Below are positions 1-64,000 of a stretch of 64,000 nucleotides of DNA, piece by piece. A model generated the notes under the pieces. It was not told where the DNA came from. It did not search any database and saw nothing but the letters and a program-made list of their open reading frames with translations. Source of the stretch: Haloprofundus halobius (GTDB lineage Archaea > Halobacteriota > Halobacteria > Halobacteriales > Haloferacaceae); contig NZ_CP083666.1 of the NCBI RefSeq assembly GCF_020097835.1, positions 2,232,001 through 2,296,000 of the forward strand, in the 5' to 3' direction. The position numbers were made by a program, and so were the translations under genes. The first letter of the stretch is position 1, and the number at the start of each line of letters is the position of its first letter.

Positions 1-677
1 GCCACCTCGACGAACTCTTCGACGCGGATGCCCTCAGCCGCCGCGTCGAGCGCTTCGGCGGACAGCGGCGATTCGTCGCCCATCTCCAACCCGAGGTGGC
101 GCTCGGGGATTTCGAGGTCCTCGCGCGGTGGAATCCGCCCGAAGTACGTCAGGTCGTCGGGGAGCGCCTCGCGGATGCCCGTTTCGTGTCGTCCTTCGTG
201 TGCGCGCGAGGCGAGGACGCCCGCGACGTCGATATCGAGGCCGGCGCGCGCGGCGTACTCGCGGAAGCCGAGCGCCGTCGCGGCGACGCTCTCCATTCCC
301 GCGCTCGCGTCGACGACGAGGGCGACCGGCAGGTCGAGTAACTCGGCGACTTTCGCGGTGCTCGTATCCACCTCGTCGACGCCAGCCCGACTCGTCGTGC
401 TCCCATCGTACAGTCCCATCATCCCTTCGACGACGCAGACGTCGCCCGACCCGCGGGCGTAGTTGCGGCGCATCCCCGCCTCGCCTTCGAGCCACGGGTC
501 GAGCGTTCTGGAGGCGCGCCAGGTCGCCGCCTCGTGGTGACTCGGGTCGATGAAGTCCGGCCCGGCCTTCGCCGGTTGGACGATCCGCCCCGTCCGCTGC
601 AGAGCCCGACAGACGGCCAGCGTCGCGACGGTCTTTCCGACGCCGGAGGCGACCCCGGCGATGACGACTCCGTTCAT
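1..677 (-). CDS. cbiA: Cobyrinic acid a,c-diamide synthase (partial, 3' end off the window)
   Basis: Glutamine- and ATP-dependent amidation of cobyrinic acid (or its hydrogenobyrinate relative) in cobalamin synthesis. About 225 N-terminal codons are present; the coding frame runs off base 1. The protein opens MNGVVIAGVASGVGKT, a P-loop of the dethiobiotin-synthetase/CbiA type, followed by QPAKAGPDFIDPSHH and the CVVEGMMGLYDG segment typical of the N-terminal synthetase domain. The glutaminase domain lies outside the window. Start ATG at 677 places the P-loop at residues 8-15. It sits apart from the main cobalamin operon at 2210-7949 but on the same strand, consistent with shared use. CobQ-type amidases are the alternative; the N-terminal wording favours CbiA. 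Confidence 0.88.
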   Translation of the reverse strand, partial: MNGVVIAGVASGVGKTVATLAVCRALQRTGRIVQPAKAGPDFIDPSHHEAATWRASRTLDPWLEGEAGMRRNYARGSGDVCVVEGMMGLYDGSTTSRAGVDEVDTSTAKVAELLDLPVALVVDASAGMESVAATALGFREYAARAGLDIDVAGVLASRAHEGRHETGIREALPDDLTYFGRIPPREDLEIPERHLGLEMGDESPLSAEALDAAAEGIRVEEFVEV

Positions 678-1034
678 ATTCTATTCAGATAGTTTTACTG
701 CAACTGTATTTGAGTTGTTCGGTGGAGGGGTATTCGGTGAGGTGGTGTTCGAGAAAGTGGTATCCGGGGAGGAACCGACCGCGACTCCCGTGCACACCGA
801 GATGCCTCATCCCCCGCAATCGACTGCGTTGCTCGGTCGCTTCGCTCTCTGCGCTACTCGACCCTCGCACGGAAACGACACGGACGGAGCCGCGCCGTGG
901 CACGCGCCGGCGGTCGGCTCCGTCCGACCGACAGATGCGTGAGGGAGTCGGGCGCGTTCATGCGCCCGACGAGGCTGGGGAGGTCTGAGGTGGTGCTGCG
1001 GTCTCTCGGTGCGCCCGGCAGTCGTGGTCGACTC

Positions 1035-1079
1035 GGACTCCAAGAACTCGGACTCCAAGAACTCGGACTCCAAGAACTC
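1035..1079. repeat. 15-bp tandem repeat, three perfect copies
   Basis: Unit GGACTCCAAGAACTC occurs at 1035-1049, 1050-1064 and 1065-1079 without a mismatch, with a partial unit before it. It lies just upstream of the SDR promoter. If the SDR frame were opened further upstream it would encode repeated DSKNS, but the family starts later, so the repeat is most likely non-coding. Confidence 0.9.
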
Positions 1080-1109
1080 AGACCCAGACCCCACCGAGGC
1101 GACAGTCCC

Positions 1110-1118
1110 GAATATTAT
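1110..1118 (+). promoter_or_regulatory. TATA-like box for the SDR gene
   Basis: GAATATTAT lies about 27-30 nt before the GTG at 1144, the normal spacing for a haloarchaeal leaderless transcript. It supports the GTG start over the longer reading frame. Confidence 0.5.
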
Positions 1119-1143
1119 GTTGTTTCCCCGTGAACTCGATGCC

Positions 1144-1905
1144 GTGCAACTGAATGGACGGACCGCCATCGTCACCGGTGCGGCATCGGGAATAGGCAGA
1201 GCGACCGCTTCGCGACTCGCGGAGGCGGGTGCACACGTCGTCGTCACCGACGTGGACACCCACGGCGGCGAGGAGACGGTCGACCGAATCGAGCGCGACG
1301 GCGGCAGCGCGAAGTTCTCGGAACTCGACGTTCGCGACCGAGAGGCGTTCGTCTCGGTGGTCGAGGCTGTCGACGAGGAGTACGGACTCGACGTACTGGT
1401 CAACAACGCGGGCGTCGGCCACCCCCCGAAACCGGTCGAGGACGTCCCCGAGGCCGAACGCGAGTTCGTCTTCGACGTGAACGTTTCGGGCGTGTGGAAC
1501 GGCTGTGCGGCAGCGCTTCCGACGATGAAAGCCCGCGGCTCGGGCGCTATTGTCAACGTCGCCTCGCTGGCGGGTGTCATCGGGTCGCCGCACCTCGGTG
1601 CGTACTCGCTGTCGAAGGGTGCGGTCGTCAACTTCACCAGAACCGTGGCCGTCGAAGCGGGCTCCAACGGCGTCCGCGCGAACGCGGTCTGCCCCGGATT
1701 CGTCGAGGGTGGGCTCGGCGAGCAGTATTTCGACTCGTTCGAGGACCCCGAAGCGGCCCGTGAACGCGCGCGCCGCGGCTACGCGCTCGGCCGCCTCGGC
1801 GAACTCGACGAAGTCGCTGACGCCATCACGTTCCTCGCCAGCGACGAGGCGTCTTTCATCACTGGCGAGTCGCTGATGGTCGACGGCGGGTTCTCGATTC
1901 AGTGA
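1144..1905 (+). CDS. SDR-family NAD(P)-dependent oxidoreductase
   Basis: Classical short-chain dehydrogenase of about 253 residues. Visible motifs: cofactor glycine motif TGAASGIG near residues 8-15, NNAGV, catalytic Ser region NVASLAG, catalytic YSLSKG (Tyr-x-x-x-Lys), and the C-terminal SFITGESLMVDGG tail typical of 3-oxoacyl-ACP reductase-like SDRs. Start chosen at GTG 1144 because the Rossmann strand follows at once and a TATA-like box lies about 27 nt upstream; ATG 1117 is an in-frame alternative. An even longer frame from 1009 would add a repeat-encoded low-complexity tail and is unlikely. The substrate cannot be told from sequence. Confidence 0.9.
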   Translation: MQLNGRTAIVTGAASGIGRATASRLAEAGAHVVVTDVDTHGGEETVDRIERDGGSAKFSELDVRDREAFVSVVEAVDEEYGLDVLVNNAGVGHPPKPVEDVPEAEREFVFDVNVSGVWNGCAAALPTMKARGSGAIVNVASLAGVIGSPHLGAYSLSKGAVVNFTRTVAVEAGSNGVRANAVCPGFVEGGLGEQYFDSFEDPEAARERARRGYALGRLGELDEVADAITFLASDEASFITGESLMVDGGFSIQ

Positions 1906-1952
1906 CCGCGTAACTCGACGGTCGGCCTCCCGTTCGAGAGAGCCCGATTCGC

Positions 1953-2162
1953 TTACGTCTCGGTTGGATCGTTCTCCATCGATCTCCAGAAGAACGTCGC
2001 GGCGACGACAGCCGAAAAGCCCCACACGAGCGTCTGGGCGGGTTTTCCCTCGATGACGAACAGCCCCGCGATGGCGAGCGCGAGGAAGAACCAGACGATG
2101 TGGAGGAGACGCACGACGTTCATGGCGGTGGTCGATGCTGAGTCGCCGCCAGTCAAATCCAT
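1953..2162 (-). CDS. Small two-helix membrane protein
   Basis: About 69 residues from ATG 2162 (an internal Met follows 14 codons later). Two hydrophobic spans are visible, VVRLLHIVWFFLALAIAGLF and LVWGFSAVVAATFFW, joined by a short loop, with an acidic C-terminus. This is a common design for small haloarchaeal membrane proteins of unknown role. The longer upstream frame is arginine-rich and looks like non-coding read-through. It is convergent with the SDR gene and lies just downstream of cbiZ on the same strand. Confidence 0.6.
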   Translation of the reverse strand: MDLTGGDSASTTAMNVVRLLHIVWFFLALAIAGLFVIEGKPAQTLVWGFSAVVAATFFWRSMENDPTET

Positions 2163-2209
2163 TTCGCTGAGAGGTGACGACTCGACTCGGTGGGTATCCC
2201 GACCCGCGC

Positions 2210-2953
2210 TCACTCGATTTTCGAGACGCTCGCTCGTTCGTCGGTGACGACGCCGTACGGTGCGTCGGCGACGCTCGTCGGCATCCCCTCGTCGGTGTAG
2301 CGCGATTCCAGAGATGCGAGGACGGCGTCGCGCACACACGCTCGCGTCGCTGCGCCGACTTCAGTCGAACTGCCGGTGAATCGCACCGTCTCGCCCGCTG
2401 GGTCACAGCCGACGACGACGGCGTCGCTCGTCGTTCCTGGGACGTTCGCGAGCGCGAGAAGCGTCGCCGCCTTCGCCTCCGCGACGAGAGCGAGAAGGTT
2501 CGCCAGCGCGCCAGGTTCGAGCGCGCGCGTCGTCCCGACGAGGAGGTTCACCGTGCCGGGACGGGGCGGCGAGTCGGCGTCGTCGGCGACGGGTTCTGCG
2601 CTGGACTTCGCGACGCTCTCCTCGACGTCGACCGGCAACGCCGCCGGGTTCGAGACGCCCGCCGTCGCGACGACCTCGACCGAACCGAGTCGCGCCCGCC
2701 GCGCGTGGCGCATCTCCACACCGGTGAGAAGCGTCGGCCCGTCGTCGTCGAAGCCGACCGCATCGCGTCGCTCGCGGGCGAACGCCGCGAGGTCGGTACG
2801 CGAGAATCCGTCGGGGACGGTGACGTTGTACGCTGCGGACGCGCGCGACTCGCCGCCGTCGAACCCCGAGGAGAGCCAGCGCGTCCCCGGACGGGAGAAA
2901 CGGAGCACGCCGTCTCGGACCGTCGTCTCGAATCCCGTGACCGAGTCAGACAT
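2210..2953 (-). CDS. cbiZ: Adenosylcobinamide amidohydrolase
   Basis: CbiZ cleaves the aminopropanol linker of adenosylcobinamide to give adenosylcobyric acid, which lets archaea salvage exogenous corrinoids. The 247-residue protein has typical CbiZ features: an N-terminal beta region with LSSGFDGGE, the NLLVGT and LANLLALVAEAKAATL segments, and TSDAVVVGC near residues 185-195. It is the last gene of the cobalamin operon; its ATG at 2953 overlaps the 3' end of cobD by 8 nt, so the two are probably translationally coupled. Confidence 0.9.
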   Translation of the reverse strand: MSDSVTGFETTVRDGVLRFSRPGTRWLSSGFDGGESRASAAYNVTVPDGFSRTDLAAFARERRDAVGFDDDGPTLLTGVEMRHARRARLGSVEVVATAGVSNPAALPVDVEESVAKSSAEPVADDADSPPRPGTVNLLVGTTRALEPGALANLLALVAEAKAATLLALANVPGTTSDAVVVGCDPAGETVRFTGSSTEVGAATRACVRDAVLASLESRYTDEGMPTSVADAPYGVVTDERASVSKIE

Positions 2954-3962
2954 CCGCCAGCGCGTCGAGCAGTCGGTCGTTCTCGTGTTCGCGCTTGACC
3001 GCGACGCGGACGTGCGAGTCGAGGCCGCGGAACGTCGTCGCGTCGCGGACGGCGATACCCTCGGCGCGGACGGCGTCGACGACGTCCGCCACCTCTCGGC
3101 GCCCGACGTCGAAAAGGAGGTATGGCGCGTCGGAGGGGTAAACGTTGAACTGCCGCGAGAGCGACGCTCGCATCCGTTCGCGCTCGCGGGCGACCCGTTC
3201 TCTGGTCGCCTCGACGAACTCGGTCTGTTTGAGACAGTACGTGCCGACCTCCGCAGCGGGCGTCCCGAGCGACCACGCCATCCGTGCGGTGTCGAGTCGA
3301 GTACGAAGGTCGCCGACCGCGGCGGCGAACCCGACCCGGAGGCCGGGCAGGCCGTACATCTTCGTCAGCGAGCGCACGACGACGACGCCCGGTTCGCCGG
3401 CCATGCTCGGAAGCGGGGTGAAGTCGAGAAACGCCTCGTCGACGAGCAGCGTCGTGTCGGTCTCCCGGCAGCGGGCGGCAAAGGAGCGGAGGCGGTCAGG
3501 GTCGGCGGCCTCGCCGGTCGGGTTGTTCGGCGTGCAAACGACGACGACGGCGTAGTCGATGGGGTCGGCGTCGAGCAGTTCGTCGTAGTGCAGAAATCTC
3601 GGGTCGCCGCCCTGTAGTCGCACCTCGCGGGCGTACTCGCCGAAACTCGGCGCGGGAATCAACACCCGGTCGTCGGGGCGGACCGTCACCGAGAGCGCGA
3701 GGCGAATCGCCGCGAGTCCCCCCGGCGTCGGAATCACCGACCGCGGTTCGCAGTCGACGGTTTCGGCCGCCGCGGTGCGGAACTCGCAGTAGTCGGCGGG
3801 GTAGCGCCGAGCGACCGACAGCGCCGCGTCGTAGACGCCGACGACGCCCGGCGGTCGCTCCGGGTTCGTGTTGGCGCTGAAATCCAGAACGGTCGGGTCG
3901 TCTACGCCACCGTGCGGCACGCGCTCGACGGATTCGACGGCCTCAGGGTCCATGTGCAACAC
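2946..3962 (-). CDS. cobD: Threonine-phosphate decarboxylase (PLP-dependent)
   Basis: Makes (R)-1-amino-2-propanol O-phosphate, the linker joining cobyric acid to the nucleotide loop. The 338-residue class I/II aminotransferase-fold protein shows [12 protein letters not shown] near the N-terminus, CTPNNPTGE, the LVDEAFLDF strand, and the PLP-binding Lys in [17 protein letters not shown]. Histidinol-phosphate aminotransferase is the close alternative; context in a cobalamin operon decides. It overlaps cbiZ downstream and cobT-like upstream (3943) by a few bases. Confidence 0.9.
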
Positions 3963-4932
3963 CCGCAGCGTCGACTACCTTAACTGTTTGTTCGGCGATG
4001 TGTTTTAACTCGCCCGCCCGGTCGGCGAGCAGCAGCGCGCCGCCCATCCCCGCGCCTTCCTTCCCCTCGCCCGCCGCGTATCGGGCGAGCGCGTCGTCGC
4101 GCTCGCCGAACCCGGGGTCGGTGACCGCGAGGTCCACGTCGAGCGATCCGGCCGCGTCGTCGAGGGCGGGGACGTCGGCGGCGAGATAGCTCGTCGTCGC
4201 CAGCGTCAGCGGCCCGGTGACGCCCTCGTGACGGACGAGGGCGGCGGCCGTGAGCAGCTGCGTGCCGCCGCCGAGAATCACGTCCTTGCCGGCGTCGAGC
4301 GCACCCGCGACGAGTCCGGCGACGACGGCCAACACCGGGTCGCCCATCGCCCGCACGGCCAACAGGGGTTCGTAGGCGAACTCGCCGGCTTCGATGCCGC
4401 TGGCGTCGAGTCCCTCGGCCACGACGGACTCCTTGAGTGTCATCGGGTTCTCGGGGAACGACGAGGAGACGGTCCACACCTCGCCGAGCGCGCGGAGCGT
4501 TCCGAGTGCCGTGGTCGTCCCGCCGGGAATCGTCTCGCCGACGACGAGTTCGTCGTCGGGCACACTCCGACCGAACTGCCGGGCGGCGAGAAACGCCCCC
4601 GGCGCGGTCGGCACCGGGTCGGCCTCGCGGATGTCGCGACCGCGCTTCGCGCCGACGCTCACCGTCGGCGCGCCCGTCGGAACCGAGAGGCCGGCGTCGA
4701 CGGCGAGGAAGTCGAGGTCCAGTCGCTCCCGAACCGCCCGCGTCACGGCCGCCGGCGTGGGACACCCCGTCGGACTCACCGGCAGTTCGGGCGCGCGGAC
4801 GAGCGAGCCGTACTCGACGAGTTCGAGGTCGGCGCTCGGCGTGTGCGCCAAGAGGGCCGAATCCGCTCCGGCGGCGCTGATACCGTCGATTTTCGCGGTG
4901 TCGGTCGCGCCGGCGACGAGTATCAGTCGCAC
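3943..4932 (-). CDS. cobT: Archaeal nicotinate-nucleotide-dimethylbenzimidazole phosphoribosyltransferase-like protein
   Basis: CobT-like protein that activates the lower-ligand base as its riboside phosphate for nucleotide-loop assembly. About 329 residues from GTG 4932, opening [22 protein letters not shown], a start typical of the archaeal branch. Also visible: [26 protein letters not shown], and the glycine-rich [16 protein letters not shown]. The frame stays open well upstream, but that stretch is arginine-rich shadow of cobY. The GTG overlaps the cobY stop by 10 nt, and the 3' end overlaps cobD by 20 nt. Archaeal members are divergent from bacterial CobT, so the exact base used is not determined. 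Confidence 0.85.
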
Positions 4933-5573
4933 AGCGCCTCCGCGAGAGCGATGTCCGGCGGGCGGTTCACGTTCACGGCGAGTCGGGCGTCGTAGCTCAC
5001 GTGTACAATCTCCTCTCCGGGGGCGACGACGTTTAGCCCCGTCGGAGCGAGATTCCGGCTCTCCGATTCGAACGCCGTGTCCGCACTCGCTCCGAGACGC
5101 CGTTTCAGGGCTGTCGGGACGCAGACGGCGACCGACCGGGCGTCGACAGTACCGTCGCCGTCGCGACCCTCGCGACTGGACCCGTCGCCGTCGCTCGCGG
5201 CGGCGACGACTTCGTTCACGTGGTCGGCGGCGAGCAGCGGTAGGTCGGCGGCGACAGTAACGACCGGTACTCCCACGGTTTCGAGCGCGAAATCGAGATC
5301 CTCGACGTAGCCGTCGCCGGAGGCGTCGAGAATCGTCACCGCGGATGCGTCGACGTCGGCGCCCCCCGAATCGGCGTCGGCGACGGCCGCGAGATACTCG
5401 CGCGTCTGCGGCGCGTGCGGCGAGACGACCGCGTAGACGGCGTCGACGCGACTCCCCGACAGCGCCGCGAGCACGCGGTCGACCATCGGCGTCCCCGCGA
5501 CTTCGACGAGCGGTTTCTCTGTCTCGCCGCCGAGTCGCGTCCCCCGTCCGCCGCACATCAGAAGAGCGTCCAC
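4923..5573 (-). CDS. cobY: GTP:adenosylcobinamide-phosphate guanylyltransferase
   Basis: Archaeal, non-orthologous replacement of the CobU nucleotidyltransferase; forms adenosylcobinamide-GDP. The 216-residue protein from GTG 5573 opens with the nucleotidyltransferase signature [17 protein letters not shown] and has the Mg-binding [13 protein letters not shown] strand. A GGDGDGS-type acidic insertion near residues 135-150 is low-complexity. It overlaps cobS (stop at 5558) by 16 nt, so translation is probably coupled. A MobA-like molybdenum enzyme is the structural cousin, excluded by context. Confidence 0.9.
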
Positions 5574-6325
5574 GCGACCACCCCCGCGTGCAGACCGACG
5601 ACGCGCCCGAGTTCGTTCGTCGCGCCGAGGGCGTCGCCCGACACCCCGCCGACCGCACCCTGCGCCCACCGCCGGACGAGTAGTGCGACGGCCGGACCCG
5701 ACAGCAGCGCGCAGGCGAGCGCGAGCGTCGCCGACGACGGCGCAGCGACGAGCACAGGAAGCGCCGCGGCAGCGACGGGTAACAGCCCCGCGGCGTCGTT
5801 CTCGGCGACGACCGCCGAGCCGAGACCCTCGTGCGGCGACTCTCCGAGGCAGACCAACAGCGCCATCCCTCCTTTCGCTCCGACCTCGGCGGCGACGACG
5901 ATTCGGACGGCGACGACCGGGTTCGCCGTCGAGGTGGCGACGCCGAACGCGCCGAGCGCGAGGCCGACGACCGACAGCGCGAGCGCGAGCGCGCCGCCGA
6001 CACCGGTCTGGGAGTCCTTCATCACCTCGCGGCGGCGCTCCGCGTCGCCGTGGACCGCCGCCGCGTCGCCGACGTCGGCGAGGCCGTCGGCGTGGGCGAC
6101 ACCCGTCACGAGATAGAGCGTGCCGAGGTAGAGCGCGGCGACGGTGCCGGGTTGCGGCACGGCGGAGAGCAGGATGAACGGCAGCGCCGCCAGCGCGCCG
6201 ACGAGGTAGCCGACGAGCGGGAACGCCGCCGGAGTCGTCCGGAAGGCGTGCCACTCGCGTTCACCGCCGCCGACCGGCAGGCGGGTGAGGAACGCGACGC
6301 CGCCGCGGAGCGCGCTCAGAACCAC
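5558..6325 (-). CDS. cobS: Adenosylcobinamide-GDP ribazoletransferase (cobalamin synthase)
   Basis: Integral membrane enzyme that joins adenosylcobinamide-GDP to alpha-ribazole (phosphate). About 255 residues from GTG 6325. The opening [13 protein letters not shown] is characteristic, followed by [11 protein letters not shown], the acidic [14 protein letters not shown] motif and [10 protein letters not shown], all typical of CobS. Five or six hydrophobic spans follow. The start overlaps the cbiB stop (6316) by 10 nt. CobS product dephosphorylation is a step for which no classic phosphatase is visible nearby apart from the HAD protein at 7275-7901. Confidence 0.92.
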
Positions 6326-7275
6326 GTCAACACCTCCGAGGTGAGCGAGACGATGTCGACGAAGGTGGTATCGGCGAACAGCGCCGCCACGAACGCGAGA
6401 CCCCACGCGAACACGCCCGCGACGCCGACGATGCGGATACCGTGGGTGGCGTCTGCAGGCGTCGGCAGCGCGACGTTGGGGTTCAGCACGTAGACGCCCG
6501 GTTTGTCGAGACGGACGTCGAGTGCTGCCGCGAGCGTCGCCATCGGCCATCCGGAGTTCGGCGACGGCGGTTCGCGTACCCACTCGCTCGCGCGCGTGAG
6601 CGCACCCACGTCACCCGCAGCGAGCGCGATAAGGACGGCGCTGACGCGCGCGGGGGGCCACATCACTACGTCATCGAGTCGTGCGGACGCCCACCCGACC
6701 GGTTTGTGCCGGTAGCCGAGCATCGAATCGAGCGTGTTCACCGCCTTGACCCACGCCGCCGCCCCGGCCGCCAGCGACGGAGACAGCGGCACGAACACCG
6801 CGAACGCCAGAATCGGAGCGACGAGTCCGTCCGCGAGGTTCTCGGCGACGCTCTCGACGGCCGCGCTCCGGAGTTCGCCCGACGAGAGATTTTCGGGGTC
6901 GCGCCCCGCCAGCGCCCGGAGCTGTCGACGCGCCGCCTCGCTGTCGCTGTCGCTGTCGGCGACGACGCGCCGGGCCGCGTCCAGGAGCATCCGAAGACTC
7001 GTCGTCGAGAAGAGGACGAGAGAGACGGCGACGAGCGCCAGCGCCGGATGGACGGCGGCGGCGAGTCGAACGGTACCGGCGACGACGACGGCGGCGAAGA
7101 GCGGAAGCAACGAGGCGGCGGCGACGCCGACGAGCGTGGGACGTCCCCACTCGCGGTCGACGGGAGCGACGAGGCGGCCGAAGAGGGCGACCGGATGGAT
7201 TCGGGTCGGCGGTTCACGGAGGATCCAGTCGAGCACGGCCGCGAGCACGACTGCTCCGCCCGCGGCCATCGACAT
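6316..7275 (-). CDS. cbiB: Adenosylcobinamide-phosphate synthase
   Basis: Membrane protein attaching aminopropanol phosphate to adenosylcobyric acid. About 319 residues from ATG 7275 (a second ATG follows two codons later). Family marks: LDWILREPPTRIHPVALFG near the N-terminus, ESVAENLADGLVAPILAF, LDSMLGYRHKP, and PSPNSGWPMATLAAAL. Several transmembrane spans. The ATG shares one base with the TGA of the upstream HAD gene (TGATG), a coupled arrangement. The C-terminus overlaps cobS. Confidence 0.92.
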   Translation of the reverse strand: MSMAAGGAVVLAAVLDWILREPPTRIHPVALFGRLVAPVDREWGRPTLVGVAAASLLPLFAAVVVAGTVRLAAAVHPALALVAVSLVLFSTTSLRMLLDAARRVVADSDSDSEAARRQLRALAGRDPENLSSGELRSAAVESVAENLADGLVAPILAFAVFVPLSPSLAAGAAAWVKAVNTLDSMLGYRHKPVGWASARLDDVVMWPPARVSAVLIALAAGDVGALTRASEWVREPPSPNSGWPMATLAAALDVRLDKPGVYVLNPNVALPTPADATHGIRIVGVAGVFAWGLAFVAALFADTTFVDIVSLTSEVLTWF

Positions 7276-7901
7276 CAGTCTCCCCTCCGCTCGAACCGTG
7301 TCACGAGCGCGGCCAGCGACGTCTCCGTCACGTCGACGAACTCCCCGCCGACGGCTTCGACGCCGCCGTCGGTTCGCGCGTCGTCGCCGACGTGCACGAG
7401 CTCCTCGGCGGAGGCGCCGAGCGCCTCGGCAACCGCCTCGAACGCCCGCGCGTCGGGTTTCCGCCACCCGCAGGCGACGCTCGTCACCGTCGCGCCGAAC
7501 GCGTCGTTCGGCACGTCCGAGCGGATGAGCGCCCGGCGAGCGAGTTCGGGAACGCTACAGTTCGACAGCAGACCGACGGGGCCGCGCTCGGCGGCGACGG
7601 TGACGGCCGCCACCGCACCCGGTCGCGTCTGTACGTCGGGGTCGAACGCGTTGACGACGGCGCGACGCGCGGCGTTGTTCGGCGCGTCGACGCCGCGACT
7701 CCCGAGGGCGGCGCTGACGTGCGCCGGAAGCGGGACTTCGGCCCCCTCAGGCGCGTCGATGTGGACCTCGCGGTACGCGTCGCCCCAGTCGTCGGGGACG
7801 GTGACGCCGACACGGTCGAGCTCGACGGCGACGGCCGCTGCGGGGTCGGCCGGAAGCGAAGCCTCAACGAGCGTTCCGAAGAGGTCGAACGTTACTGCCA
7901 C
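7275..7901 (-). CDS. HAD-superfamily hydrolase at the head of the cobalamin operon
   Basis: Phosphatase-like protein with HAD motif I FDLFGTL (nucleophile and acid/base positions D and, unusually for the second, G-T as in DLFGT), motif II in VGLLSNCS, motif III Lys in CGWRKPDARAF, and motif IV HVGDDARTDGG. Start placed at GTG 7901 so that motif I begins near residue 5, as in relatives; a GTG at 7949 in the same frame would add 16 residues. First gene of the operon and coupled to cbiB through TGATG. Its position makes it a candidate for the missing alpha-ribazole phosphate or cobalamin-phosphate phosphatase, an inference only. Confidence 0.82.
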   Translation of the reverse strand: MAVTFDLFGTLVEASLPADPAAAVAVELDRVGVTVPDDWGDAYREVHIDAPEGAEVPLPAHVSAALGSRGVDAPNNAARRAVVNAFDPDVQTRPGAVAAVTVAAERGPVGLLSNCSVPELARRALIRSDVPNDAFGATVTSVACGWRKPDARAFEAVAEALGASAEELVHVGDDARTDGGVEAVGGEFVDVTETSLAALVTRFERRGD

Positions 7902-8079
7902 TGGACTGTGATTGGTCAAATCCGACTTGAAGATACTGATGCCACCCACCGTGCCTCACTGTTGCGAACGTGTCCGGCGGATAGACAGAGCGTCGGTACA
8001 GACACGTTCGGCGCACAATATTCCAAAACAATACATGTGAATCTTAATCAATGGATGCTCCGATACGTTTACCAGGTAG

Positions 8080-9699
8080 ATGCTTGAGAGAGTCGGACTG
8101 TACCGAGTGGCGACGTGGGCGGTCGTCGTCGCGGTGCTCTTTTCCACGGTCGGGACAGGGGTGACGACGGCGGAAGCGACGGCCACGGACGCCTCGGCCG
8201 CGACGAACGTGGAGCTATCGACCTGTACCACGATTTCGACTCCGGGAACGTACGTCGTCGGCGAGGACGTCAACGCGAGCGGGTCGGGTCCGTGTCTGAC
8301 CGTCGACGCCGACGACGTCCGAATCGTCGGCGACGGGCGAACGCTCTCGGGCGACGGGGATGGCGTGGGAGTGCTCGCCGACGGCGTCGACAACGTGACT
8401 GTCGAGAACCTCACCGTCGCCGACTTCGAGACCGGCGTCCGGTTCCACGGGGTCGGCAGCGGGTCGCTCGGTGGCGTCGCAGCCGTCGACAACGCGAACG
8501 ACGGGATGCACCTCGCGTCGACGACCGGCGTGGCGGTAGTCGACAGTCGCGCCGACGGCAACGCCGACGACGGCATCGTCTTCGACGACGCTGACGACAA
8601 CCGAATCGAGAACAGCGCGTTCCGCCGCAACGGCGGCGACAACGGCGGCGACGGTATCCTCCTCCGGAACGACTCGAACGACAACGTAATTCGCCTGAGC
8701 GTCGCCGACGAGAACATCGACGACGGGATCGACCTGGACAACGCCAGCGGCAACCTACTTGCGTCGAACCTCGTCCGCGGAAACGAGGGGTTGGAGAACG
8801 CCGACGGTATCGAACTGCGCGACGCCGACGACAACGTCGTCCGGCGAAACACGGTCCGGAACAACCTCGACGACGGCATCGACGTCGCCCGGTCGGACAA
8901 CAACACCGTAGTCGACAACGTCGTCACCGGAAACCGGAACGACGGCATCCCGATCGGCGTCGCCGACGGCAACCGCGTCGTCGGGAACGTCGTCCGCGAC
9001 AGCGGCAGCGACGGCATCCTGCTCCGCGGGGAGGCGTCGAACAACCTCGTGCAGCGCAACACGGTGACCGACAGCGCCCGCGACGGCATCCTGCTTCGCC
9101 TCGGCGCTCGCGGGAACCGCATCGTCGGAAACACGGTGACCGACAGCGCCCGCGACGGCATCGTCCTCAGGAACGCGACGGCGAACGTCGTGCAGGGGAG
9201 CGTCGTGCGCGACAACGCCGACGACGGTATCGAGATAGACCACGGCGGCGACCGGAATCTCGTCCAGCGCAACGAGGTGTTCGACAACGGGGCGGACGGC
9301 GTCCGATTTCATCGGTCGGCGCAGACTCGCCTGCTCGACAACAGGGTGTGGAACAACGGCGCGGACGGCATCAACGTGACCGACGCCCGGAGCGCGGTGC
9401 TGGCGCGAAACGTCGCCAACGAGAACGACGACAACGGGGTCGAACTCACGCGCGTCACCTCGTCGGCAGTCGTCGAGAGTACGACCAAAAACAACGGCGC
9501 GAACGGCATCAGACTCGACCACGTTCGGCGCGTCGTCGTCGCGCTCACCGACGGCGACGGCAACGGCGACGAGGACGTGGTGGTCGTCGAATCGACGAAC
9601 GTCTGGACCGTCGACCGGCCGAGTCCGCTGTCTCGACCAGCGGCGCTCGAAGCGTTGGTTCGTCGCGTTACCGGGTTGGACGTGTCGCTCGGCGGGTGA
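8080..9699 (+). CDS. Secreted right-handed parallel beta-helix protein (NosD-like)
   Basis: 539 residues with an N-terminal hydrophobic signal (VATWAVVVAVLFSTVGTGVTT) and an acidic mature chain. From about residue 95 to 500 the chain is a series of roughly 22-26-residue rungs with Asn ladders and a recurring DGI/DGV, e.g. NTVTDSARDGIL. This is the parallel beta-helix (PbH1/NosD/CASH) fold used by polysaccharide lyases and surface proteins. No catalytic site is recognisable, so a substrate is not assigned. Two neighbouring rungs share 33 identical bases (9058-9090 and 9130-9162), evidence of recent rung duplication. An AT-rich promoter region lies at about 8010-8070. Convergent with the M24 gene. 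Confidence 0.85.
   Translation: MLERVGLYRVATWAVVVAVLFSTVGTGVTTAEATATDASAATNVELSTCTTISTPGTYVVGEDVNASGSGPCLTVDADDVRIVGDGRTLSGDGDGVGVLADGVDNVTVENLTVADFETGVRFHGVGSGSLGGVAAVDNANDGMHLASTTGVAVVDSRADGNADDGIVFDDADDNRIENSAFRRNGGDNGGDGILLRNDSNDNVIRLSVADENIDDGIDLDNASGNLLASNLVRGNEGLENADGIELRDADDNVVRRNTVRNNLDDGIDVARSDNNTVVDNVVTGNRNDGIPIGVADGNRVVGNVVRDSGSDGILLRGEASNNLVQRNTVTDSARDGILLRLGARGNRIVGNTVTDSARDGIVLRNATANVVQGSVVRDNADDGIEIDHGGDRNLVQRNEVFDNGADGVRFHRSAQTRLLDNRVWNNGADGINVTDARSAVLARNVANENDDNGVELTRVTSSAVVESTTKNNGANGIRLDHVRRVVVALTDGDGNGDEDVVVVESTNVWTVDRPSPLSRPAALEALVRRVTGLDVSLGG
9058..9162 (+). repeat. Two identical 33-bp rung repeats inside the beta-helix gene
   Basis: The stretch beginning AACACGGTGACCGACAGC is identical at 9058-9090 and 9130-9162, 72 bp apart, exactly 24 codons. 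Other rungs are diverged at DNA level. Confidence 0.85.
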
Positions 9700-9739
9700 G
9701 GAAAGCGTGGCGCGAGAGAGAGAAGAGAACGCGACGCGT

Positions 9740-10921
9740 CTACCGAACGACGTTCGATTCGAGGTCGCGCGGGAAGAACGTCAGCCACTCGGTGCCCCGT
9801 TCGGTGATGGCGATGGTGTCGGAGTGGCGGTAGCCGAACTCGTCGGTGTAGATGCCGGGTTCGATGGTGTACACCTGCCCGGGGGCCATCTCGGCGTCGG
9901 CGGGGTCCTCCTGGGCGTCGTCCCACCCGCGGTCGATGTACGGCGGTTCGTGACCGTCAAGACCGATATTGTGGCCGACGTGGTGCTGGGCGAGGTCGGC
10001 GACGCCCTGCTCTTCGAAGTAGTCCCAGACGACCTGGTCGACGTGACTGATGGAGACGCCCGGCCCGAGCGCTTCGATGGCGAGGGTCTGGGCTTCGAGC
10101 ATGAGTTCGAAGTAGTGCTCCTGTTCGTCGGTCGGTTCACCGACGAACATCGTCCGCTCCAGTTCGGAGTGGTAGCCGTCGACGTTCGCCGACGCGCCGG
10201 TGATGAGTACGTCGCCCTCCGACAGCCGTTCGTTCGGCGTGTGCCCGTGCGGGAGCGCGGTCTCGGTCCCGCTGATGTAGCCCGCGTGGACCGGGCCGTT
10301 GCCGCGGACCCGAACCGAGTAGCGGTCGCCGAGCGTGTCGAGCATCGCGCGGGAGGCGTCGGTCGACGCCTGCTGGCTGACCGTCGCCGGGTGCGCGCCG
10401 ACTTCGGTGTAGTCGGCGAGGTAGCGGTGGCCGAGGTTCGCCCACTTCGCCGACTCGCGGATGAGGTCGACCTCGGCGTCGGTCTTCTCCCAGCGCATCC
10501 GGTCGACCCAGCGCTGGGACTCGACGTCGACGAACTCCGAGAGCTTCGGCCCTTCGTAGCCCATCACCCCGGGCGCGCCGTCTCCGTCGGCGGCGACGGC
10601 GTCGACGCCCATCCCGCGCAGCATCGAGACGGCCGTCTCTATCGGCTTGCCGCCGGGGTAGTCGAAGTAGTGGTGGACGGCGTCGATTCGATGGTTGGGT
10701 TCGACGCGCTCGACTTCGAGTCGGGGCACCGTAATCTCGATTCGGTTCGGCGTCACCGCGAGGACGACGGGCCGCTCCGTCTGGATGTGGTGGAACCCGG
10801 TGAGATACTCGATGCTCGTCGCGCCGAACCAGACGCCGGCGTCGGCGTCGGTGTCGGCGAGCGCGCCGCGGATGCTGTCGATGCGCGCCTCGAACTCGGA
10901 GGGTGGGAGTCTGGTTGCCAT
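9740..10921 (-). CDS. M24-family protein (Xaa-Pro peptidase/creatinase-like) lacking most metal ligands
   Basis: Pita-bread-fold protein of about 393 residues from ATG 10921, with an N-terminal creatinase_N-like domain (residues ~10-140) and a C-terminal M24 domain. The His in HHVGHNIGLDGHEPP and the Glu in YTIEPGIY are conserved. However, the first metal Asp is replaced by Thr in VLITGAS, the second by Glu in YHSELERT, and the last Glu by Ser in YRHSDTIAIT. Loss of ligands resembles metal-independent creatinase rather than prolidase. Therefore 'aminopeptidase' would be an over-call. Monocistronic, convergent with the beta-helix gene. Confidence 0.85.
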   Translation of the reverse strand: MATRLPPSEFEARIDSIRGALADTDADAGVWFGATSIEYLTGFHHIQTERPVVLAVTPNRIEITVPRLEVERVEPNHRIDAVHHYFDYPGGKPIETAVSMLRGMGVDAVAADGDGAPGVMGYEGPKLSEFVDVESQRWVDRMRWEKTDAEVDLIRESAKWANLGHRYLADYTEVGAHPATVSQQASTDASRAMLDTLGDRYSVRVRGNGPVHAGYISGTETALPHGHTPNERLSEGDVLITGASANVDGYHSELERTMFVGEPTDEQEHYFELMLEAQTLAIEALGPGVSISHVDQVVWDYFEEQGVADLAQHHVGHNIGLDGHEPPYIDRGWDDAQEDPADAEMAPGQVYTIEPGIYTDEFGYRHSDTIAITERGTEWLTFFPRDLESNVVR

Positions 10922-11021
10922 GCAGCCACCTTCTCCGCGCACTTCAAAAGTATGGGGATGGGTGACGCTGCCTTCCGGAATCTCGACCGAAAGGCGTCGA
11001 GTGTCGGGTTCCGGCGACGCG

Positions 11022-11072
11022 GCGGGGAGACGGACGCCGCGGTGAGACGGACGTAGCGGTGAGACGGACGCA
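11022..11072. repeat. 17-bp tandem repeat, three imperfect copies
   Basis: Units GCGGGGAGACGGACGCC, GCGGTGAGACGGACGTA and GCGGTGAGACGGACGCA follow one another at 11022-11072, then decay. It lies in the gap between the M24 gene start and the 3' end of the acidic hypothetical. Confidence 0.8.
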
Positions 11073-11087
11073 GCGGGGGCGGACGGG

Positions 11088-11492
11088 TCAGTTCGCGCTC
11101 GTGTTCGACTCGTCGTCGACGACGTCCTCGGCGATCTCCTGCAGTTCGCGGTCGGGATTGTACTCGTTCTCGCCGCCTGCTTCGCCGGTCACTTCGCCGT
11201 ACACCGCCTCCCGAACTTCCTCGGCGGACTCGTACTCCTCGTCCTGTCCGAGTCGGTCGAAGACGCTGCCGAGCGACTCCGTCTCGTTCGGCATGTCGTC
11301 GGGTTGGCCGCCGTACTCCTCGGCGAGTTCCTCGCCGCGGACGGGGAACTTCTGGCCCTCGAGATGCCGGTCGATCTCGTCCATGATGTTCTCGACCGTG
11401 TCGGCGCGTTCGTCCTTTCGCCGCCGCGAGTTCTCGATGACGCTCTCGTGACTCGAATCGGTCCGGGAGTTCTCGTCGGGTTCGTCGGCCAT
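11088..11492 (-). CDS. Small acidic haloarchaeal protein (resembles DUF5789)
   Basis: 134 residues, highly acidic, no membrane span. The central part (GQKFPVRGEELAEEYGGQ ... ESLGSVFDRLGQDEEYESAEEVREAV) follows the pattern of the haloarchaeal DUF5789 group: a short helical domain with a conserved hydrophobic-Pro-[VL] motif, flanked by disordered acidic tails. Function unknown. Ends near a tandem repeat. Family call is from memory of the pattern and is moderate. Confidence 0.7.
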   Translation of the reverse strand: MADEPDENSRTDSSHESVIENSRRRKDERADTVENIMDEIDRHLEGQKFPVRGEELAEEYGGQPDDMPNETESLGSVFDRLGQDEEYESAEEVREAVYGEVTGEAGGENEYNPDRELQEIAEDVVDDESNTSAN

Positions 11493-11570
11493 AGCTCACC
11501 GTACGGTTCGGAGCCAAAAAGGCGTAGTGGCGGCGCGGGTGCGAGTCGAAACGCCGGATTCGGACGCCGG

Positions 11571-12593
11571 TTACAGGTCGATACTCACCCAGTCACCATC
11601 GCCGCGAGCGGACTCGTAGGCGGCCTCGGTGACCGCCGTGACGCGGAGGCCGTCCATCGGTGTCGCGGGCGGCGTAGTCCCTTCCCGAATCGCGCGGACG
11701 AACGACTCGGCTTTGTTCGGATGCGAGTGATCCGCGAGGTACGGCGTGTGCGTCGTACTGTTGGCGTCGATTTCGGAGAGTTCTCGGTCCTCCCACTCGC
11801 GCCCGTCGAGGTACACCGCGCCCTCGTCGTCCCAGATGTGGATGTGTTCGCGCGTGGCCGGCGTCTTCCCGTACACCGAGACGCTGGCGTTGGCTCCCTC
11901 CTCGAACTCGATCCAGAGCTCCGCGCGTTCGTCGACGCGCTGTTCGTCGTCGACGAAGGTCATGTCCGCGCGGACGGCCGTCGGCGTGAGGTCCGTCGTC
12001 CAGAGAATGGCGTCGAGGATGTGGCTCCCGGTGTCGTAGAGGTAGCCGCCACCGCTGAGGTCCGGGTTCGCGCGCCACGTGCCGCGGAAGCGGTCGACCC
12101 AGTCCTGACTGATTTCGGCGGTTATCCACTGCGGCGTTCGACCGCTCTCGGTCCACCGCCGTCGCGCTTCGACGAACGCCGGGTTGAGGTGGCGCTGGTA
12201 GCCGACCATCAGCACTTCGTCGGCGTCGAGCGTTCGCTCGTAGAGGTCCCGTGCCCGTTCGAGGTCAGTCGTCAGCGGTTTGTCACAGAGCACGTGCAGC
12301 CCGCGCTCCAGCGCCGCGACGACCTGCTCGTAGTGGAGCGTGTGCGGCGTGCCGACGAGCACCGCGTCGAGGTTCTCGCCGTCGAGCATCTCCCCGTACT
12401 GTTCGTAGCGCGACTCGGGCGGCACCGAGAACTGCTCGCCCGCGTCGACGCGCGCGGACTCGGCTACGTCGCACACCGCCGCAACGCGCGCCTGCGGGTG
12501 GTGGGCGAACTCGTCGCCGACGGTCGTGCCGATGTAGCCGAGACCGACGATACCGACTCGAATCGGGACGTCGCTGTGTGTCTTCTCCGACAT
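11571..12593 (-). CDS. Gfo/Idh/MocA-family oxidoreductase
   Basis: About 340 residues from ATG 12593. N-terminal Rossmann domain opens RVGIVGLGYIGTTVGDEF; the dinucleotide-binding EKP-type motif appears as CDKPL; the C-terminal alpha/beta domain includes GGGYLYDTGSHILDAI with the conserved catalytic D/H region. The substrate is probably a sugar or inositol derivative. Lies 90 bp downstream of the aldo-keto reductase on the same strand, so the two may be co-transcribed and act on related carbohydrates. An upstream in-frame Met (12626) exists but adds a weak extension. Confidence 0.88.
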   Translation of the reverse strand: MSEKTHSDVPIRVGIVGLGYIGTTVGDEFAHHPQARVAAVCDVAESARVDAGEQFSVPPESRYEQYGEMLDGENLDAVLVGTPHTLHYEQVVAALERGLHVLCDKPLTTDLERARDLYERTLDADEVLMVGYQRHLNPAFVEARRRWTESGRTPQWITAEISQDWVDRFRGTWRANPDLSGGGYLYDTGSHILDAILWTTDLTPTAVRADMTFVDDEQRVDERAELWIEFEEGANASVSVYGKTPATREHIHIWDDEGAVYLDGREWEDRELSEIDANSTTHTPYLADHSHPNKAESFVRAIREGTTPPATPMDGLRVTAVTEAAYESARGDGDWVSIDL

Positions 12594-12683
12594 CGTGACC
12601 TGCGGTCCTACGACGACGACACTCATAGTCGTTGGGTGGACCCGTGAGGTCGACGTCCGGAGACGACGCGTCGCGCCCGCCGC

Positions 12684-13673
12684 TCACCAGCGGTGGTGGA
12701 CGTGGTCACGCACGTACTCGTCGTACACCTCGTGGACGAGTTCGTGCTGCTGGGCCGTCGGTTCGGGGAGGTCGGCGGCGGCGACGTTCTGCCGGATGTG
12801 TTCCGGACTGGTCGAACCGGGGATGACGGCGCTCACGGCGTCGAACGAGAGAATCCACCGGAGCGTGAACTGCGCGAGCGTCGCGTCGTCGGACACCGCG
12901 GGTTCGAGCGCGTCGGCGGCGCGGACGCCCGTCTCGAAGGGTACACCGGCGAACGTCTCGCCGACATCGAAGGCGTCGCCGTCGCGGTTGTAGTTGCGGT
13001 GGTCGTCCTCGGGGAACTCGTCGTCTACGGAGAGGTTACCGGTGAGGAGGCCCGACGCCAGCGGCACGCGGACGACGACGCCGACGTCGCGGCGAATCGC
13101 CTCCCGGAAGAACAGTTCGGCGGGGCGCTGACGGAACGGGTTGAAGATTATCTGGACCGTCTCGACGCCGTCGTACTCGATGGCCTTCAGCCCCTCCTCG
13201 ACCGTCTCGACGCTGACGCCGTAGTGGTCGAGTGTCCCCGTGTCCTTCAAGTCGTCCAGCGCCTCGAACACCTCGGGTTGGTAGTACACGTCGGTCGGCG
13301 GGCAGTGCAGTTGGAGCAGGTCGAGCGAGTCGACGCCGAGGTTCTCGCGACTCCGGTCGACGAACCGTTCGAGGTTCTCGTGGGTGTAACCGTCGGTCTC
13401 GTGCGGGTCGAGGCGGCGGCCCGCTTTGGTCGCGACGGTCACGTCGTCGCGGGCGTCCTCCTCGTCCAGGACTTCGGCGATACGCTTCTCGCTCGCGCCG
13501 TCGCCGTAGACGTCCGCCGTATCGATGAAATCGACGCCCGCATCGAGCGCCGCGCGGACCGCCTCGCGCCCCTCCTCCGCCGTCACATCGCCCCAGTCGC
13601 TGCCGATGTTCCACGTGCCGAGACCGATTTCGGTCACGTCGTAACCGGTGGTGCCGAGTTCGCGGTGTCGCAT
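12684..13673 (-). CDS. Aldo/keto reductase
   Basis: TIM-barrel NADPH reductase of about 329 residues from ATG 13673. The catalytic tetrad is visible: Asp and Tyr in VDFIDTADVYGDG, Lys in VATKAGRRLD, His in DLLQLHCPP. The C-terminal NADP site includes AVIPGSTSPEHI. The upstream extension MGDTYGRTHVRRG is unlike the family and was excluded. Paired with the Gfo/Idh gene downstream. Substrate not determined. Confidence 0.92.
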   Translation of the reverse strand: MRHRELGTTGYDVTEIGLGTWNIGSDWGDVTAEEGREAVRAALDAGVDFIDTADVYGDGASEKRIAEVLDEEDARDDVTVATKAGRRLDPHETDGYTHENLERFVDRSRENLGVDSLDLLQLHCPPTDVYYQPEVFEALDDLKDTGTLDHYGVSVETVEEGLKAIEYDGVETVQIIFNPFRQRPAELFFREAIRRDVGVVVRVPLASGLLTGNLSVDDEFPEDDHRNYNRDGDAFDVGETFAGVPFETGVRAADALEPAVSDDATLAQFTLRWILSFDAVSAVIPGSTSPEHIRQNVAAADLPEPTAQQHELVHEVYDEYVRDHVHHRW

Positions 13674-13843
13674 ACCACGTCGTACGTGCGTACGACCGTA
13701 AGTGTCACCCACGGCGGAAGGATTTCCCGGGATCGAGGGCGCGAGACGTGCGCGCCGAATCCCGTTCCGCTCGCCCGCGCGGTCGCTGTCGACCTTCGAG
13801 GACCGCCCCGACGTTTTTCATCTTCTCGGCTGATTATTCCCAC

Positions 13844-14629
13844 ATGTCAGTAGCTCCCGAACCCGCCGAGATTTTCGAAAGAGCGGTCGCGGAAGGCGAG
13901 CGACGCCTCGATCAGTCGCTGCTCGAACTGGTTTCGACGAGTTTCATCGCGGGGTTCACCGTCGTGTTCGGCATCGTCGCGCTCGGGCACGTCCACGCCG
14001 CGGTCGGACGGCAGTTCGGTTCGCTCGCCGAGCTCGCAGGCGCGCTCGCCTTCGGCGTCGGCGTCGTGTTCCTCATCGTCGGCCGCACGGAACTGTTCAC
14101 CGAGAACTTCTTCGACCCGACGGCGAAGGCGGTCAAGGCGGATTCGTGGATGCTCCGGCCGCTCTTTCGTCTCTGGGTCGTTACTTTCGTGTTCAACCTG
14201 CTCGGCGGCGGTCTCTTCGCGTTGGTCTTCTCCGTGGAGGGGACGCTGTCGGCGCACACCACGGAGGCGCTGCGAGCGTTCGCCGTGGAGTTCGTCCGCC
14301 GCGGAGTGGCTACGGAGTTCGCCAACGGCGTCGCGGGCGGGGCGCTCGTCGCACTACTGTCGTTTCTCCTTGCGGCCGCCAACAGCGTCAGAAGCCGCAT
14401 CACGATGGCGTACATCGTCGGGTTCCTGTTGGCGCTCGGTCCGTTCGACCACGTCGTCGTCACCATGCTCCACGTCTTCATCGGCGTGCTCTTCGGGGCC
14501 GAGGTCGGCGTCGTCTCGTTCGTCGTCATGACGGCGACCGTCACGGCCGGGAACTTCGTCGGTGGACTCGGCTTGGTCACGTTCACGCACGTCACGCAGT
14601 TCAGAGGTGCGCGTCAGTCCGACGGGTAG
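13844..14629 (+). CDS. Formate/nitrite transporter family channel
   Basis: 261-residue FNT-fold protein with six hydrophobic segments. ATG 13844 gives an N-terminus PAEIFERAVAEGERRLDQS, the amphipathic helix expected for the family. Recognisable: GRTELFTENFFDPT in the second helix region, ITMAYIVGFLLALGPFDHVV, and the last-helix GNFVGGLGLVTFTHV. The transported anion (formate, nitrite, hydrosulfide or a weak acid) cannot be told. An inverted repeat follows the stop and may end transcription. Confidence 0.88.
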   Translation: MSVAPEPAEIFERAVAEGERRLDQSLLELVSTSFIAGFTVVFGIVALGHVHAAVGRQFGSLAELAGALAFGVGVVFLIVGRTELFTENFFDPTAKAVKADSWMLRPLFRLWVVTFVFNLLGGGLFALVFSVEGTLSAHTTEALRAFAVEFVRRGVATEFANGVAGGALVALLSFLLAAANSVRSRITMAYIVGFLLALGPFDHVVVTMLHVFIGVLFGAEVGVVSFVVMTATVTAGNFVGGLGLVTFTHVTQFRGARQSDG

Positions 14630-14630
14630 A

Positions 14631-14679
14631 GTCGAGTGAACTCGCTCTACCTGCTTTTGTGGGCGAGCGTTCACTCGAC
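14631..14679. terminator. Inverted repeat after the FNT gene (possible terminator)
   Basis: GTCGAGTGAA (14631-14640) pairs with TTCACTCGAC (14670-14679), extended by CGCTC/GAGCG after a 2-nt bulge; loop of 17 nt containing CTTTTG. It begins one base after the stop codon. Confidence 0.45.
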
Positions 14680-14680
14680 A

Positions 14681-14703
14681 AGTCCGCTCTCCCCGATTTG
14701 AAC
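14681..14703 (-). repeat. Detached copy of the tRNA-Tyr 3' end (attachment-site-like)
   Basis: 23 bases at 14681-14703 (beginning AGTCCGCTCTCCCCGATTTG) are identical to 14817-14839, which cover the last 20 nt of the tRNA-Tyr gene and 3 nt beyond it. Spacing is 136 bp. Duplicated tRNA 3' ends are what site-specific integration leaves behind. Confidence 0.85.
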
Positions 14704-14819
14704 TCAGTCAGACGAGGCGCCCACACCGTTCGCGCGCTGCGACTCACCTGCTCAACTCGGACCGAGGAATCCGTCACATTCAGCACCGGTTCGCTGCGCT
14801 CTCGGTACTGAAGTTCAGT

Positions 14820-14892
14820 CCGCTCTCCCCGATTTGAACGGGGGGCAAGCCGATCTACAGTCGGCTGCTCTGCCAGGCTGAGCTAAGAGCGG
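14820..14892 (-). tRNA. tRNA-Tyr (anticodon GTA)
   Basis: 73-nt cloverleaf on the minus strand: 7-bp acceptor CCGCTCT/AGAGCGG, D arm with AGCTCAG...GAGC, anticodon stem GCCGA/TCGGC enclosing CTGTAGA (anticodon GTA), T arm CCCCG TTCAAAT CGGGG. No CCA encoded and no intron visible. The 3' end is duplicated 136 bp away at 14681-14703. Confidence 0.93.
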
Positions 14893-15008
14893 TGCTCTCT
14901 CGTACCGCCCTCTCGCGTATAACGATTACTGTTCGGCACGTCGTACGTGAACGAATGACGAGCATTGGGGAAGATTGAAATAGTGTGGCATAATTCCTCT
15001 CAACGAAG

Positions 15009-15524
15009 ATGAGTAAAGTGACGTTCCGCGCGGACGACGACCTCGTCGAGCGGTTGGAGGCGTTAGAGGCCTCCAAGAGCGAGGTTATGCGCGAGGCGCT
15101 TCGTGCGTACCTCGACGCGTCGGAACGTGACGACGGTGCAGCGGAGACGACGCCAGCATCGGCTCGCGAGGCGGTCGACCGTCTCGTCCGCGAGCGCGTC
15201 GACGAACTCGTCGACGAACGACTCCGCGAAGTCGAGAACCGCCGCCCGCAGGACGTAAACGTCAACATCAGTCTCGACGGTGCGGGAGGCGACGACTCGG
15301 AGGCGCGTAAGACAACGCTCGACGACTCGGAGCGGACCGACGAGAGATCGTGCAATCAGTGCGGCGAAGAACTGTCCGATGACCAGATGTACTGCCCGAA
15401 TTGCGGCGAGAAGGCGTCCCGTCGGCTGTTCTGCGACTGCGGCGACGAGGTGCGCTCGGACTGGGCGTTCTGTCCGGGGTGCGGTCGGCGGACCCCGGCG
15501 GCCGACGTGCTCGAACGTCGTTGA
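15009..15524 (+). CDS. cdrL: CdrL-like regulator: ribbon-helix-helix plus double zinc ribbon
   Basis: 171 residues. Residues 1-45 form a ribbon-helix-helix DNA-binding domain (VTFRADDDLVERLEALEASKSEVMREAL). A charged helical linker follows (VDRLVRERVDELVDERL). The C-terminus carries four Cys pairs: CNQC, CPNC, FCDC and CPGC, a double zinc ribbon. Haloarchaeal CdrL is known as the long RHH partner encoded beside cdrS-ftsZ2 and acting on that promoter. Position and architecture match. The gene ends 209 bp before cdrS. Confidence 0.85.
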   Translation: MSKVTFRADDDLVERLEALEASKSEVMREALRAYLDASERDDGAAETTPASAREAVDRLVRERVDELVDERLREVENRRPQDVNVNISLDGAGGDDSEARKTTLDDSERTDERSCNQCGEELSDDQMYCPNCGEKASRRLFCDCGDEVRSDWAFCPGCGRRTPAADVLERR

Positions 15525-15563
15525 GGCACTTCTGGCGCACGTATACACCGTTTCCGCGATGGC

Positions 15564-15718
15564 GTCTTACAGCCGCCGTTACATTTATATCCTATCGCTC
15601 TGTGCTTACGTTCGCGTAAGACGGTCGTCTTACGTTCCGAAGCCGGCGGGGCTAAGTCGCCCTCTTCGTGCGGTTTCGGCGCGTCAGACGACATCGGGCA
15701 TGTGCCCGACCGTCTTAC
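15564..15718 (+). promoter_or_regulatory. cdrS-ftsZ2 promoter with repeated GTCTTAC boxes
   Basis: TATA-like TTTATAT at 15584-15590. GTCTTAC occurs at 15564-15570, 15627-15633 and 15712-15718, and inverted at 15616-15622. Together 15615-15634 form CGTAAGAC-GGTC-GTCTTACG, a perfect 8-bp inverted repeat; CTTACG-TTCG-CGTAAG (15605-15620) overlaps it. The repeat falls at and just after the expected transcription start, as a repressor or autoregulator site would. Confidence 0.6.
15694..15709 (+). promoter_or_regulatory. Hairpin/inverted repeat ahead of cdrS
   Basis: TCGGGCA-TG-TGCCCGA, 7-bp arms with a 2-nt spacer, ending 24 nt before the cdrS ATG. Could be an operator half-turn or an mRNA hairpin in the leader. 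Confidence 0.4.
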
Positions 15719-15733
15719 CGGGGGAATGCAAAT

Positions 15734-15922
15734 ATGGAGCGTGTGACACTACGAATTCCGAAGCAGCAGATCGAGGAAGTCGAACAGATGGTGGAAACGG
15801 GAGAGTTCCCGAACCGAAGCGAAGCCATCCGTTCGGCCGTCCGCGAGATGCTCAACGAACAGGTCGAGGAACGCGACGCGAAACGCCCCGAGCGCGCCAA
15901 GCGCAGCTGGGCGAAGGTGTAA
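15734..15922 (+). CDS. cdrS: CdrS, short ribbon-helix-helix cell-division regulator
   Basis: 62-residue single-domain ribbon-helix-helix protein: [20 protein letters not shown] then the helix-turn [17 protein letters not shown]. In haloarchaea CdrS is established as the regulator co-transcribed with and controlling ftsZ2, with broader effects on division genes. The stop is 3 nt before the ftsZ2 ATG, so the pair is co-translated. The basic tail ([13 protein letters not shown]) is typical. ATG 15734 sits after AAAT, with a long regulated leader upstream. Confidence 0.93.
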
Positions 15923-15925
15923 TCG

Positions 15926-17125
15926 ATGCAAGATATCGTTCAAGACGCACTCGAGAACGCCGAAGCCGAGCAGCGCGATATGGAGGCGCAGAGCGACGAC
16001 GACGACGATTTCGGCGAACCCCGTATCGTCATCGTCGGTTGCGGTGGTGCCGGTAACAACACCATCAACCGTCTCTACAACATCGGCGTCGAGGGTGCCG
16101 ACACCATCGCCATAAACACCGACAAACAGCACCTGAAGATGATCGAGGCCGACACGAAGATTCTCGTCGGCAAGTCGCTGACCTCCGGCCTCGGGGCCGG
16201 CGGTGACCCTTCGATGGGTGAGCGGGCGACCGAGATGGCCCAGGGGACCATCAAAGAGGTTCTCGGCAAGGCCGACCTCGTGTTCGTCACGGCAGGGATG
16301 GGCGGCGGTACCGGGACCGGTGCGGCCCCCGTCGTCGCCAAGATCGCCAAAGAGCAGGGTGCCATCGTCGTCGGCATGGTCTCGACGCCGTTCAACGTCG
16401 AGCGCGCCCGAACGGTGAAAGCCGAGGAAGGGCTGGAGAAACTCCGCAACGAGGCGGACTCCATCATCGTCCTCGACAACAACCGGTTGCTCGACTACGT
16501 CCCGAACCTCCCGATCGGGAAGGCGTTCTCGGTGATGGACCAGATCATCGCCGAGACGGTGAAGGGGATCTCGGAGACCATCACCCAGCCGTCGCTCATC
16601 AACCTCGACTACGCCGACATGTCCACCATCATGAACCAGGGTGGCGTCGCCGTGATGCTGGTCGGTGAGACGCAGGACAAAAACAAGACCGAAGAGGTGG
16701 TCCGCGACGCGATGAACCACCCGCTTCTCGACGTGGACTACCGTGGCGCGTCCGGCGGTCTCGTCCATATCACCGGCGGTCCCGACCTCACGCTCAAGGA
16801 GGCCGAGGGCATCGCCGACAACATCACCGAACGCCTCGAAGCGAGCGCCAACGTCATCTGGGGCGCTCGCATCCAAGAGGAGTACAAAGGCAAGGTCCGC
16901 GTCATGGCCATCATGACCGGCGTCCAGAGCGCGCAGGTGCTCGGCCCGACGACGCAGAAGCAGGCCGACCGCTCGCGCGCCAGCCTCGACGGGAGTTCGA
17001 GTTCGGAGTTCGAGACGAACCAGAACCGCCAGCACCGGACGAACCCCGGTGCGAGTGGGTCGTGGCAGTCCGACGGCGGACGCGACGAGGTCGAACGGAA
17101 CAACGGCCTCGACGTCATTCGCTGA
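15926..17125 (+). CDS. ftsZ2: Cell-division tubulin homologue FtsZ2
   Basis: GTPase that polymerises at mid-cell and drives constriction in archaea; acts with FtsZ1 and SepF. 399 residues. An acidic N-terminal tail (~30 residues) precedes [17 protein letters not shown]. The GTP signature [10 protein letters not shown] is near residue 130, and the T7 loop [11 protein letters not shown] is near residue 225. A poorly conserved C-terminal tail after ~residue 350 ends [14 protein letters not shown], probably the partner-binding peptide. The cdrS linkage and the MQDIVQDAL start favour FtsZ2 over FtsZ1. Convergent with ncsA. Confidence 0.95.
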
Positions 17126-17248
17126 CTGTCCAGCGACTTCGGCCGTACTCGGTTCTCAGATTCTCAGGTCTCGACGACTTCGTCGGCGAGCGACCGCGTC
17201 GCGAAGGCGCGAAAACGAGAACGCAGGCGTCGTCCCGTGACGACCCGT

Positions 17249-18220
17249 TCAGACGGCTTCGACCGCCTCGACGAGTTTACACTTGCGACAGACGGTGCCG
17301 CCGGTTTTCGACCCGCAGCGTTCGCACTCGTTGAGTTCGACGTCCTCGTCGCTGTCGCCGCGGTACTGCTCGGCCGCCATCTTCGCGAGTTCCTCGTAGC
17401 CGGCCATGATGGAGTGGCGCGTGCCGGGATGGTTCTCTTCGAGTTCGAGGAGCAACTGTTGGATTTCCCCGCGATAGGCTTCACTCGCATGCGGACACTC
17501 GGTGATGTGCGCCGGGAGGTCCTTCAGGTGTGCGTACAGCGCGACTTCCTTCTCGGGTACGTCGCGCAGCGGTTTCGCGCGGGGAACGAAGTCGTCGGTG
17601 AGCGCGCGCTCCTCGAAGCCGCCGATACTCGCGTCGAAATGTTTCGCGACCTGGGTGACGTCGCCTTCGAGAAAGTTCATCAGCGCCGTCTGCGCCTCGT
17701 CGTCGAGGTTGTGGCCGGTCAGCAGTTTGTCCGCGCCGAGTTCCTCGGCGTACTGTTCGAGCAGGTCGCGTCGGAAGACGCCGCAGTACGCACAGGGAGC
17801 CATGTTCTCGGGATCTTTCTCCACCACGTCGTCCATGCGGACACCGAGTTCCTCCTCGTAGGAGACGACCTCGTGTCGGAGCGAGAGGTCTTCACAGAGT
17901 TCGACACAGGCGTCTAAGCTCTTGTCGCGGTAGCCCTCGATACCCTCGTGGATGGAGAGCGCGACGAGTTCGATTCGGGGGTCCGGCCCGAACGTCTCCT
18001 CCAAGATGTGCGTGAGCACGACGCTGTCTTTGCCGCCCGAGAGGCCGACGACCCACGTATCGGGGTCGTCGGGGCTGGCGTCGCGGGGGACGAGGCTGTC
18101 CTCGCGGACGCGCCGCCGGACGCGTTTCTCGACCGAGGCGCAGAAGTGGTTCTCGCAGAGATGCGCCCCCGAGTAGTTCGCGACCATGACGGCGTCGCGG
18201 TCGCATTTGTCGCACTCCAT
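17249..18220 (-). CDS. ncsA: tRNA 2-thiolation enzyme NcsA (TIGR00269 family)
   Basis: Adenylates and thiolates wobble uridine of tRNA, taking sulfur from the SAMP/UbaA system in haloarchaea. 323 residues from ATG 18220. N-terminal zinc site CDKC...CENHFC, the PP-loop VVGLSGGKDSVVL, the catalytic CAYCGVFRR and TGHNLDDEAQ, then a C-terminal zinc site CERCGSK...VCRKCK. All expected cysteines are present. Its partner ubaA is at 49055 in the same window. The longer upstream frame is arginine-rich and rejected. Confidence 0.93.
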   Translation of the reverse strand: MECDKCDRDAVMVANYSGAHLCENHFCASVEKRVRRRVREDSLVPRDASPDDPDTWVVGLSGGKDSVVLTHILEETFGPDPRIELVALSIHEGIEGYRDKSLDACVELCEDLSLRHEVVSYEEELGVRMDDVVEKDPENMAPCAYCGVFRRDLLEQYAEELGADKLLTGHNLDDEAQTALMNFLEGDVTQVAKHFDASIGGFEERALTDDFVPRAKPLRDVPEKEVALYAHLKDLPAHITECPHASEAYRGEIQQLLLELEENHPGTRHSIMAGYEELAKMAAEQYRGDSDEDVELNECERCGSKTGGTVCRKCKLVEAVEAV

Positions 18221-18357
18221 TTTCGTGGGTGTTGCCGTCTCGCGCGTATGACCGTTTCGTCTCCGCAGGGGAGATGAGCGAAGACGACGAGATCGCCGTC
18301 GACGAGTCGCCGAACCTACATCCGAACTGACTTCCCGCGACCCTCCGACCGACATCC

Positions 18358-18816
18358 ATGAGCGAATCGCTGCGGACGCGTCTCGCACGTCTCGGGTTCA
18401 ACCTCCACCCGACGTACCGAAGCACCGGCGGCAGAGTCCGATACGTCGCCGCCGACTGGAGTCGCGTGCAGGTCGAACTCCCGCTGACGTGGCGGACGAA
18501 GAACGTCTACGGGACGATGTTCGGCGGGAGCATGTACGCCGCCGTCGACCCCGTCTACGTCATCATGTTGAACCAACGGCTCGGCGACGGCTTCACCGTC
18601 TGGGACCGCGCGGCGGAGATCGAGTTCAAACGACCGGGCGACCGGACGCTGTACGCCGACTTTCGGCTCCCCGACGAGGAGATAGAGACGATTCGCGAGA
18701 GAATCGACCCCGGCGAGTCGACCGACCGCGAGTACGACGTTCGACTGTTCGACGAGGAGGGCACGGTGTACGCCGAGGTCTCGAAGACGCTCTACGTCGG
18801 TCGCGACAAGAGCTAA
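18358..18816 (+). CDS. DUF4442-type hotdog-fold protein (thioesterase-like)
   Basis: 152 residues. The central YGTMFGGSMYAAVDPVYVIML segment is the helix-over-sheet core of a hotdog fold of the DUF4442/PaaI-related group; the strand IEFKRPGDRTLYADFRL follows. Such proteins are thought to act on acyl-CoA esters, but no substrate has been fixed. Divergent from ncsA with a 137-bp gap. Confidence 0.82.
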   Translation: MSESLRTRLARLGFNLHPTYRSTGGRVRYVAADWSRVQVELPLTWRTKNVYGTMFGGSMYAAVDPVYVIMLNQRLGDGFTVWDRAAEIEFKRPGDRTLYADFRLPDEEIETIRERIDPGESTDREYDVRLFDEEGTVYAEVSKTLYVGRDKS

Positions 18817-18882
18817 GCGGAACGCCGAGTCGTCGGTTCGACGACGATCCTGTCGTTCAACACGACGGCGGTGCTCGTCTCG

Positions 18883-18993
18883 ATGGACTGGGGACCGCTC
18901 TCGCATCGGGACATCGCCGCGTTCGGCATTGTGACGATGCTCCTCGCTGTCGCGGTCGCCACCCTCTCGTCACTCGTTACTGGCCGTTGGTGA
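18883..18993 (+). CDS. Possible 36-residue single-span membrane peptide
   Basis: ATG 18883 to TGA 18991-18993 encodes MDWGPLSHRDIAAFGIVTML followed by a hydrophobic span and a GRW end. The frame is also open upstream to about 18844 with weak coding character. It could be a real small membrane protein or the 3' relic of a larger gene; nothing else in the 286-bp gap is recognisable. Low confidence. Confidence 0.3.
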   Translation: MDWGPLSHRDIAAFGIVTMLLAVAVATLSSLVTGRW

Positions 18994-19102
18994 GCTGACC
19001 GACCGTGACAAGCGTGAGCTATATATGAGTGGGTCGGACTCTACCCCATAAGGAGGGTCGCCAATTCTACGCGTCGAGTTCACGACTGTGCCGACGGGTG
19101 TG

Positions 19103-19756
19103 ATGGCGAAGCTCCACCAGGAACTGGCTGACGTCCGGAGTATCGAACTCGACAACGCATTCTACGTCGAGGACGGCACGTGGCTGGAGTCGCTGACCGT
19201 CGTGGTGAACGGCACGTTCGACCCGAACGTCGTCATCGAGGAAATCTCCGGCGTGTCGTTGTTCTACAGTACCGAGATCCCGACCGAATCGGACGACTTC
19301 GAGATTCGGCGACTCACCATCCTCGCGAACGAGTCATACCCGTTCATCTTGAGCCTGGTGTTGCGCCAGGAGACGATCCCCAACCGTATCGTCCTCCAGA
19401 ACGGCGTCTTCGAGGCCGTGGTGACTGCGCGCAACTGGGACCAGTTCCGTGCGATGGCCGACGAGGTCCAGGAGACGCTCGGCGAGTTCGAACTGCTGTC
19501 TGTCACCCAGGACGACGAGCCGGGCGAACCACTCGACAGCGGCCGACTGACCGAGGTCCTCGTTTCGAAGCTCACCGACGACCAGTTGGCGGTTCTCGAG
19601 ACGGCGTACGATCACGGCTACTTCGATATCCCTCGCGAAGCGACGGCGACGGACCTCGCGGGCGAACTCGACATTGCGCAGTCGACGGTGAGCGAGCGAC
19701 TCCGGACCGCTGAGCGAACGCTGCTCGAGCTCATCTACGGACCGCGGAAGCAGTGA
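19103..19756 (+). CDS. HTH-10 (Bat-type) transcription regulator
   Basis: 217 residues from ATG 19103 (GTG 19088 in frame upstream). The N-terminal ~150 residues form a sensor-like alpha/beta region without a recognised ligand motif. The C-terminal ~55 residues are a Bat-type helix-turn-helix: LTDDQLAVLETAYDHGYFDI then LAGELDIAQSTVSERLRTAE. Stands 122 bp ahead of the ABC operon in the same orientation, so it may control it (inference). Confidence 0.85.
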   Translation: MAKLHQELADVRSIELDNAFYVEDGTWLESLTVVVNGTFDPNVVIEEISGVSLFYSTEIPTESDDFEIRRLTILANESYPFILSLVLRQETIPNRIVLQNGVFEAVVTARNWDQFRAMADEVQETLGEFELLSVTQDDEPGEPLDSGRLTEVLVSKLTDDQLAVLETAYDHGYFDIPREATATDLAGELDIAQSTVSERLRTAERTLLELIYGPRKQ

Positions 19757-19806
19757 CCGTTCCTGGTCGGCCTCGAGATCGGAGACGGCGTGATATATCC
19801 CACCCC

Positions 19807-19828
19807 ATTTAAATAGCGATAGCTATCG
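19807..19828 (+). promoter_or_regulatory. Promoter and 12-bp palindrome of the ABC operon
   Basis: ATTTAAATA at 19807-19815 is a strong TATA box. It is followed immediately by the perfect palindrome CGATAGCTATCG at 19817-19828, with another CGATAG at 19831-19836. The palindrome lies between TATA and the expected transcription start, a position suited to repression. The coding start is 50 nt further on. Confidence 0.55.
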
Positions 19829-19878
19829 GGGCCGATAGGGGGTAGTATGATTCTAGATAGCCTGTAACGAGGGAGTGG

Positions 19879-21789
19879 ATGAAGCATAGTGAAAATCATG
19901 ATAGTTCGGTCACAAAACCGCGCGACCGGATGACGCGGCGCGGCTACCTCGCCACGGCTGCGGCCCTCGGGACGAGTGCGCTCGCTGGCTGTAGCGGCAG
20001 TCGCGGGCAGAGTCTCGAACTGGACGTGCCCGCCGGCGTGCCGGAAACCGTCGAGACGAAGTACTGGCGGGAGTGGGAGACGATCGATACCGACTCGCCG
20101 CCGTTGGATTACAACGCGACCGCGGGCGCGGTGCTCGACCGTTTGCCCGTCGAGTTTTCGAGCGAAGACGACCCGTGGGTGCGCGAGCACGCGTTGATGG
20201 TCCAGCGCGGCCTCGACGATCTGGGGATCGCCGTCGAGCTCAACGACCGACCGTTGAACCAGCTCTACGCCCAGAGCTGGTCGACGAAGGGGCTCGAAGC
20301 GGTGATCTCGATGAGCACACACGGCCCCGACCCGCAACGGGGGCTCGATCCGAACCCGCTGTTGATGCGCCGGACCGAGGGATCGCTCTCGAACTACGAC
20401 AACTACTACCATCCAGAACTGCAGGAGACCCTCACCGAACAGGCCCGGACGACCGAGCGGGCCGAGCGTGAGGAGCTCGTCGATCGGGCTCAAGAGATTT
20501 TCGCCGAGGACGTCGGGGCGCTGATCACGCTCTTCCCGAACGTCGTCACGGCGGTCAACACGGAGCGGTGGTCCGGCTACGTGAAGACGCCGGGTAACGG
20601 CCCGACGAAGGACTCGTTCGTCTGGACCGAGAGTAACCTTCAGCCCGAGACGGACAACCGCACCTACGTCAAGGGCGTCTCGGCGTCGATGAATTCGCTG
20701 AACCTGCCCTGGTCGGCCGGAGGCGCGGAGGCCAAGCGGCTGACGTTCATCTACGACGGGTTGTTCGATGCGACGCCCGACCTCGACGTGGTCCCCGCGC
20801 TGGCGACCGGCGGCGGTTTCGTCGACGAGACGACCGTCGAGCTCACGCTGCGCGAGGGCGTCGAGTGGCACGACGGCGAGCCGTTCACCGCCGAGGACGT
20901 GAAGTTCACTGTCGAGCTCTATCAGGAGTACTCCTCCTCGAGCCAGGTGCCGTTCTACGAGCCGATCGAGTCTGTCGAGGTGCTCGGCGATCACGAGGTG
21001 CGGTTCGAGTTGACGAACCCCGACGCGGCGTTCATGACTCAGCGGGTCGTCCGCAGCGTCATCCTCCCGAAGCACCGATGGGAAGACGTGGACAACCCGT
21101 CCCAGCACAACCCAGACGCCCCCATCGGGACCGGCCCGTTTCAGTTCGAGGACTGGGAGCAGGGGACCCGATTCTCGGCCTCGCGTAACGACGGCCACTG
21201 GATGTTCGACGACGACTGGCGAGCTGATGCGCTGGGCGACCAGGCCGAGCGCGGTCCGGGCATCGAACGGGTCATCTGGATCAACGTGAGCAACGTCGAC
21301 GCGCTGATCGGCTCACTCCAGAGCGGGGCGATCGACGCCGTCGGGACGACCCTCTCGATACTGCAGGCCGACCGCGCGGCCAACGCCGACGGGGTCGAGC
21401 AGATGTCGGCCGGCAACTACGCCCCGCTGGATACGAAGCTCATGTTCTCCTGTCCGCTCGTCCGCGACAAGGAGTTCCGCGTCGCGCTGGCCAAGGCCGT
21501 CGATTCGCAGGGGTTCGTCGAGGATTTCTTGCAGGGCGAAGCGACGGTTCCGGCCGGCGAGAACCCGATCTCCTCGCTCACTCAGTGGCACAACCCCGAG
21601 ACGACCGGATACAGCTACGATGTCGAGGAAGCGCGCAACGTCCTCGAACGGGCGGGCTACACCTGGGACGGCGATGGCAACCTGCGCTTCCCCAACGGCG
21701 ACGCCTGGGGGGCGTTCGTCGAACGAATTCAGCCCGAAAACACCTACAAGCGCCGCTCGGAGCTCGATCAGCCCGATTTCTCACAATGA
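19879..21789 (+). CDS. ABC transporter substrate-binding lipoprotein, family 5, with permuted domain order
   Basis: Extracytoplasmic oligopeptide/solute-binding protein of 636 residues. Tat-type signal (MTRRGYLATAAALG) and lipobox LAGC with Cys at residue 38. The order of parts is unusual. Residues ~45-260 (DDLGIAVELNDRPLNQLY, ...RGLDPNPLL, ...SNYDNYYHPELQETL, ...AQEIFAEDVGALITLFP) look like the C-terminal portion of an ordinary SBP_bac_5 protein. Residues ~262-636 look like the N-terminal and middle portions (VEWHDGEPFTAEDVKFTVEL, APIGTGPFQFEDWEQG, FRVALAKAVD, ARNVLERAGYTWDGDGNL) and stop where the C-terminal lobe would begin. First gene of a coupled operon. Confidence 0.85.
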   Translation: MKHSENHDSSVTKPRDRMTRRGYLATAAALGTSALAGCSGSRGQSLELDVPAGVPETVETKYWREWETIDTDSPPLDYNATAGAVLDRLPVEFSSEDDPWVREHALMVQRGLDDLGIAVELNDRPLNQLYAQSWSTKGLEAVISMSTHGPDPQRGLDPNPLLMRRTEGSLSNYDNYYHPELQETLTEQARTTERAEREELVDRAQEIFAEDVGALITLFPNVVTAVNTERWSGYVKTPGNGPTKDSFVWTESNLQPETDNRTYVKGVSASMNSLNLPWSAGGAEAKRLTFIYDGLFDATPDLDVVPALATGGGFVDETTVELTLREGVEWHDGEPFTAEDVKFTVELYQEYSSSSQVPFYEPIESVEVLGDHEVRFELTNPDAAFMTQRVVRSVILPKHRWEDVDNPSQHNPDAPIGTGPFQFEDWEQGTRFSASRNDGHWMFDDDWRADALGDQAERGPGIERVIWINVSNVDALIGSLQSGAIDAVGTTLSILQADRAANADGVEQMSAGNYAPLDTKLMFSCPLVRDKEFRVALAKAVDSQGFVEDFLQGEATVPAGENPISSLTQWHNPETTGYSYDVEEARNVLERAGYTWDGDGNLRFPNGDAWGAFVERIQPENTYKRRSELDQPDFSQ

Positions 21790-21992
21790 ACTGCACGATC
21801 ACCCTCACCAGAGGACAAAACCGAACGGAGTCGAACAGGCACCCCGACCGTGCCACCGCGTTAGTCGAGCGTGCCGCACGGAGCGGCCGTGTGGCGACCG
21901 GCGCGACGACGCCGCCGAGCGACCGCACGGCGGTCGACGTGATGGCACAGTCGGCGAACAAGACGGCGATCACCGCGGAGGGCGACCGATGA
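21786..21992 (+). CDS. Small ORF bridging the binding protein and the first permease
   Basis: 68 codons. Its ATG at 21786 overlaps the TGA of the binding-protein gene (ATGA) and its TGA overlaps the permease ATG at 21989 (ATGA). Product polar, Thr/Arg-rich, no membrane span or known motif. It may be a genuine small protein, a translational bridge, or a decayed fragment. The two precise overlaps are the only support. Confidence 0.4.
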   Translation: MNCTITLTRGQNRTESNRHPDRATALVERAARSGRVATGATTPPSDRTAVDVMAQSANKTAITAEGDR

Positions 21993-22984
21993 CGAAGTTC
22001 CAGCGGTTCCTGCTCAAGCGGCTCGCGATCTCTGTCTTGCTGACGCTGGTCGCCGTCTCGGTGATCTTCGTCGTTCTGCGGCTCCTTCCGGGAAGCCCCT
22101 TCGAGGCGCTCGTGACCTCGGGGAACCTAAATCAGGAGCAGATCACCGAGATCCGGTCGATGTACGGCCTCGACGAGCCGATGTGGAAACAGTACGTCAA
22201 CTACCTCACGAGCCTGCTGACCTTCCAGTTCGGCTACTCGATCCTGCGGAGCCAGCCGGTCTGGACGGTCCTCGAGCCGCGCCTGACCAACTCGTTGATC
22301 CTGCTCGTGCCCGCGCTCGTGACGACGGCGATACTGAGCTCGCTACTCGGCATGTACGCCGGCTGGAACCGGGGCAGCCGCCTCGAGAAGCTCAGTATCG
22401 TCTCGACGACGCTGCTGCGCTCGACGCCGGTGTTCATCACGGCGATCGGCTTCATCATCGTCTTCGCGTACAATCTCGAGATCGTGCCGGCGCTCGGCAT
22501 GCGATCGATCCGGGCGACGCCGGACGGCTACCTCGAGACGTTCGTCTCGCTAGACTTCCTGCACCACTACATCCTCCCCTTCACGGTCGCCGTCCTCTAC
22601 TACAGCGGGGACTTCCTGCTGCTCGCCCGCAACGGCGTCGTCGAGAAGCGCGGTTCCGAGTTCCTCAAACTCCACCGCGCCAAGGGGCTCTCCGAGATGG
22701 CGCAGTTGGCCCGTGCCGGGCGGAACTCGATGCTGCCCATTCTGACGTACTTCACGCTGCGGCTGGGGATGATCTTCCAGGGCCTGATCCTGCTCGAGGT
22801 CGTCTTCAGCTGGCCCGGGATCGGCCGCGAACTCGTGTTAGCCATCCAGCAGCAGGACTACCCGCTGGTGCAGGCGGCCGTCTTCATCATGGCGCTGGCC
22901 GTGATCATCGCGAATCTCGCCGCTGACGTCCTCTACGCGTACTTCGATCCGACGGTCTCGACCGACGGGGGTGGTGCCGCGTGA
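21989..22984 (+). CDS. ABC transporter permease, DppB/OppB type
   Basis: 331-residue integral membrane protein. N-terminal helix FLLKRLAISVLLTLVAVSVI and LRLLPGSPFEAL are typical of DppB; the cytoplasmic EAA loop is visible as LKLHRAKGLSEMAQLARAGR with the following helix. Six spans. ATG 21989 overlaps the preceding small ORF; the TGA at 22982-22984 overlaps the GTG of the next permease (GTGA). Partner of the DppC-type permease and the fused ATPase. Confidence 0.92.
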   Translation: MTKFQRFLLKRLAISVLLTLVAVSVIFVVLRLLPGSPFEALVTSGNLNQEQITEIRSMYGLDEPMWKQYVNYLTSLLTFQFGYSILRSQPVWTVLEPRLTNSLILLVPALVTTAILSSLLGMYAGWNRGSRLEKLSIVSTTLLRSTPVFITAIGFIIVFAYNLEIVPALGMRSIRATPDGYLETFVSLDFLHHYILPFTVAVLYYSGDFLLLARNGVVEKRGSEFLKLHRAKGLSEMAQLARAGRNSMLPILTYFTLRLGMIFQGLILLEVVFSWPGIGRELVLAIQQQDYPLVQAAVFIMALAVIIANLAADVLYAYFDPTVSTDGGGAA

Positions 22985-23901
22985 GCACCGAAACGAAATC
23001 CGAGGGAGCGCTGTACAGTCGCATCGACGACCTGTGGACGGCCGTCCGCGACCAGTTCGCGTTCTTGCGGCAAGATCCTCTGGCGTTCGGCGGGATGATC
23101 GTCGTCGGGACGTTCGTGTTCCTCGGACTGTTCGGGCCGTGGCTGGCCCCCCACGATCCGATCGAGCACACCGTCCGCAGCGACGGCGGTTCCGTCCTCC
23201 GGCTCGCCGCTCCGAGCGCGGATGCGTTCTTCGGGACGACGTCCTACGGGAAAGACGTGCTGAGCCAGTTCCTCGCCGGCGCGCGGCCGACGCTCATCGT
23301 CGGCCTGTTCGGCGGGCTGGGCACGGGCGCCATCGGCTTCGCAATCGGCGTCGTCAGTGGCTACTACGGCGGCTGGGTCGACGAGCTGCTGATGCGGCTG
23401 ACCGACCTGACGTTCTCGCTGCCGTTCATGCCGATGGCGCTGCTGTTGCTGACGTTCGTGACGCCGAACATCTGGCTAATCACGGCGATCATCGCCGCCT
23501 TCCTCTGGAAGATGCCGGCCCGTGTCGTCCGCTCGGAGGTGCTGTCGGTTCGCGAGCGGACGTTCGTCAAGTCCGCACGGGCCAGCGGCGCGAGCGACCT
23601 GCGGACGATGCTGTACCACGTCGCGCCGAACGTGCTGCCGATCGGGTTCCTCTACACCGCCTACGGCGTCGCGTGGGCGATCGCCGCGCAGGCGAGCCTC
23701 GCGTTCCTCGGCTTCGGCGATCCGACGATGACCAGCTGGGGCCGGATGCTCCGGCAGGTGTTCGCCTCCGGCAACATGCGCGTCGCGTGGTGGTGGGTAC
23801 TCCCGCCCGCGATCGGTATCGCCGCGATAACCACCTCGGTGTTCCTCATCGGCCGCGCCTACGAGGAAGTCATCAACCCCGAAATCCAGACAGACCAATG
23901 A
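22981..23901 (+). CDS. ABC transporter permease, DppC/OppC type
   Basis: 306 residues from GTG 22981. N-terminal cytoplasmic stretch, then FGGMIVVGTFVFLGLFGPWL and APHDPIEH, typical of DppC; FFGTTSYGKDVLSQFLAGAR follows; EAA loop VKSARASGASDLRTMLYHV. Six membrane spans. GTGA overlap upstream and ATGA overlap with the ATPase downstream. Confidence 0.92.
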   Translation: MSTETKSEGALYSRIDDLWTAVRDQFAFLRQDPLAFGGMIVVGTFVFLGLFGPWLAPHDPIEHTVRSDGGSVLRLAAPSADAFFGTTSYGKDVLSQFLAGARPTLIVGLFGGLGTGAIGFAIGVVSGYYGGWVDELLMRLTDLTFSLPFMPMALLLLTFVTPNIWLITAIIAAFLWKMPARVVRSEVLSVRERTFVKSARASGASDLRTMLYHVAPNVLPIGFLYTAYGVAWAIAAQASLAFLGFGDPTMTSWGRMLRQVFASGNMRVAWWWVLPPAIGIAAITTSVFLIGRAYEEVINPEIQTDQ

Positions 23902-26003
23902 GCGTACTCGAAGTCGACGACCTGAAAGTCACGTACAAAACCGACGACGAACCGGTCCACGCCGTCAACGATGTCTCCTTTACCATTGAGAAGGGCGTCA
24001 ACTACGGACTCGCCGGCGAGTCCGGTTCCGGCAAGTCCACCGTCGCGGAGGCGCTGCTGGGCCTGCTCCCGGGCAACGGCACTATCGAGCGCGGGACCAT
24101 CGAGTTCGACGGGACGGACCTCACGTCTCTCTCAGAGGCCGAGCGCCGAGATATCCTCTGGGAGGACATCGCCTACATCCCCCAGAGCGCGATGGACTCG
24201 CTTGATCCAGTAATGTCGACCGGCGATCAGATCGCGCAGGCGATCCACGCCCACCGGAACGTCACGGACGCCAAGGCCCGCGACCGCGTCTATGAACTGT
24301 TCGAGATGGTCGGCCTAGACCCCGAACGGATCGACGACTATCCCCACGAGTTCTCCGGCGGGATGCGCCAGCGGGTCACCATCGCAATGGCGCTGGCTCT
24401 CGAGCCGGACCTCATCATCGCCGACGAGCCGACGACTGGGCTGGACGTGATCGTCCAAGACAAGATCATCGACAAAATCCTCGAGATTCAGGAGCGGACG
24501 GACAGCTCGCTGCTGTTGATCACCCACGAGATCGGCGTCATCGCCGAGACCTGCGACGAGCTTTCGATTCTCTACGGCGGGAAGGTCATGGAACAGGGCA
24601 GCGTCGACAACGTGCTGGTCAATCCCACGAATCCGTACACGATGGGGCTGAAAAACTCCTTCCCGGAGATCGACGAGGAGGATGGGGATCCCGTTGCGAT
24701 TCCCGGATCGCCGCCGAACCTGAACGGGGAGACGACAGCCTGCGTGTTTCAGGACCGCTGTCCGTTCGCCACCGACGAGTGCGGGGAGTCCCACCCGGAA
24801 CTCGTGGATCTCCCCAACCGAAACCACCGGTCGGCCTGCCACCGCGTCAAGGAGGCCGCGCAAATGCGGCAGGTGGCCGACGACCCGGAGACGTGGGACA
24901 TCCCCGACGACAGCGACGGCAGCTCCGAGCGCGGCGAGGTCATCCTCGAGACCGAGAACCTCGAGAAACACTACAAGCAGAGCCAGCCGCTGCTGAACAA
25001 GTTCCGTGGCGAGGACCCCGACCGCGTGAAGGCGGTCGACGGCGTCTCACTGTCGGTCCGCCGGTCGGAGGTGCTCGGGGTCGCTGGCGAGAGCGGCTGC
25101 GGAAAGTCGACGCTGGGTGAGACGATGGCACTGCTCGAGAACCCGACCGGCGGCGACCTGACGTTCGACGGCGAGCCGTACGAGTACTACCAGGACGGCA
25201 ACCTCCAGGAGTTCCGACGGAAGGTCCAGATCGTTTTCCAGGACCCCTTCGACTCGCTGAACCCGCGGCAGACGGTCCGTAAACTCGCCGGCGAGCCGCT
25301 GACGATCCACGACTACCGAACCGACGAGAAGGAGCGGGCCATCGTCGAGACGCTCGAGAAGGTGGGGTTGACTCCCGCCGAGACGTTCCTCGACAAGTAC
25401 CCGCACGAGCTCTCTGGCGGCCAGCGCCAGCGCGTGGCGGTCGCCAAGGCGCTGGTACTCGATCCGGACTTCCTGATCTGCGACGAGCCGGCGTCGATGC
25501 TGGACGTCTCGCTAAAGGTCAACCTACTGAACCTGCTGCGGGGGCTGGCCGACGCCGAGGACATCGGCATCGTCTACATCTCCCACGACCTCGCGAGCCT
25601 GGTGCAGGTGTCCGATCGACTGGCCATCATGTACCTCGGCCGCGTTATCGAGGAGGGCGAGGTCGACGCCGTCGCGACCGCGCCTGAACACCCCTACACC
25701 GCGTCGCTGCTGTCGGCCGCGCCCGAGAAGGATCCGACTACAGACCGGACGCGCGTCCTGCTGGAGGGAGAGCCGCCGGATCCGGTCGATCTCCCCTCCG
25801 GCTGTGCGTTCGCCCCGCGGTGTCCGAAAGCGGAGGAATCGTGCCGGGAGGCCGAGCCGACCATCGACGAGACCGGCGACGAGAGCCACCGGGCGGCGTG
25901 TTACTTCCCGGAGAGCGAAAGCGGGCCGGCCGCCTCGGACGCGCCCGCGCCGGACGACGACGAGTTCCCGGCGTCCGCGAACACCGACTCGGTGGGCGAC
26001 TGA
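23898..26003 (+). CDS. Fused oligopeptide ABC ATPase (DppD-DppF in one chain)
   Basis: 701-residue protein with two complete nucleotide-binding domains. First half: Walker [10 protein letters not shown], signature FSGGMRQRV, Walker [14 protein letters not shown], then a C-terminal oligopeptide-transporter Cys cluster ([14 protein letters not shown]...C). Second half after a ~40-residue acidic linker: [30 protein letters not shown] and its own cluster ([14 protein letters not shown]...C). Both Cys clusters are of the kind that can bind Fe-S in DppD/F proteins. Normally two genes; here one polypeptide can supply the heterodimer. Last gene of the operon. Confidence 0.93.
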
Positions 26004-26039
26004 ACCCCCGGTCTACACGATGAGGAGATAACTACTGAT

Positions 26040-26622
26040 ACTCGAAGACGACACAATCGACTATCGCCGGCACTCCCCGCCGGGCAAGGTAGAGATTTCA
26101 ACGGCGAAATCGGCGAGTACGCAGCGTGATCTCTCGCTTGCGTCTCCCCCGGCGTCGCGGCCCCCTGTCGGGACATCACCGGAGACGAGGCCAGCGCCTA
26201 CGACTACATCGTGAAGGGCAATCTCGTCGGTGTCGTCTCGAACGGGTCGGTCGTGCTCGGACTGGGCGATATCGGTGCACAGGCGTCGAACCCCGTCATG
26301 GAAGGCAAGGACGTCCTGGTCAAGCACTTCGCCGACATCGACGTGTTCGAGACGTCGAACGTGACCTCGACGACCCAGACGCGTTCGTGCAGACAGTCGC
26401 GGCGATGGAACCGACCTTCGGTGGCATCACTCTCGAAGACATCAGAGCGCCCGAGTGCTTCGAGATCGAGCGCCGCCTCTGCGAGCAGATGGACGTCCCC
26501 GTGTTCCACGACGACCAGCACGATACTGCCATCAGCGGTGCGGCGCTGCTCAACACGGCCGAGGTCGTCGACAAAAATCTCGCCGACCTCCGGTCGCCTT
26601 CGCCGGTAACGGCGCAGCCGCG
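26040..26622 (+). pseudogene. Decayed malic enzyme (maeB-type) fragment
   Basis: Three successive frames carry consecutive pieces of NAD(P)-dependent malic enzyme: HSPPGKVEI...TQRDLSLA (frame of 26071), then [20 protein letters not shown] and [20 protein letters not shown] (frame of 26151), then [15 protein letters not shown]...[20 protein letters not shown] (frame of 26126), and finally [10 protein letters not shown]. Frameshifts fall near 26140, 26355 and 26592. The 5' start and everything after the NAD-binding glycine motif are missing. Only about 190 of more than 400 codons remain. Confidence 0.9.
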
Positions 26623-26648
26623 ACCCGACGCCGCCCCTTGAATCGTCA

Positions 26649-26667
26649 CCGTTCGAAAACTGAACGG
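26649..26667. repeat. Short inverted repeat after the pseudogene
   Basis: CCGTTC-GAAAACT-GAACGG, 6-bp arms with a 7-nt spacer. Possible transcription stop or hairpin; no further support. Confidence 0.25.
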
Positions 26668-26828
26668 GCGCGACGGGTAAGCGACCGATGCGACGAACGT
26701 CCGTCACGACAGGCGAGCACCCAACACGACAGGTGAGCGTCCGCCGAAACGAGCGGGACGACGGCGACGCTGCACGACCCCAAACAGGACGCCCCGAGCT
26801 ATTTCGGCCTGACTCTCCTACATCTCCT

Positions 26829-27623
26829 ATGTCGAAGGTCGCAATCACCGGTGCGGCAGGTAACGTCGGCAGAGAGGCGCTGCGCGCGTTCGAGGGCACC
26901 GACCACGAGGTGACGGCGATCACCCACCGCGAACACGACGACCTCGACAGCGTCGTCCTCGACGTGACCGACGCCGACGCGTTCGTCGACGTGCTCTCGG
27001 GACAGGACGTGCTCGTCCACCTCGCGGCGAACCCCTCGCCGTCGGCCGACTGGGAGGGCGTCTTCGAGACGAACATCGACGGGACGCGCAACGCCTACGA
27101 GGCGGCCGTCGACAACGACCTCGACCGGGTCGTCTTCGCCTCCTCGAACCACGCCGTCCACCAGTACAACGTCGGCGACCCCGACGACCCCGAGTCGCTG
27201 ACCGACAGGGTTCGGACCGTCCGACCCGACGACCCGACGCTGCCAGACTCCTTCTACGGCGTCTCGAAAGTGTCCGGCGAGGCGCTGGGGCAGCTGTACG
27301 CCGCACGCCACGACGTCGACGTCGTCAACCTCCGCATCGGCTGGCTGCTCACCCCCGACGACCTGCGCGAGAGAGACGCCGACCCCGACGTCGACTCGCA
27401 GTTCCTCCGCGCGATGTGGCTCAGTCCGCGCGACTGTCGGGCCGTCCTCCGCGACGCGGTGACGGCGTCGCTGGAGGGCGACGGCCTCGGGGACACCGGC
27501 GGCGAGGCGATGACCGCTCACGGCGTCTCGGCGAACGACGACCGCTACCTCTCTCTCACCGAGACGCGACACGCAATCGACTACCGACCGCGGGACAACT
27601 CGGCGACCGAACTCGACGAGTAG
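26829..27623 (+). CDS. NAD(P)-dependent epimerase/dehydratase-type extended SDR
   Basis: 264 residues from ATG 26829. Rossmann motif [13 protein letters not shown] near residue 5, [10 protein letters not shown], the Ser region [14 protein letters not shown] and catalytic YGVSKVSGE (Tyr-x-x-x-Lys). Length and the [14 protein letters not shown] stretch resemble uronate dehydrogenase/glucose-type NAD epimerase relatives in haloarchaea. Substrate not assigned. Lies just beyond the transferred block. Confidence 0.87.
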
Positions 27624-27676
27624 CACCTCGCGGAGTCGGAAACCGTTTTCCCCGCGGCGACCCGAGTGCTCGGACG

Positions 27677-28327
27677 ATGGAGCGACAGGAAGCGCTCGAC
27701 CGCGTCGAAGCGCTCGTCGACACGGTCGAGTCGGAGACGATGCCGGTTCCCGTCCGCGAGATATGGGTGTACGGCGACGTGGCGCTCGGACTCGACCCTA
27801 TCGACCGTCTCGACGTCTATCTCACGAAGGATATCATGATGCGTGGAGACGCGGACGCGGAGCGGGCGGTCGAGTTGGAGAACCGATTCGGCGTGAAGGG
27901 TCTCGGCAAGAGCGTCTCCGCCGACTGGGCCGAACAGTTTCCCGACTACGTCCGCGCCAACGACAACGGCTACGCCGCCCCCGAGAAGTGTCTCGCGGCG
28001 CACCTGCTCGACGACGGTGAACCCGTCCACCTCGAAGTCTGCAACGCGAGTTTCGACGACAACGTCACCCAGCGACTGAAAGGGGCCGTCGCCCGCGACG
28101 CGTACGAGGAGATTCTCGACCCGCGCGGCGTCTGTCTCTGGCTGGATGGCCAGCGCGGCGACGAGGCTCTCGAAAAGCTCCGCGGCGGCGAACTCCCCTT
28201 CCCGACGCTTTCGGGAGCGCTGGAGATGCTCGGGATGGACGACGAAGCGGCGCAGACCGCCGCGACGCGGATGCGCGAGTATCGCGCCGAACAGACGGGG
28301 ACGACGGTCCGCGGCGATGTCGTCTGA
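27677..28327 (+). CDS. Conserved haloarchaeal protein of unknown function
   Basis: 216 residues, soluble, acidic. Near the N-terminus VREIWVYGDVALGLDPIDRLDVYLTKD looks like a degenerate nucleotidyltransferase core strand (G-D/S pattern with downstream acidic residues). The rest (GYAAPEKCLAAHLL, RGVCLWLDGQ) is not recognised. A haloarchaeal DUF is likely. Co-oriented with the epimerase, gap 53 bp. Confidence 0.75.
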   Translation: MERQEALDRVEALVDTVESETMPVPVREIWVYGDVALGLDPIDRLDVYLTKDIMMRGDADAERAVELENRFGVKGLGKSVSADWAEQFPDYVRANDNGYAAPEKCLAAHLLDDGEPVHLEVCNASFDDNVTQRLKGAVARDAYEEILDPRGVCLWLDGQRGDEALEKLRGGELPFPTLSGALEMLGMDDEAAQTAATRMREYRAEQTGTTVRGDVV

Positions 28328-28394
28328 GCGCGTGACCGGTCGGGGTTCCTGACAGTCCGACGTTCTATTTCCGTGGACGATGATCGTTCACCCG

Positions 28395-28601
28395 ATGAGT
28401 CGAGACCGCACGTCGAGACGACGGTTCGTCCGTATCGCCGGCTCCGCGAGCGTCGCAGCCACAGTCGGGGTGGCAGGGTGTTCGACACCGGGCGGCGAGG
28501 GAGAGGACGACGAAGGCGAGGAGGGTGGCGAAGATGGTGAAAACGGCGGCGAAGGCGGCGAGGAGGACGACTCGGTCGTCGGGCCGAGCGCCGACGAGTA
28601 A
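28395..28601 (+). CDS. Small Tat-exported lipoprotein with an acidic Gly/Glu tail
   Basis: 68 residues from ATG 28395 (28380 is an alternative). Twin-arginine motif SRRRFVRIAGSAS, hydrophobic stretch, and lipobox VAGC. The mature part is almost entirely Gly, Glu and Asp (e.g. GEDGENGGEGGEEDD) and would be an extended, negatively charged surface tail. No folded domain. Function unknown. Confidence 0.65.
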   Translation: MSRDRTSRRRFVRIAGSASVAATVGVAGCSTPGGEGEDDEGEEGGEDGENGGEGGEEDDSVVGPSADE

Positions 28602-28623
28602 TCCGACCGACTTCGGTGCTCCC

Positions 28624-29424
28624 TCAGATCCGTCCGACCGTCACGTCGAACGGGACGACTTCCGCGCGCCGGTACTCCCCGGCTTGCATCTGGTCGACGA
28701 CCGACCGACCCATCTCGCGCCACTCGGCGCGGAGTGCGTCGAACTCGGCGTCGGAGAGCGCCTGCCGGAGTTCGGTCTCGTATCGCTCGAACCCCTCGCC
28801 GGTCGCCTTCATCCGGGCGCTCCGAACATCACCCTCGGCGTACGGCGGTTCGACGACTTTCCGCTGGTGGTGGCGGCGCGTCCCGATCTCGGAGAGTCCC
28901 GCGTCGGCGAACAGTTCCAAGACTCGACTTCCGAGAGAGACGTCGGTCCGGACGCCGTCGATATACGCCTCTCTGACGGTACGTTCGAGCGTCACCTCGC
29001 GGTCCACCGTCGAGTCGACACCGACCGAGGCGTTGTCCGGTTCGACGGCCGCGACGAGCTCCGAGGAGGTGCGGGCGAACTCGGTGACGGCCGCGCTCGG
29101 GTCGGGGAGGTTGCTCAGCAGGGCTTGACAGACTACGAGGTCGGCGGCGTCGTCGACAACGGGCAGTCGCGTCGCGTCGCCGGCGACGACCGAGATCTCG
29201 GTCTGCTCGCGAGCGACGCGGAGGAGTGTCGGGTCGGCGTCGACACCGACGACCTGCGCCTCTCGGGCTTCGTCGGCGAGGACGCGGGCGAGTTCGCCGG
29301 TGCCGCACCCCACGTCGAGAATCCGACGCCGGTTCGGCAGGTCGAGGGCGGAAAGCGCCTCACGCGACCCGCCCCACATCCCCTCGCGGGTTCGTTCGAG
29401 GTACTCGGCGGAGAACCGGCGCAT
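28624..29424 (-). CDS. Class I SAM-dependent methyltransferase
   Basis: 266 residues. SAM-binding motif I RILDVGCGTGELARVL near residue 35, acidic end of strand 2 VVGVDADP, motif with VVAGDATRLPV and DLVVCQALLSNLPDP. The C-terminal third carries a substrate-recognition region not matched to a known family. ATG 29424 is convergent with the lipoprotein gene and lies 68 bp downstream of nfo. Confidence 0.88.
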   Translation of the reverse strand: MRRFSAEYLERTREGMWGGSREALSALDLPNRRRILDVGCGTGELARVLADEAREAQVVGVDADPTLLRVAREQTEISVVAGDATRLPVVDDAADLVVCQALLSNLPDPSAAVTEFARTSSELVAAVEPDNASVGVDSTVDREVTLERTVREAYIDGVRTDVSLGSRVLELFADAGLSEIGTRRHHQRKVVEPPYAEGDVRSARMKATGEGFERYETELRQALSDAEFDALRAEWREMGRSVVDQMQAGEYRRAEVVPFDVTVGRI

Positions 29425-29491
29425 GACTCGCCGTTCACGGCGGTCGCTGATAAGCGAGGGGGATTCGGGGTCGAAAGAACTGAGAGGGCCG

Positions 29492-30322
29492 TTAGCTTTC
29501 GCGCAGTTCCTTCACGCGGGTGATGTCCCACTCGAACCCTTTCTCGGCCTCGTTGGGCGTCTCCAGCACCAGCGGCACCTCGGCGAGGTCCGGGTGGTTG
29601 ACGAACGCTGTCATCCCTTCCTCGCCGATGTAGCCTTCGCCGATGTGGGCGTGTTCGTCCTTGTTCGTCCCGCACTCGTGTTTCGAGTCGTTCAGGTGAA
29701 CGCACTTGAGGTGTTCGAGACCGATCACGTCGTCGAAGGCGGCGACGGTGTCGTCGACGCCCTCGGTCGTCGAGAGGTCGTAGCCCGCGGCGAACGCGTG
29801 GGCGGTGTCGAGACAGACGTCGATGTCGAGGTCGGCGTTCTCGATGACGGTCGCGAGGTGTTCGAAGTCGCCGCCGAGTTTCGTGCCGCTGCCGGCGTCG
29901 CTTTCGACGAGCACCGTCACGCCGTCGGGGACGTCGAGTTCGTCCAGCGCCGACGCGGCGTTCTCGAGGCCCCGGTCGACGCCCGCGCCGGTGTGCGCGC
30001 CGAGGTGGACGTTGACGTACTCGACGCCGAGCTGCGCCGCCGCGTCGACTTCCTTCTGCATCGAGTCGATGGACTTCTCGCGGAGGCCGTCCTTCGGCGT
30101 GCAGAGGTTGACCAGGTACGACGAGTGGATGACCCACGGGCCGTCCAACTCGGCTGCCGTCCCCTCGCGGAACGCCGCGGCGTCCTCGTCGCTGATCTCC
30201 CCGTGCTTCCACACCTGCGGGGAGTGGGTGAATATCTGCCCGCAGTTGCCGCCGACGGTCGTCTGCCGTTCGACGGCGTTGCCGACGCCGCCCGCAATCG
30301 AGACGTGTGCTCCGACTCGCAT
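29492..30322 (-). CDS. nfo: Endonuclease IV (AP endonuclease)
   Basis: DNA base-excision repair enzyme that incises at abasic sites. 276 residues from ATG 30322, opening [17 protein letters not shown]. Zinc ligands are visible in [59 protein letters not shown] and VLETPNE. Complete TIM-barrel metal cluster, so activity is expected. A longer upstream start at 30349 is possible but unlike the family. Confidence 0.95.
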
Positions 30323-30373
30323 ATCAGCGCGGAAGAATTGAACGGGCATAGGGACTTCGGAGTCGCCGCCCGA

Positions 30374-31198
30374 CTACCCCGACCGCGACTCGGCGCGCCG
30401 CCGGACCCACTCCCCGGATTCGTACTTCTCTCGCGCCCGCACGCGGGCGCGTTCCAGCTCTTCGTCAGTCCACTCGCCTTCCTCGGCGTCGACCCACTGG
30501 CCGAGCGCGTCTTCGAGCGCCGACACGGCCTCCTCGCGGGATACGTCGGCTTGTTCGTCGATGCCGGTGACCCGTTCGCGGAACGTCTCCGCGTCGATTC
30601 CGGGGTCGGTGAAGACGCCGAGGTGTCGGTCGGCGAGGACGCTGTACGTCAGCGAGCCGTGCTGGATGACGGCGTCGCGGCGGCGGTATTGGGCGTTGCC
30701 GCTTATCTTGCGACCGCCCGCCACCACGTCGTGGGCGGGGTGCAGTTCCCGCAGGTAACACGCCGGTTGGTGGATGGCCGGCAACTCCTCGTCGGCGAAG
30801 TCGGCGTCGACGCCCATCCGCTCGAACCCGTCGAGGACGGGCGTGCAGAGCAGGTGGTAGCAGTCGAGCAGGCGACTCGGCAGCTCCTCGGCCGGCGCGG
30901 TGATGGAGTAGGAGATGTCGCCGAGGTTGTCGTGGTAGATACCGCCGCCGCCGGTCTGGCGGCGCGTGACGGCGATTCCCTCGCGCTCACAGAGCGCCCA
31001 GTCGACCGTGTCGGGCTCCTGTCGGTAACCCAGAGAGAGCGTGCTCGGTTCCCATCGGTAGACGCGAACGGTTCTCGGGCCGCCGTCGGCGGCCGTCTCG
31101 GCGGCGATCTCGTCCAGCGCCATGTTCATCGGCCCCGCCCGGGACTCCTCGCGGACGAGTCGCCACCGGCGGTCTGCCGACGGCGCGTCGTCGGTCAT
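30374..31198 (-). CDS. Lipoate-protein ligase A-family protein
   Basis: 274 residues. BPL/LplA/LipB fold: GPMNMALDEIAAE at the N-terminus, SLGYRQEPD, ligand loop RRQTGGGGIYHD, and the catalytic Lys in AGGRKISGNAQYRR. The C-terminal ~60 residues (EEGEWTDEELERARVRAREK) form the accessory helical tail typical of archaeal members. Either a lipoyl ligase or an octanoyltransferase; context does not separate them. Confidence 0.88.
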   Translation of the reverse strand: MTDDAPSADRRWRLVREESRAGPMNMALDEIAAETAADGGPRTVRVYRWEPSTLSLGYRQEPDTVDWALCEREGIAVTRRQTGGGGIYHDNLGDISYSITAPAEELPSRLLDCYHLLCTPVLDGFERMGVDADFADEELPAIHQPACYLRELHPAHDVVAGGRKISGNAQYRRRDAVIQHGSLTYSVLADRHLGVFTDPGIDAETFRERVTGIDEQADVSREEAVSALEDALGQWVDAEEGEWTDEELERARVRAREKYESGEWVRRRAESRSG

Positions 31199-31278
31199 AG
31201 TCGGCGATAGGCGGGAGTGAGAGAAAGTGGTTACGACGTGTGAGCGGAGAGGGGGGAGTCAACCGACCGGTGCTGCGA

Positions 31279-31944
31279 TTACGGTCCGAACTGCTCGGCG
31301 GCGTAGGCGGCGAGGTGGCCGTGGGCGCGTCGGAGACGCTCCGAGAGCGCCTGGTGGCTGATTCCGAGGTCGTCGGCGAGTTCCGAGAGTTCGGCCCCGC
31401 GCGGCACCTGGTAGTAGCCGCCGTCGAGCGCCGCCCGGAGCGCCTCGCGCTGGGAGGCGGTGAGCCCGAACGTGTCGTCGACATCGGACCCGTTCCGGGC
31501 CGTGTCGAACTCGCGGATGCGCTGGACGGAGAATCCGGCCGCCTCCTCCTCGGTGACGCGCAGCGTCCGCGAGAGCGAGTCGCGGTGTGGGAACAGGATG
31601 CGGAACGTCCACGCATTGTTGCGGGCGGAGGCGTTCATGATGGTCGCGCCCTCGTCGTCGAGCAGACGGGCGACCGGTTCGAAGCCCTCTGCCCAGTCGA
31701 GGCGGTAGAGTCGTCGCTCGCCCTGTTCTTTCAGGAGTGCCGCGTCGGTGAGGGTGTGGTCGGTGGCCAGCGCCTGGTCCAACGTCCCCCAGTCGTCGCA
31801 GCGCATCCAGACGAACGCGAGCAGGCGGTCGGTTCCGTGGGCGGCGACTGACTCCGCTTCGATTTCGAGGCCCGGTACGCTGGTGAGCGTACTCTGAAGT
31901 GGAAACTGCTCGGTCGGGTGTTCGAGGGTCGCGACGACGCTCAT
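31279..31944 (-). CDS. HTH-10 (Bat-type) transcription regulator
   Basis: 221 residues. N-terminal ~150-residue alpha/beta sensor region without a known ligand motif; C-terminal Bat HTH: LTASQREALRAALDGGYYQVPRGAEL then LADDLGISHQALSERLRRAH. Stands between the lipoate-ligase-like gene and the gas-vesicle cluster on the same strand. It is 109 bp past the last gvp gene, so a regulatory link to gas vesicles is possible but not shown. Confidence 0.85.
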   Translation of the reverse strand: MSVVATLEHPTEQFPLQSTLTSVPGLEIEAESVAAHGTDRLLAFVWMRCDDWGTLDQALATDHTLTDAALLKEQGERRLYRLDWAEGFEPVARLLDDEGATIMNASARNNAWTFRILFPHRDSLSRTLRVTEEEAAGFSVQRIREFDTARNGSDVDDTFGLTASQREALRAALDGGYYQVPRGAELSELADDLGISHQALSERLRRAHGHLAAYAAEQFGP

Positions 31945-32053
31945 ACCGATATCGAACGTGCCCGACGGGGATTAGTAATGGGGCGGATACCCGGAACGGT
32001 TCGCGTTACTGAGCGCTTTCGTCGGTGGAACAGTCACGCGTCTGTGCGTAATC

Positions 32054-32365
32054 TCATCCTGCTTCGTCGTCTCCGCTCGGCGTCGTCGGTGTCGGTCGAG
32101 CGCTCGAATTCGGTCGCGCCCCTCGCGAACCCCGCAACGTCTCCTCTCGTCGGCGTGCTCGCTCACGCGTTTTCTCGTCCCAGTCGGTGAGCAGACCGTA
32201 CTCGTGCATCGTCTCCATCCCGGCGAGTGCCGCGCGCAGTTGGACGCCGAGAAGGGGGATGTCCGCGACGGTGACGATGAGGTCCGCCTGTATCATCACT
32301 CCCTCCGTGAGCAACACGTCGAGGAGGTCGACCACCGCGTCGTCGTCCCGACGCGTCGGTCTCAT
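32054..32365 (-). CDS. gvpM: Gas vesicle protein GvpM
   Basis: Minor GvpA-family structural/nucleation protein. 103 residues: VVDLLDVLLTEGVMIQADLI, TVADIPLLGVQLRAALAGM and TMHEYGLLTDWD follow the GvpA/J/M core. A hydrophilic Arg/Ser-rich tail of ~35 residues follows. Its ATG overlaps the gvpL stop (ATGA). Last gene of the leftward gvp operon. Confidence 0.9.
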   Translation of the reverse strand: MRPTRRDDDAVVDLLDVLLTEGVMIQADLIVTVADIPLLGVQLRAALAGMETMHEYGLLTDWDEKTRERARRREETLRGSRGARPNSSARPTPTTPSGDDEAG

Positions 32366-33288
32366 CTCTCACCCTCGTCCGCGTGGCCTCTCTCCTCCGC
32401 GTCTACGTGGTCTCCCTCCTTCTCGTCGTCCGCCCGGTCGGCGTCGCCCGTGCCGTCGGGCTCCCCCTCACCGGGCGACGGCGCGAACGTGTACGGCGGC
32501 CACGGGCCGGTGTACTGCACCTCGGACGTCTCCGGGCGCGCCGTCACCTCGTCGAGCACGTCGCCGATGGGAATCTCGTTCTCCTCGGGCGCGAGAACGG
32601 CCACCCGAAACGAGGGGCCGTCCGTCGACCGCTCGGCGTCGTCGAGCGACACGGACGGACGACCGAGTTCCTCCATCCGCTCGACCAGCGGGTCGAGTCG
32701 GTCCACGAGCGCCGTCACGCGCTCTTCGCGCTCGGCGTACACGAGGTCCGAGAGGCGCTTGTCGTACTGCTTCTGGACGAGAAACGACGTCCCCTCCGAG
32801 GAGGACTCCAGTGTTCCGGCGAGTTCGGCCAGTCGGTCGTCGGACGATTCGACCGCCTCGGCGAGCGCGTCCTCGTCCCAACCGACTTCGATGCGGTACT
32901 CCCACTTCCCCGCGAACGCGTCGAGGTGCCGCCGCTGAGTCGCCGCGGTTTCAGCCAACCAGTCGCTGACCGCCGCGTCGCCGCCTTCGACGACGGTACC
33001 GAACCGAAGCGGCAGCGGCGTTCCGAACGCCTCGCCCGCCGCGTCGACGACGTGCTGGTGGCGCAGCAACGACCGCTTGACCGCCGAGAGGTCGGTGGGG
33101 TTCGGCGTCACCTCGCAGCGGTGGACGACCGCGCCGACGCCGTCGCTCGCGACGAGATACGCCTCCGCCCCGCCGACGCCCGATTCGGTCCATTCGGTCT
33201 CGGTGTCGCGGCCGTCGACGGCGACGACGCAGTAGACGTAGCGCCCGTCGTCGACGGTCGTCCCCGGGTCGGCGGTCGGTGCGCTCAT
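32362..33288 (-). CDS. gvpL: Gas vesicle protein GvpL
   Basis: GvpF/L-family accessory protein for early gas-vesicle assembly. 308 residues: opening DGRYVYCVVAVDG, LRHQHVVDAAGEAFGTPLPLRFGTV and EVQYTGPWPPYTF, shared with GvpF. The C-terminal ~40 residues form an acidic tail. Overlaps gvpM and gvpK by 4 nt each. Confidence 0.93.
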   Translation of the reverse strand: MSAPTADPGTTVDDGRYVYCVVAVDGRDTETEWTESGVGGAEAYLVASDGVGAVVHRCEVTPNPTDLSAVKRSLLRHQHVVDAAGEAFGTPLPLRFGTVVEGGDAAVSDWLAETAATQRRHLDAFAGKWEYRIEVGWDEDALAEAVESSDDRLAELAGTLESSSEGTSFLVQKQYDKRLSDLVYAEREERVTALVDRLDPLVERMEELGRPSVSLDDAERSTDGPSFRVAVLAPEENEIPIGDVLDEVTARPETSEVQYTGPWPPYTFAPSPGEGEPDGTGDADRADDEKEGDHVDAEERGHADEGER

Positions 33289-33596
33289 CGCGACTCGACT
33301 CCTCGTTCGCGGTCGCCGAGGTCGACCAGCGCGTCGTTGACGAGTCCGTCGAGATCGCCGCGCAGTCGGTCCACGTCGTCGCCGACGCCGACCTCGTCCT
33401 TCAGTCGCTCTATCTCCGCTTCCAGTTGCGCGAGGTGAGCGCCGAGTCGCTCTATCTCCTCGTCGGTGAGCGCTCCCGACTCCATCCGTCGAATCGCCTC
33501 GCGTTCGAGCGCGTCGATCAGTATCTCGACGACGGCGACGACGAGCGCGAACAGTCCGTCGGAGGCGTCCTCGCCGTCGATGTCAACCGTCGGCAT
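33285..33596 (-). CDS. gvpK: Gas vesicle protein GvpK
   Basis: Small helical accessory protein of 103 residues: GLFALVVAVVEILIDALEREAIRRMESGAL and LGAHLAQLEAEIERLKDEV, the family's two helices. Overlaps gvpJ by 14 nt and gvpL by 4 nt. Confidence 0.93.
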   Translation of the reverse strand: MPTVDIDGEDASDGLFALVVAVVEILIDALEREAIRRMESGALTDEEIERLGAHLAQLEAEIERLKDEVGVGDDVDRLRGDLDGLVNDALVDLGDRERGVESR

Positions 33597-33993
33597 CGTC
33601 GTCCCCCGATTCGGCGGTCGCTTCGGGTGCTTCGGTTTCCTGTTCCTCGGCTTCGTCGGCGTCTTCGGTCTCGTCGGCGTCCTCGGTCTCGTCTTCGGCG
33701 TCGCTGCTGGACGCGTCGATGACCGGCGCGAGCGGCCCGTCTTCGCCTTCCGGAAGGCTGTCGCGCCCGGACGCCGCTTCGACGCGTCGCATGTCGGTTC
33801 CCTCGGGGAACTGCAGGCCGTACTCGGCGGCCGTCTCGAACGACGCGATGGCCGCCCGGAGTTCGATGCCGAGCAGTTCCGTCTGGCCGACGGAGACGAC
33901 GATGTCGGCGTTGATGACGATACCTTTGTCCAGAAGCATCTCGACGACGTCGGCGAGACTGTCGCTGGTTCGTGTGGGGCCGGCGCTACTCAT
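33583..33993 (-). CDS. gvpJ: Gas vesicle protein GvpJ
   Basis: GvpA-related minor shell/tip protein. 136 residues: core VVEMLLDKGIVINADIVVSV, TELLGIELRAAIASFETAAEY, then an Asp/Glu-rich disordered tail of about 55 residues (EDETEDADETEDADEAEEQE). Overlaps gvpI-position gene by 4 nt. Confidence 0.92.
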   Translation of the reverse strand: MSSAGPTRTSDSLADVVEMLLDKGIVINADIVVSVGQTELLGIELRAAIASFETAAEYGLQFPEGTDMRRVEAASGRDSLPEGEDGPLAPVIDASSSDAEDETEDADETEDADEAEEQETEAPEATAESGDDDADG

Positions 33994-34862
33994 TTTTCTA
34001 CCTCCTTTTCGAACCGCGGGCCGTAGATTCGTTCGAGCCCCTCCACGCCGGAGTGTCGAACCTGCTTCGGAACCGTCGAGAAACGGGTCGCCCCGGTGGT
34101 CGGTTGTGAAGACGGGATGAACGACCGGGCGGTCGGGTTGCGCGAGTTCTCGGTCGAACTGGCGCGCTGTCGGAACCGTTTCTCGTTGTACTCGCGCATT
34201 CGGTCGAGCTCCTGGTGGGCGACGATGATACCGCGACGGAACTCCTCGATGGCCGCTCTCAGTTCCGACTGGATGACCGCCTGCGACACCTCCGTCCGGG
34301 CCGCCATCGTCTCCTCGTCGGAGCCGAAAAGTGAGTCGCCGAAGCCGTTGTCGTCCCCGTCGCTCCCGAAACCACCGATGCCGCCGTCGCTGTCGTCGCC
34401 TTCGTCGTCGGTCTGGACCATCCCGTCGTCGGTGAACGCGTCGACGGCCTCCTCCAGTTCGGCGTACTCCTCGCGCGTGCGCTGGAGGTCCGTCTCGGTC
34501 AGAAGCGTACTCAGGTTGATCAGTTGGACGAGTTTCGCGACGTTCACCGCCGCTTTCGGGTTGCCGTCGGCCAGCGCTTCCGGAAGCTCTTCGAACGAGA
34601 TCGCCTCCGGAAGGCTCTCCACGTCGACGTTGTCGAGCAGCGTCGAGAGGTCGACCGTCGAGAGGAGTTCGGCCGCCTCGACGGCCACGTCGACCAGCAG
34701 ATCGAGGTCGGTCGCTATCTGCTCGCCCGTGGTCCCTCCGCCACCGTCGCTGTCGCCGTCATCGGTGAGGCGACCGAGAATCTCGACGGCTGTGTCGTAG
34801 AGTTCGTCGACGCTATCCAGTACGTCCATCGGGTCGGCTGTGGTCTCCGAATCGGTACTCAT
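33990..34862 (-). CDS. gvpI: Large gvpI-position gas vesicle cluster protein
   Basis: Occupies the GvpI slot between gvpH and gvpJ, with 4-nt overlaps on both sides. It is 290 residues; haloarchaeal GvpI is usually about half that and basic. Residues ~1-185 are acidic and helical (LDSVDELYDTAVEILGRL, VDLSTLLDNVDVESLPEA, NVAKLVQLINLSTLL). The C-terminal ~100 residues are basic and Ser/Arg-rich (MREYNEKRFRQRASSTENSR), GvpI-like in charge. This reads as a GvpI-like tail fused to an extra domain. Assignment to gvpI rests on order and charge, not a clear motif. Confidence 0.6.
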   Translation of the reverse strand: MSTDSETTADPMDVLDSVDELYDTAVEILGRLTDDGDSDGGGGTTGEQIATDLDLLVDVAVEAAELLSTVDLSTLLDNVDVESLPEAISFEELPEALADGNPKAAVNVAKLVQLINLSTLLTETDLQRTREEYAELEEAVDAFTDDGMVQTDDEGDDSDGGIGGFGSDGDDNGFGDSLFGSDEETMAARTEVSQAVIQSELRAAIEEFRRGIIVAHQELDRMREYNEKRFRQRASSTENSRNPTARSFIPSSQPTTGATRFSTVPKQVRHSGVEGLERIYGPRFEKEVEK

Positions 34863-35386
34863 GGGGTCTCCTCCGTCTCCGCGAGTTCGAGTCGTGCGTG
34901 GAGGACGTGGTTCCGGAACGTCGTCTCCACGAGCGCCATCGGTCGGTCGAACGTCACCCGTCCGACCAACTGGTCGTCGACGCTGACGACGAGCGTCTCG
35001 CCGTCGGCGCTCAGTTCCGTCCCGACGCGTTCCTCGGAGATGCCGGGAACGTCGGCGAGAACGTAGTACGAGTCGCCCTCGACGCGACTGTCGAGGTGGA
35101 CGTTCGAGGCGTCGAACGAGTCGTCTACCGCCACGCGATGCGTCCGCTCCGAGTCCGCGTTCGGCCGGTCGGATAGGCCCGTTCTGACCGAGAAGTCGAA
35201 GTCGATATCGGTCGAACCGAACCGCGCGCCGTCGGTTCCGATGCGCCGGTTCTCGCCGCGGTCGTCCATCTCCGCGAGCGCTTCCAGAAACGACTGCACG
35301 CGTCCGATGAGTCCGCGGGGCGGCCAGTCGACCGGTTCGTCGTCCGGCTCGTCGTCGCGGCGGTCGGTCGGTCGGTCGTCGGTCAC
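34859..35386 (-). CDS. gvpH: Gas vesicle protein GvpH (small heat-shock fold)
   Basis: 175 residues. C-terminal alpha-crystallin/Hsp20-like domain: YYVLADVPGISEERVGTELS and ETLVVSVDDQ, preceded by an acidic N-terminus with LIGRVQSFLEALAEMDDRGE. Probably chaperones GvpA-family subunits. Overlaps gvpG and gvpI by 4 nt. Confidence 0.9.
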   Translation of the reverse strand: MTDDRPTDRRDDEPDDEPVDWPPRGLIGRVQSFLEALAEMDDRGENRRIGTDGARFGSTDIDFDFSVRTGLSDRPNADSERTHRVAVDDSFDASNVHLDSRVEGDSYYVLADVPGISEERVGTELSADGETLVVSVDDQLVGRVTFDRPMALVETTFRNHVLHARLELAETEETP

Positions 35387-35640
35387 GGCTGTGCCACCTC
35401 CACGTTCCCGCTGAGTAGTTTCTGTTGCATCTCTTCGGCCAGTTCGAGTTCGTCCCGGAGCCTCTCGCTCCGCGTTTCGTACGTCTCTCTGTCCAGTTCG
35501 CCGAGTTCGTACAGCAGTCGCGTCTCCTTCAGTTCGTCCTGAATCGCGCCGACGTCGTACACCTCGTTGACCGCCATCGTGTGGAGGGTGTCGGCGATGG
35601 TCAGAAACGGTTTCATCAGCAGTCTGTCGAGGATGAACAT
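35383..35640 (-). CDS. gvpG: Gas vesicle protein GvpG
   Basis: 85 residues from ATG 35640. Opening MFILDRLLMKPFLTIADTLH and the helix LLYELGELDRETYETRSERL are diagnostic for GvpG. The ATG shares one base with the gvpF stop. Part of the leftward operon. Confidence 0.93.
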   Translation of the reverse strand: MFILDRLLMKPFLTIADTLHTMAVNEVYDVGAIQDELKETRLLYELGELDRETYETRSERLRDELELAEEMQQKLLSGNVEVAQP

Positions 35641-36257
35641 TACTGTGCCCCGATCTCGATGTCGACGAAGTTGTAGGGTGCCCACGGCCCCGTGTACTGT
35701 ACTTTCAGTTCCCCGTCGTATTTCTCCGTCACGTCGCCGACCGCCTCGCCGAACGCCTCGCGGTCCTCGTGGGGGACGAGGTAGGAGTCGTTGACGACGA
35801 GGCGGTCGCTGAACAGGTCGTTCTCGGCGCGTTCGTCGCTCACCTCGGTGAGGCGCTCGGTCACGTCGGCGCGCACCGCCTCCCGGTCCACGTCGACTCC
35901 CTCCTCGATGACGAGTTTGACGCCGAGTTCGACCTTCCCGTCGACGTTCATGAGCGCCCGGCGGAAGGCGCGTTGGCCGCCGCGGAGCACGCCTTTCAGC
36001 GCGCGGCCGTTCTTGAACGTCATCCCGAACCGCATCGGGACGATGGTTCGGTCTTCGATGAGCGTCTGGAGGACGTCGTCGTGGAGGCGGGCGTTCTCGT
36101 CGGTCTGCTCGGGTTCCATCGTGTCGATGTCGCTGACGACGGCCGAATATCGGCGGTAGTCGACGGTGTACACCGACGTCGCGCCGTCGACGCCCGTCAG
36201 GTCCAACTCGAACGACCCGTCGTCCGTCACTCCGTACGTGTAGAGATACTCAGTCAT
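35640..36257 (-). CDS. gvpF: Gas vesicle protein GvpF
   Basis: Accessory protein that binds GvpA during assembly. 205 residues from ATG 36257: YLYTYGVTDDGSF, VPMRFGMTFKNGRALKGVL and KVQYTGPWAPYNFVDIEIG, typical of GvpF/L. First gene of the leftward operon, divergent from gvpA across a 191-bp regulatory region. Confidence 0.94.
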   Translation of the reverse strand: MTEYLYTYGVTDDGSFELDLTGVDGATSVYTVDYRRYSAVVSDIDTMEPEQTDENARLHDDVLQTLIEDRTIVPMRFGMTFKNGRALKGVLRGGQRAFRRALMNVDGKVELGVKLVIEEGVDVDREAVRADVTERLTEVSDERAENDLFSDRLVVNDSYLVPHEDREAFGEAVGDVTEKYDGELKVQYTGPWAPYNFVDIEIGAQ

Positions 36258-36448
36258 GGGAAATCGACTACCGGTGCCGTCAATATCGTCGTCAACGTAG
36301 TGTACCCTTGTGCCAGCGTGTGCAGGGTGTTTATACGCCCTCGTGCCGCGCTGACATCGGCGGAGCGACGGTCCGTTCGTGTGGATATGTACTCCCTGCA
36401 TTTGCAGGCCAAGTGGCTAACCTGATCGTTGCCGACCATACGGTTACG
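36258..36448. promoter_or_regulatory. Divergent gvpF/gvpA control region
   Basis: 191 bp serving both directions. CCTGCA-TT-TGCAGG at 36395-36408 is a perfect inverted repeat whose centre is 47 nt before the gvpA ATG, just above the expected BRE/TATA. A second AT-rich element, GTTTATAC, lies near 36329-36336. The classic GvpE activator box was not recognised. Confidence 0.5.
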
Positions 36449-36721
36449 ATGCAAAATACTCCAGACAGCACGAGTCTCGCGGAAGTGCTCGACCGCATTC
36501 TCGACAAGGGAATCGTCATCGACATCTGGGCGCGGGTGTCGGTCGTCGGTATCGAGATCCTCACCGTCGAGGCTCGTATCGTCGCCGCGTCTGTCGACAC
36601 GTTCCTGCACTACGCGCACGAGATATCGAAGATAGAACAAGCGACGGCCGGGGAGGGTGACTACGACATCAACGAGATCGAAGTCGATACGCCCACGCAT
36701 CCGAACGAGCCAACGACGTAA
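36449..36721 (+). CDS. gvpA: Gas vesicle structural protein GvpA
   Basis: Main shell subunit that forms the gas-permeable ribs. 90 residues from ATG 36449: SLAEVLDRILDKGIVIDIWA, RVSVVGIEILTVEARIVAAS and VDTFLHYAHEISKIEQA are the conserved core. The C-terminal tail DYDINEIEVDTPTHPNEPTT is more variable. Only one gvpA copy in the window. Divergent from gvpF; followed by gvpO after 75 bp with no gvpC or gvpN between. Confidence 0.97.
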   Translation: MQNTPDSTSLAEVLDRILDKGIVIDIWARVSVVGIEILTVEARIVAASVDTFLHYAHEISKIEQATAGEGDYDINEIEVDTPTHPNEPTT

Positions 36722-36796
36722 GTCGGCGCACTCGCGCCGACCGGCGGTCCGGGCAGGACCCACGGCGACGAATGAGGAATCCGACCGGAGCCATCG

Positions 36797-37333
36797 ATGC
36801 CAGAGTTAGACCCAACCGACCACACAGTCGACGAACTCGAGGACGAACTGCAGGAGATAGACGACCAGGCGGTGCTTCGCGACGCCTACGAGGCCGAACA
36901 GTCCGGAGACGACCGCTCGAGCGCCAAAGAAGCGATTCGTCGGCGGTTGGACGAAGTCGCCGAGGGAGAGCCACAACCGGAGACCGACGGCTCCGGCAAC
37001 GAGAGCGACGAAAGCAACGAGAGCGACGAAAGCGACGATGAGGACGGCCCGTCGAACGGGGGCGAAACCGCCGACATCATGTCCGTCAAAGAGTCGGTAC
37101 GCGACGTCGCCACCGAACTCATCGGCCACGAACTCGACGGCGTCACCGAACTCCGCCGAGTCGACGACGGCTGGGAGGGCGTCGTCGAGGTCATCGAACG
37201 ACCGTCGGTGCCCGACACCCAGGACATCCTGGGTTCGTACGAAATCCAACTCGACGACGGCGGGACCGTGACGGGCTACCGCCGCGTAGACCGTTATCGC
37301 CGCGCCGACACCGACCGCGAGGAACACGCGTAG
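36797..37333 (+). CDS. gvpO: Gas vesicle protein GvpO
   Basis: 178 residues. C-terminal ~85 residues are the GvpO domain: VKESVRDVATELIGHELDGV, WEGVVEVIERPSVPDTQDIL and GYRRVDRYRR. The N-terminal ~85 residues are acidic and Ser/Glu-rich (SGNESDESNESDESDDEDG), longer than in minimal GvpO. Needed for gas-vesicle formation in haloarchaea. Four bases before the next small gene. Confidence 0.93.
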   Translation: MPELDPTDHTVDELEDELQEIDDQAVLRDAYEAEQSGDDRSSAKEAIRRRLDEVAEGEPQPETDGSGNESDESNESDESDDEDGPSNGGETADIMSVKESVRDVATELIGHELDGVTELRRVDDGWEGVVEVIERPSVPDTQDILGSYEIQLDDGGTVTGYRRVDRYRRADTDREEHA

Positions 37334-37337
37334 TCCG

Positions 37338-37607
37338 ATGGCGGACTCGGGGACGCTCGCGCTGTTTCTCTGCTGTGGCCTCCTCTGTCTCGACGCCGCC
37401 CACGACGCGCACAGCCACTATCGACTCGGATTTCTCGCGGGAGCGGCGGCGATGTGGCTCGGTGCGCTCTCGGCGGCGGGCGTCGAATCGGTGCTGACGC
37501 CAGTTCTCGCCCAACTGCTCGTCGTGGGCGTCGTCGTCGGGACGCTCGTCGCGTCGGCGACCGGCGTCGCCTACGCCGTCCGGGGACGGCGAACCCGAAC
37601 CGCTTGA
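37338..37607 (+). CDS. Small membrane protein downstream of gvpO
   Basis: 89 residues with three hydrophobic spans (LALFLCCGLLCLDAA, LGFLAGAAAMWLGAL, VLAQLLVVGVVVGTLVASA) and a basic end RGRRTRTA. Its ATG is 4 nt after the gvpO stop, so it is probably in the gvpA-gvpO transcript. Not a known Gvp protein. Convergent with the CDC48-type ATPase. Confidence 0.65.
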   Translation: MADSGTLALFLCCGLLCLDAAHDAHSHYRLGFLAGAAAMWLGALSAAGVESVLTPVLAQLLVVGVVVGTLVASATGVAYAVRGRRTRTA

Positions 37608-37632
37608 GGGCTGGTTGAGTCGCTTCGTCCGA

Positions 37633-39792
37633 CTACTCGCCGAGCGTCTCTCCGAGCGCGGCGTCGAACTGCCGCGCCGTGACCGTCGGCGGCGTCTCGT
37701 CGTCGAACGCGTACGACCCGTCCGAGAGCGCGCCGCGGAGTGCTTCGAGTGCCGCTTCGCGACAGACGGCTTCCATTTCGGCACCCGAGGCACCGTCGGT
37801 TTTCGTCACGAGCGTTTCGAGAGAGACGTCCGCGGCGAGGGGTTTCTCGGCGGTGTGTATCTCGAAGATCTTTCGGCGGGCCTCGGCGTCGGGGAGGCCG
37901 ACTTCGAGTTGGTAGTCGAGACGACCCGGTCGGAGCAGCGCCTCGTCGATGAGGTTTCGACGATTGGTCGCCGCGACGATGCTGACGTGTTCGAGCGGGT
38001 CGATACCGTCGAGTTCGGTCAGTAGCTGCGAGACGACGCGGTCGGTGACGCCCGAACTCCCCGCCGAGGCACCGCGCTGGCCCGCGATGGCGTCTATCTC
38101 GTCGAAGAAAAGGACACAAGGAGCGTGCGTCCGCGCCTTCTCGAACAGATCGCGGACGTTGCGCTCGGACTCGCCGACCCACCGGTTCATCAGTTCGGGC
38201 CCTTTCACCGAGATGAAGTTACAGTGTGTTTCGCTGGCGACGGCGCGCGCAAGCAGCGTCTTGCCGGTCCCCGGCGGGCCGTACAGGAGCACGCCGGCGG
38301 CGGGTTCGATGTCCAACTGCCGGTAGGTCGACCCGTGGTTCAACGGCCACTGGATGGACTCGCGGAGGCGCTGTTTCACCTCCCGTAATCCGCCGACGTC
38401 GTCCCACCCGACCGCCGGTACCTCGACGGCTATCTCACGCATCGCCGACGGTTCGACTTGTGTGAGCGCGTGGTCGAAGTCGTCGACGGAGACGACGAGC
38501 TCCGCCGTCGCCGGTACCGTCTCCACCGTCGTCGCCTCCCTGGAGAGTTCGAACTGGCGGTCGATTCGCTGGGCGGCGTGCATCCCCGCTTCGACGACGA
38601 GCGTCCGGAGGTCCGCGCCGACGAAGCCGTGGGTTCGGGCGGCGTAGTCGCCGAGGCCCACGTCGTCGGCCAACGGAATCTCGCGGGTGTGGATGTCGAG
38701 AATCGCCCGCCGGCCGGAGCGGTCGGGGACGCCGATTTCGAGTTCGCGGTCGAAGCGCCCGCCGCGCCGGAGCGCCGAATCGAGGTCGTCGAGGCGGTTC
38801 GTCGCCGCGAGCACGACCACGTCGTCGCGGCCGCGGAGGTCGTCGAGATGCGTCAGCAGTTGCGGGAGCAACTGACTGTCGGCGGGCGTCGTCCCCCGGT
38901 CGTCGCGCCCCTGGGCGATAGCGTCTATCTCGTCGACGAAGAGGACCGACGGGGCCTCGGTTCGTGCCTCCTCGAACGCCTCGCGGAGGGCGTCGGCGGC
39001 GACACCACGCATCGGCCCGGCGAGTTCCGACCCGTTGAGGTGGACGAGCGTCGTCTCCATCTCGGTGACGAGCGCCGTCGCCATGAGCGTCTTGCCGGTA
39101 CCCGGCGGGCCGTGCAACAGCAGTCCCGAGGGCGCTTCGACGCCGAGGCGGTCGAACAGGTCGCGGTGTTCGATGGGGAGGCCGACGAGTTCGCGGACCT
39201 GTTCGATTTCGGCGTCCAGTCCCCCCACCTCGTCGAGCGTCTTCGACGCTGCGTCGGGGGTGTGACGAACGTCCCACAGTTCGAGGTCCTGTGCCACCTC
39301 CACATTCGTCTCCTCGGTGACGACGACCGGGCCGGCGGGGTAGAGTTCGGTCGGTCGAATCGGGAGATGCTGTTCGGCGTCGCCGTCGTCGACGGCGAGC
39401 GCGAGTGCGACCGGGGTTCCTTCGACGAGCGGCCGGCCGACGAGACGTGGTTTGACCACCGCGGCCTGGTCGCCGGCGAGATTGACGACCGACGGCAGAC
39501 GGACGGTCACGCTGTCGGCACGGGCGGTGGACACGTCTTCGACCGTGAGTCGGTCGCCGAACTCGATGCCCAGCAGGTCGCGGAGGTAGTGGTCGATGCC
39601 GACGACGGGGAGTCGGTCGTCGTCCTCGTAGGTGCTTCGCGTGACCCGCGCGTACGCCTTCGACCCGGAGGCGGTCGACAGGCGGACGACGTCGCCGTCG
39701 TCGAACGAACTCCGACGGAGGGCTTCGTATGAGATGGCCGCGTAGCCGCGGGCGGCGAGGGTAAAATCGAGCGTCTTCGCAACGAATTGCAC
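37633..39792 (-). CDS. CDC48/VCP-type AAA+ ATPase
   Basis: 719 residues with an N-terminal double-psi/CDC48-like region (~1-180) and two AAA+ modules. Module 1: LLHGPPGTGKTLMATAL, Walker B VLFVDEIDAIA, sensor ATNRLDDLD. Module 2: LLYGPPGTGKTLLARAVASE, VLFFDEIDAIAGQR, ATNRRNLID and GRLDYQLEVG. Pore loops and arginine fingers appear present, so it should be an active unfoldase acting with the proteasome or in remodelling. Neighbours gvpO convergently. Confidence 0.93.
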   Translation of the reverse strand: MQFVAKTLDFTLAARGYAAISYEALRRSSFDDGDVVRLSTASGSKAYARVTRSTYEDDDRLPVVGIDHYLRDLLGIEFGDRLTVEDVSTARADSVTVRLPSVVNLAGDQAAVVKPRLVGRPLVEGTPVALALAVDDGDAEQHLPIRPTELYPAGPVVVTEETNVEVAQDLELWDVRHTPDAASKTLDEVGGLDAEIEQVRELVGLPIEHRDLFDRLGVEAPSGLLLHGPPGTGKTLMATALVTEMETTLVHLNGSELAGPMRGVAADALREAFEEARTEAPSVLFVDEIDAIAQGRDDRGTTPADSQLLPQLLTHLDDLRGRDDVVVLAATNRLDDLDSALRRGGRFDRELEIGVPDRSGRRAILDIHTREIPLADDVGLGDYAARTHGFVGADLRTLVVEAGMHAAQRIDRQFELSREATTVETVPATAELVVSVDDFDHALTQVEPSAMREIAVEVPAVGWDDVGGLREVKQRLRESIQWPLNHGSTYRQLDIEPAAGVLLYGPPGTGKTLLARAVASETHCNFISVKGPELMNRWVGESERNVRDLFEKARTHAPCVLFFDEIDAIAGQRGASAGSSGVTDRVVSQLLTELDGIDPLEHVSIVAATNRRNLIDEALLRPGRLDYQLEVGLPDAEARRKIFEIHTAEKPLAADVSLETLVTKTDGASGAEMEAVCREAALEALRGALSDGSYAFDDETPPTVTARQFDAALGETLGE

Positions 39793-39936
39793 AGTCCGAC
39801 GAGGCGGAGTGTCGAAATAAGTGTGCTCCCGAACGTGGAGCGACCGATCCGGATTTTGGTATCGCGTTTATTAGTTTACCAGCACGATATCCCGCGACAC
39901 GTGGCCCTTTTAGGCGACGACACCCCACCGAAGGGT

Positions 39937-40851
39937 ATGGTGAAGAACATCGCGGGCGTGATGGTCGACCTTCAGCCCGAGGATGTCTATCTCCTCTCGG
40001 GCGTCGAGCAGGGGATGCGCTTCGGGAAGTGGGTCAACCGCGAGAAGCTCCCCGACTACTCGGGACTCACCGCCGAAGAGGTCGACTACCGTCTCGACCG
40101 GTGTATGCGGCGGGACCTCGTCGAGAAGCGGACCATCCAGTACGAGGGGTACCGCCTCACCTTCGAGGGGTACGACGCGCTGGCGCTGCGGGCGTTCGCC
40201 GAACGCGACACCGTCGAGGGAATCGGCGCACCCCTCGGCGTCGGCAAGGAGAGCGACGTGTACGAGGTGCAGTCGTACAAACCGCTGGCGCTGAAGTACC
40301 ACCGTGAGGGGTACACGAACTTCCGCGAGGTGAACCGCGAGCGCGACTACACCGCCGACAAGCAGCACGTCTCGTGGCTCTACACCGCCCGAAAGGCGGC
40401 CGAACGCGAACACGAGGTACTCCACGACCTCTACCCGAGCGTCTCGGTGCCGCGACCGGTCGACCAGAACCGCCACGCCGTCGTGATGGAGAAACTCCCC
40501 GGAGTGGAACTCGCGCGCGCGAAGCTCCCCGACGAGCAGGCCGTCGGCGTGCTCGACCTCGTCCTCCGGGAACTCGTCGTCGCCTACGGTCTCGGCTACG
40601 TCCACGCCGACATGAGCGAGTACAACGTCTCGGTCAGCGAAGAGGGCATCACCATCTTCGACTGGCCGCAGGCTGTCGACACCGACCACGACAACGCCGC
40701 CGAGTTCCTCGAACGCGACGTGTCGAACCTGGTCGATCACTTCAAGCGGAAATATCCCCGGTCGATGCCTGAGTCGGTCGACATCGGCGCTGTTGCTGAG
40801 GATATCGCCGGTGGGTCGTTCGAGACGGTGCGGGAGTACAGCGAGCGATGA
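39937..40851 (+). CDS. rio2: RIO2-type serine protein kinase
   Basis: Ribosome-maturation kinase of the small subunit. 304 residues from ATG 39937. N-terminal winged helix (~1-90: NREKLPDYSGLTAEEVDYRL) then the RIO kinase domain: flexible P-loop APLGVGKESDVYEV, Lys in LALKYHREGYTNFREV, catalytic loop VHADMSEYNV, metal Asp in TIFDWPQAVD. The in-frame extension from 39787 lacks family similarity. A TTTATTAG-like box lies near 39868. Confidence 0.94.
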   Translation: MVKNIAGVMVDLQPEDVYLLSGVEQGMRFGKWVNREKLPDYSGLTAEEVDYRLDRCMRRDLVEKRTIQYEGYRLTFEGYDALALRAFAERDTVEGIGAPLGVGKESDVYEVQSYKPLALKYHREGYTNFREVNRERDYTADKQHVSWLYTARKAAEREHEVLHDLYPSVSVPRPVDQNRHAVVMEKLPGVELARAKLPDEQAVGVLDLVLRELVVAYGLGYVHADMSEYNVSVSEEGITIFDWPQAVDTDHDNAAEFLERDVSNLVDHFKRKYPRSMPESVDIGAVAEDIAGGSFETVREYSER

Positions 40852-40961
40852 ACCACATTCCGCAATACGAAATCGGTGATTCTCCGAAATCACGGAACTT
40901 CGGCGGGTAGTACCCGACGTCGGCGACAAGAACGATACGCCTGACGCACGTACGGAGTAGT

Positions 40962-41627
40962 GTGCCCTCCGGACTCACCCAGACGGCGCTCGACCTCGTC
41001 GCCCAGTACGGGTATCTCGCCATCTTCGTCTTCACGTTTCTCGAATCCTCGATGCTGTTTCCGCTGTTGCCGAGCGAGGTCGTCCTCCCCGTGGCCGCCG
41101 GCCTGTTAGTCTCCGACCCACTCTCGTTCGCGCTGTTCGTCGTCTCGACAACCGCGGGCGTGACCGTCGGCAGCGTCGTCGCGTACCGCATTTTCGGCGA
41201 GAAAGGCCGCGACACGCTGGAGGCCCGCGGCGGCGCAATCAACGTCTCCGAGCGACGATTGGCGTTCGCACAGCGATGGTTCGAGAAGTGGGGCGAGAGT
41301 TCGGTGCTGTGGGGACGACTACTCCCGGTTCTCCGGTCCGTTATCTCGCTACCGGCGGGGTTCGCCCGGATGGACTGGTGGCGGTTCGTCGTCTACACCA
41401 CCGTCGGCGGCTTGCTGTTCAACGCCGCGGTCGCCGCCGTCGTCTACTACGGTCGACAACAGTCAGTATACCACGTCGCGAGAGAGCTACTCCGCACGCA
41501 GTTCGACAAGTTCCTCGAAATCGCGGGCGCGAATCCGGGAGCGACGGTCTTCGTCGCGGTGGTCGCCACAGTTGCGGTCATCGGTGGGTGGCGCACCGTC
41601 AGCAAACGGACGGACAGAGCCCGGTGA
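40962..41627 (+). CDS. DedA-family membrane protein
   Basis: 221 residues, four to six spans. Motifs of the DedA/VTT family: FTFLESSMLFPLLPSEVVLP near residues 25-45 and GRLLPVLRSVISLPAGFARM near 115-135 (conserved Arg and Gly-x-x-x-Met). Family members are lipid flippase/half-transporter proteins. GTG start. Confidence 0.87.
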   Translation: MPSGLTQTALDLVAQYGYLAIFVFTFLESSMLFPLLPSEVVLPVAAGLLVSDPLSFALFVVSTTAGVTVGSVVAYRIFGEKGRDTLEARGGAINVSERRLAFAQRWFEKWGESSVLWGRLLPVLRSVISLPAGFARMDWWRFVVYTTVGGLLFNAAVAAVVYYGRQQSVYHVARELLRTQFDKFLEIAGANPGATVFVAVVATVAVIGGWRTVSKRTDRAR

Positions 41628-41690
41628 GTGCGCCAGCACGGCGACGCCAACCGTGGTCGACCGGAGCGGTTGACCGCCTGGTCAACGATT

Positions 41691-42307
41691 ATGGGGGCAG
41701 CGTCCGTACGACGGGTTATAACGGACGTAGCGGTCATCGGCGGCGGTCCGGTCGGACTGAGCGCGGCGCTGTTCACTGCGAAGAACGGACTCGACACCGT
41801 CGTATTCGACACCGACGAGACGTGGCTGCACAAGGCACACCTATTCAACTACCTCGGCGTCCGGAGTCTGGGCGGCGACGAGTTTCTCGCCATCGCGCGC
41901 GGGCAGACCGAGGACCACGGCGCGGAGTTGCGAGAGCAAGAGGTGACCGACGTCGAGTCGACCGACGGCAGTTTCACCGTCTCCACCGACGAGGGCGACC
42001 ACGACGCGCGCTACGTCGTGTTCGCGACGGGCGCGAGGAAGGACCTCGCCGAGGCACTCGGCTGTGAGAGAAGCGACGACGACACCGTCGACGTCGACCT
42101 GAGCATGGAGACGAGCGTCGAGAGAGCGTACGCGACGGGCGCGATGATTCGCGACCAGGAGTGGCAGGCGGTCATCTCGGCGGGCGACGGCGGCGCGGCG
42201 GCCTCGACATCCTCTCGAAGGAGAAGGGCGAGCACTACCACGACTTCGACACTCCCGGCGACGTACCGTCGCTACGCGACGAAGAGGGACAGACACGAAC
42301 TAAGTAG
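41691..42307 (+). pseudogene. FAD/NAD(P)-dependent oxidoreductase with a -1 frameshift
   Basis: Thioredoxin-reductase-like protein: DVAVIGGGPVGLSAALFTAK, acidic end of strand 2 VVFDTDETW, YVVFATGARKDLAE, and YATGAMIRDQEWQAVISAGDGGAAA. At about 42195-42202 one base is missing. The next frame continues exactly as expected for this family (LDILSKEKGEHYHDFDTPGD...) and ends at TAG 42305-42307. 617 bases is one short of 206 codons. In the unshifted frame the ORF would run into the LysE gene. Either a real lesion late in the gene or a sequence error; most of the domain is intact. Confidence 0.82.
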
Positions 42308-42329
42308 GGCCGCGGCGCACTTCCCGACG

Positions 42330-42986
42330 ATGGTCGGTTTCGAGACGCTCGCCGCGTTCGTCCCCGCCTCGCTCGCGCTGATTCTCGCGCCCGGACCCGA
42401 CACCATCTACGTCCTGAGTCAGTCGGTCGGCAGTCCCCGACGGACCGGCGTCGCCGCGGCGGCCGGGGTGAGCGTCGGCGTCCTCGTTCACACGGCTGGG
42501 GCCGTGGTCGGTCTCTCGGTGTTGCTCCGCGAGTCGGCGCTCGCGTTCCGACTGGTCAAGTATCTCGGTGCGGCGTATCTGGTGTATCTGGGCGTGCAGA
42601 CCCTCCGCGGAGGCGACGCCGAACGGGCGGCAGACCTCCCGAGCGATGCCGAATCGACCGGTGTCGACGACGCGTTCGCGGCGACCACCCCCCGAGACGG
42701 GCTTCTGCGCGGCGTCGTCGTCAACGTCTCGAACCCGAAGGTGGCGCTGTTCTTTCTGGCGTTCCTCCCGCAGTTCGTCGTCGGGGCGGCGACACCGACG
42801 CAGTTGGCGACGCTCGGCGGCATCTACGCGGTGTTGACGCTCGCGTATCTCGCCGGCGTCGCGCTGTTCGGGACGCGGGTCGCAGAGCGAGTCGGCGGGG
42901 GCGGCGACGGACGCCTCTTCCGGTGGGTCAGCGGCGGCGCGCTGGTCGCGCTCGGCGGGTCGTTGCTGGTCGACGGAAGCGGCTGA
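42330..42986 (+). CDS. LysE/RhtB-family amino-acid exporter
   Basis: 218 residues from ATG 42330. LILAPGPDTIYVLSQSVGSP near residue 18 is the family's signature, then GVSVGVLVHTAGAVVGLSVLL, YLGAAYLVYLG and VVVNVSNPKVALFFLAFLP. Six spans. It follows the frameshifted FAD gene by 22 bp and may be co-transcribed. Confidence 0.9.
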   Translation: MVGFETLAAFVPASLALILAPGPDTIYVLSQSVGSPRRTGVAAAAGVSVGVLVHTAGAVVGLSVLLRESALAFRLVKYLGAAYLVYLGVQTLRGGDAERAADLPSDAESTGVDDAFAATTPRDGLLRGVVVNVSNPKVALFFLAFLPQFVVGAATPTQLATLGGIYAVLTLAYLAGVALFGTRVAERVGGGGDGRLFRWVSGGALVALGGSLLVDGSG

Positions 42987-43006
42987 CCGAGCCATCGCTG
43001 ACTCCG

Positions 43007-43450
43007 TCACTCGTCCGCCGCTCTCTCGTCGTCGTCGAGTTCGAGCGTCACACTCTCGGCTTCGACGTCCTCGACGAACGCGCCGCCGCCACCGACGGTG
43101 ACCAACCCCTCGGCCGTTTCGACCACGAGCGTGGTCTCGACGGGAAAGGAGTTGTTCGACGGCGCGGCGATGCCCTGTCGCACGTCGACGACGCGGCCGA
43201 CGATCTCGTCGTGGCCGTCGCGGCCCCGCGTCCGGCGGCCGCGGATGCGGGCGCGAAGCGGCGTCTCCGCGCGAAGGTGGAGCGTCGTCTGCAACACGGC
43301 GTGGCGGAAGTTCGTGTGGGTGACCGGCAGCGGGGCCGGGTCCACGGCGTACACCTGCTGTGCCATCGGCCAGTAGTTGCCGAGAAACGACCCGACGATG
43401 ACCGGGCCGAGTCGAGGTTCGGTAAAGGCGATGGCGCGTGCGCCCCCCAT
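43007..43450 (-). CDS. Conserved protein of unknown function
   Basis: 147 residues from ATG 43450, opening MGGARAIAFTEPRLGPVIVG; an in-frame ATG at 43546 would add 32 residues of unlike composition. The second half holds an OB-like beta pattern (GRVVDVRQGIAAPSNNSFPV, TTLVVETAEGLVTVGGGGAF). Not recognised. Convergent with lysE; an inverted repeat (43479-43499) lies just upstream of the chosen start. Confidence 0.6.
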   Translation of the reverse strand: MGGARAIAFTEPRLGPVIVGSFLGNYWPMAQQVYAVDPAPLPVTHTNFRHAVLQTTLHLRAETPLRARIRGRRTRGRDGHDEIVGRVVDVRQGIAAPSNNSFPVETTLVVETAEGLVTVGGGGAFVEDVEAESVTLELDDDERAADE

Positions 43451-43478
43451 GGACGTCGATTCGGCGATGGCCTCCGAC

Positions 43479-43499
43479 CGATTGTCAAAGCGACAATCG
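43479..43499 (-). promoter_or_regulatory. Inverted repeat upstream of the 43007-43450 gene
   Basis: CGATTGTC-AAAGC-GACAATCG, 8-bp perfect arms with a 5-nt spacer, centred about 40 nt before the ATG. Looks like a dimeric-regulator operator. Confidence 0.4.
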
Positions 43500-43718
43500 T
43501 GGCGGAACACACAGTTTCCCGGAAGCGATGTGCGAACTTCCCACACGCGAATCGCTCGGATTCGAAGTTCTTAAACGGCGATGACCGAAAGTAGGACCAA
43601 CTCGCTGGACGACGGGCCGCCAGCGGGCACCCGACCCCGCCGCGCGCGGACGGGACGAAATGTGGCTTTCGAGGTCTCGTACCTCCCGGCTGAATCGCAA
43701 GCGCCCGTGGTGATACAT

Positions 43719-44309
43719 ATGGCAAAAAGCTTCTACTCCCACATCAAGGACGCGTGGAAGACCCCCGGCGACGGCAAACTCGCCGAGCTCCAGTGGCAAC
43801 GAAAACAGGAGTGGCGTCGACAGGGCGCTATCGAACGCATCGAGCGACCGACGCGACTCGACAAGGCCCGCGAACTCGGCTACAAGGCCAAGCAGGGCAT
43901 CGTCGTCGTGCGCGTATCGGTCCGCAAGGGTAACGCCCGCAAGCGCCGCCACAAGGCGGGTCGCCGCTCGAAGCGTCAAGGCGTCAACCGCATCGGTCGC
44001 CGCAAGAGCATCCAGCGCATCGCCGAGGAGCGTGCCTCCCGGAAGTACGTCAACCTCCGCCTGCTCAACTCCTACTGGGTCGGCGAGGACGGGTCACAGA
44101 AGTGGTTCGAGATGATCCTCGTAGACCCGAACCACCCGGCGATTCAGAACGACGACGACCTCAACTGGATCTGCTCGGACGAGCACAAAGGTCGCGCGTT
44201 CCGCGGCCTCACCAACGAGGGCAAGAAGAACCGCGGTCTCGACAACCGTGGGAAGGGCACCGAGCACAACCGGCCGAGCGTCACCAGCGGCAAAGGCCGC
44301 GGCAAGTAA
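43719..44309 (+). CDS. rpl15e: 50S ribosomal protein L15e
   Basis: 196 residues from ATG 43719: MAKSFYSHIKDAWKTPGD, QEWRRQGAIERIERPTRLDK, GIVVVRVSVRKGNARKRRH and GRRKSIQRIAEERASRKYVN are textbook L15e. Basic for a haloarchaeal protein. The frame is open 46 codons upstream but without similarity; the ATG lies in GATACATATGG. Confidence 0.97.
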   Translation: MAKSFYSHIKDAWKTPGDGKLAELQWQRKQEWRRQGAIERIERPTRLDKARELGYKAKQGIVVVRVSVRKGNARKRRHKAGRRSKRQGVNRIGRRKSIQRIAEERASRKYVNLRLLNSYWVGEDGSQKWFEMILVDPNHPAIQNDDDLNWICSDEHKGRAFRGLTNEGKKNRGLDNRGKGTEHNRPSVTSGKGRGK

Positions 44310-44401
44310 CGCCCGCCTCTGCGCTCGTCGATTCTCCCGTTTATCTCGGTCGCGAGCGACCGCTCTCGGGTCGTAGCAGTCGACGCACGAAGCACCGGCT
44401 C

Positions 44402-44560
44402 TCAGCCCAGAACGCCCTCTTCGTCCAGTCTCTCTTTGTACGTCGCGGCGACGCGTTCGGCCAACTCCTCCTTCGAGTGGAACGCCGAGAGGTGGTGAGT
44501 GAGGTCGGTCACGTCGTTCCGACAGATCGGACACCGGATGGGGAACGTCTCTCCTTTCAT
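44402..44560 (-). CDS. 52-residue C2H2-type zinc-finger protein
   Basis: From ATG 44560: IRCPICRNDVTDLTHHLSAFH has two Cys and paired His in the order of a single C2H2-like finger, followed by a charged helix (SKEELAERVAATYKERL). Tiny zinc-finger proteins of this kind are common in haloarchaea; some affect gene regulation. A perfect 14-bp palindrome sits 5 bp upstream of its start. Confidence 0.75.
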   Translation of the reverse strand: MKGETFPIRCPICRNDVTDLTHHLSAFHSKEELAERVAATYKERLDEEGVLG

Positions 44561-44564
44561 AGAA

Positions 44565-44578
44565 ACTACTGCAGTAGT
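44565..44578 (-). promoter_or_regulatory. Perfect 14-bp palindrome at the zinc-finger gene start
   Basis: ACTACTGCAGTAGT, fully self-complementary, between the zinc-finger ATG (44560) and an ACGTATTTG TATA-like box near 44603. It would overlap the transcription start, an operator position. Confidence 0.5.
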
Positions 44579-44790
44579 GTACTGCGCCAGCGGGCAAATA
44601 CGTCGTCTCACCTGGTACAGACCGTCAGGATTCGAGGAACGACCCGCCGAGCACCGAGGCGGGGAATCACGAGAGCGGGAATCATCGAGTGCAAGAATCA
44701 CCGAGAGCGAGAGACAGCGCGAGCGGTGCTTCCGACGGTCGGCGACGCCGTCGCTCGACAGCGAGTCAAAAACAGCGAGCGAAAAGCCGC

Positions 44791-45270
44791 TCAGGCGACC
44801 GTATCGACCGTCTCTGCGGGTTCGGCCGCGTCGTCGGACTGCGTCGCCTCGGCCGACTCGACCAGCGTCGACGCCGACGGGTGCGCTCGCTTTCCGCTCC
44901 CGAGGATCGCCAGCGCCGCGCCGAGCAGCGCGGCGTTCTTGAGGAACGCGTTTCGCTCGTTCGTGCGGTCCTCGTCTTCCATGTTCCAGAAGTCGTGGAT
45001 CGTCGGCGTGACGCCCGCGAGGAACGTCGCGACGCCGGCCGCCGCGAGACGCGGGTACTTCCAGAGCGCGATGCCGACGCCGCCGGCGACCAGCGCGCCG
45101 CTCGACGCCGGAACGAGAATCTTCGCGTTCGGGACTTCCTTCGCCTCTGCGTACGCGATGCGCCCGCTCAGGTTCTGGAGGTTGTTCACGCCCATGTACG
45201 CCAGCAAGCCCCCGAACAACGTCCGACCGAGGAAGAACACCAGTCGTCCGACCGCACTTCCGACGCTCAT
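44791..45270 (-). CDS. DoxX-family membrane protein (paralogue 1)
   Basis: 159 residues, four hydrophobic segments. GRTLFGGLLAYMGVNNLQN and RIAYAEAKEVPNAKILVP match the DoxX pattern, then DFWNMEDEDRTNERNAFLKN before the last helix. A polar tail of ~35 residues follows. Its paralogue is at 46411-46875; the two flank the CPBP protease gene on the same strand. Some DoxX/DoxD proteins are subunits of thiosulfate:quinone oxidoreductase; many have unknown roles. Confidence 0.85.
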   Translation of the reverse strand: MSVGSAVGRLVFFLGRTLFGGLLAYMGVNNLQNLSGRIAYAEAKEVPNAKILVPASSGALVAGGVGIALWKYPRLAAAGVATFLAGVTPTIHDFWNMEDEDRTNERNAFLKNAALLGAALAILGSGKRAHPSASTLVESAEATQSDDAAEPAETVDTVA

Positions 45271-45463
45271 CGGTCGTCACCTCTGTCGAGACGAACCGTT
45301 CGCTCGTCGAATCGTGTCATTCGGTTATATATAGGCGTTCGGCGCGGTTAATGGTTGTCACCCGGAAAGGAAGTTGGATACCGACCACCACGAACGTCGT
45401 CCCGAACCGTCGCCGGTCGAACGGTGCTCTGTGGCTTCGAGGATGGATCACCGCGAGAGCGAC

Positions 45464-46333
45464 TCAGAACAGCCTCGACAGCAGCGACACGCCCACGAGG
45501 ACGACGTGCGAGGCGGCGTGGCCGACCATCGCGGCTTCGAGGCTCTTGCGCCAGAACAGCCACCCGAACGCGACGCCGCCGACGGCGTTGAGCAGTATCG
45601 TCCGCGCGACGAGACCCGGAGTCGCCGGGATGCCGAGCGACGCGGCGGTGCCGGACAGCGCCGGGAGGTGGCCGACGCCGAAGACGACGGCGGCGACCAG
45701 GATACCCGCCCAGACGACGCGCCGCGACGGACCGACGCCGGTTCCGGCCAGCCGCCAACCGAGATAGACGAGGAGCGAGACGAGCCCCCACCGCAACAGC
45801 AGTTCCTCGACGACACCGCCGTAGAGGAACCGGAGCGGCAGCGTCGCCAGCAACGCGGCCACCGAGGGCGTCTCGCCGGCTCGCTGGAGCTGTGCGACCT
45901 CCGGAACGAGAAGCGCGGCGACGGCGTCGAGTCCGACGATGGCGACGCCCGCCGCGAGACCGACGCCGACGGCCTCCGGGAGTTCCCCGCGGAGAGACGA
46001 GAGAATCGGCGTCCCGCGGGCGACGCGCTCGTCGACGTGCGAGCGGAGGCCGGCGCGCGGCGCGCAGTACGTCCCGACGGCGACGGCCACGAGCAGCAGC
46101 AGCGCGGTCGGAATCAGCGAAGCGGCGACCAGAAGCGGTAGCGGCAGGTCGACGCCGGGGGGAAGCGGCGTGTCGCGGAGCTGGGTCGCGACGGTTGCGC
46201 CGAGCGCCGCGACCCCGGGGATACCGAGCGCGAACAGCGCGGCGGTCCGGCGAACGAACGACCCGCGCGAGGCGGTCGTTCGAGTCGCGTCGGACCCGTC
46301 GTCGGCGGGGTCGGCGGCGGACATAGCCGACAC
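45464..46333 (-). CDS. CPBP-family intramembrane metalloprotease (Abi/CAAX type)
   Basis: 289 residues, about eight spans. The three CPBP motifs are visible: GGVVEELLLRWGL (EExxxR), VVFGVGHLPAL (F-x-x-x-H) and VGHAASHVV. Catalytic Glu and His residues are conserved, so activity is plausible. Arg-rich N-terminal cytoplasmic tail. Sits between two DoxX paralogues. Confidence 0.88.
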   Translation of the reverse strand: MSAMSAADPADDGSDATRTTASRGSFVRRTAALFALGIPGVAALGATVATQLRDTPLPPGVDLPLPLLVAASLIPTALLLLVAVAVGTYCAPRAGLRSHVDERVARGTPILSSLRGELPEAVGVGLAAGVAIVGLDAVAALLVPEVAQLQRAGETPSVAALLATLPLRFLYGGVVEELLLRWGLVSLLVYLGWRLAGTGVGPSRRVVWAGILVAAVVFGVGHLPALSGTAASLGIPATPGLVARTILLNAVGGVAFGWLFWRKSLEAAMVGHAASHVVLVGVSLLSRLF

Positions 46334-46410
46334 AGTCGGCGGTTCGGCTATTAAAATGGGCAGTCAGAGGTGACTGGGTGGGGATGCGAAATCGAGCGTC
46401 GCTTCGGCCG

Positions 46411-46875
46411 CTACTCGCTCGCGAGGCGCTTCTTCGCCGCGCGGTCTCTCGCCGCGCGGACCAGAAAGGCCAGCGCCGCGCCGACGAGTCCGACGTTCTT
46501 CAGGAAGTGATACAGTTCGTTCTGGCTCTCGGCGTCGTCGTCCACGTTCCAGAAGTCGTGCATGTACCGCGTGACGCCGACGAGGTACGCGAGAACCGCC
46601 CCCGACGCGAGAATCGGGAGCCGCCAGAGCACGACGCCGAGACTTCCGACGACGGCCATCCCGCTGCCGAACGGGACGAGCGTCTCGGCGTTCGGGACGC
46701 CTTTCGCCTCGGCGTAGGCGACCGAACCCTCCATGTCCTGAAAGTTCGTCGCCGCCGCGTAACCGATGGCCGCGCCGAACGCCAGGCGCGCGAGTTTGAA
46801 CAGTACGCTGTGTCCGCCGACGTCGGTCTGCGCTTCCTCGGAGAGCCGTTCTGACTGGGTTTGCATGTCGCTCAC
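46411..46875 (-). CDS. DoxX-family membrane protein (paralogue 2, end of sulfur operon)
   Basis: 154 residues. ARLAFGAAIGYAAATNFQDM, SVAYAEAKGVPNAETLVPFG and YMHDFWNVDDDAESQNELYH align with the paralogue at 44791-45270. Located 58 bp after the rhodanese gene in the same direction, so it may be the fourth gene of the sulfur operon, although a TATA-like GTATTGTG in the gap could give it its own promoter. Confidence 0.85.
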   Translation of the reverse strand: MSDMQTQSERLSEEAQTDVGGHSVLFKLARLAFGAAIGYAAATNFQDMEGSVAYAEAKGVPNAETLVPFGSGMAVVGSLGVVLWRLPILASGAVLAYLVGVTRYMHDFWNVDDDAESQNELYHFLKNVGLVGAALAFLVRAARDRAAKKRLASE

Positions 46876-46933
46876 ATCGAAGATACGGCCGTTAGCACAA
46901 TACTCTTTGCTAGAGATTGTGTGGCTCGACCCT

Positions 46934-47239
46934 CTACGACTCGTCCCACGCCTCGTAGCCGCCGGCCATGCTGGCGACGTCGGCGTCGTCGGCGTAGTGG
47001 TCGATGAGTCGCGCCGCCTGGACGGACGTCTCGCCGACGTAGCAGGAGACGACCACCTCGTCGGCCCACTCGCGTTCCTCGACGACGGACTCCAGTTCGT
47101 CGACCGGGACGTTCTCCGCGCCGTCGATAGGCGCGTCCGCGAAGTCCTCGCGCGAGCGGATGTCGACGAGGTCGAACGCCGCGTCCGAGGCGAGTCGGAC
47201 GCGCACCTCCTCGGGCGTGAGTTCGTCGACCCCGCTCAT
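46934..47239 (-). CDS. Rhodanese-domain sulfurtransferase
   Basis: 101 residues from ATG 47239, a single rhodanese domain: LTPEEVRVRL, FDLVDIRSREDFADAPIDGA, and the active-site loop VVSCYVGETSVQAARLI with Cys as the persulfide carrier. Overlaps the TusA-like gene by 4 nt. Probably passes sulfane sulfur within the YeeE/TusA module. Confidence 0.9.
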   Translation of the reverse strand: MSGVDELTPEEVRVRLASDAAFDLVDIRSREDFADAPIDGAENVPVDELESVVEEREWADEVVVSCYVGETSVQAARLIDHYADDADVASMAGGYEAWDES

Positions 47240-47535
47240 CGTTTTCTGAGGAAGATTCGGTACAGGCCGCTGCCGCTGCGCCAGACGCGCGCGTCGGCGT
47301 CGTCGCCGACGGCGCGGGGGACGTTCTCCGTCGAGGGGACGTGGTCGGTCTCCTGGACGAGCAGGTCCCCGGAGTCGAGCGACTGGATGGCCTTCTTCGC
47401 TTCGACCTGCGGGTACGGACAGACCTCGCCGGTCATATCCTGCGTCTCGGTGGCCTGGTCTGCGAGCTGTTCTGCCGTCTCGTCGTCGACCTCGTCGGGC
47501 ATCTCGACGAAGTCGTCCAGTGATGGTCCGGTCAT
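47236..47535 (-). CDS. TusA/SirA-family sulfur carrier
   Basis: 99 residues from ATG 47535. C-terminal TusA fold: GEVCPYPQVEAKKAIQSLDS with the sulfur-carrying CPxP motif, then SGDLLVQETDHVPSTENVPR. The N-terminal ~35 residues (DDFVEMPDEVDDETAEQLAD) are an acidic extension absent from minimal TusA. Lies 71 bp after the YeeE-type transporter gene, the same pairing as bacterial thiosulfate uptake systems. Confidence 0.9.
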   Translation of the reverse strand: MTGPSLDDFVEMPDEVDDETAEQLADQATETQDMTGEVCPYPQVEAKKAIQSLDSGDLLVQETDHVPSTENVPRAVGDDADARVWRSGSGLYRIFLRKR

Positions 47536-47606
47536 GGTTCGTGTGGTGTGTGTCGTGTGAATTCGCGTGGTCGTCTGAGCGGTGATTTTTCGCGCTGTTC
47601 CGCCCG

Positions 47607-48809
47607 TCAGATGGCACAGCCGACATCGCGGTAGATCCAGTGGGTCATCGCGTAGACGCCGGCGACGATGCCGACGGTGGCGATGAACGAGTGGACCGAT
47701 AGCTCCGCGAGGCCGGAGTAGATGTTCCCGATGTTGCAGCCGGGGGCGAGCCGGGAGCCCGCGCCCATCATGAAGCCGCCGACGACGGCGTTCGGGACGC
47801 GGCGGCGCTTCGGGACGCGAACCGAGAAGTCGCCGCTCCAGACCGCGGCGACGAAGGCCCCGAGGATGACCGCCGCGATCATGATCATGTCGACGGTGAG
47901 GCCGACGCCCTGACCCTGGAAGAGCACCGAGCCCCAGTACTCGAAGCCCCCGACGTCGACGCCGACCTGCTGGAGCAGGTAGCCGGTCCACCGCGCCTCC
48001 GGGCCGGTGACGCCGACGATGGAGACCTGTGTGAACCACAGCACCGCCAGCGCCGTGATACCGAGCGCGGCGGTCCGCGGGTCCCACGGGCGCTTCGAGG
48101 CGGCCTTCCAGTCGTCTATCTCGGCGAAGCCGCGGACGTACGCGCGCGTCCCGGCGACGAACTGTCGGAGGCCGACGACGGGAGTCGACGCCCCGAGGCC
48201 GCTCGTCCTCCTCCCGCCGTCGGCGCGGACCGCCGTAGAGTCACCCGTTGCGTCGTCGGCCCCACCGGCACCGCCCGTGGCCGACCGACCGACGAGGGTC
48301 GCGTACGTCAAGAGGACGAGTCCGGCGACGCCGAGCGCCAACACGGGTGCCGGGACCGGCGACACCTCGAAGAGCGTGACGCCCTCGCCGACCGTGAACG
48401 GCTCGAAGTACGCCGATTCGAGCGTCGGGAACAGGACCGTGAACACCGCGTAGCCGACGCCCATGAACGCGAGCGTGAGCCAGAAGTGCAGGTAGCCCTG
48501 GCCGGCGCGGTAGAGCGTACCGGAGGCGCAGCCGCCGGCGTAGGTCATCCCGACGCCGAAGATAAATCCGCCGACGAGGCCGGTGAGCCCCCAGCCGGGC
48601 GTCCAGAAGCCCTGGTAGTAGCCCAGGGCGTAAGCGATGCTCCAGAACACCATCGTGAGCGTCGTCGCGACCAGCACGGCCTTCGTCACCCGCGAGTCCT
48701 TGAACGCGAAGAAGTCGCGGAAGGCGTGGACGAAGCAGAAGCGGCCCTTCTGCAGGAACACGCCGAGGCCGACACCCACGACGAGTGCGGTCAGTACGTT
48801 CGACACCAT
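47607..48809 (-). CDS. YeeE/YedE-type thiosulfate/sulfur transporter
   Basis: 400-residue integral membrane protein with inverted-repeat halves. Conserved cysteines occur in KGRFCFVHAFRDF, YAGGCASGTLYRAGQG and RLAPGCNIGNIYSGLAE, which in this family relay thiosulfate. A polar insertion (GGAGGADDATGDSTAVRADG) separates the halves. Start ATG 48809. Leads the operon with TusA-like, rhodanese and perhaps DoxX. Confidence 0.92.
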   Translation of the reverse strand: MVSNVLTALVVGVGLGVFLQKGRFCFVHAFRDFFAFKDSRVTKAVLVATTLTMVFWSIAYALGYYQGFWTPGWGLTGLVGGFIFGVGMTYAGGCASGTLYRAGQGYLHFWLTLAFMGVGYAVFTVLFPTLESAYFEPFTVGEGVTLFEVSPVPAPVLALGVAGLVLLTYATLVGRSATGGAGGADDATGDSTAVRADGGRRTSGLGASTPVVGLRQFVAGTRAYVRGFAEIDDWKAASKRPWDPRTAALGITALAVLWFTQVSIVGVTGPEARWTGYLLQQVGVDVGGFEYWGSVLFQGQGVGLTVDMIMIAAVILGAFVAAVWSGDFSVRVPKRRRVPNAVVGGFMMGAGSRLAPGCNIGNIYSGLAELSVHSFIATVGIVAGVYAMTHWIYRDVGCAI

Positions 48810-49054
48810 CTCGCCGGTCCTAGCCGTCTCCCACGTTTAAGCCGCCCCTTGGGACGAATGACTGCCGCCGCCCGTCACGCTCGCTTGCGGCCGTTTCTCT
48901 CCCAGACCGCCGAAAAGAGCCGGTTCTGCCGCTGTGTTGCGGAGACGGCCCTGACGAGGCAACGACGGCGACGACACAGAAACAAGAGATACTTGCCGGC
49001 TCGAGTGCGACACGCTCCCGCACCCTTATGCCAGCCAACCGCAAACGCCCAGCC

Positions 49055-49870
49055 ATGAGCGACCTCTCGCTGGACGCGACGCAGTTGGACCGCTACTCGC
49101 GGCACATCATCATGGACGAGGTGGGGCCGGAGGGACAGAAGAAACTGCTCGACGGGCGCGCGCTCGTCGTCGGCGCGGGCGGCCTCGGCGCGCCGGTCAT
49201 CCAGTATCTCGCGGCTGCGGGCGTCGGCCATCTCGGCGTCGCCGACGACGACGTCGTCGAACGCTCGAACCTCCAGCGACAGGTCATCCACGCCGACGCC
49301 GACGTAGGCGTGCCGAAAGTCGAGAGCGCCGCGAACTTCGTTGAGCGCCTCAACCCCGACGTGACGGTCGAACAGCACCACCTGCGCGTCGGCCCCGACA
49401 CCGTCGAGGAACTCGTTTCCGGGTACGACGTGGTGGTCGACGCCTCCGACAACTTTCGGACCCGGTATCTCGTCAACGACGCCTGCCGACTCGCCGACAT
49501 CCCCGTGGCCCACGGCGCCATCTACAAGTTCGAGGGCCAGGCGACGACGCTCGTCCCCGGCGGCCCCTGCTACCGGTGTCTGTTCCCCGAAGCGCCTGAA
49601 CCCGGCACCGTCCCCGACTGCGCGACGACGGGCGTCCTCGGCGTGCTCCCCGGCACCCTTGGCTGCATCCAGGCGACCGAAGCGGTCAAACTGCTCATCG
49701 GCGCGGGCGAACCGCTCGCCGGGAGATTGCTCTTTTACGACGCGATGGAGATGAGCTTCGAGACGGTTCCCTACCGGCAGAATCCGGACTGCCCGGTCTG
49801 CGGCGACGACCCCATCGACTCCGTCGACGAGGTGGAGTACACCGGCGGCTGTGCGGTGCAGGCGGACTGA
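49055..49870 (+). CDS. ubaA: SAMP-activating E1-like enzyme UbaA
   Basis: Adenylates archaeal ubiquitin-like SAMP proteins for protein conjugation and for sulfur transfer to tRNA and molybdopterin. 271 residues from ATG 49055: nucleotide motif VVGAGGLGAPVIQYLAAAGV, Arg/Gln finger RSNLQRQVIHAD, DASDNFRTRYLVND, catalytic Cys region TVPDCATTGVLGVLPG, zinc ligands CYRC and CPVC. ATG 49028 is an alternative. Divergent from the YeeE operon, across 245 bp. Confidence 0.93.
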   Translation: MSDLSLDATQLDRYSRHIIMDEVGPEGQKKLLDGRALVVGAGGLGAPVIQYLAAAGVGHLGVADDDVVERSNLQRQVIHADADVGVPKVESAANFVERLNPDVTVEQHHLRVGPDTVEELVSGYDVVVDASDNFRTRYLVNDACRLADIPVAHGAIYKFEGQATTLVPGGPCYRCLFPEAPEPGTVPDCATTGVLGVLPGTLGCIQATEAVKLLIGAGEPLAGRLLFYDAMEMSFETVPYRQNPDCPVCGDDPIDSVDEVEYTGGCAVQAD

Positions 49871-49880
49871 TTGCTCCCTC

Positions 49881-50810
49881 TCATCCGAACCCGAGCAGCC
49901 AGCGAACCGCCTCGGAGCCGACGAGCAGCCCTCCCTCCGGGCGGGTGAGCCGCCGCCCCGTCCAGAGCGCCACCGCGAGCAGCGCCGTCAGCCCCGCGAG
50001 CCACAGCGCGCCGTCGAACGCGGCGGCGCTGGCGACGAGCGGCTGAATCGTCGCCGCGAGACCGAGCACGACGAGCACGTTCAGGAGGTTGCTCCCGAGG
50101 ACGTTGCCGACGGAGACGCCGCTGCGCCCCCGAACGAGCGCGACGACCGAGACGGCGAGTTCCGGCGTGGAAGTGCCGACGGCGACCACCGTCGCGCCGA
50201 TGACGTAGTCGGAGACGCCCGCGAACCGAGCGAGCGTCACCGCGGAGTCGACGAGTAGCTGTCCGGCGACGACGACGAGCACGAGCCCGCCGACGAGTCG
50301 GAGGGCGTCGAACCGCTTCGGCGGGTCGACGTCGGTGGGCTCGTGCGTCGTTGCGTCGGCGAAGCGCAACAGAACGACGACGTAGGTGGCGTACACCGCG
50401 AGTAAGCCGAACCCTTCGAGGCGGGAGACGCGCCCGTCGAAGAGGACGGCCACCAGCAGTCCGGTCGCCCCCAAGACGGCGAGTACGTCGCGGTGGAGCA
50501 CTCGTTGGGAGACGCGAATCAACCGAACCAGCGCGACGAGGCCGAGCACGACGGCGATGTTGTAGATGTTGCTCCCGACGACGTTGCCGACGGCGAGCAT
50601 CGACCGTCCGCCGAGCGACGCCTCAACGGTGACGGCGAGTTCCGGCAACGAGGTGCCGACGGCGACGACGGTCAACCCGACGACGGTCCCCGAGACGCCG
50701 AAACGACGCGCGAGGCGAACGGCCGCCTCGACGAACTGCTCGGCTCCGACCCAGAGGACGGCAACGGCGACGACGAGTAGCGCGAGCGACCCGAGAATCG
50801 CGACGTTCAC
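49881..50810 (-). CDS. Calcium/sodium:cation exchanger, CaCA family (copy 1)
   Basis: About 309 residues. Two inverted alpha-repeats carry the ion-site motifs VGLTVVAVGTSLPELAVTV...AVGNVVGSNIYNI and IGATVVAVGTSTPELAVSV...SVGNVLGSNLLNV, with both acidic residues kept. Start placed at GTG 50810: a GATTTATGCC TATA box lies 28 nt upstream, so the transcript is leaderless; the ATG at 50837 would overlap that box. C-terminus RPEGGLLVGSEAVRW is nearly the same as in copy 2. Confidence 0.9.
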   Translation of the reverse strand: MNVAILGSLALLVVAVAVLWVGAEQFVEAAVRLARRFGVSGTVVGLTVVAVGTSLPELAVTVEASLGGRSMLAVGNVVGSNIYNIAVVLGLVALVRLIRVSQRVLHRDVLAVLGATGLLVAVLFDGRVSRLEGFGLLAVYATYVVVLLRFADATTHEPTDVDPPKRFDALRLVGGLVLVVVAGQLLVDSAVTLARFAGVSDYVIGATVVAVGTSTPELAVSVVALVRGRSGVSVGNVLGSNLLNVLVVLGLAATIQPLVASAAAFDGALWLAGLTALLAVALWTGRRLTRPEGGLLVGSEAVRWLLGFG

Positions 50811-50833
50811 GTCGAAACGATGTGCCGACGGCG

Positions 50834-50842
50834 GCATAAATC
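50834..50842 (-). promoter_or_regulatory. TATA box of exchanger copy 1
   Basis: Minus-strand TTTATGCC-type box about 28 nt before GTG 50810. The same sequence appears at the same distance before copy 2. Confidence 0.55.
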
Positions 50843-50844
50843 TG

Positions 50845-51885
50845 TCACAGTAACGAACTCAGCCATCGGACGGCCTCCGACCCGACGAGCAGCCCGCCCT
50901 CCGGTCGGGAGAGGCGACGACCGGACCACAGCGCCGCGACGAGCAGCGCGGTCAGACCGAAAAGCCACAGCGCGCCCTCGAATGCGGGCCCTGCGACCGA
51001 CAGCGGCGTGATGGTCGCCGCCAGCCCGAGGATGAACAGGAAGTTGAAGATGTTGCTCCCGAGGACGTTGCCGACGGAGACGCCCGCCTGCCCGCGTTTC
51101 AGCGAGACGAGCGAGACCGCGAACTCCGGCGAGGAGGTGCCCGCCGCGACGATGGTCGCGCCGATGACCCACTCGGAGATTCCGACGGCGCGAGCGAGCG
51201 ACGTCGCCGAGTCGATGAGCAGTTGTCCGCCGCCGACGACGAGCGCGAGGCCGACGACGAGCAATGCGGCCTCCCGGAGGCCGAACTCGGCGTGCCCCCC
51301 TCCGACGGGGGGAGTCGTCGAGTCCTCGCCGTCAGTCGTCGAACTGTCGCCGTCAGCCACTTCTCCGCCCCCGTCGGCTGCGCCGACAATCGGGGGCGGA
51401 AGGTCGGCCGGGTCGGGGAGGTCGGGAACGTCCGGCGAGAGCCGAAAGAGGACGTAGAGATACGCGCCGAAGAGCGCGACGAGCGCGACTCCCTCGAGTC
51501 GGGAGACGACGCCGTCGAGCAGCACCACGACGCCGAGAACCGCCGTTGCCAGCACGGCTACCCCGTCGCGTTTGACCAGTTCCCGGGAGATAGGAAGCCA
51601 CTGGACGAGCGTGACGACGCCGAGGATGACGGCGATATTGAAGATGTTGCTGCCGACGACGTTGCCGACGGCGATGTCGGGACGCGCCTCCAGCGCCGCT
51701 TCGAGCGAGACGGCGATCTCGGGAGAGGAAGTGCCGACCGCGACGACGGTGAGCCCGATGGTGAGCTCCGATAACCCGAGGCGGCGGGCGGCGCTCACGG
51801 CGGCGTCGACGAACAGGCGCGCGCCGGCCCAGAGGGCGAGGATGCTGACGACGATAACTGCGACGTCGACGACTTGACTCGGCAC
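50845..51885 (-). CDS. Calcium/sodium:cation exchanger, CaCA family (copy 2)
   Basis: About 346 residues from GTG 51885. Alpha-repeat motifs IGLTVVAVGTSSPEIAVSL...VGNVVGSNIFNI and IGATIVAAGTSSPEFAVSL...SVGNVLGSNIFNF. It differs from copy 1 mainly by an acidic central loop of ~45 residues (EVADGDSSTTDGEDSTTPPV) between the halves, a cytosolic position. Its stop is 35 bp before the copy 1 start. A clear tandem duplication. Confidence 0.9.
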   Translation of the reverse strand: MPSQVVDVAVIVVSILALWAGARLFVDAAVSAARRLGLSELTIGLTVVAVGTSSPEIAVSLEAALEARPDIAVGNVVGSNIFNIAVILGVVTLVQWLPISRELVKRDGVAVLATAVLGVVVLLDGVVSRLEGVALVALFGAYLYVLFRLSPDVPDLPDPADLPPPIVGAADGGGEVADGDSSTTDGEDSTTPPVGGGHAEFGLREAALLVVGLALVVGGGQLLIDSATSLARAVGISEWVIGATIVAAGTSSPEFAVSLVSLKRGQAGVSVGNVLGSNIFNFLFILGLAATITPLSVAGPAFEGALWLFGLTALLVAALWSGRRLSRPEGGLLVGSEAVRWLSSLL

Positions 51886-51908
51886 GGGCCGAGTACGACG
51901 GCCGTTGG

Positions 51909-51915
51909 CATAAAA
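51909..51915 (-). promoter_or_regulatory. TATA box of exchanger copy 2
   Basis: Minus-strand TTTTATG, 27 nt before the GTG at 51885, supporting a leaderless GTG start. Confidence 0.55.
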
Positions 51916-52028
51916 CACGGTCCAGAAGCTGCCGCCTCCCACCGGATTGCCGCCTAGTGACCGCCCACCGCCGCCGGCGGTCGCCCGACCGACGCGTGAA
52001 TTATCACCGTCGCGTCCGACCCTCACCT

Positions 52029-52667
52029 ATGCCGACTGAACTGCTCTCGGGCGTACACGACATCACCGTGATGGAGGGAACCGACCGCCGACTGCGAGCG
52101 TATCTGTTCGACGACCCGACGCCGACGCTCGTCGACACCGGATTGGAAGCGACGACCGATCGCCTGCTTTCGGGTCTCGACGACCTCGGCGTGGAACCCG
52201 AGCGCGTCGTCATCACTCACGGTGACGGCGACCACATCGGGGGACTGGCGGCCGTCGTCGACCGCTTCGACCTCGAGGTGTTCGTCCCCGAGCAGACCGA
52301 CCTCTCGGGGGTCGACGGCGTCGAGGACGGCGACGTGACCCGCTACGGCGACGGGGACGAAATCGGGTCGTTCGAGGCAGTCCACGTGCCGGGTCACGAA
52401 CCCGACAACCACGCGCTCGTCGACGCCGACCGGGGCGTCGTCGTCGCCGGAGACGCGGTGTCGGGGTCCGACCAGCGCGGCCTGCCCGAAGGCTATCTGA
52501 TTCTGCCGCCCGCGGTTTTCTCCGACGACCTCAACGAAGCCGAGGAGAACCTCGAACGCCTGCTGGCGCACGAGTTCGACGCGGTGCTCGTCTTCCACGG
52601 CTCGTCGGTGCTCGAAGACGCGCGGGAGAAACTGGACCGCTTCGTGAACTTCCCCGGCAAACCCTGA
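52029..52667 (+). CDS. Metallo-beta-lactamase-fold hydrolase
   Basis: 212 residues from ATG 52029. Metal motif THGDGDHIGGL (H-x-[DG]-x-D-H, first Asp position G), later HVPGHEPDNHALV, VVAGDAVSGSD and VFHGSSV supply the remaining ligands. A glyoxalase II-like or quorum-lactonase-like hydrolase of unknown substrate. Compact, no extra domains. Confidence 0.88.
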   Translation: MPTELLSGVHDITVMEGTDRRLRAYLFDDPTPTLVDTGLEATTDRLLSGLDDLGVEPERVVITHGDGDHIGGLAAVVDRFDLEVFVPEQTDLSGVDGVEDGDVTRYGDGDEIGSFEAVHVPGHEPDNHALVDADRGVVVAGDAVSGSDQRGLPEGYLILPPAVFSDDLNEAEENLERLLAHEFDAVLVFHGSSVLEDAREKLDRFVNFPGKP

Positions 52668-52722
52668 GAGGGTTGTTTCGGGTTCCGACACGCGTTTACA
52701 CCGTCGCCGAGAGGTTCCGTCG

Positions 52723-53160
52723 ATGAGTCTGGAGTCCCTGCTGAACGGCCTGCCGTTCGTCGAACACCTCGGCATCGAGATCGACGCCGCCGAGGACGGC
52801 TACGCGAAGGGCCGGGTCGAACTGACGCCCGAACTGTCGTCGGTTCCGGGTCGGAGAATCGCCCACGGGGGCGTCGCCTACTCGCTGGCCGACACCGTCG
52901 GCGGGGCGTCGGTCATGTCGCTGCACTACGCCCCGACGCCGACCGTCGACATGCGCATCGACTACCTCGCGCCCGGCCAGAACGACCTCGTCGCCGAGGC
53001 GGAAGTCGTCAGAGACGGCAACAGCGTCGCCGTAACCGACGTCGAGATACGCGACGTGGAGGGAACCCACGTCGCGGACGCGCGCGGCGTCTTCAAGACC
53101 GGCGGCGGCGACGGCGAGACGGCGTGGGGGACGGGGTCGCCGGAGTTGGCAGAGAGGTGA
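52723..53160 (+). CDS. PaaI-family hotdog thioesterase
   Basis: 145 residues. RIAHGGVAYSLADTVGGASV is the PaaI catalytic loop with conserved Asp, then TVDMRIDYLAPGQNDLVAEA. Hydrolyses acyl-CoA, possibly aromatic; substrate unknown. The C-terminal ~20 residues (GDGETAWGTGSPELAER) are a disordered tail. Confidence 0.9.
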   Translation: MSLESLLNGLPFVEHLGIEIDAAEDGYAKGRVELTPELSSVPGRRIAHGGVAYSLADTVGGASVMSLHYAPTPTVDMRIDYLAPGQNDLVAEAEVVRDGNSVAVTDVEIRDVEGTHVADARGVFKTGGGDGETAWGTGSPELAER

Positions 53161-53305
53161 GAGGCCGGCTCAGACGCCTTCGACGAGTCGCTGCAACGAT
53201 TCCGGCGGCGAAGGGCCGTCCGACGACCGACAGCGAAGCCGAACCGCAGCGAAAGATCCGGTCCAGTCGGTAACGGTAGTGGCTGAAAAGAAAAACCGGA
53301 GGAGG

Positions 53306-53512
53306 TCAGAGAAGCAGGGAGATAATCGCCACGATGACGAATATCACCACGAGGATTCGCGCGATTTCCATCGAGATTCCGGCGACGCCCGTCGCGCCGA
53401 CGATGTACGCTCCTATCGCCAACACGAAGAAGACGATAGCGTAGTAGAGGAAGTCTCCGCTGAACTGCAGCGGTGCGACGATAGTCGCCAGTTGGGAGAG
53501 TGTGAGTGTCAT
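53306..53512 (-). CDS. DUF1328-type small membrane protein
   Basis: 68 residues, two hydrophobic spans: FLYYAIVFFVLAIGAYIVGA and ISMEIARILVVIFVIVAII, with the glycine-rich turn GATGVAGIS between, as in the DUF1328/YtjA family. Function unknown. 13 bp downstream of the next gene on the same strand, probably one transcript. Confidence 0.82.
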   Translation of the reverse strand: MTLTLSQLATIVAPLQFSGDFLYYAIVFFVLAIGAYIVGATGVAGISMEIARILVVIFVIVAIISLLL

Positions 53513-53525
53513 ACGCTCATTTCCC

Positions 53526-53777
53526 TCAGAAGCGGGCGAGCCGCACCTCGTCGTCGGTCACTTCCTGCACCTCGGCGGTCTGAATCGGGTAAGCGTCCGA
53601 CGCTTCGTCGGCGTCTTCCCACCCCAACTTCGCTTTGAGCGTCTCGAAGACGCTCGGGTCGGGATCGACGTACGCCGTTCCGTGACGAACGTCGACGACA
53701 CGACCGACCTCGGCACCGCTTGCATCCACGACGCGCTTTCCTTCGTCACTATCGGTGAACGTTACTGTTCGTTCCAT
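53526..53777 (-). CDS. PRC-barrel-like haloarchaeal protein
   Basis: 83 residues: KRVVDASGAEVGRVVDVRHGTAYVDPDP has the beta-barrel pattern of PRC-type domains, followed by WEDADEASDAYPIQTAEVQE. Unknown role. Co-directional with the DUF1328 gene. Confidence 0.65.
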   Translation of the reverse strand: MERTVTFTDSDEGKRVVDASGAEVGRVVDVRHGTAYVDPDPSVFETLKAKLGWEDADEASDAYPIQTAEVQEVTDDEVRLARF

Positions 53778-54035
53778 AGCTGTAACTCCGTTTTGCTTCG
53801 ACTCCTCGGGGCGAAAACACCCAAAGCGATAGGATCTTCAGCGGGAATATGAACGTCATCTCAGGAGATAACCTCTCGCTGTGTTTCTTCTGAGAGTCGC
53901 CAACGACATTATATCCGTCCGCGTCACCCACGCTGTCGCGTCACCGGAGACGGGACCTGCCCACCTGTCGGAACACGTGTGTACCGATGCGCCAAGGCGC
54001 CGTTTCTTTTTCACCGAGTAGTCGAACAGGGGAGT

Positions 54036-54668
54036 ATGAGTGAGCAGTCGCAGGCGGCGGTCACCGTCTTCTCGGACTACGTCTGTCCGTTCTGCTACCT
54101 GGGTCGCGAGTCGCTCAGGCAGTACCAGCAGTCTCGGGGCGATGAACTAACCATCGACTGGCATCCGTTCGACCTTCGGGCCCAGAAGCGAGGCCCCGAC
54201 GACGAGATCGACCAGACGGCCGACGACGGCAAAGACGACGAGTACTACCGGCAGGCCAAAGAGAACGTCCGGCGACTCCAAGAGCGCTACGGCGTCGAGA
54301 TGACGGTCGACATCGCGACCGATATCGACTCGCTCGACGCGCAGGTCGCGTCGTACTACGTCAAAGAACACTACCCCTACGAGACGTGGCTCGAGTTCGA
54401 CGAGGCCATCTTCGACGCGCTCTGGAAACAGGGGAGAGACATCGGCGAGCAAAAGCTCCTCGTCGAGCTCGCCACAGAAGCGGGAGTCGACGGCGACGAG
54501 GTACGGTCGGCGTTCGACGACGAAACGCTCCGAGACGAGGTTCACGGGGAGTTCCGAGAAGCCCACCAGCAGGGAGTCAGCGGCGTCCCGACGTTCGCCT
54601 ACGACGGCTACGCCGCCCGTGGCGCCGTCCCACCGGGGCAGTTGAAGCGTCTCGTCGAAGGCGTCTGA
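54036..54668 (+). CDS. DsbA/FrnE-family oxidoreductase
   Basis: 210 residues from ATG 54036. Thioredoxin fold with active site DYVCPFCYLG (CPFC), long helical insertion, and cis-proline loop GVSGVPTFAYDG. Cytosolic (no signal peptide), as in the FrnE/2-hydroxychromene isomerase-like group; may handle disulfides or isomerise polyketide-like substrates. An upstream frame to 53979 adds a poor extension. Confidence 0.9.
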   Translation: MSEQSQAAVTVFSDYVCPFCYLGRESLRQYQQSRGDELTIDWHPFDLRAQKRGPDDEIDQTADDGKDDEYYRQAKENVRRLQERYGVEMTVDIATDIDSLDAQVASYYVKEHYPYETWLEFDEAIFDALWKQGRDIGEQKLLVELATEAGVDGDEVRSAFDDETLRDEVHGEFREAHQQGVSGVPTFAYDGYAARGAVPPGQLKRLVEGV

Positions 54669-54718
54669 GAAGACATCTGCGGTCGAATCGACGGACCGCG
54701 GTGAGAACTCCGGTCTTC

Positions 54719-56473
54719 TTAGCGGCGGAACTTCGTCCGCTCTTCGAGTTGCGTCTCGAACCACTGCCACTCGCGGGAGAACTGGCCGCTTTCGCGGAGG
54801 TTCCACACGTCGGCGTCGGTGACGATGGGGCCGAGGCGGTACGACTGTACCATGTTGGTGAGCCAGATGAGGACGCCGATGCCGATGATGAGCGCGCCGA
54901 ACGACGACACCTGCTGGAGCGGCACGAACGACTCCGGATACGACGCGTACCGACGCGGGAGGCCCTCGTAGCCGATGAGAATCATCGGTAGGAACGCGAG
55001 GAACACGCCGACGATGCTGAGGTAGCCGTGGATGCGACCGAGTCGGCGGTTGAACATCCGCCCGGTCAGCAGCGGGAACCAGTAGTAACTGGCGGCGAAG
55101 GCGGCGAACGTGATGACGCCCATCACGATGAAGTGGAAGTGGCCGACGACGTAGTAGGTGTCGTGCAGCACGAGGTCGACCGGAATCGAGGCGAGGAACA
55201 CGCCGGTCACGCCGCCGACGATGAACGTCATGATGCCGCCGACGCAGAATATTTGCGGCGCGGCCCAACGGACGTTCCCGCCCCAGAGCGTCGCCATCCA
55301 GTTGAACGTCTTGACGGCGCTGGGGATGGCGATGGCGAGCGAGACGGCCATGAACGAGGAGCGCAATCGCGGGTCCATCCCTGTCGAGAACATGTGGTGC
55401 GCCCAGACGCCGAACGAGAGCACGCCGATGGCCAGCGTCGAGTAGACGATGAACTTGAAGCCGAACAGCTTTCGGCCCGCGAACTTCGGGAGGATGAGGC
55501 TCACGAGGCCGAACGCCGGGAGGACGAGGATATAGACTTCAGGATGGCCGAAGAACCAAAACAGGTGTTGCCAGAGGATGGGGCCGCCGCCGTCGACGGC
55601 GAAGAACGTCGTCCCGAAGTTGCGGTCGGCGACGAGCATCAGAAGCGAACTGCCGAGCACGGGGAACGCGAAGAGGATGATGCCGCTGGTCGTGAGCAGC
55701 GTCCACGAGAAGATGTCGAGGTTCGACCACGTGACGTTCTCCCCGCGTTCGGTGAAGATGGTGACGATGATGTTGATGGCGGCCATGACCGTCGCGAGTC
55801 CGCTCAGGTGTAATCCGAGGAGGACGAGGTCGACCTGTGGGTTCGCGAGCAGCGCCGAGTGGGGTGTGTACAGCGTCCACCCCGTCGTCGGCGGCTCCAG
55901 CGAGAACAAGAGTTCCCAGCGGACGCCGACGGCGGCGAGCATCTTGCCGAGCACCTCCGTGACGAGTCCGCCGCGAACGAGCAACAGCGACGGCGGGAGC
56001 AACCAGAAGGCGATGGCGTTGATGCGCGGGAACGCCATGTCGTCGGCGCCGATGAGAATCGGGATGAAGTAGTTCGCGAGACCGGTGAACGCGGGCGTCG
56101 CGAAGAAGAACAGCATCGTGAACCCGTGGGCGGTGAAGAGCGCGTTGTACGTCTCCGGACTCCACACGTCGGTTCCGGCGGTGAACAGTTCGGTGCGAAT
56201 CATCATCGCGTCCGTCCCGCCCCACAGCGCCGCCCCGGCGGCGAAGGCGATGTAGAGGACGCCGATGTCCTTGTGGTCGACGGTGGTCAGCCACCGAAAG
56301 AGACCAGCAGGTTTCTCGGATTCGAAGCCGAGACCCGAGAGGTAGCCACCGTCGGCGGCGACGCTTCGCATCTGCCAGTTCTGTCTGTAGCCAGCGCAGA
56401 TCGCCAATCCGAGTAACACCCAGGTGACGATGAGCAGGCCAGGTATCTCTGTAAGCACGCTAATCACATCCAC
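54719..56473 (-). CDS. Heme-copper cytochrome c oxidase subunit I
   Basis: 584 residues, about twelve spans. Heme a His in LFTAHGFTMLFF, CuB His and crosslinked Tyr in GHPEVYILVLP, CuB pair WAHHMFSTG, heme a3/a His pair VVGHFHFIVMG, K-channel residues in AVKTFNWMATLWGG. The HPEVY form marks a type A oxidase. N-terminal extension of ~40 residues includes an extra hydrophobic span. No subunit II or III gene is in the window. Confidence 0.95.
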   Translation of the reverse strand: MDVISVLTEIPGLLIVTWVLLGLAICAGYRQNWQMRSVAADGGYLSGLGFESEKPAGLFRWLTTVDHKDIGVLYIAFAAGAALWGGTDAMMIRTELFTAGTDVWSPETYNALFTAHGFTMLFFFATPAFTGLANYFIPILIGADDMAFPRINAIAFWLLPPSLLLVRGGLVTEVLGKMLAAVGVRWELLFSLEPPTTGWTLYTPHSALLANPQVDLVLLGLHLSGLATVMAAINIIVTIFTERGENVTWSNLDIFSWTLLTTSGIILFAFPVLGSSLLMLVADRNFGTTFFAVDGGGPILWQHLFWFFGHPEVYILVLPAFGLVSLILPKFAGRKLFGFKFIVYSTLAIGVLSFGVWAHHMFSTGMDPRLRSSFMAVSLAIAIPSAVKTFNWMATLWGGNVRWAAPQIFCVGGIMTFIVGGVTGVFLASIPVDLVLHDTYYVVGHFHFIVMGVITFAAFAASYYWFPLLTGRMFNRRLGRIHGYLSIVGVFLAFLPMILIGYEGLPRRYASYPESFVPLQQVSSFGALIIGIGVLIWLTNMVQSYRLGPIVTDADVWNLRESGQFSREWQWFETQLEERTKFRR

Positions 56474-56575
56474 CTACGGAGTTGGAGACCACGACCACAA
56501 CTTAGGACTGTACCGTCATATAGGTGCGGTGGCATCCGCCGAATTCGAGGGACACGTCGTCCTCGAGCCGGGGCG

Positions 56576-57034
56576 CTACTGCGAGACGTCAGTCGGATCG
56601 TACCGCTCGGCCTCGAGCGGTCCGCCGCTGGTCAGCCGACCGTACACAGCACCGAGGAGGAAGCCGTAGCAGAGGTGCGCCAACAGCGTGAAGATGACGT
56701 AAATGGCGAGCAACCCACCCGAGAGGTCGCCGCGGCCGGTGAGCACGAACACGACCCACAGCACTACTGCGAGCACCATCCCGCGTGTCGCGGGGTCGGG
56801 ACCGCCCGGGATGTACTCCTCCAGTGCCATGAACGCCAGCGGCCACGCGAAGACGCCCGCGAGGACGAACAGGACGAAGCCGAACGCGACGTTGCCGGGC
56901 ATCCCGGCGAAGCGAGCGACGGCCTCGAAGATAGCGAGGTTCGAACGGGTCTCTACCTCCAGAAACAGCAACAGCACGGACATCACGGCGATGCCGGTGA
57001 CGCCTCCCGTGATCGCGGCGAGCGGACGTTTCAT
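56576..57034 (-). CDS. DUF6789-type membrane protein beside the oxidase gene
   Basis: 152 residues from ATG 57034, four spans (AAITGGVTGIAVMSVLLLFL, VAFGFVLFVLAGVFAWPLAF, MVLAVVLWVVFVL, LAIYVIFTLLAHLCYGFLLG). This composition and its place directly upstream of a heme-copper oxidase subunit I gene match the haloarchaeal DUF6789 group; suggested role in oxidase assembly (inference). 102-bp gap to coxA-type gene. Confidence 0.75.
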   Translation of the reverse strand: MKRPLAAITGGVTGIAVMSVLLLFLEVETRSNLAIFEAVARFAGMPGNVAFGFVLFVLAGVFAWPLAFMALEEYIPGGPDPATRGMVLAVVLWVVFVLTGRGDLSGGLLAIYVIFTLLAHLCYGFLLGAVYGRLTSGGPLEAERYDPTDVSQ

Positions 57035-57292
57035 GACGAACGGTAGTTCGTGACACTCGGTTAAAAGCCTCGTCGTCGTCCGGGGGCGGTCGGTCAACGG
57101 GGAGAGCCGGTGGGTTTCGCCGGCGGGCGGCGGCGCTCGGCCCGGAGGGAAAGAGACAAAACCGCTTCCGCCCGCAACTCCGGTGTCGCGGTTCCGGACC
57201 GAGGGTAGGGGCTTTCGGCCGGCAGACCGCGACCCACTCGACGCGTCCGCGGAACCCGCAGCGTTTTAGCCGCGCACTCCCCGAGAAAACGT

Positions 57293-59971
57293 ATGACCGG
57301 ACAGGGAATCGTCGGGGAGTTCCTCTCTCTCAAAGCACAGACGGACGCCGACCTGTTGGCGATGCAGTGCGGCGATTTCTACGAGTTCTTCGCCGACGAC
57401 GCGGAGTTCGTCGGCGAGGAGTTGGACCTGAAAGTCTCGAAGAAGTCCTCGCACGGGTCGTCGTACCCGATGGCGGGGGTGCCGCTGAACGACCTCACGC
57501 CGTACCTGAAGGCGCTCGTCGAGCGCGGCTACCGGGTCGCCGTCGCCGACCAGTACGAGACCGAAGACGGTCACGCCCGCGAAATCACGCGCGTCGTCAC
57601 GCCGGGGACGCTGCTGGAGACGACTGACGCCGACGCACGATACATCGCCGCCGTCGTCCGCGGCGACGGGGGGAGATACGGCCTCGCGTTCGCCGACGCG
57701 ACGACGGGTCGATTCCTCGTCACCGGCACCGAGAACGAGGCCGACGCCCACGCCGAACTCTACCGGTTTGGCCCGGTCGAGATTCTGCCCGGCCCCGAGA
57801 TTCGCAACGACGACGACTTTTTGAAGCGACTCCGCGAGTCGAGCGACGCGTCGCTGTCGCTGCACGACGCCGACAGCTTCGCGCCCGGCCGAGCGAAGCA
57901 CGCCCTCCGCGAGCAGTTCGGCCGCGAGGCGCTCGACAGCGTCGGCCTCGACGGCGACCGGGCGATTCGCGCCGCGGGCGCGGTGCTGTCGTACGTCGAG
58001 GAGACCGGCGTCGGCGTCGCCCAATCGATGACGCGCCTGCAGGCGTACCGCGTCGACGACCACCTCGAACTCGACGCGACGACGCAGCGAAATCTGGAAC
58101 TCACCGAGACGATGCACGGCGACCGCTCGGGGTCGCTTCTGGACACCGTCGACCACACGGTGACGAGTCCGGGCGGTCGACTGCTCAAAGAGTGGCTCAC
58201 CCGGCCGCGACGCTCGCAGGCCGACATCGAGCGCCGACTCGACAGCGTCGATGCGCTCGCGTCGGCCGCGCTCGACCGCGAACGCGTTCGCGACACCCTC
58301 GACGGCGCGTACGACCTCGAACGGCTGACCAGTCGCACCGCCTCGGGGAGCGCGGGCGCGCACGACCTGCTCTCCGTTCGAGACACGCTCGCCGTGCTCC
58401 CGGCGCTCAGGGGGGCTATCGAGGGTCGGCTCGCCGACTCGCCGCTTTCGAACGTCGTCGACCGCCCGGACCACGAGGCCGCCGCCGCGCTCCACGACGA
58501 GTTAGACGCCGCGCTCGCCGAAGAGCCTCCGAAGACGCTGACGCAGGGCGGTCTCATCTGCCGCGGCTACGACGACGAACTCGACGAACTGATCGAGCGT
58601 CACGAGGAGGCCAAGCGCTGGATAGACGGGCTCGCCGAGCGCGAGAAGTCGCGGCACGGCCTCCACCACCTCTCGGTGTCGCGCAACAAAACTGATGGAT
58701 ATTACATCCAGGTGGGGAAGTCGCAGACCGACGGCGTCCCCGAGGAGTACCGCGAGATAAAGACGCTGAAGAACTCGAAGCGGTACGTCACCGACGAAAT
58801 CGAAGAGAAGGAGCGCGACATCCTCCGCCTCGAAGAGGTCCGCGGCGAACTGGAGTACGAACTGTTCAAGGAACTTCGGCGGCGGGTCGCCGACCACGCG
58901 GCGCTGTTGCAGGACGTGGGGCGCGCCATCGCCGAAGTCGACGCGCTGGCGTCGCTGGCGACGCACGGCGCTGGAAACGACTGGGTTCGACCCGAACTGA
59001 CGGAGGCGGGCCCCCTCCGAATCGAGGCGGGGCGGCATCCGGTCGTCGAGACGACGACCGACTTCGTGCCGAACGACCTCTATCTGGACCGCGAGCGCGC
59101 CTTCCTCATCGTCACCGGGCCGAACATGAGCGGGAAGTCGACGTACATGCGACAGTCGGCACTCGTCACGCTGCTCGCGCAGGTCGGCAGTTTCGTCCCC
59201 GCGCAGTCGGCGACGGTCGGCCTCGTCGACGGCATCTACACCCGCGTCGGCGCGCTCGACGAACTCGCACAGGGGCGGTCGACGTTCATGGTCGAGATGC
59301 AAGAGTTGAGCAACATCCTCCACTCGGCGACGGAGGACTCGCTCGTCATCCTCGACGAGGTGGGGCGGGGGACCGCGACGTACGACGGCATCTCCATCGC
59401 GTGGGCGGCGACCGAGTATCTGCACAACGAGGTGCGCGCGAAGACGCTGTTCGCGACGCACTACCACGAACTGACGGGGCTGGCCGACCACCTCGACCGG
59501 GTGGAGAACGTCCACGTCGCCGCGGACGAGACAGACGGCGACGTGACGTTCCTCCGGACCGTTCGTAGGGGCCCAACCAATCGCTCCTACGGTATCCACG
59601 TCGCGGAGTTGGCGGGCGTACCCGACCCCGTCGTGACGCGCGCGACGGACGTTCTCGACAGACTCCGTACCGAGAAAGCCATCGAGGCGAAGGGCGGCGG
59701 AAGCGGCGAACCCGTGCAGGCGGTGTTCGACCTCCAGAGCGGGCAGTTCGCGGCCGGCGACGGCGGGTCGAAGACAACAGGGTCGAAGACGACCGCCGCT
59801 GAGTCGACACCGAGCGGAGACGACCGGGCCGCTCCGACCGTCGACCCGGAGGTAGAAGCGGTGCTCGACGAACTCCGCGGAACGAACGTCGAGGAGACGT
59901 CGCCCATCGAGTTGATGGCGAAAGTGCAGGCGTGGCAGCGGGAGTTGGACGAGTCGACGGGTCGCGACTGA
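57293..59971 (+). CDS. mutS: DNA mismatch repair protein MutS
   Basis: 892 residues. Mismatch-recognition Phe-x-Glu in QCGDFYEFFADDAEF (Phe29-Glu31), connector and lever domains, clamp region SRHGLHHLSVSRNKTDGYYI, Walker A TGPNMSGKSTYMRQ near residue 608, Walker B VILDEVGRGTATYDG near 684, FATHYHEL. The C-terminal ~90 residues after the ATPase are a linker (GSKTTGSKTTAAESTPSG) and a helical dimerisation end. All catalytic parts are present. No mutL gene within the window. Confidence 0.96.
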   Translation: MTGQGIVGEFLSLKAQTDADLLAMQCGDFYEFFADDAEFVGEELDLKVSKKSSHGSSYPMAGVPLNDLTPYLKALVERGYRVAVADQYETEDGHAREITRVVTPGTLLETTDADARYIAAVVRGDGGRYGLAFADATTGRFLVTGTENEADAHAELYRFGPVEILPGPEIRNDDDFLKRLRESSDASLSLHDADSFAPGRAKHALREQFGREALDSVGLDGDRAIRAAGAVLSYVEETGVGVAQSMTRLQAYRVDDHLELDATTQRNLELTETMHGDRSGSLLDTVDHTVTSPGGRLLKEWLTRPRRSQADIERRLDSVDALASAALDRERVRDTLDGAYDLERLTSRTASGSAGAHDLLSVRDTLAVLPALRGAIEGRLADSPLSNVVDRPDHEAAAALHDELDAALAEEPPKTLTQGGLICRGYDDELDELIERHEEAKRWIDGLAEREKSRHGLHHLSVSRNKTDGYYIQVGKSQTDGVPEEYREIKTLKNSKRYVTDEIEEKERDILRLEEVRGELEYELFKELRRRVADHAALLQDVGRAIAEVDALASLATHGAGNDWVRPELTEAGPLRIEAGRHPVVETTTDFVPNDLYLDRERAFLIVTGPNMSGKSTYMRQSALVTLLAQVGSFVPAQSATVGLVDGIYTRVGALDELAQGRSTFMVEMQELSNILHSATEDSLVILDEVGRGTATYDGISIAWAATEYLHNEVRAKTLFATHYHELTGLADHLDRVENVHVAADETDGDVTFLRTVRRGPTNRSYGIHVAELAGVPDPVVTRATDVLDRLRTEKAIEAKGGGSGEPVQAVFDLQSGQFAAGDGGSKTTGSKTTAAESTPSGDDRAAPTVDPEVEAVLDELRGTNVEETSPIELMAKVQAWQRELDESTGRD

Positions 59972-60010
59972 ACGCTCCGTGCTTCCAGCGCCGTGTTCCT
60001 CCGTCACGAG

Positions 60011-60685
60011 CTATTCGCTGGCGTGGCACGTCCACGCGTCGAGAAAGCGATTGCCGAGATAGACGACCACCCCGTCGTCGCGCTCCACCACGCCGGTGTC
60101 GACGAGGCGTGGGAGATGGGCGTGCCGCAGACCGACGGCCACCCGGGAGGCTACGTCGTCGGACGGTTCCGACATCTCCTCGGCGGCGAGCGCGTCGACC
60201 AGTTCATCCACCGTCGACCGTTCCCGCTCGCACAGGATCTCGACGAGCAGGCGACGGTGCGGACTGGCGAGCAGCGCGAGATTGGCGTCGATCTCGGTCG
60301 GGTCGAACGGTGTCTCGTCGCCGACGAGCCACCGAAACGCCGGGTCGTCGTACACCGGATGCGCGGCGGTGTCGACGCGCCCCACCGAGCGCTCCCACTC
60401 GACGAGCTTCGCAGCCTGCAACGCCGGAAGATGGGTGTGATGCACCGAAAGTCGCATCGACCGCAGACGTGCGTCTGAGACCTCGCTCGGAGAGCTGTCA
60501 CGTCCGTGAGCGACGAGGAGTCGACAGAGCCTCGTTTCGGCGAGTGGCGTCGGGCGGTCGAGGAGCAGTTTGAGGATGGCCCGACGGCGTCGGTTGGCGA
60601 GCGTGCGAAACAACTGTTCCGGCGGTTGCCCCGCCGGTACCGAGAGCGTAATATCCGAGGCGGCGGTCTCGGACGAACTGGTCAT
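60011..60685 (-). CDS. Duplicated winged-helix (DUF7344-like) regulator
   Basis: 224 residues made of two similar winged-helix units: LANRRRRAILKLLLDRPTPL...HHTHLPALQAAKLVEWERSV and LASPHRRLLVEILCERERS...LRHAHLPRLVDTGVVERDDG. This tandem design is common among haloarchaeal regulators. Targets unknown. Convergent with mutS at 39 bp. Confidence 0.8.
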   Translation of the reverse strand: MTSSSETAASDITLSVPAGQPPEQLFRTLANRRRRAILKLLLDRPTPLAETRLCRLLVAHGRDSSPSEVSDARLRSMRLSVHHTHLPALQAAKLVEWERSVGRVDTAAHPVYDDPAFRWLVGDETPFDPTEIDANLALLASPHRRLLVEILCERERSTVDELVDALAAEEMSEPSDDVASRVAVGLRHAHLPRLVDTGVVERDDGVVVYLGNRFLDAWTCHASE

Positions 60686-60739
60686 CGTTTCCCTACTCGG
60701 CCCTCCGCCCCCTAAGGGGTGGGGCCGATTACGTGGCCC

Positions 60740-62542
60740 TCACGTCTCGCGAACCGTCGAGGTTCCCTCGAAGAACGCGGCGAGCAGCTTGGCTTCGGCG
60801 CGTCGGAGATGTTTGTGGAGCGTCGAAGGGTGGACCGAGAACCGGTCGGCGAGCTGTTCGCCGGTGGTGTTGCGCGGCCACTCGAAGTAGCCCGCGTAGA
60901 AGGCGAGTTCGAGCGTCTTTCGCTGTCGTTCCGTGAGCGCCTCCTCGTACGTCGTCCGCATCGCCCGTCGCCTGTCGTCGCGTCGGTGGACTCGTTCCTG
61001 ACCGAGGAACTGGATATCCGGGGCCACCTCTCGGAGCGCCGAGATGAGTCGCCGCACGTTCGTCTCCTTCGACACCTCGACGACGACGACGGCCTCCCCG
61101 TCGTCGACGGTGACGGTCTCGACCCAGCCGCCGAAACTCGCCGCCAGCGTCGCGAGAGTCGGCGATTGCGTCCGGAGTTCGACCCAGCCGACGTCGTCGC
61201 TCTGATTCAGGATGCGGACGTCACACTCGATACTCCCCGCGAGTCGGTCACAGCAGGCGTCGAGCGTTTCGGCGGTCGTTCTCTCGACGGTGTAGTACTC
61301 GACGACCTCCGCGTCGAGCTGAATCGTCTGGTCGAGAGTGATCGGTCCGAGGTCCTCGATGCCGTCGAACGGCTCCGCGAGCGTCCGCGAGCGTAGTGTC
61401 ACCTCCAGTAGTTCCTCGTCGACGAGCGCCCGTTCGCGCTCCAACGCGTTGACGGCGTGACCGACCGTCCGCCCGAGTTCGTCGAGAAGCGTTCGTTCGT
61501 CGCCGTCGAAAACGCTCGCCTGGTCCGAAACGACCGCGAGAATGCCGTAAACGGAGTCTCGATGGACGAGCGGAACCACCGCCAGCGAGCGGAACCCTCG
61601 TTCGGCGAGTATCTCTCTCCAGACCGACGACGGACCGTGCGCCATCTCGCCGAGTACCTGCGTCTCTCGTGTCTCGATGGCGTCCGTCGCCAACGTTCCC
61701 TCGAACTCCGTCTCGGTTCCGCGTTCGACGAAGGCCTCCAGCGCACCCCTGTCGTCGCCGGCGACCGCTTTCGGTTCGAAGTGGCTCAGCGCGGGGACGT
61801 ACTCGCCGACGCCCGCGCACTGGTACTGGTCGGTGGCGACGAGTTGCCGACAGACGGATTCCTCGACCGCAGCACGGCTTCCGGCCCGCGAAATCGCTCG
61901 GTCGACGCCTCGGATGACCGTGTTGAGCCGATCGAGTCGACGGAGCTCGTCGCGCTGTTCGCTCAGTTCGCGCTCGTAATCCTCGCGGTCGGTCACGTCA
62001 CGGAGTATCGAGAGGTGACGGCCGGGGACGATGTCGGGCGTCGCCGCGAACTCGACGAGGCGCCGTTCGCCGTCGTCGCGGACCAGCGGAAAGATGCCGC
62101 GATCGGTGTTCGAGGCCTGAAACGAGCGCCACGCGCGGTCGAAGTCGTAGTCGACGGGGACGAACTCCCGGACCGTTCGCCCGAGTAGCTCCGACCGCGA
62201 GAGACCGAACAGGTCGCACGCGGCGGGGTTGGCGTCGACGTACGTCGCGTCGTCGTCGGCGAGCACCACCGCGTCGAGAGCCTCCTCGAAGACGGCTCGG
62301 AACAGTCGGCCGTCGGAGACCGCGACCGAACGCCACCAGATGCGTCCGCGCGAGCCGACTTTCTTCGTTCGTAGCTCCCCACGAGCGACGAGTTTCTTCA
62401 GGCGTTTGTGGACAGCGCGCCGCGAACAGTCGAGTTCGGCCGTGATTTCCGTCGTCGTGAGCGGTTCGTCCCGGTGCGTCGGCCGGTCGAATATTTCGAG
62501 CGTCTCTGCGTAGATATCCCGTGAGGGATTTCCCGACGACAT
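60740..62542 (-). CDS. Bat-like PAS-GAF-HTH10 transcription regulator
   Basis: 600 residues from ATG 62542. An N-terminal winged-helix (~20-70: LTTTEITAELDCSRRAVHKRLKKL), a PAS domain (~80-200: FEEALDAVVLADDDATYVDA), a GAF domain (~225-370: VYGILAVVSDQASVF), a bacterio-opsin activator-type sensor region and a C-terminal Bat HTH: LTERQRKTLELAFYAGYFEW then LADRFSVHPSTLHKHLRRAE. Probably senses redox, light or a small ligand. The longer frame upstream of 62542 is arginine-rich noise. A GTGTATAAAT TATA box (62561-62570) lies about 25 nt upstream. Confidence 0.9.
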   Translation of the reverse strand: MSSGNPSRDIYAETLEIFDRPTHRDEPLTTTEITAELDCSRRAVHKRLKKLVARGELRTKKVGSRGRIWWRSVAVSDGRLFRAVFEEALDAVVLADDDATYVDANPAACDLFGLSRSELLGRTVREFVPVDYDFDRAWRSFQASNTDRGIFPLVRDDGERRLVEFAATPDIVPGRHLSILRDVTDREDYERELSEQRDELRRLDRLNTVIRGVDRAISRAGSRAAVEESVCRQLVATDQYQCAGVGEYVPALSHFEPKAVAGDDRGALEAFVERGTETEFEGTLATDAIETRETQVLGEMAHGPSSVWREILAERGFRSLAVVPLVHRDSVYGILAVVSDQASVFDGDERTLLDELGRTVGHAVNALERERALVDEELLEVTLRSRTLAEPFDGIEDLGPITLDQTIQLDAEVVEYYTVERTTAETLDACCDRLAGSIECDVRILNQSDDVGWVELRTQSPTLATLAASFGGWVETVTVDDGEAVVVVEVSKETNVRRLISALREVAPDIQFLGQERVHRRDDRRRAMRTTYEEALTERQRKTLELAFYAGYFEWPRNTTGEQLADRFSVHPSTLHKHLRRAEAKLLAAFFEGTSTVRET

Positions 62543-62720
62543 GCCCCGGTTAGCCCGTCGGTGTATAAATCGGTTCCGTCGACGGAACCGACAGGTCTCG
62601 TTCCGTGGAGAGCTCTGCCACGCGGACTGTCGTCTTGTGCCGGACGCATCGTCATACCCGACAGTCGACTGGAGGGATGGCGAAAGTACAAGAGAGGTAA
62701 GCACACTTACACAGGGAGAG

Positions 62721-63125
62721 ATGACCGAAGAACCACTGCGGGCGACGGTGAGCCTGCGCGGCGTGTTGTTCGGCCCCGACAGCGAGGTGCTCGTGGTCCG
62801 CCGAGCGAGCGACGGCGGGTGGGAACTCCCCGGTGGTCGCCTCGGCGCGGGTGAGCCGGTCGTTCGCGGGTTGCGACGAGAGGTCGAGGAGGAGACCAGT
62901 CTGAACCCCGACGTCGAGGAGCCCGTCCACACGTTCGCGTGGCTCAACGACGCGGGGCGCGGCCGCTTCGCCGTCTACTACTACTGTACCATCGACGGCA
63001 AGTCGGTGTCCTTGAGCGCCGAACACACCGACTACGACTGGGTGGCCGTAGAGACGGCCAAAGAGCGACTGAGCGAGACGCAGACCGAGGCGGTCGTCTG
63101 CGCGTGGGAGATCCACGAGCAGTAA
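62721..63125 (+). CDS. NUDIX hydrolase
   Basis: 134 residues from ATG 62721. Nudix box GGRLGAGEPVVRGLRREVEEETSL fits G-x5-E-x7-REVEEE, with Ser where the motif usually has Gly. A beta-strand scaffold and C-terminal helix follow. Substrate (an NDP-X type molecule) unknown. Divergent from the Bat-like gene. Confidence 0.9.
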   Translation: MTEEPLRATVSLRGVLFGPDSEVLVVRRASDGGWELPGGRLGAGEPVVRGLRREVEEETSLNPDVEEPVHTFAWLNDAGRGRFAVYYYCTIDGKSVSLSAEHTDYDWVAVETAKERLSETQTEAVVCAWEIHEQ

Positions 63126-63265
63126 GCGACGCTGACCGCCTCCGCTTGACGCTGTAGCGACAGCGACGAAACCGTTCGCCACGGAACAACCATTCGCCGA
63201 CTTCGTTCCGAAGGAACACTTTTAGCCGACAACGAAGTATCGACGAAATAGAGAGGAATGTTCAC

Positions 63266-63712
63266 ATGGCACAATCACCCGTCCTCCTCAGCGTGCTGTT
63301 CGGGATACTGCTCGTCGCGACCGTCGGGTACATCTCCAGACACGAGTGGCGACAGTACGCGGTAGCCGGGGGCGAAAACGTCTCCCGAAGGGACGGACGG
63401 TCGCTCGCGTCGCGGACGGTCAACAGTCCCGCAGCCTGGAGCGTCGCGTTCGTGCTGGCGGTGGTCGCCGTCGGCGGGGCGACGGTGGTCTTCGTCAGCG
63501 GCACCGCCGTGCCGGGGTGGGCCACCCGGACCGCCGGCGCGGTCCTCGCGGCGGGATTCGTCCTCGGTCTCGCGCTGTATCTGTTCTACGGGAGCTTCGT
63601 CTCCGCGCGCGGACGCGGACTGAACCGTGCACAGGCGGCAGCAGTCGGGTCGTGGGCGCTCGGGCTGCTACTCATCGCCGCCGTCGTGCTCAAACTACTG
63701 GGCCTCGTCTGA
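63266..63712 (+). CDS. Four-span membrane protein of unknown function
   Basis: 148 residues: LLSVLFGILLVATVGYI, AWSVAFVLAVVAVGGATVVF, AGAVLAAGFVLGLALYLFYG and ALGLLLIAAVVLKLLGLV are hydrophobic. A polar loop (HEWRQYAVAGGENVSRRDGR) follows helix 1. Haloarchaeal hypothetical; 10 bp before the next gene, probably one transcript. Confidence 0.72.
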   Translation: MAQSPVLLSVLFGILLVATVGYISRHEWRQYAVAGGENVSRRDGRSLASRTVNSPAAWSVAFVLAVVAVGGATVVFVSGTAVPGWATRTAGAVLAAGFVLGLALYLFYGSFVSARGRGLNRAQAAAVGSWALGLLLIAAVVLKLLGLV

Positions 63713-63722
63713 GGGTCGACCG

Positions 63723-64000
63723 ATGAGATACCGGACATCCACGCTCGTCGGCCCCGCTCGCCGCCTTCCGGTCGAACTGCGCTGGTTGCTCGCACTCGTC
63801 GCGTTCGAGACGGCGGCGCTCGTCGGCTACTTCGGGTTCACGGACGCGACGGTGACGAGCCCCCGGTACGTGCTCTACCCGTTCGTCTGGATAAACGTCG
63901 GCGTCGTCGCCGTGCTCCGGACGACGCCGCCCGACGCGACCCGCCGAGCGCGGGTCGTCGCCGCGACGCTCTCGACGCTGTACTTTCTGCTACTGGCCGC
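63723..64000 (+). CDS. Membrane protein, partial (3' end off the window)
   Basis: About 92 codons present from ATG 63723: LRWLLALVAFETAALVGYFG, YVLYPFVWINVGVVAVL and VVAATLSTLYFLLLA are three hydrophobic spans. Resembles DUF7546-type haloarchaeal membrane proteins. Function unknown. Confidence 0.7.
   Translation, partial: MRYRTSTLVGPARRLPVELRWLLALVAFETAALVGYFGFTDATVTSPRYVLYPFVWINVGVVAVLRTTPPDATRRARVVAATLSTLYFLLLA

Follow-up and report, generated by a model that had tools for sequence, protein, structure and literature searches.

A candidate RHH operator of GTCTTAC boxes at the cdrS-ftsZ2 promoter of haloarchaea

The operator described here is a one-site, order-wide array of GTCTTAC boxes at the promoter of cdrS-ftsZ2, and our comparison of genomes confirms that these boxes are real and far beyond chance. 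We consider it probable, at a level well short of certainty, that they are the recognition sites of an RHH regulator acting at this promoter, for which we infer CdrL as the most likely protein. The control of division genes in FtsZ archaea is largely open, and our results offer a base-level candidate operator, set apart from the CdrS type of site, for the one target that has been reported for CdrL. The sequence, layout, conservation and uniqueness of the boxes, the selection on a further box inside cdrL, and the covariation in the mRNA leader were computed directly. The positions below refer to the window, i.e., the whole 64-kb stretch of DNA that was analysed.

cdrL: 15009-15524, plus strand; open reading frame with N-terminal RHH, CdrL_M middle region and double zinc ribbon
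cdrL-internal box: 15307-15313, minus strand; reads CGT-AAG-ACA (Arg-Lys-Thr)
Box A, GTCTTAC: 15564-15570, plus strand; upstream of BRE/TATA
BRE/TATA promoter element: 15577-15590, plus strand; TATA conserved in 82 genomes
Box B, left half of the repeat: 15616-15622, minus strand; spans the predicted start site and is the 5' arm of the predicted RNA helix P1
Box C, right half of the repeat: 15627-15633, plus strand; 5' strand of the predicted RNA helix P2
Variable stem-loop between boxes C and D: 15634-15682, plus strand; predicted inner part of P2, from arm pairing
Box D, degenerate here (GTCAGAC on the plus strand): 15683-15689, minus strand; 3' strand of predicted P2
Hairpin P3 between boxes D and E: 15690-15711, plus strand; predicted from arm-pairing permutation and the fold of the leader
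Box E, GTCTTAC: 15712-15718, plus strand; 3' arm of predicted P1, immediately preceding the ribosome-binding site
GGGGG, likely ribosome-binding site: 15720-15724, plus strand; conserved in the leader alignment
cdrS, small RHH regulator: 15734-15922, plus strand; open reading frame, RHH_1 above cut-off
ftsZ2: 15926-17125, plus strand; open reading frame with Tubulin and FtsZ_C domains

Upstream of these genes, a 23-bp exact repeat (14681-14703 and 14817-14839, 136 bp apart) comprises the 3' end of a tRNA-Tyr gene (14818-14892, minus strand) and resembles a trace of integration at a tRNA.

Sequence, conservation and layout of the boxes

The first-pass annotation of this DNA had listed four GTCTTAC heptamers, one of them inverted, within 155 bp, and these were found at exactly the expected positions (15564-15570, 15627-15633 and 15712-15718 on the plus strand, 15616-15622 on the minus strand). 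The list was correct as far as it went but incomplete, with a fifth copy inside cdrL (15307-15313, minus strand) and the degenerate box D having been missed. The 64-kb window contains five GTCTTAC copies in total, all of them at the cdrL-cdrS locus, while shuffled windows of this length contain a mean of 3.9 copies, which are scattered; the occurrence of four copies within 155 bp has a chance probability of about 1e-7 for the 64-kb window, as estimated with a Poisson distribution from that shuffle mean. The inverted repeat with a 4-nt spacer, proposed to be centred on about 15625, is located at 15615-15634 (CGTAAGAC-GGTC-GTCTTACG). Its previous description as an 8-bp repeat needs one correction, since the conserved length of the arms is 7 bp: the outer left C is kept, whereas the outer right base is A in 76 of 82 genomes.

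In the whole 3.95-Mb genome, the pattern GTAAGAC-N0-25-GTCTTAC has a single match, the cdrS-ftsZ2 repeat, and the genome scan for further repeats at division genes, suggested in the first-pass annotation, thus returned cdrS as its sole hit. Among 118 related genomes, 98 contain GTAAGAC-N3-5-GTCTTAC, each in one copy except for one genome with two, and a reversed control pattern has no match in any of the 118. The second operator of the exceptional genome (G029) was rejected, because this genome contains two near-identical cdrL-cdrS-ftsZ2 loci (L040 and L129), one of which has broken frames and is located close to the end of a contig; the duplication is probably due to assembly redundancy.

In a sample of the phylum, 78 of the 81 genomes from within the order contain the repeat vs. 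3 of the 312 from outside it, and the latter matches can be ascribed to chance, because the control pattern gives 10 matches in the same 312 genomes. Public genomes, scanned for CGTAAGAC-N4-GTCTTACA, point in the same direction. Of the at least 80 loci listed, to which these counts refer, at least 74 are haloarchaeal; in 72 of the 74 listed haloarchaeal loci, cdrS directly follows the repeat, with its start codon 86-150 bp downstream, the locus ends cutting off the remaining two, and six non-haloarchaeal loci among the matches listed belong to unrelated bacteria. Species of Haloferax and Halobacterium are among those 72 loci, and therefore the genera for which ChIP data have been published share the layout.

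The alignment of cdrS-ftsZ2 upstream regions from relatives, which had been proposed as a check, revealed conserved boxes, with all 14 bases of the repeat invariant in the 82 of 82 aligned genomes that have the N4 spacer and with variable flanks. One might ascribe the boxes to chance or to the general conservation of promoters, as conserved BRE/TATA elements are usual in halophiles and are seen at cdrS as well. However, an exact 14-base repeat that is kept throughout the order at one site per genome between variable flanks, with no matches of the control pattern, argues strongly against this explanation, which is refuted by the counts in relatives, the phylum sample and the public-genome scan and has a practically negligible probability.

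The TATA element is located about 29 bp upstream of the repeat and is conserved across the 82 genomes, so that, by the spacing typical of archaeal TATA elements, the transcription start site is predicted near 15613-15616, at the left edge of the repeat. The distance from box B to box C is 11 bp in 84 of 106 genomes. Box A precedes box B by 51-53 bp in 89 of 100 genomes (52 bp in the genome analysed here) and by 62-65 bp in the other 11, i.e., by about five or six helical turns, with no distances of 54-61 bp among them, and none of the 26 substitutions found in box A lies outside positions 3-5, the outer GT...AC being intact throughout. Box D, near -52 from the start codon, is exact (GTAAGAC) in 51 of 106 genomes and has one mismatch in 17, and box E, near -22, is exact in 94 of 106. 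The site thus shows two traits of RHH operators, namely, short pseudo-symmetric boxes repeated about one helical turn apart and a location in a promoter beside RHH genes (both cdrL and cdrS match RHH_1).

Candidate binders of the boxes

The proposal that the repeat is an RHH operator of cdrS-ftsZ2 with CdrL as the best candidate is supported by the unique site per genome and by a single reproducible ChIP-seq site of CdrL upstream of cdrS. Published ChIP-seq of CdrL in Halobacterium salinarum, with which the first-pass annotation had suggested a comparison, has its sole reproducible site upstream of cdrS-ftsZ2 (PMC7439475), and Halobacterium relatives carry the boxes. The site was published as a region, its text giving neither a motif nor summit coordinates, and the cdrL deletion described in that work also had second-site mutations (PMC7439475). 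The same note had also extended the operator to a whole division regulon. The idea of a regulon-wide box was rejected, since the repeat is unique in each genome and found at cdrS, and ftsZ1 carries GTCNGAC-N4-GTCNGAC instead.

With CdrL as the binder, each GT-NNN-AC heptamer, a pseudo-palindrome, could be read by one RHH dimer. At the predicted start site, two dimers would occupy boxes B and C, 11 bp or one helical turn apart. Box A, about five turns farther upstream and on the same side of the helix, would take up another dimer, with BRE/TATA in between; the box inside cdrL would serve as an auxiliary site. The expected effect, and hence the presumed direction of regulation, would be repression, with cdrS-ftsZ2 transcription limited either by occlusion or by a local nucleoprotein complex.

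CdrL itself matches Pfam RHH_1, CdrL_M and DZR above cut-off, and K3, T5 and R7 of its RHH strand are invariant in an alignment of 29 sequences. An exact GTAAGAC is present in 64 of 96 cdrL genes, in a linker that is otherwise variable, and the reverse orientation is found in none of the 96. In nearly all carriers this box is read as Arg-Lys-Thr. The Arg codon at Arg-Lys-Thr is CGT in 76 of 78 cases, whereas CGT accounts for 292 of 1744 Arg codons in the remainder of these genes (p 4e-53); with one gene taken per 75% cluster, it is CGT in 58 of 59 cases, and the Thr codon is never ACC or ACT; therefore, selection acts here on the DNA (or RNA) sequence and not on the protein alone. Autoregulation through GTCTTAC at the cdrL promoter was rejected, as exact boxes within 300 bp upstream of the gene occur in just 10 of 97 genomes.

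Certain haloarchaeal lineages without CdrL, which the first-pass annotation had overlooked, keep the operator. The exact repeat is present in 8 of 13 CdrL-less genomes vs. 92 of 97 genomes with CdrL. The eight (G019, G042, G059, G074, G082, G107, G095 and G106) are well assembled and represent at least four genera, and a profile search for CdrL in them gave only weak zinc-ribbon or RHH fragments. Although the repeat is confined to the class that has CdrL, it is not restricted to genomes in which CdrL is present, and because CdrL-less genomes keep it exactly, CdrL cannot be the sole reason for its conservation. The assumption of CdrL as the only binder is weakened by these lineages, in which CdrS is the obvious candidate. 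The apparent loss of cdrL in well-assembled haloarchaea of four genera (L114-L119, L109 and L110) is contrary to the published statement that cdrL is present in all sequenced Halobacteria. In three further CdrL-less genomes of the same order, of 0.9-1.1 Mb (L106, L107 and L108), a single GTAAGAC and a single GTCTTAC are present at the cdrS promoter without forming an intact pair, which possibly represents an early-branching state.

CdrS, however, appears to use a different sequence. Its 18 ChIP-seq sites in Haloferax include ftsZ1 and do not include the cdrS promoter (PMC8406309), so this part of the published ChIP data did not bear out CdrS as a binder of the boxes in Haloferax. In most of 20 genomes, GTCNGAC-N4-GTCNGAC, exact or nearly so, precedes TATA in the ftsZ1 promoter; the assignment of this pattern as the CdrS site is our reading of these promoters and not the published logo. 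The genome analysed here has four exact copies, at ftsZ1, at a gene for a DUF7139 membrane protein, at an RPA-like gene (RPA-like by our reading, with no Pfam match) and at one further place. The copy upstream of the DUF7139 gene (L163; contig 1, 1985387) lies about 16 kb from ftsZ1, and this gene may be a counterpart of HVO_0739, which is strongly down on cdrS repression in Haloferax; another copy lies upstream of the RPA-like gene (L164; contig 1, 2577048). Boxes A, B, C and E are GTCTTAC/GTAAGAC and not GTCNGAC, and only box D fits the latter, in this genus. The CdrS sites and the cdrS operator thus agree in the length of their heptamers and in the 11-bp register and differ in sequence, which points to CdrL for GTCTTAC.

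We also weighed the possibility that CdrS binds the operator as an autoregulator, with the site inherited from an ancestral cdrS promoter and CdrL joining or competing as a later haloarchaeal partner. Consistent with this are, besides the boxes kept in CdrL-less lineages and the CdrS-type GTCAGAC of box D in this genus, the K/R-x-T-x-R strand pattern common to CdrS and CdrL and the promoters of outgroup cdrS genes. In 14 non-haloarchaeal relatives without CdrL, the 150 nt upstream of cdrS contain 34 boxes of a wider family (GTCNKAC and related, e.g., GTCWGAC, GTCATAC and GTCGTAC) vs. 1.1 in shuffles that preserve base composition only; for the most part, they are direct repeats downstream of TATA at distances of 11, 22 or 33 bp, i.e., in the same register. 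Yet none of the 34 is GTCTTAC, even though the N-terminus of CdrS is almost unchanged, and this, together with the absence of the cdrS promoter from the 18 Haloferax sites and the GTCNGAC pair at the CdrS target ftsZ1, makes autoregulation by CdrS a doubtful, if serious, alternative. The outgroup arrays suggest, at the level of sequence, that the haloarchaeal operator may be a specialised descendant of ancestral cdrS box arrays.

In many haloarchaea (e.g., L047, L057 and L025), a CdrS-type pair also immediately precedes the cdrL promoter, namely, at up to two mismatches in 53 of 94 genomes vs. 0.4% in shuffles, and is absent from this position in the genus analysed here. It suggests a possible feedback loop between CdrS and CdrL.

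The mRNA leader of cdrS-ftsZ2

Boxes B-E would be transcribed as well, as parts of a leader that extends to the ribosome-binding site, in which B may pair with E (helix P1) and C with D (helix P2), a structure missing from the first-pass annotation. The fold with B:E and C:D pairs, a C-D stem and a D-E hairpin is the minimum-energy one in 66 of 81 predicted leaders, and 75 of 81 favour B:E with C:D over the local B:C with D:E, by a mean of 6 kcal/mol. Since the inner stem was not aligned correctly when all leaders were put into one multiple alignment, covariation was assessed by permutation of the arms and in a subset of leaders matched for length. Arms paired better within than across genomes, with z of -8.8 to -10.2 for the C-D stem, -7.2 for the D-E hairpin and -4.8 for the extension of P1, compared with -0.6 in two controls, and the covariation score in an alignment of 28 sequences was 0.207 vs. 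0.128 after shuffling and 0.067-0.091 after sliding. In 68 of 81 leaders, the sense strand exceeds the antisense strand in stability, with an excess in the C-D stem beyond that expected from composition. Pairing is thus kept through sequence change in the stems outside the boxes; for the heptamers, which hardly vary, pairing is not provable by covariation. A covariance-model search was left out of the structural evidence, since it scored the boxes on both strands, and a search of Rfam with the leader gave no match up to E = 1.

In Haloferax, a bicistronic mRNA of about 1,500 nt agrees with a leader of about 120 nt, and a monocistronic band of about 250 nt is shorter than expected. Ribosome occupancy of the cdrS-ftsZ2 operon lags behind its mRNA level in Halobacterium Ribo-seq (PMC8303175), which fits a role of the leader, without proving it. 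The structured leader is probably a second, post-transcriptional layer of control, and such a leader on the operon of an essential division regulator is apparently undescribed in the open-access literature.

These results could also mean that the boxes are mainly an RNA element, i.e., that a three-way junction of P1, P2 and P3 controls translation or stability of the cdrS-ftsZ2 mRNA, with DNA binding being secondary. The predicted folds and their preference over local pairing, the covarying outer stems (z of -7 to -10), the strand difference and the post-transcriptional control suggested by Ribo-seq (PMC8303175) are in its favour, and, with regard to the alternating orientation of boxes B-E, it is an explanation no worse than protein binding. 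It is, however, quite improbable in view of box A upstream of the promoter and the box inside cdrL, both outside the leader, of heptamers that are near-invariant instead of covarying, of outgroup direct repeats unable to pair in this way, and of the missing Rfam match. That the heptamers are read twice, as an RHH operator in DNA and as P1/P2 helices in mRNA, by two regulators or by the same one (CdrL, with its RHH and zinc ribbon), is unlikely as well; if true, it would tie together the transcription and translation of an archaeal division tubulin.

Comparison with known systems

The candidate CdrL operator resembles the CdrS site of Haloferax volcanii (PMC8406309) in its heptamers 11 bp apart, the adjoining BRE/TATA, its place in the same division network and its presumed RHH binder. 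The CdrS site, however, as read here at ftsZ1, is GTCNGAC, lies upstream of the promoter and serves several targets, among which the cdrS promoter was not published (PMC8406309), whereas the cdrS operator is GTCTTAC, lies over the predicted start site and has one target. With the CdrL ChIP-seq site of Halobacterium salinarum (PMC7439475) it shares the promoter and the single occurrence per genome. That site is a published region only; the motif and its layout are proposed here.

Among other RHH proteins, NikR, which was among the PDB matches and has a similar RHH strand, binds in E. coli the operator GTATGA-N16-TCATAC. Its half-sites are of the GT..AC type, one base away from GTAAGAC/GTCTTAC, but their spacing is 16 and they are bound by a nickel-dependent tetramer, in contrast to the spacing of 4 in the cdrS operator. 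In the operator of Arc, half-sites are 11 bp apart, and two RHH dimers lie side by side about one helical turn from each other, as we propose for the cdrS boxes; Arc differs in its box sequence, in being a phage repressor and in having no known leader RNA. Finally, operons of ribosomal proteins have autogenous mRNA leaders, which the cdrS leader resembles in its predicted structure beside the ribosome-binding site of the regulator's own operon. Unlike those leaders, it has no Rfam match, and its predicted helices consist of the same heptamers that occur as DNA boxes outside the leader.
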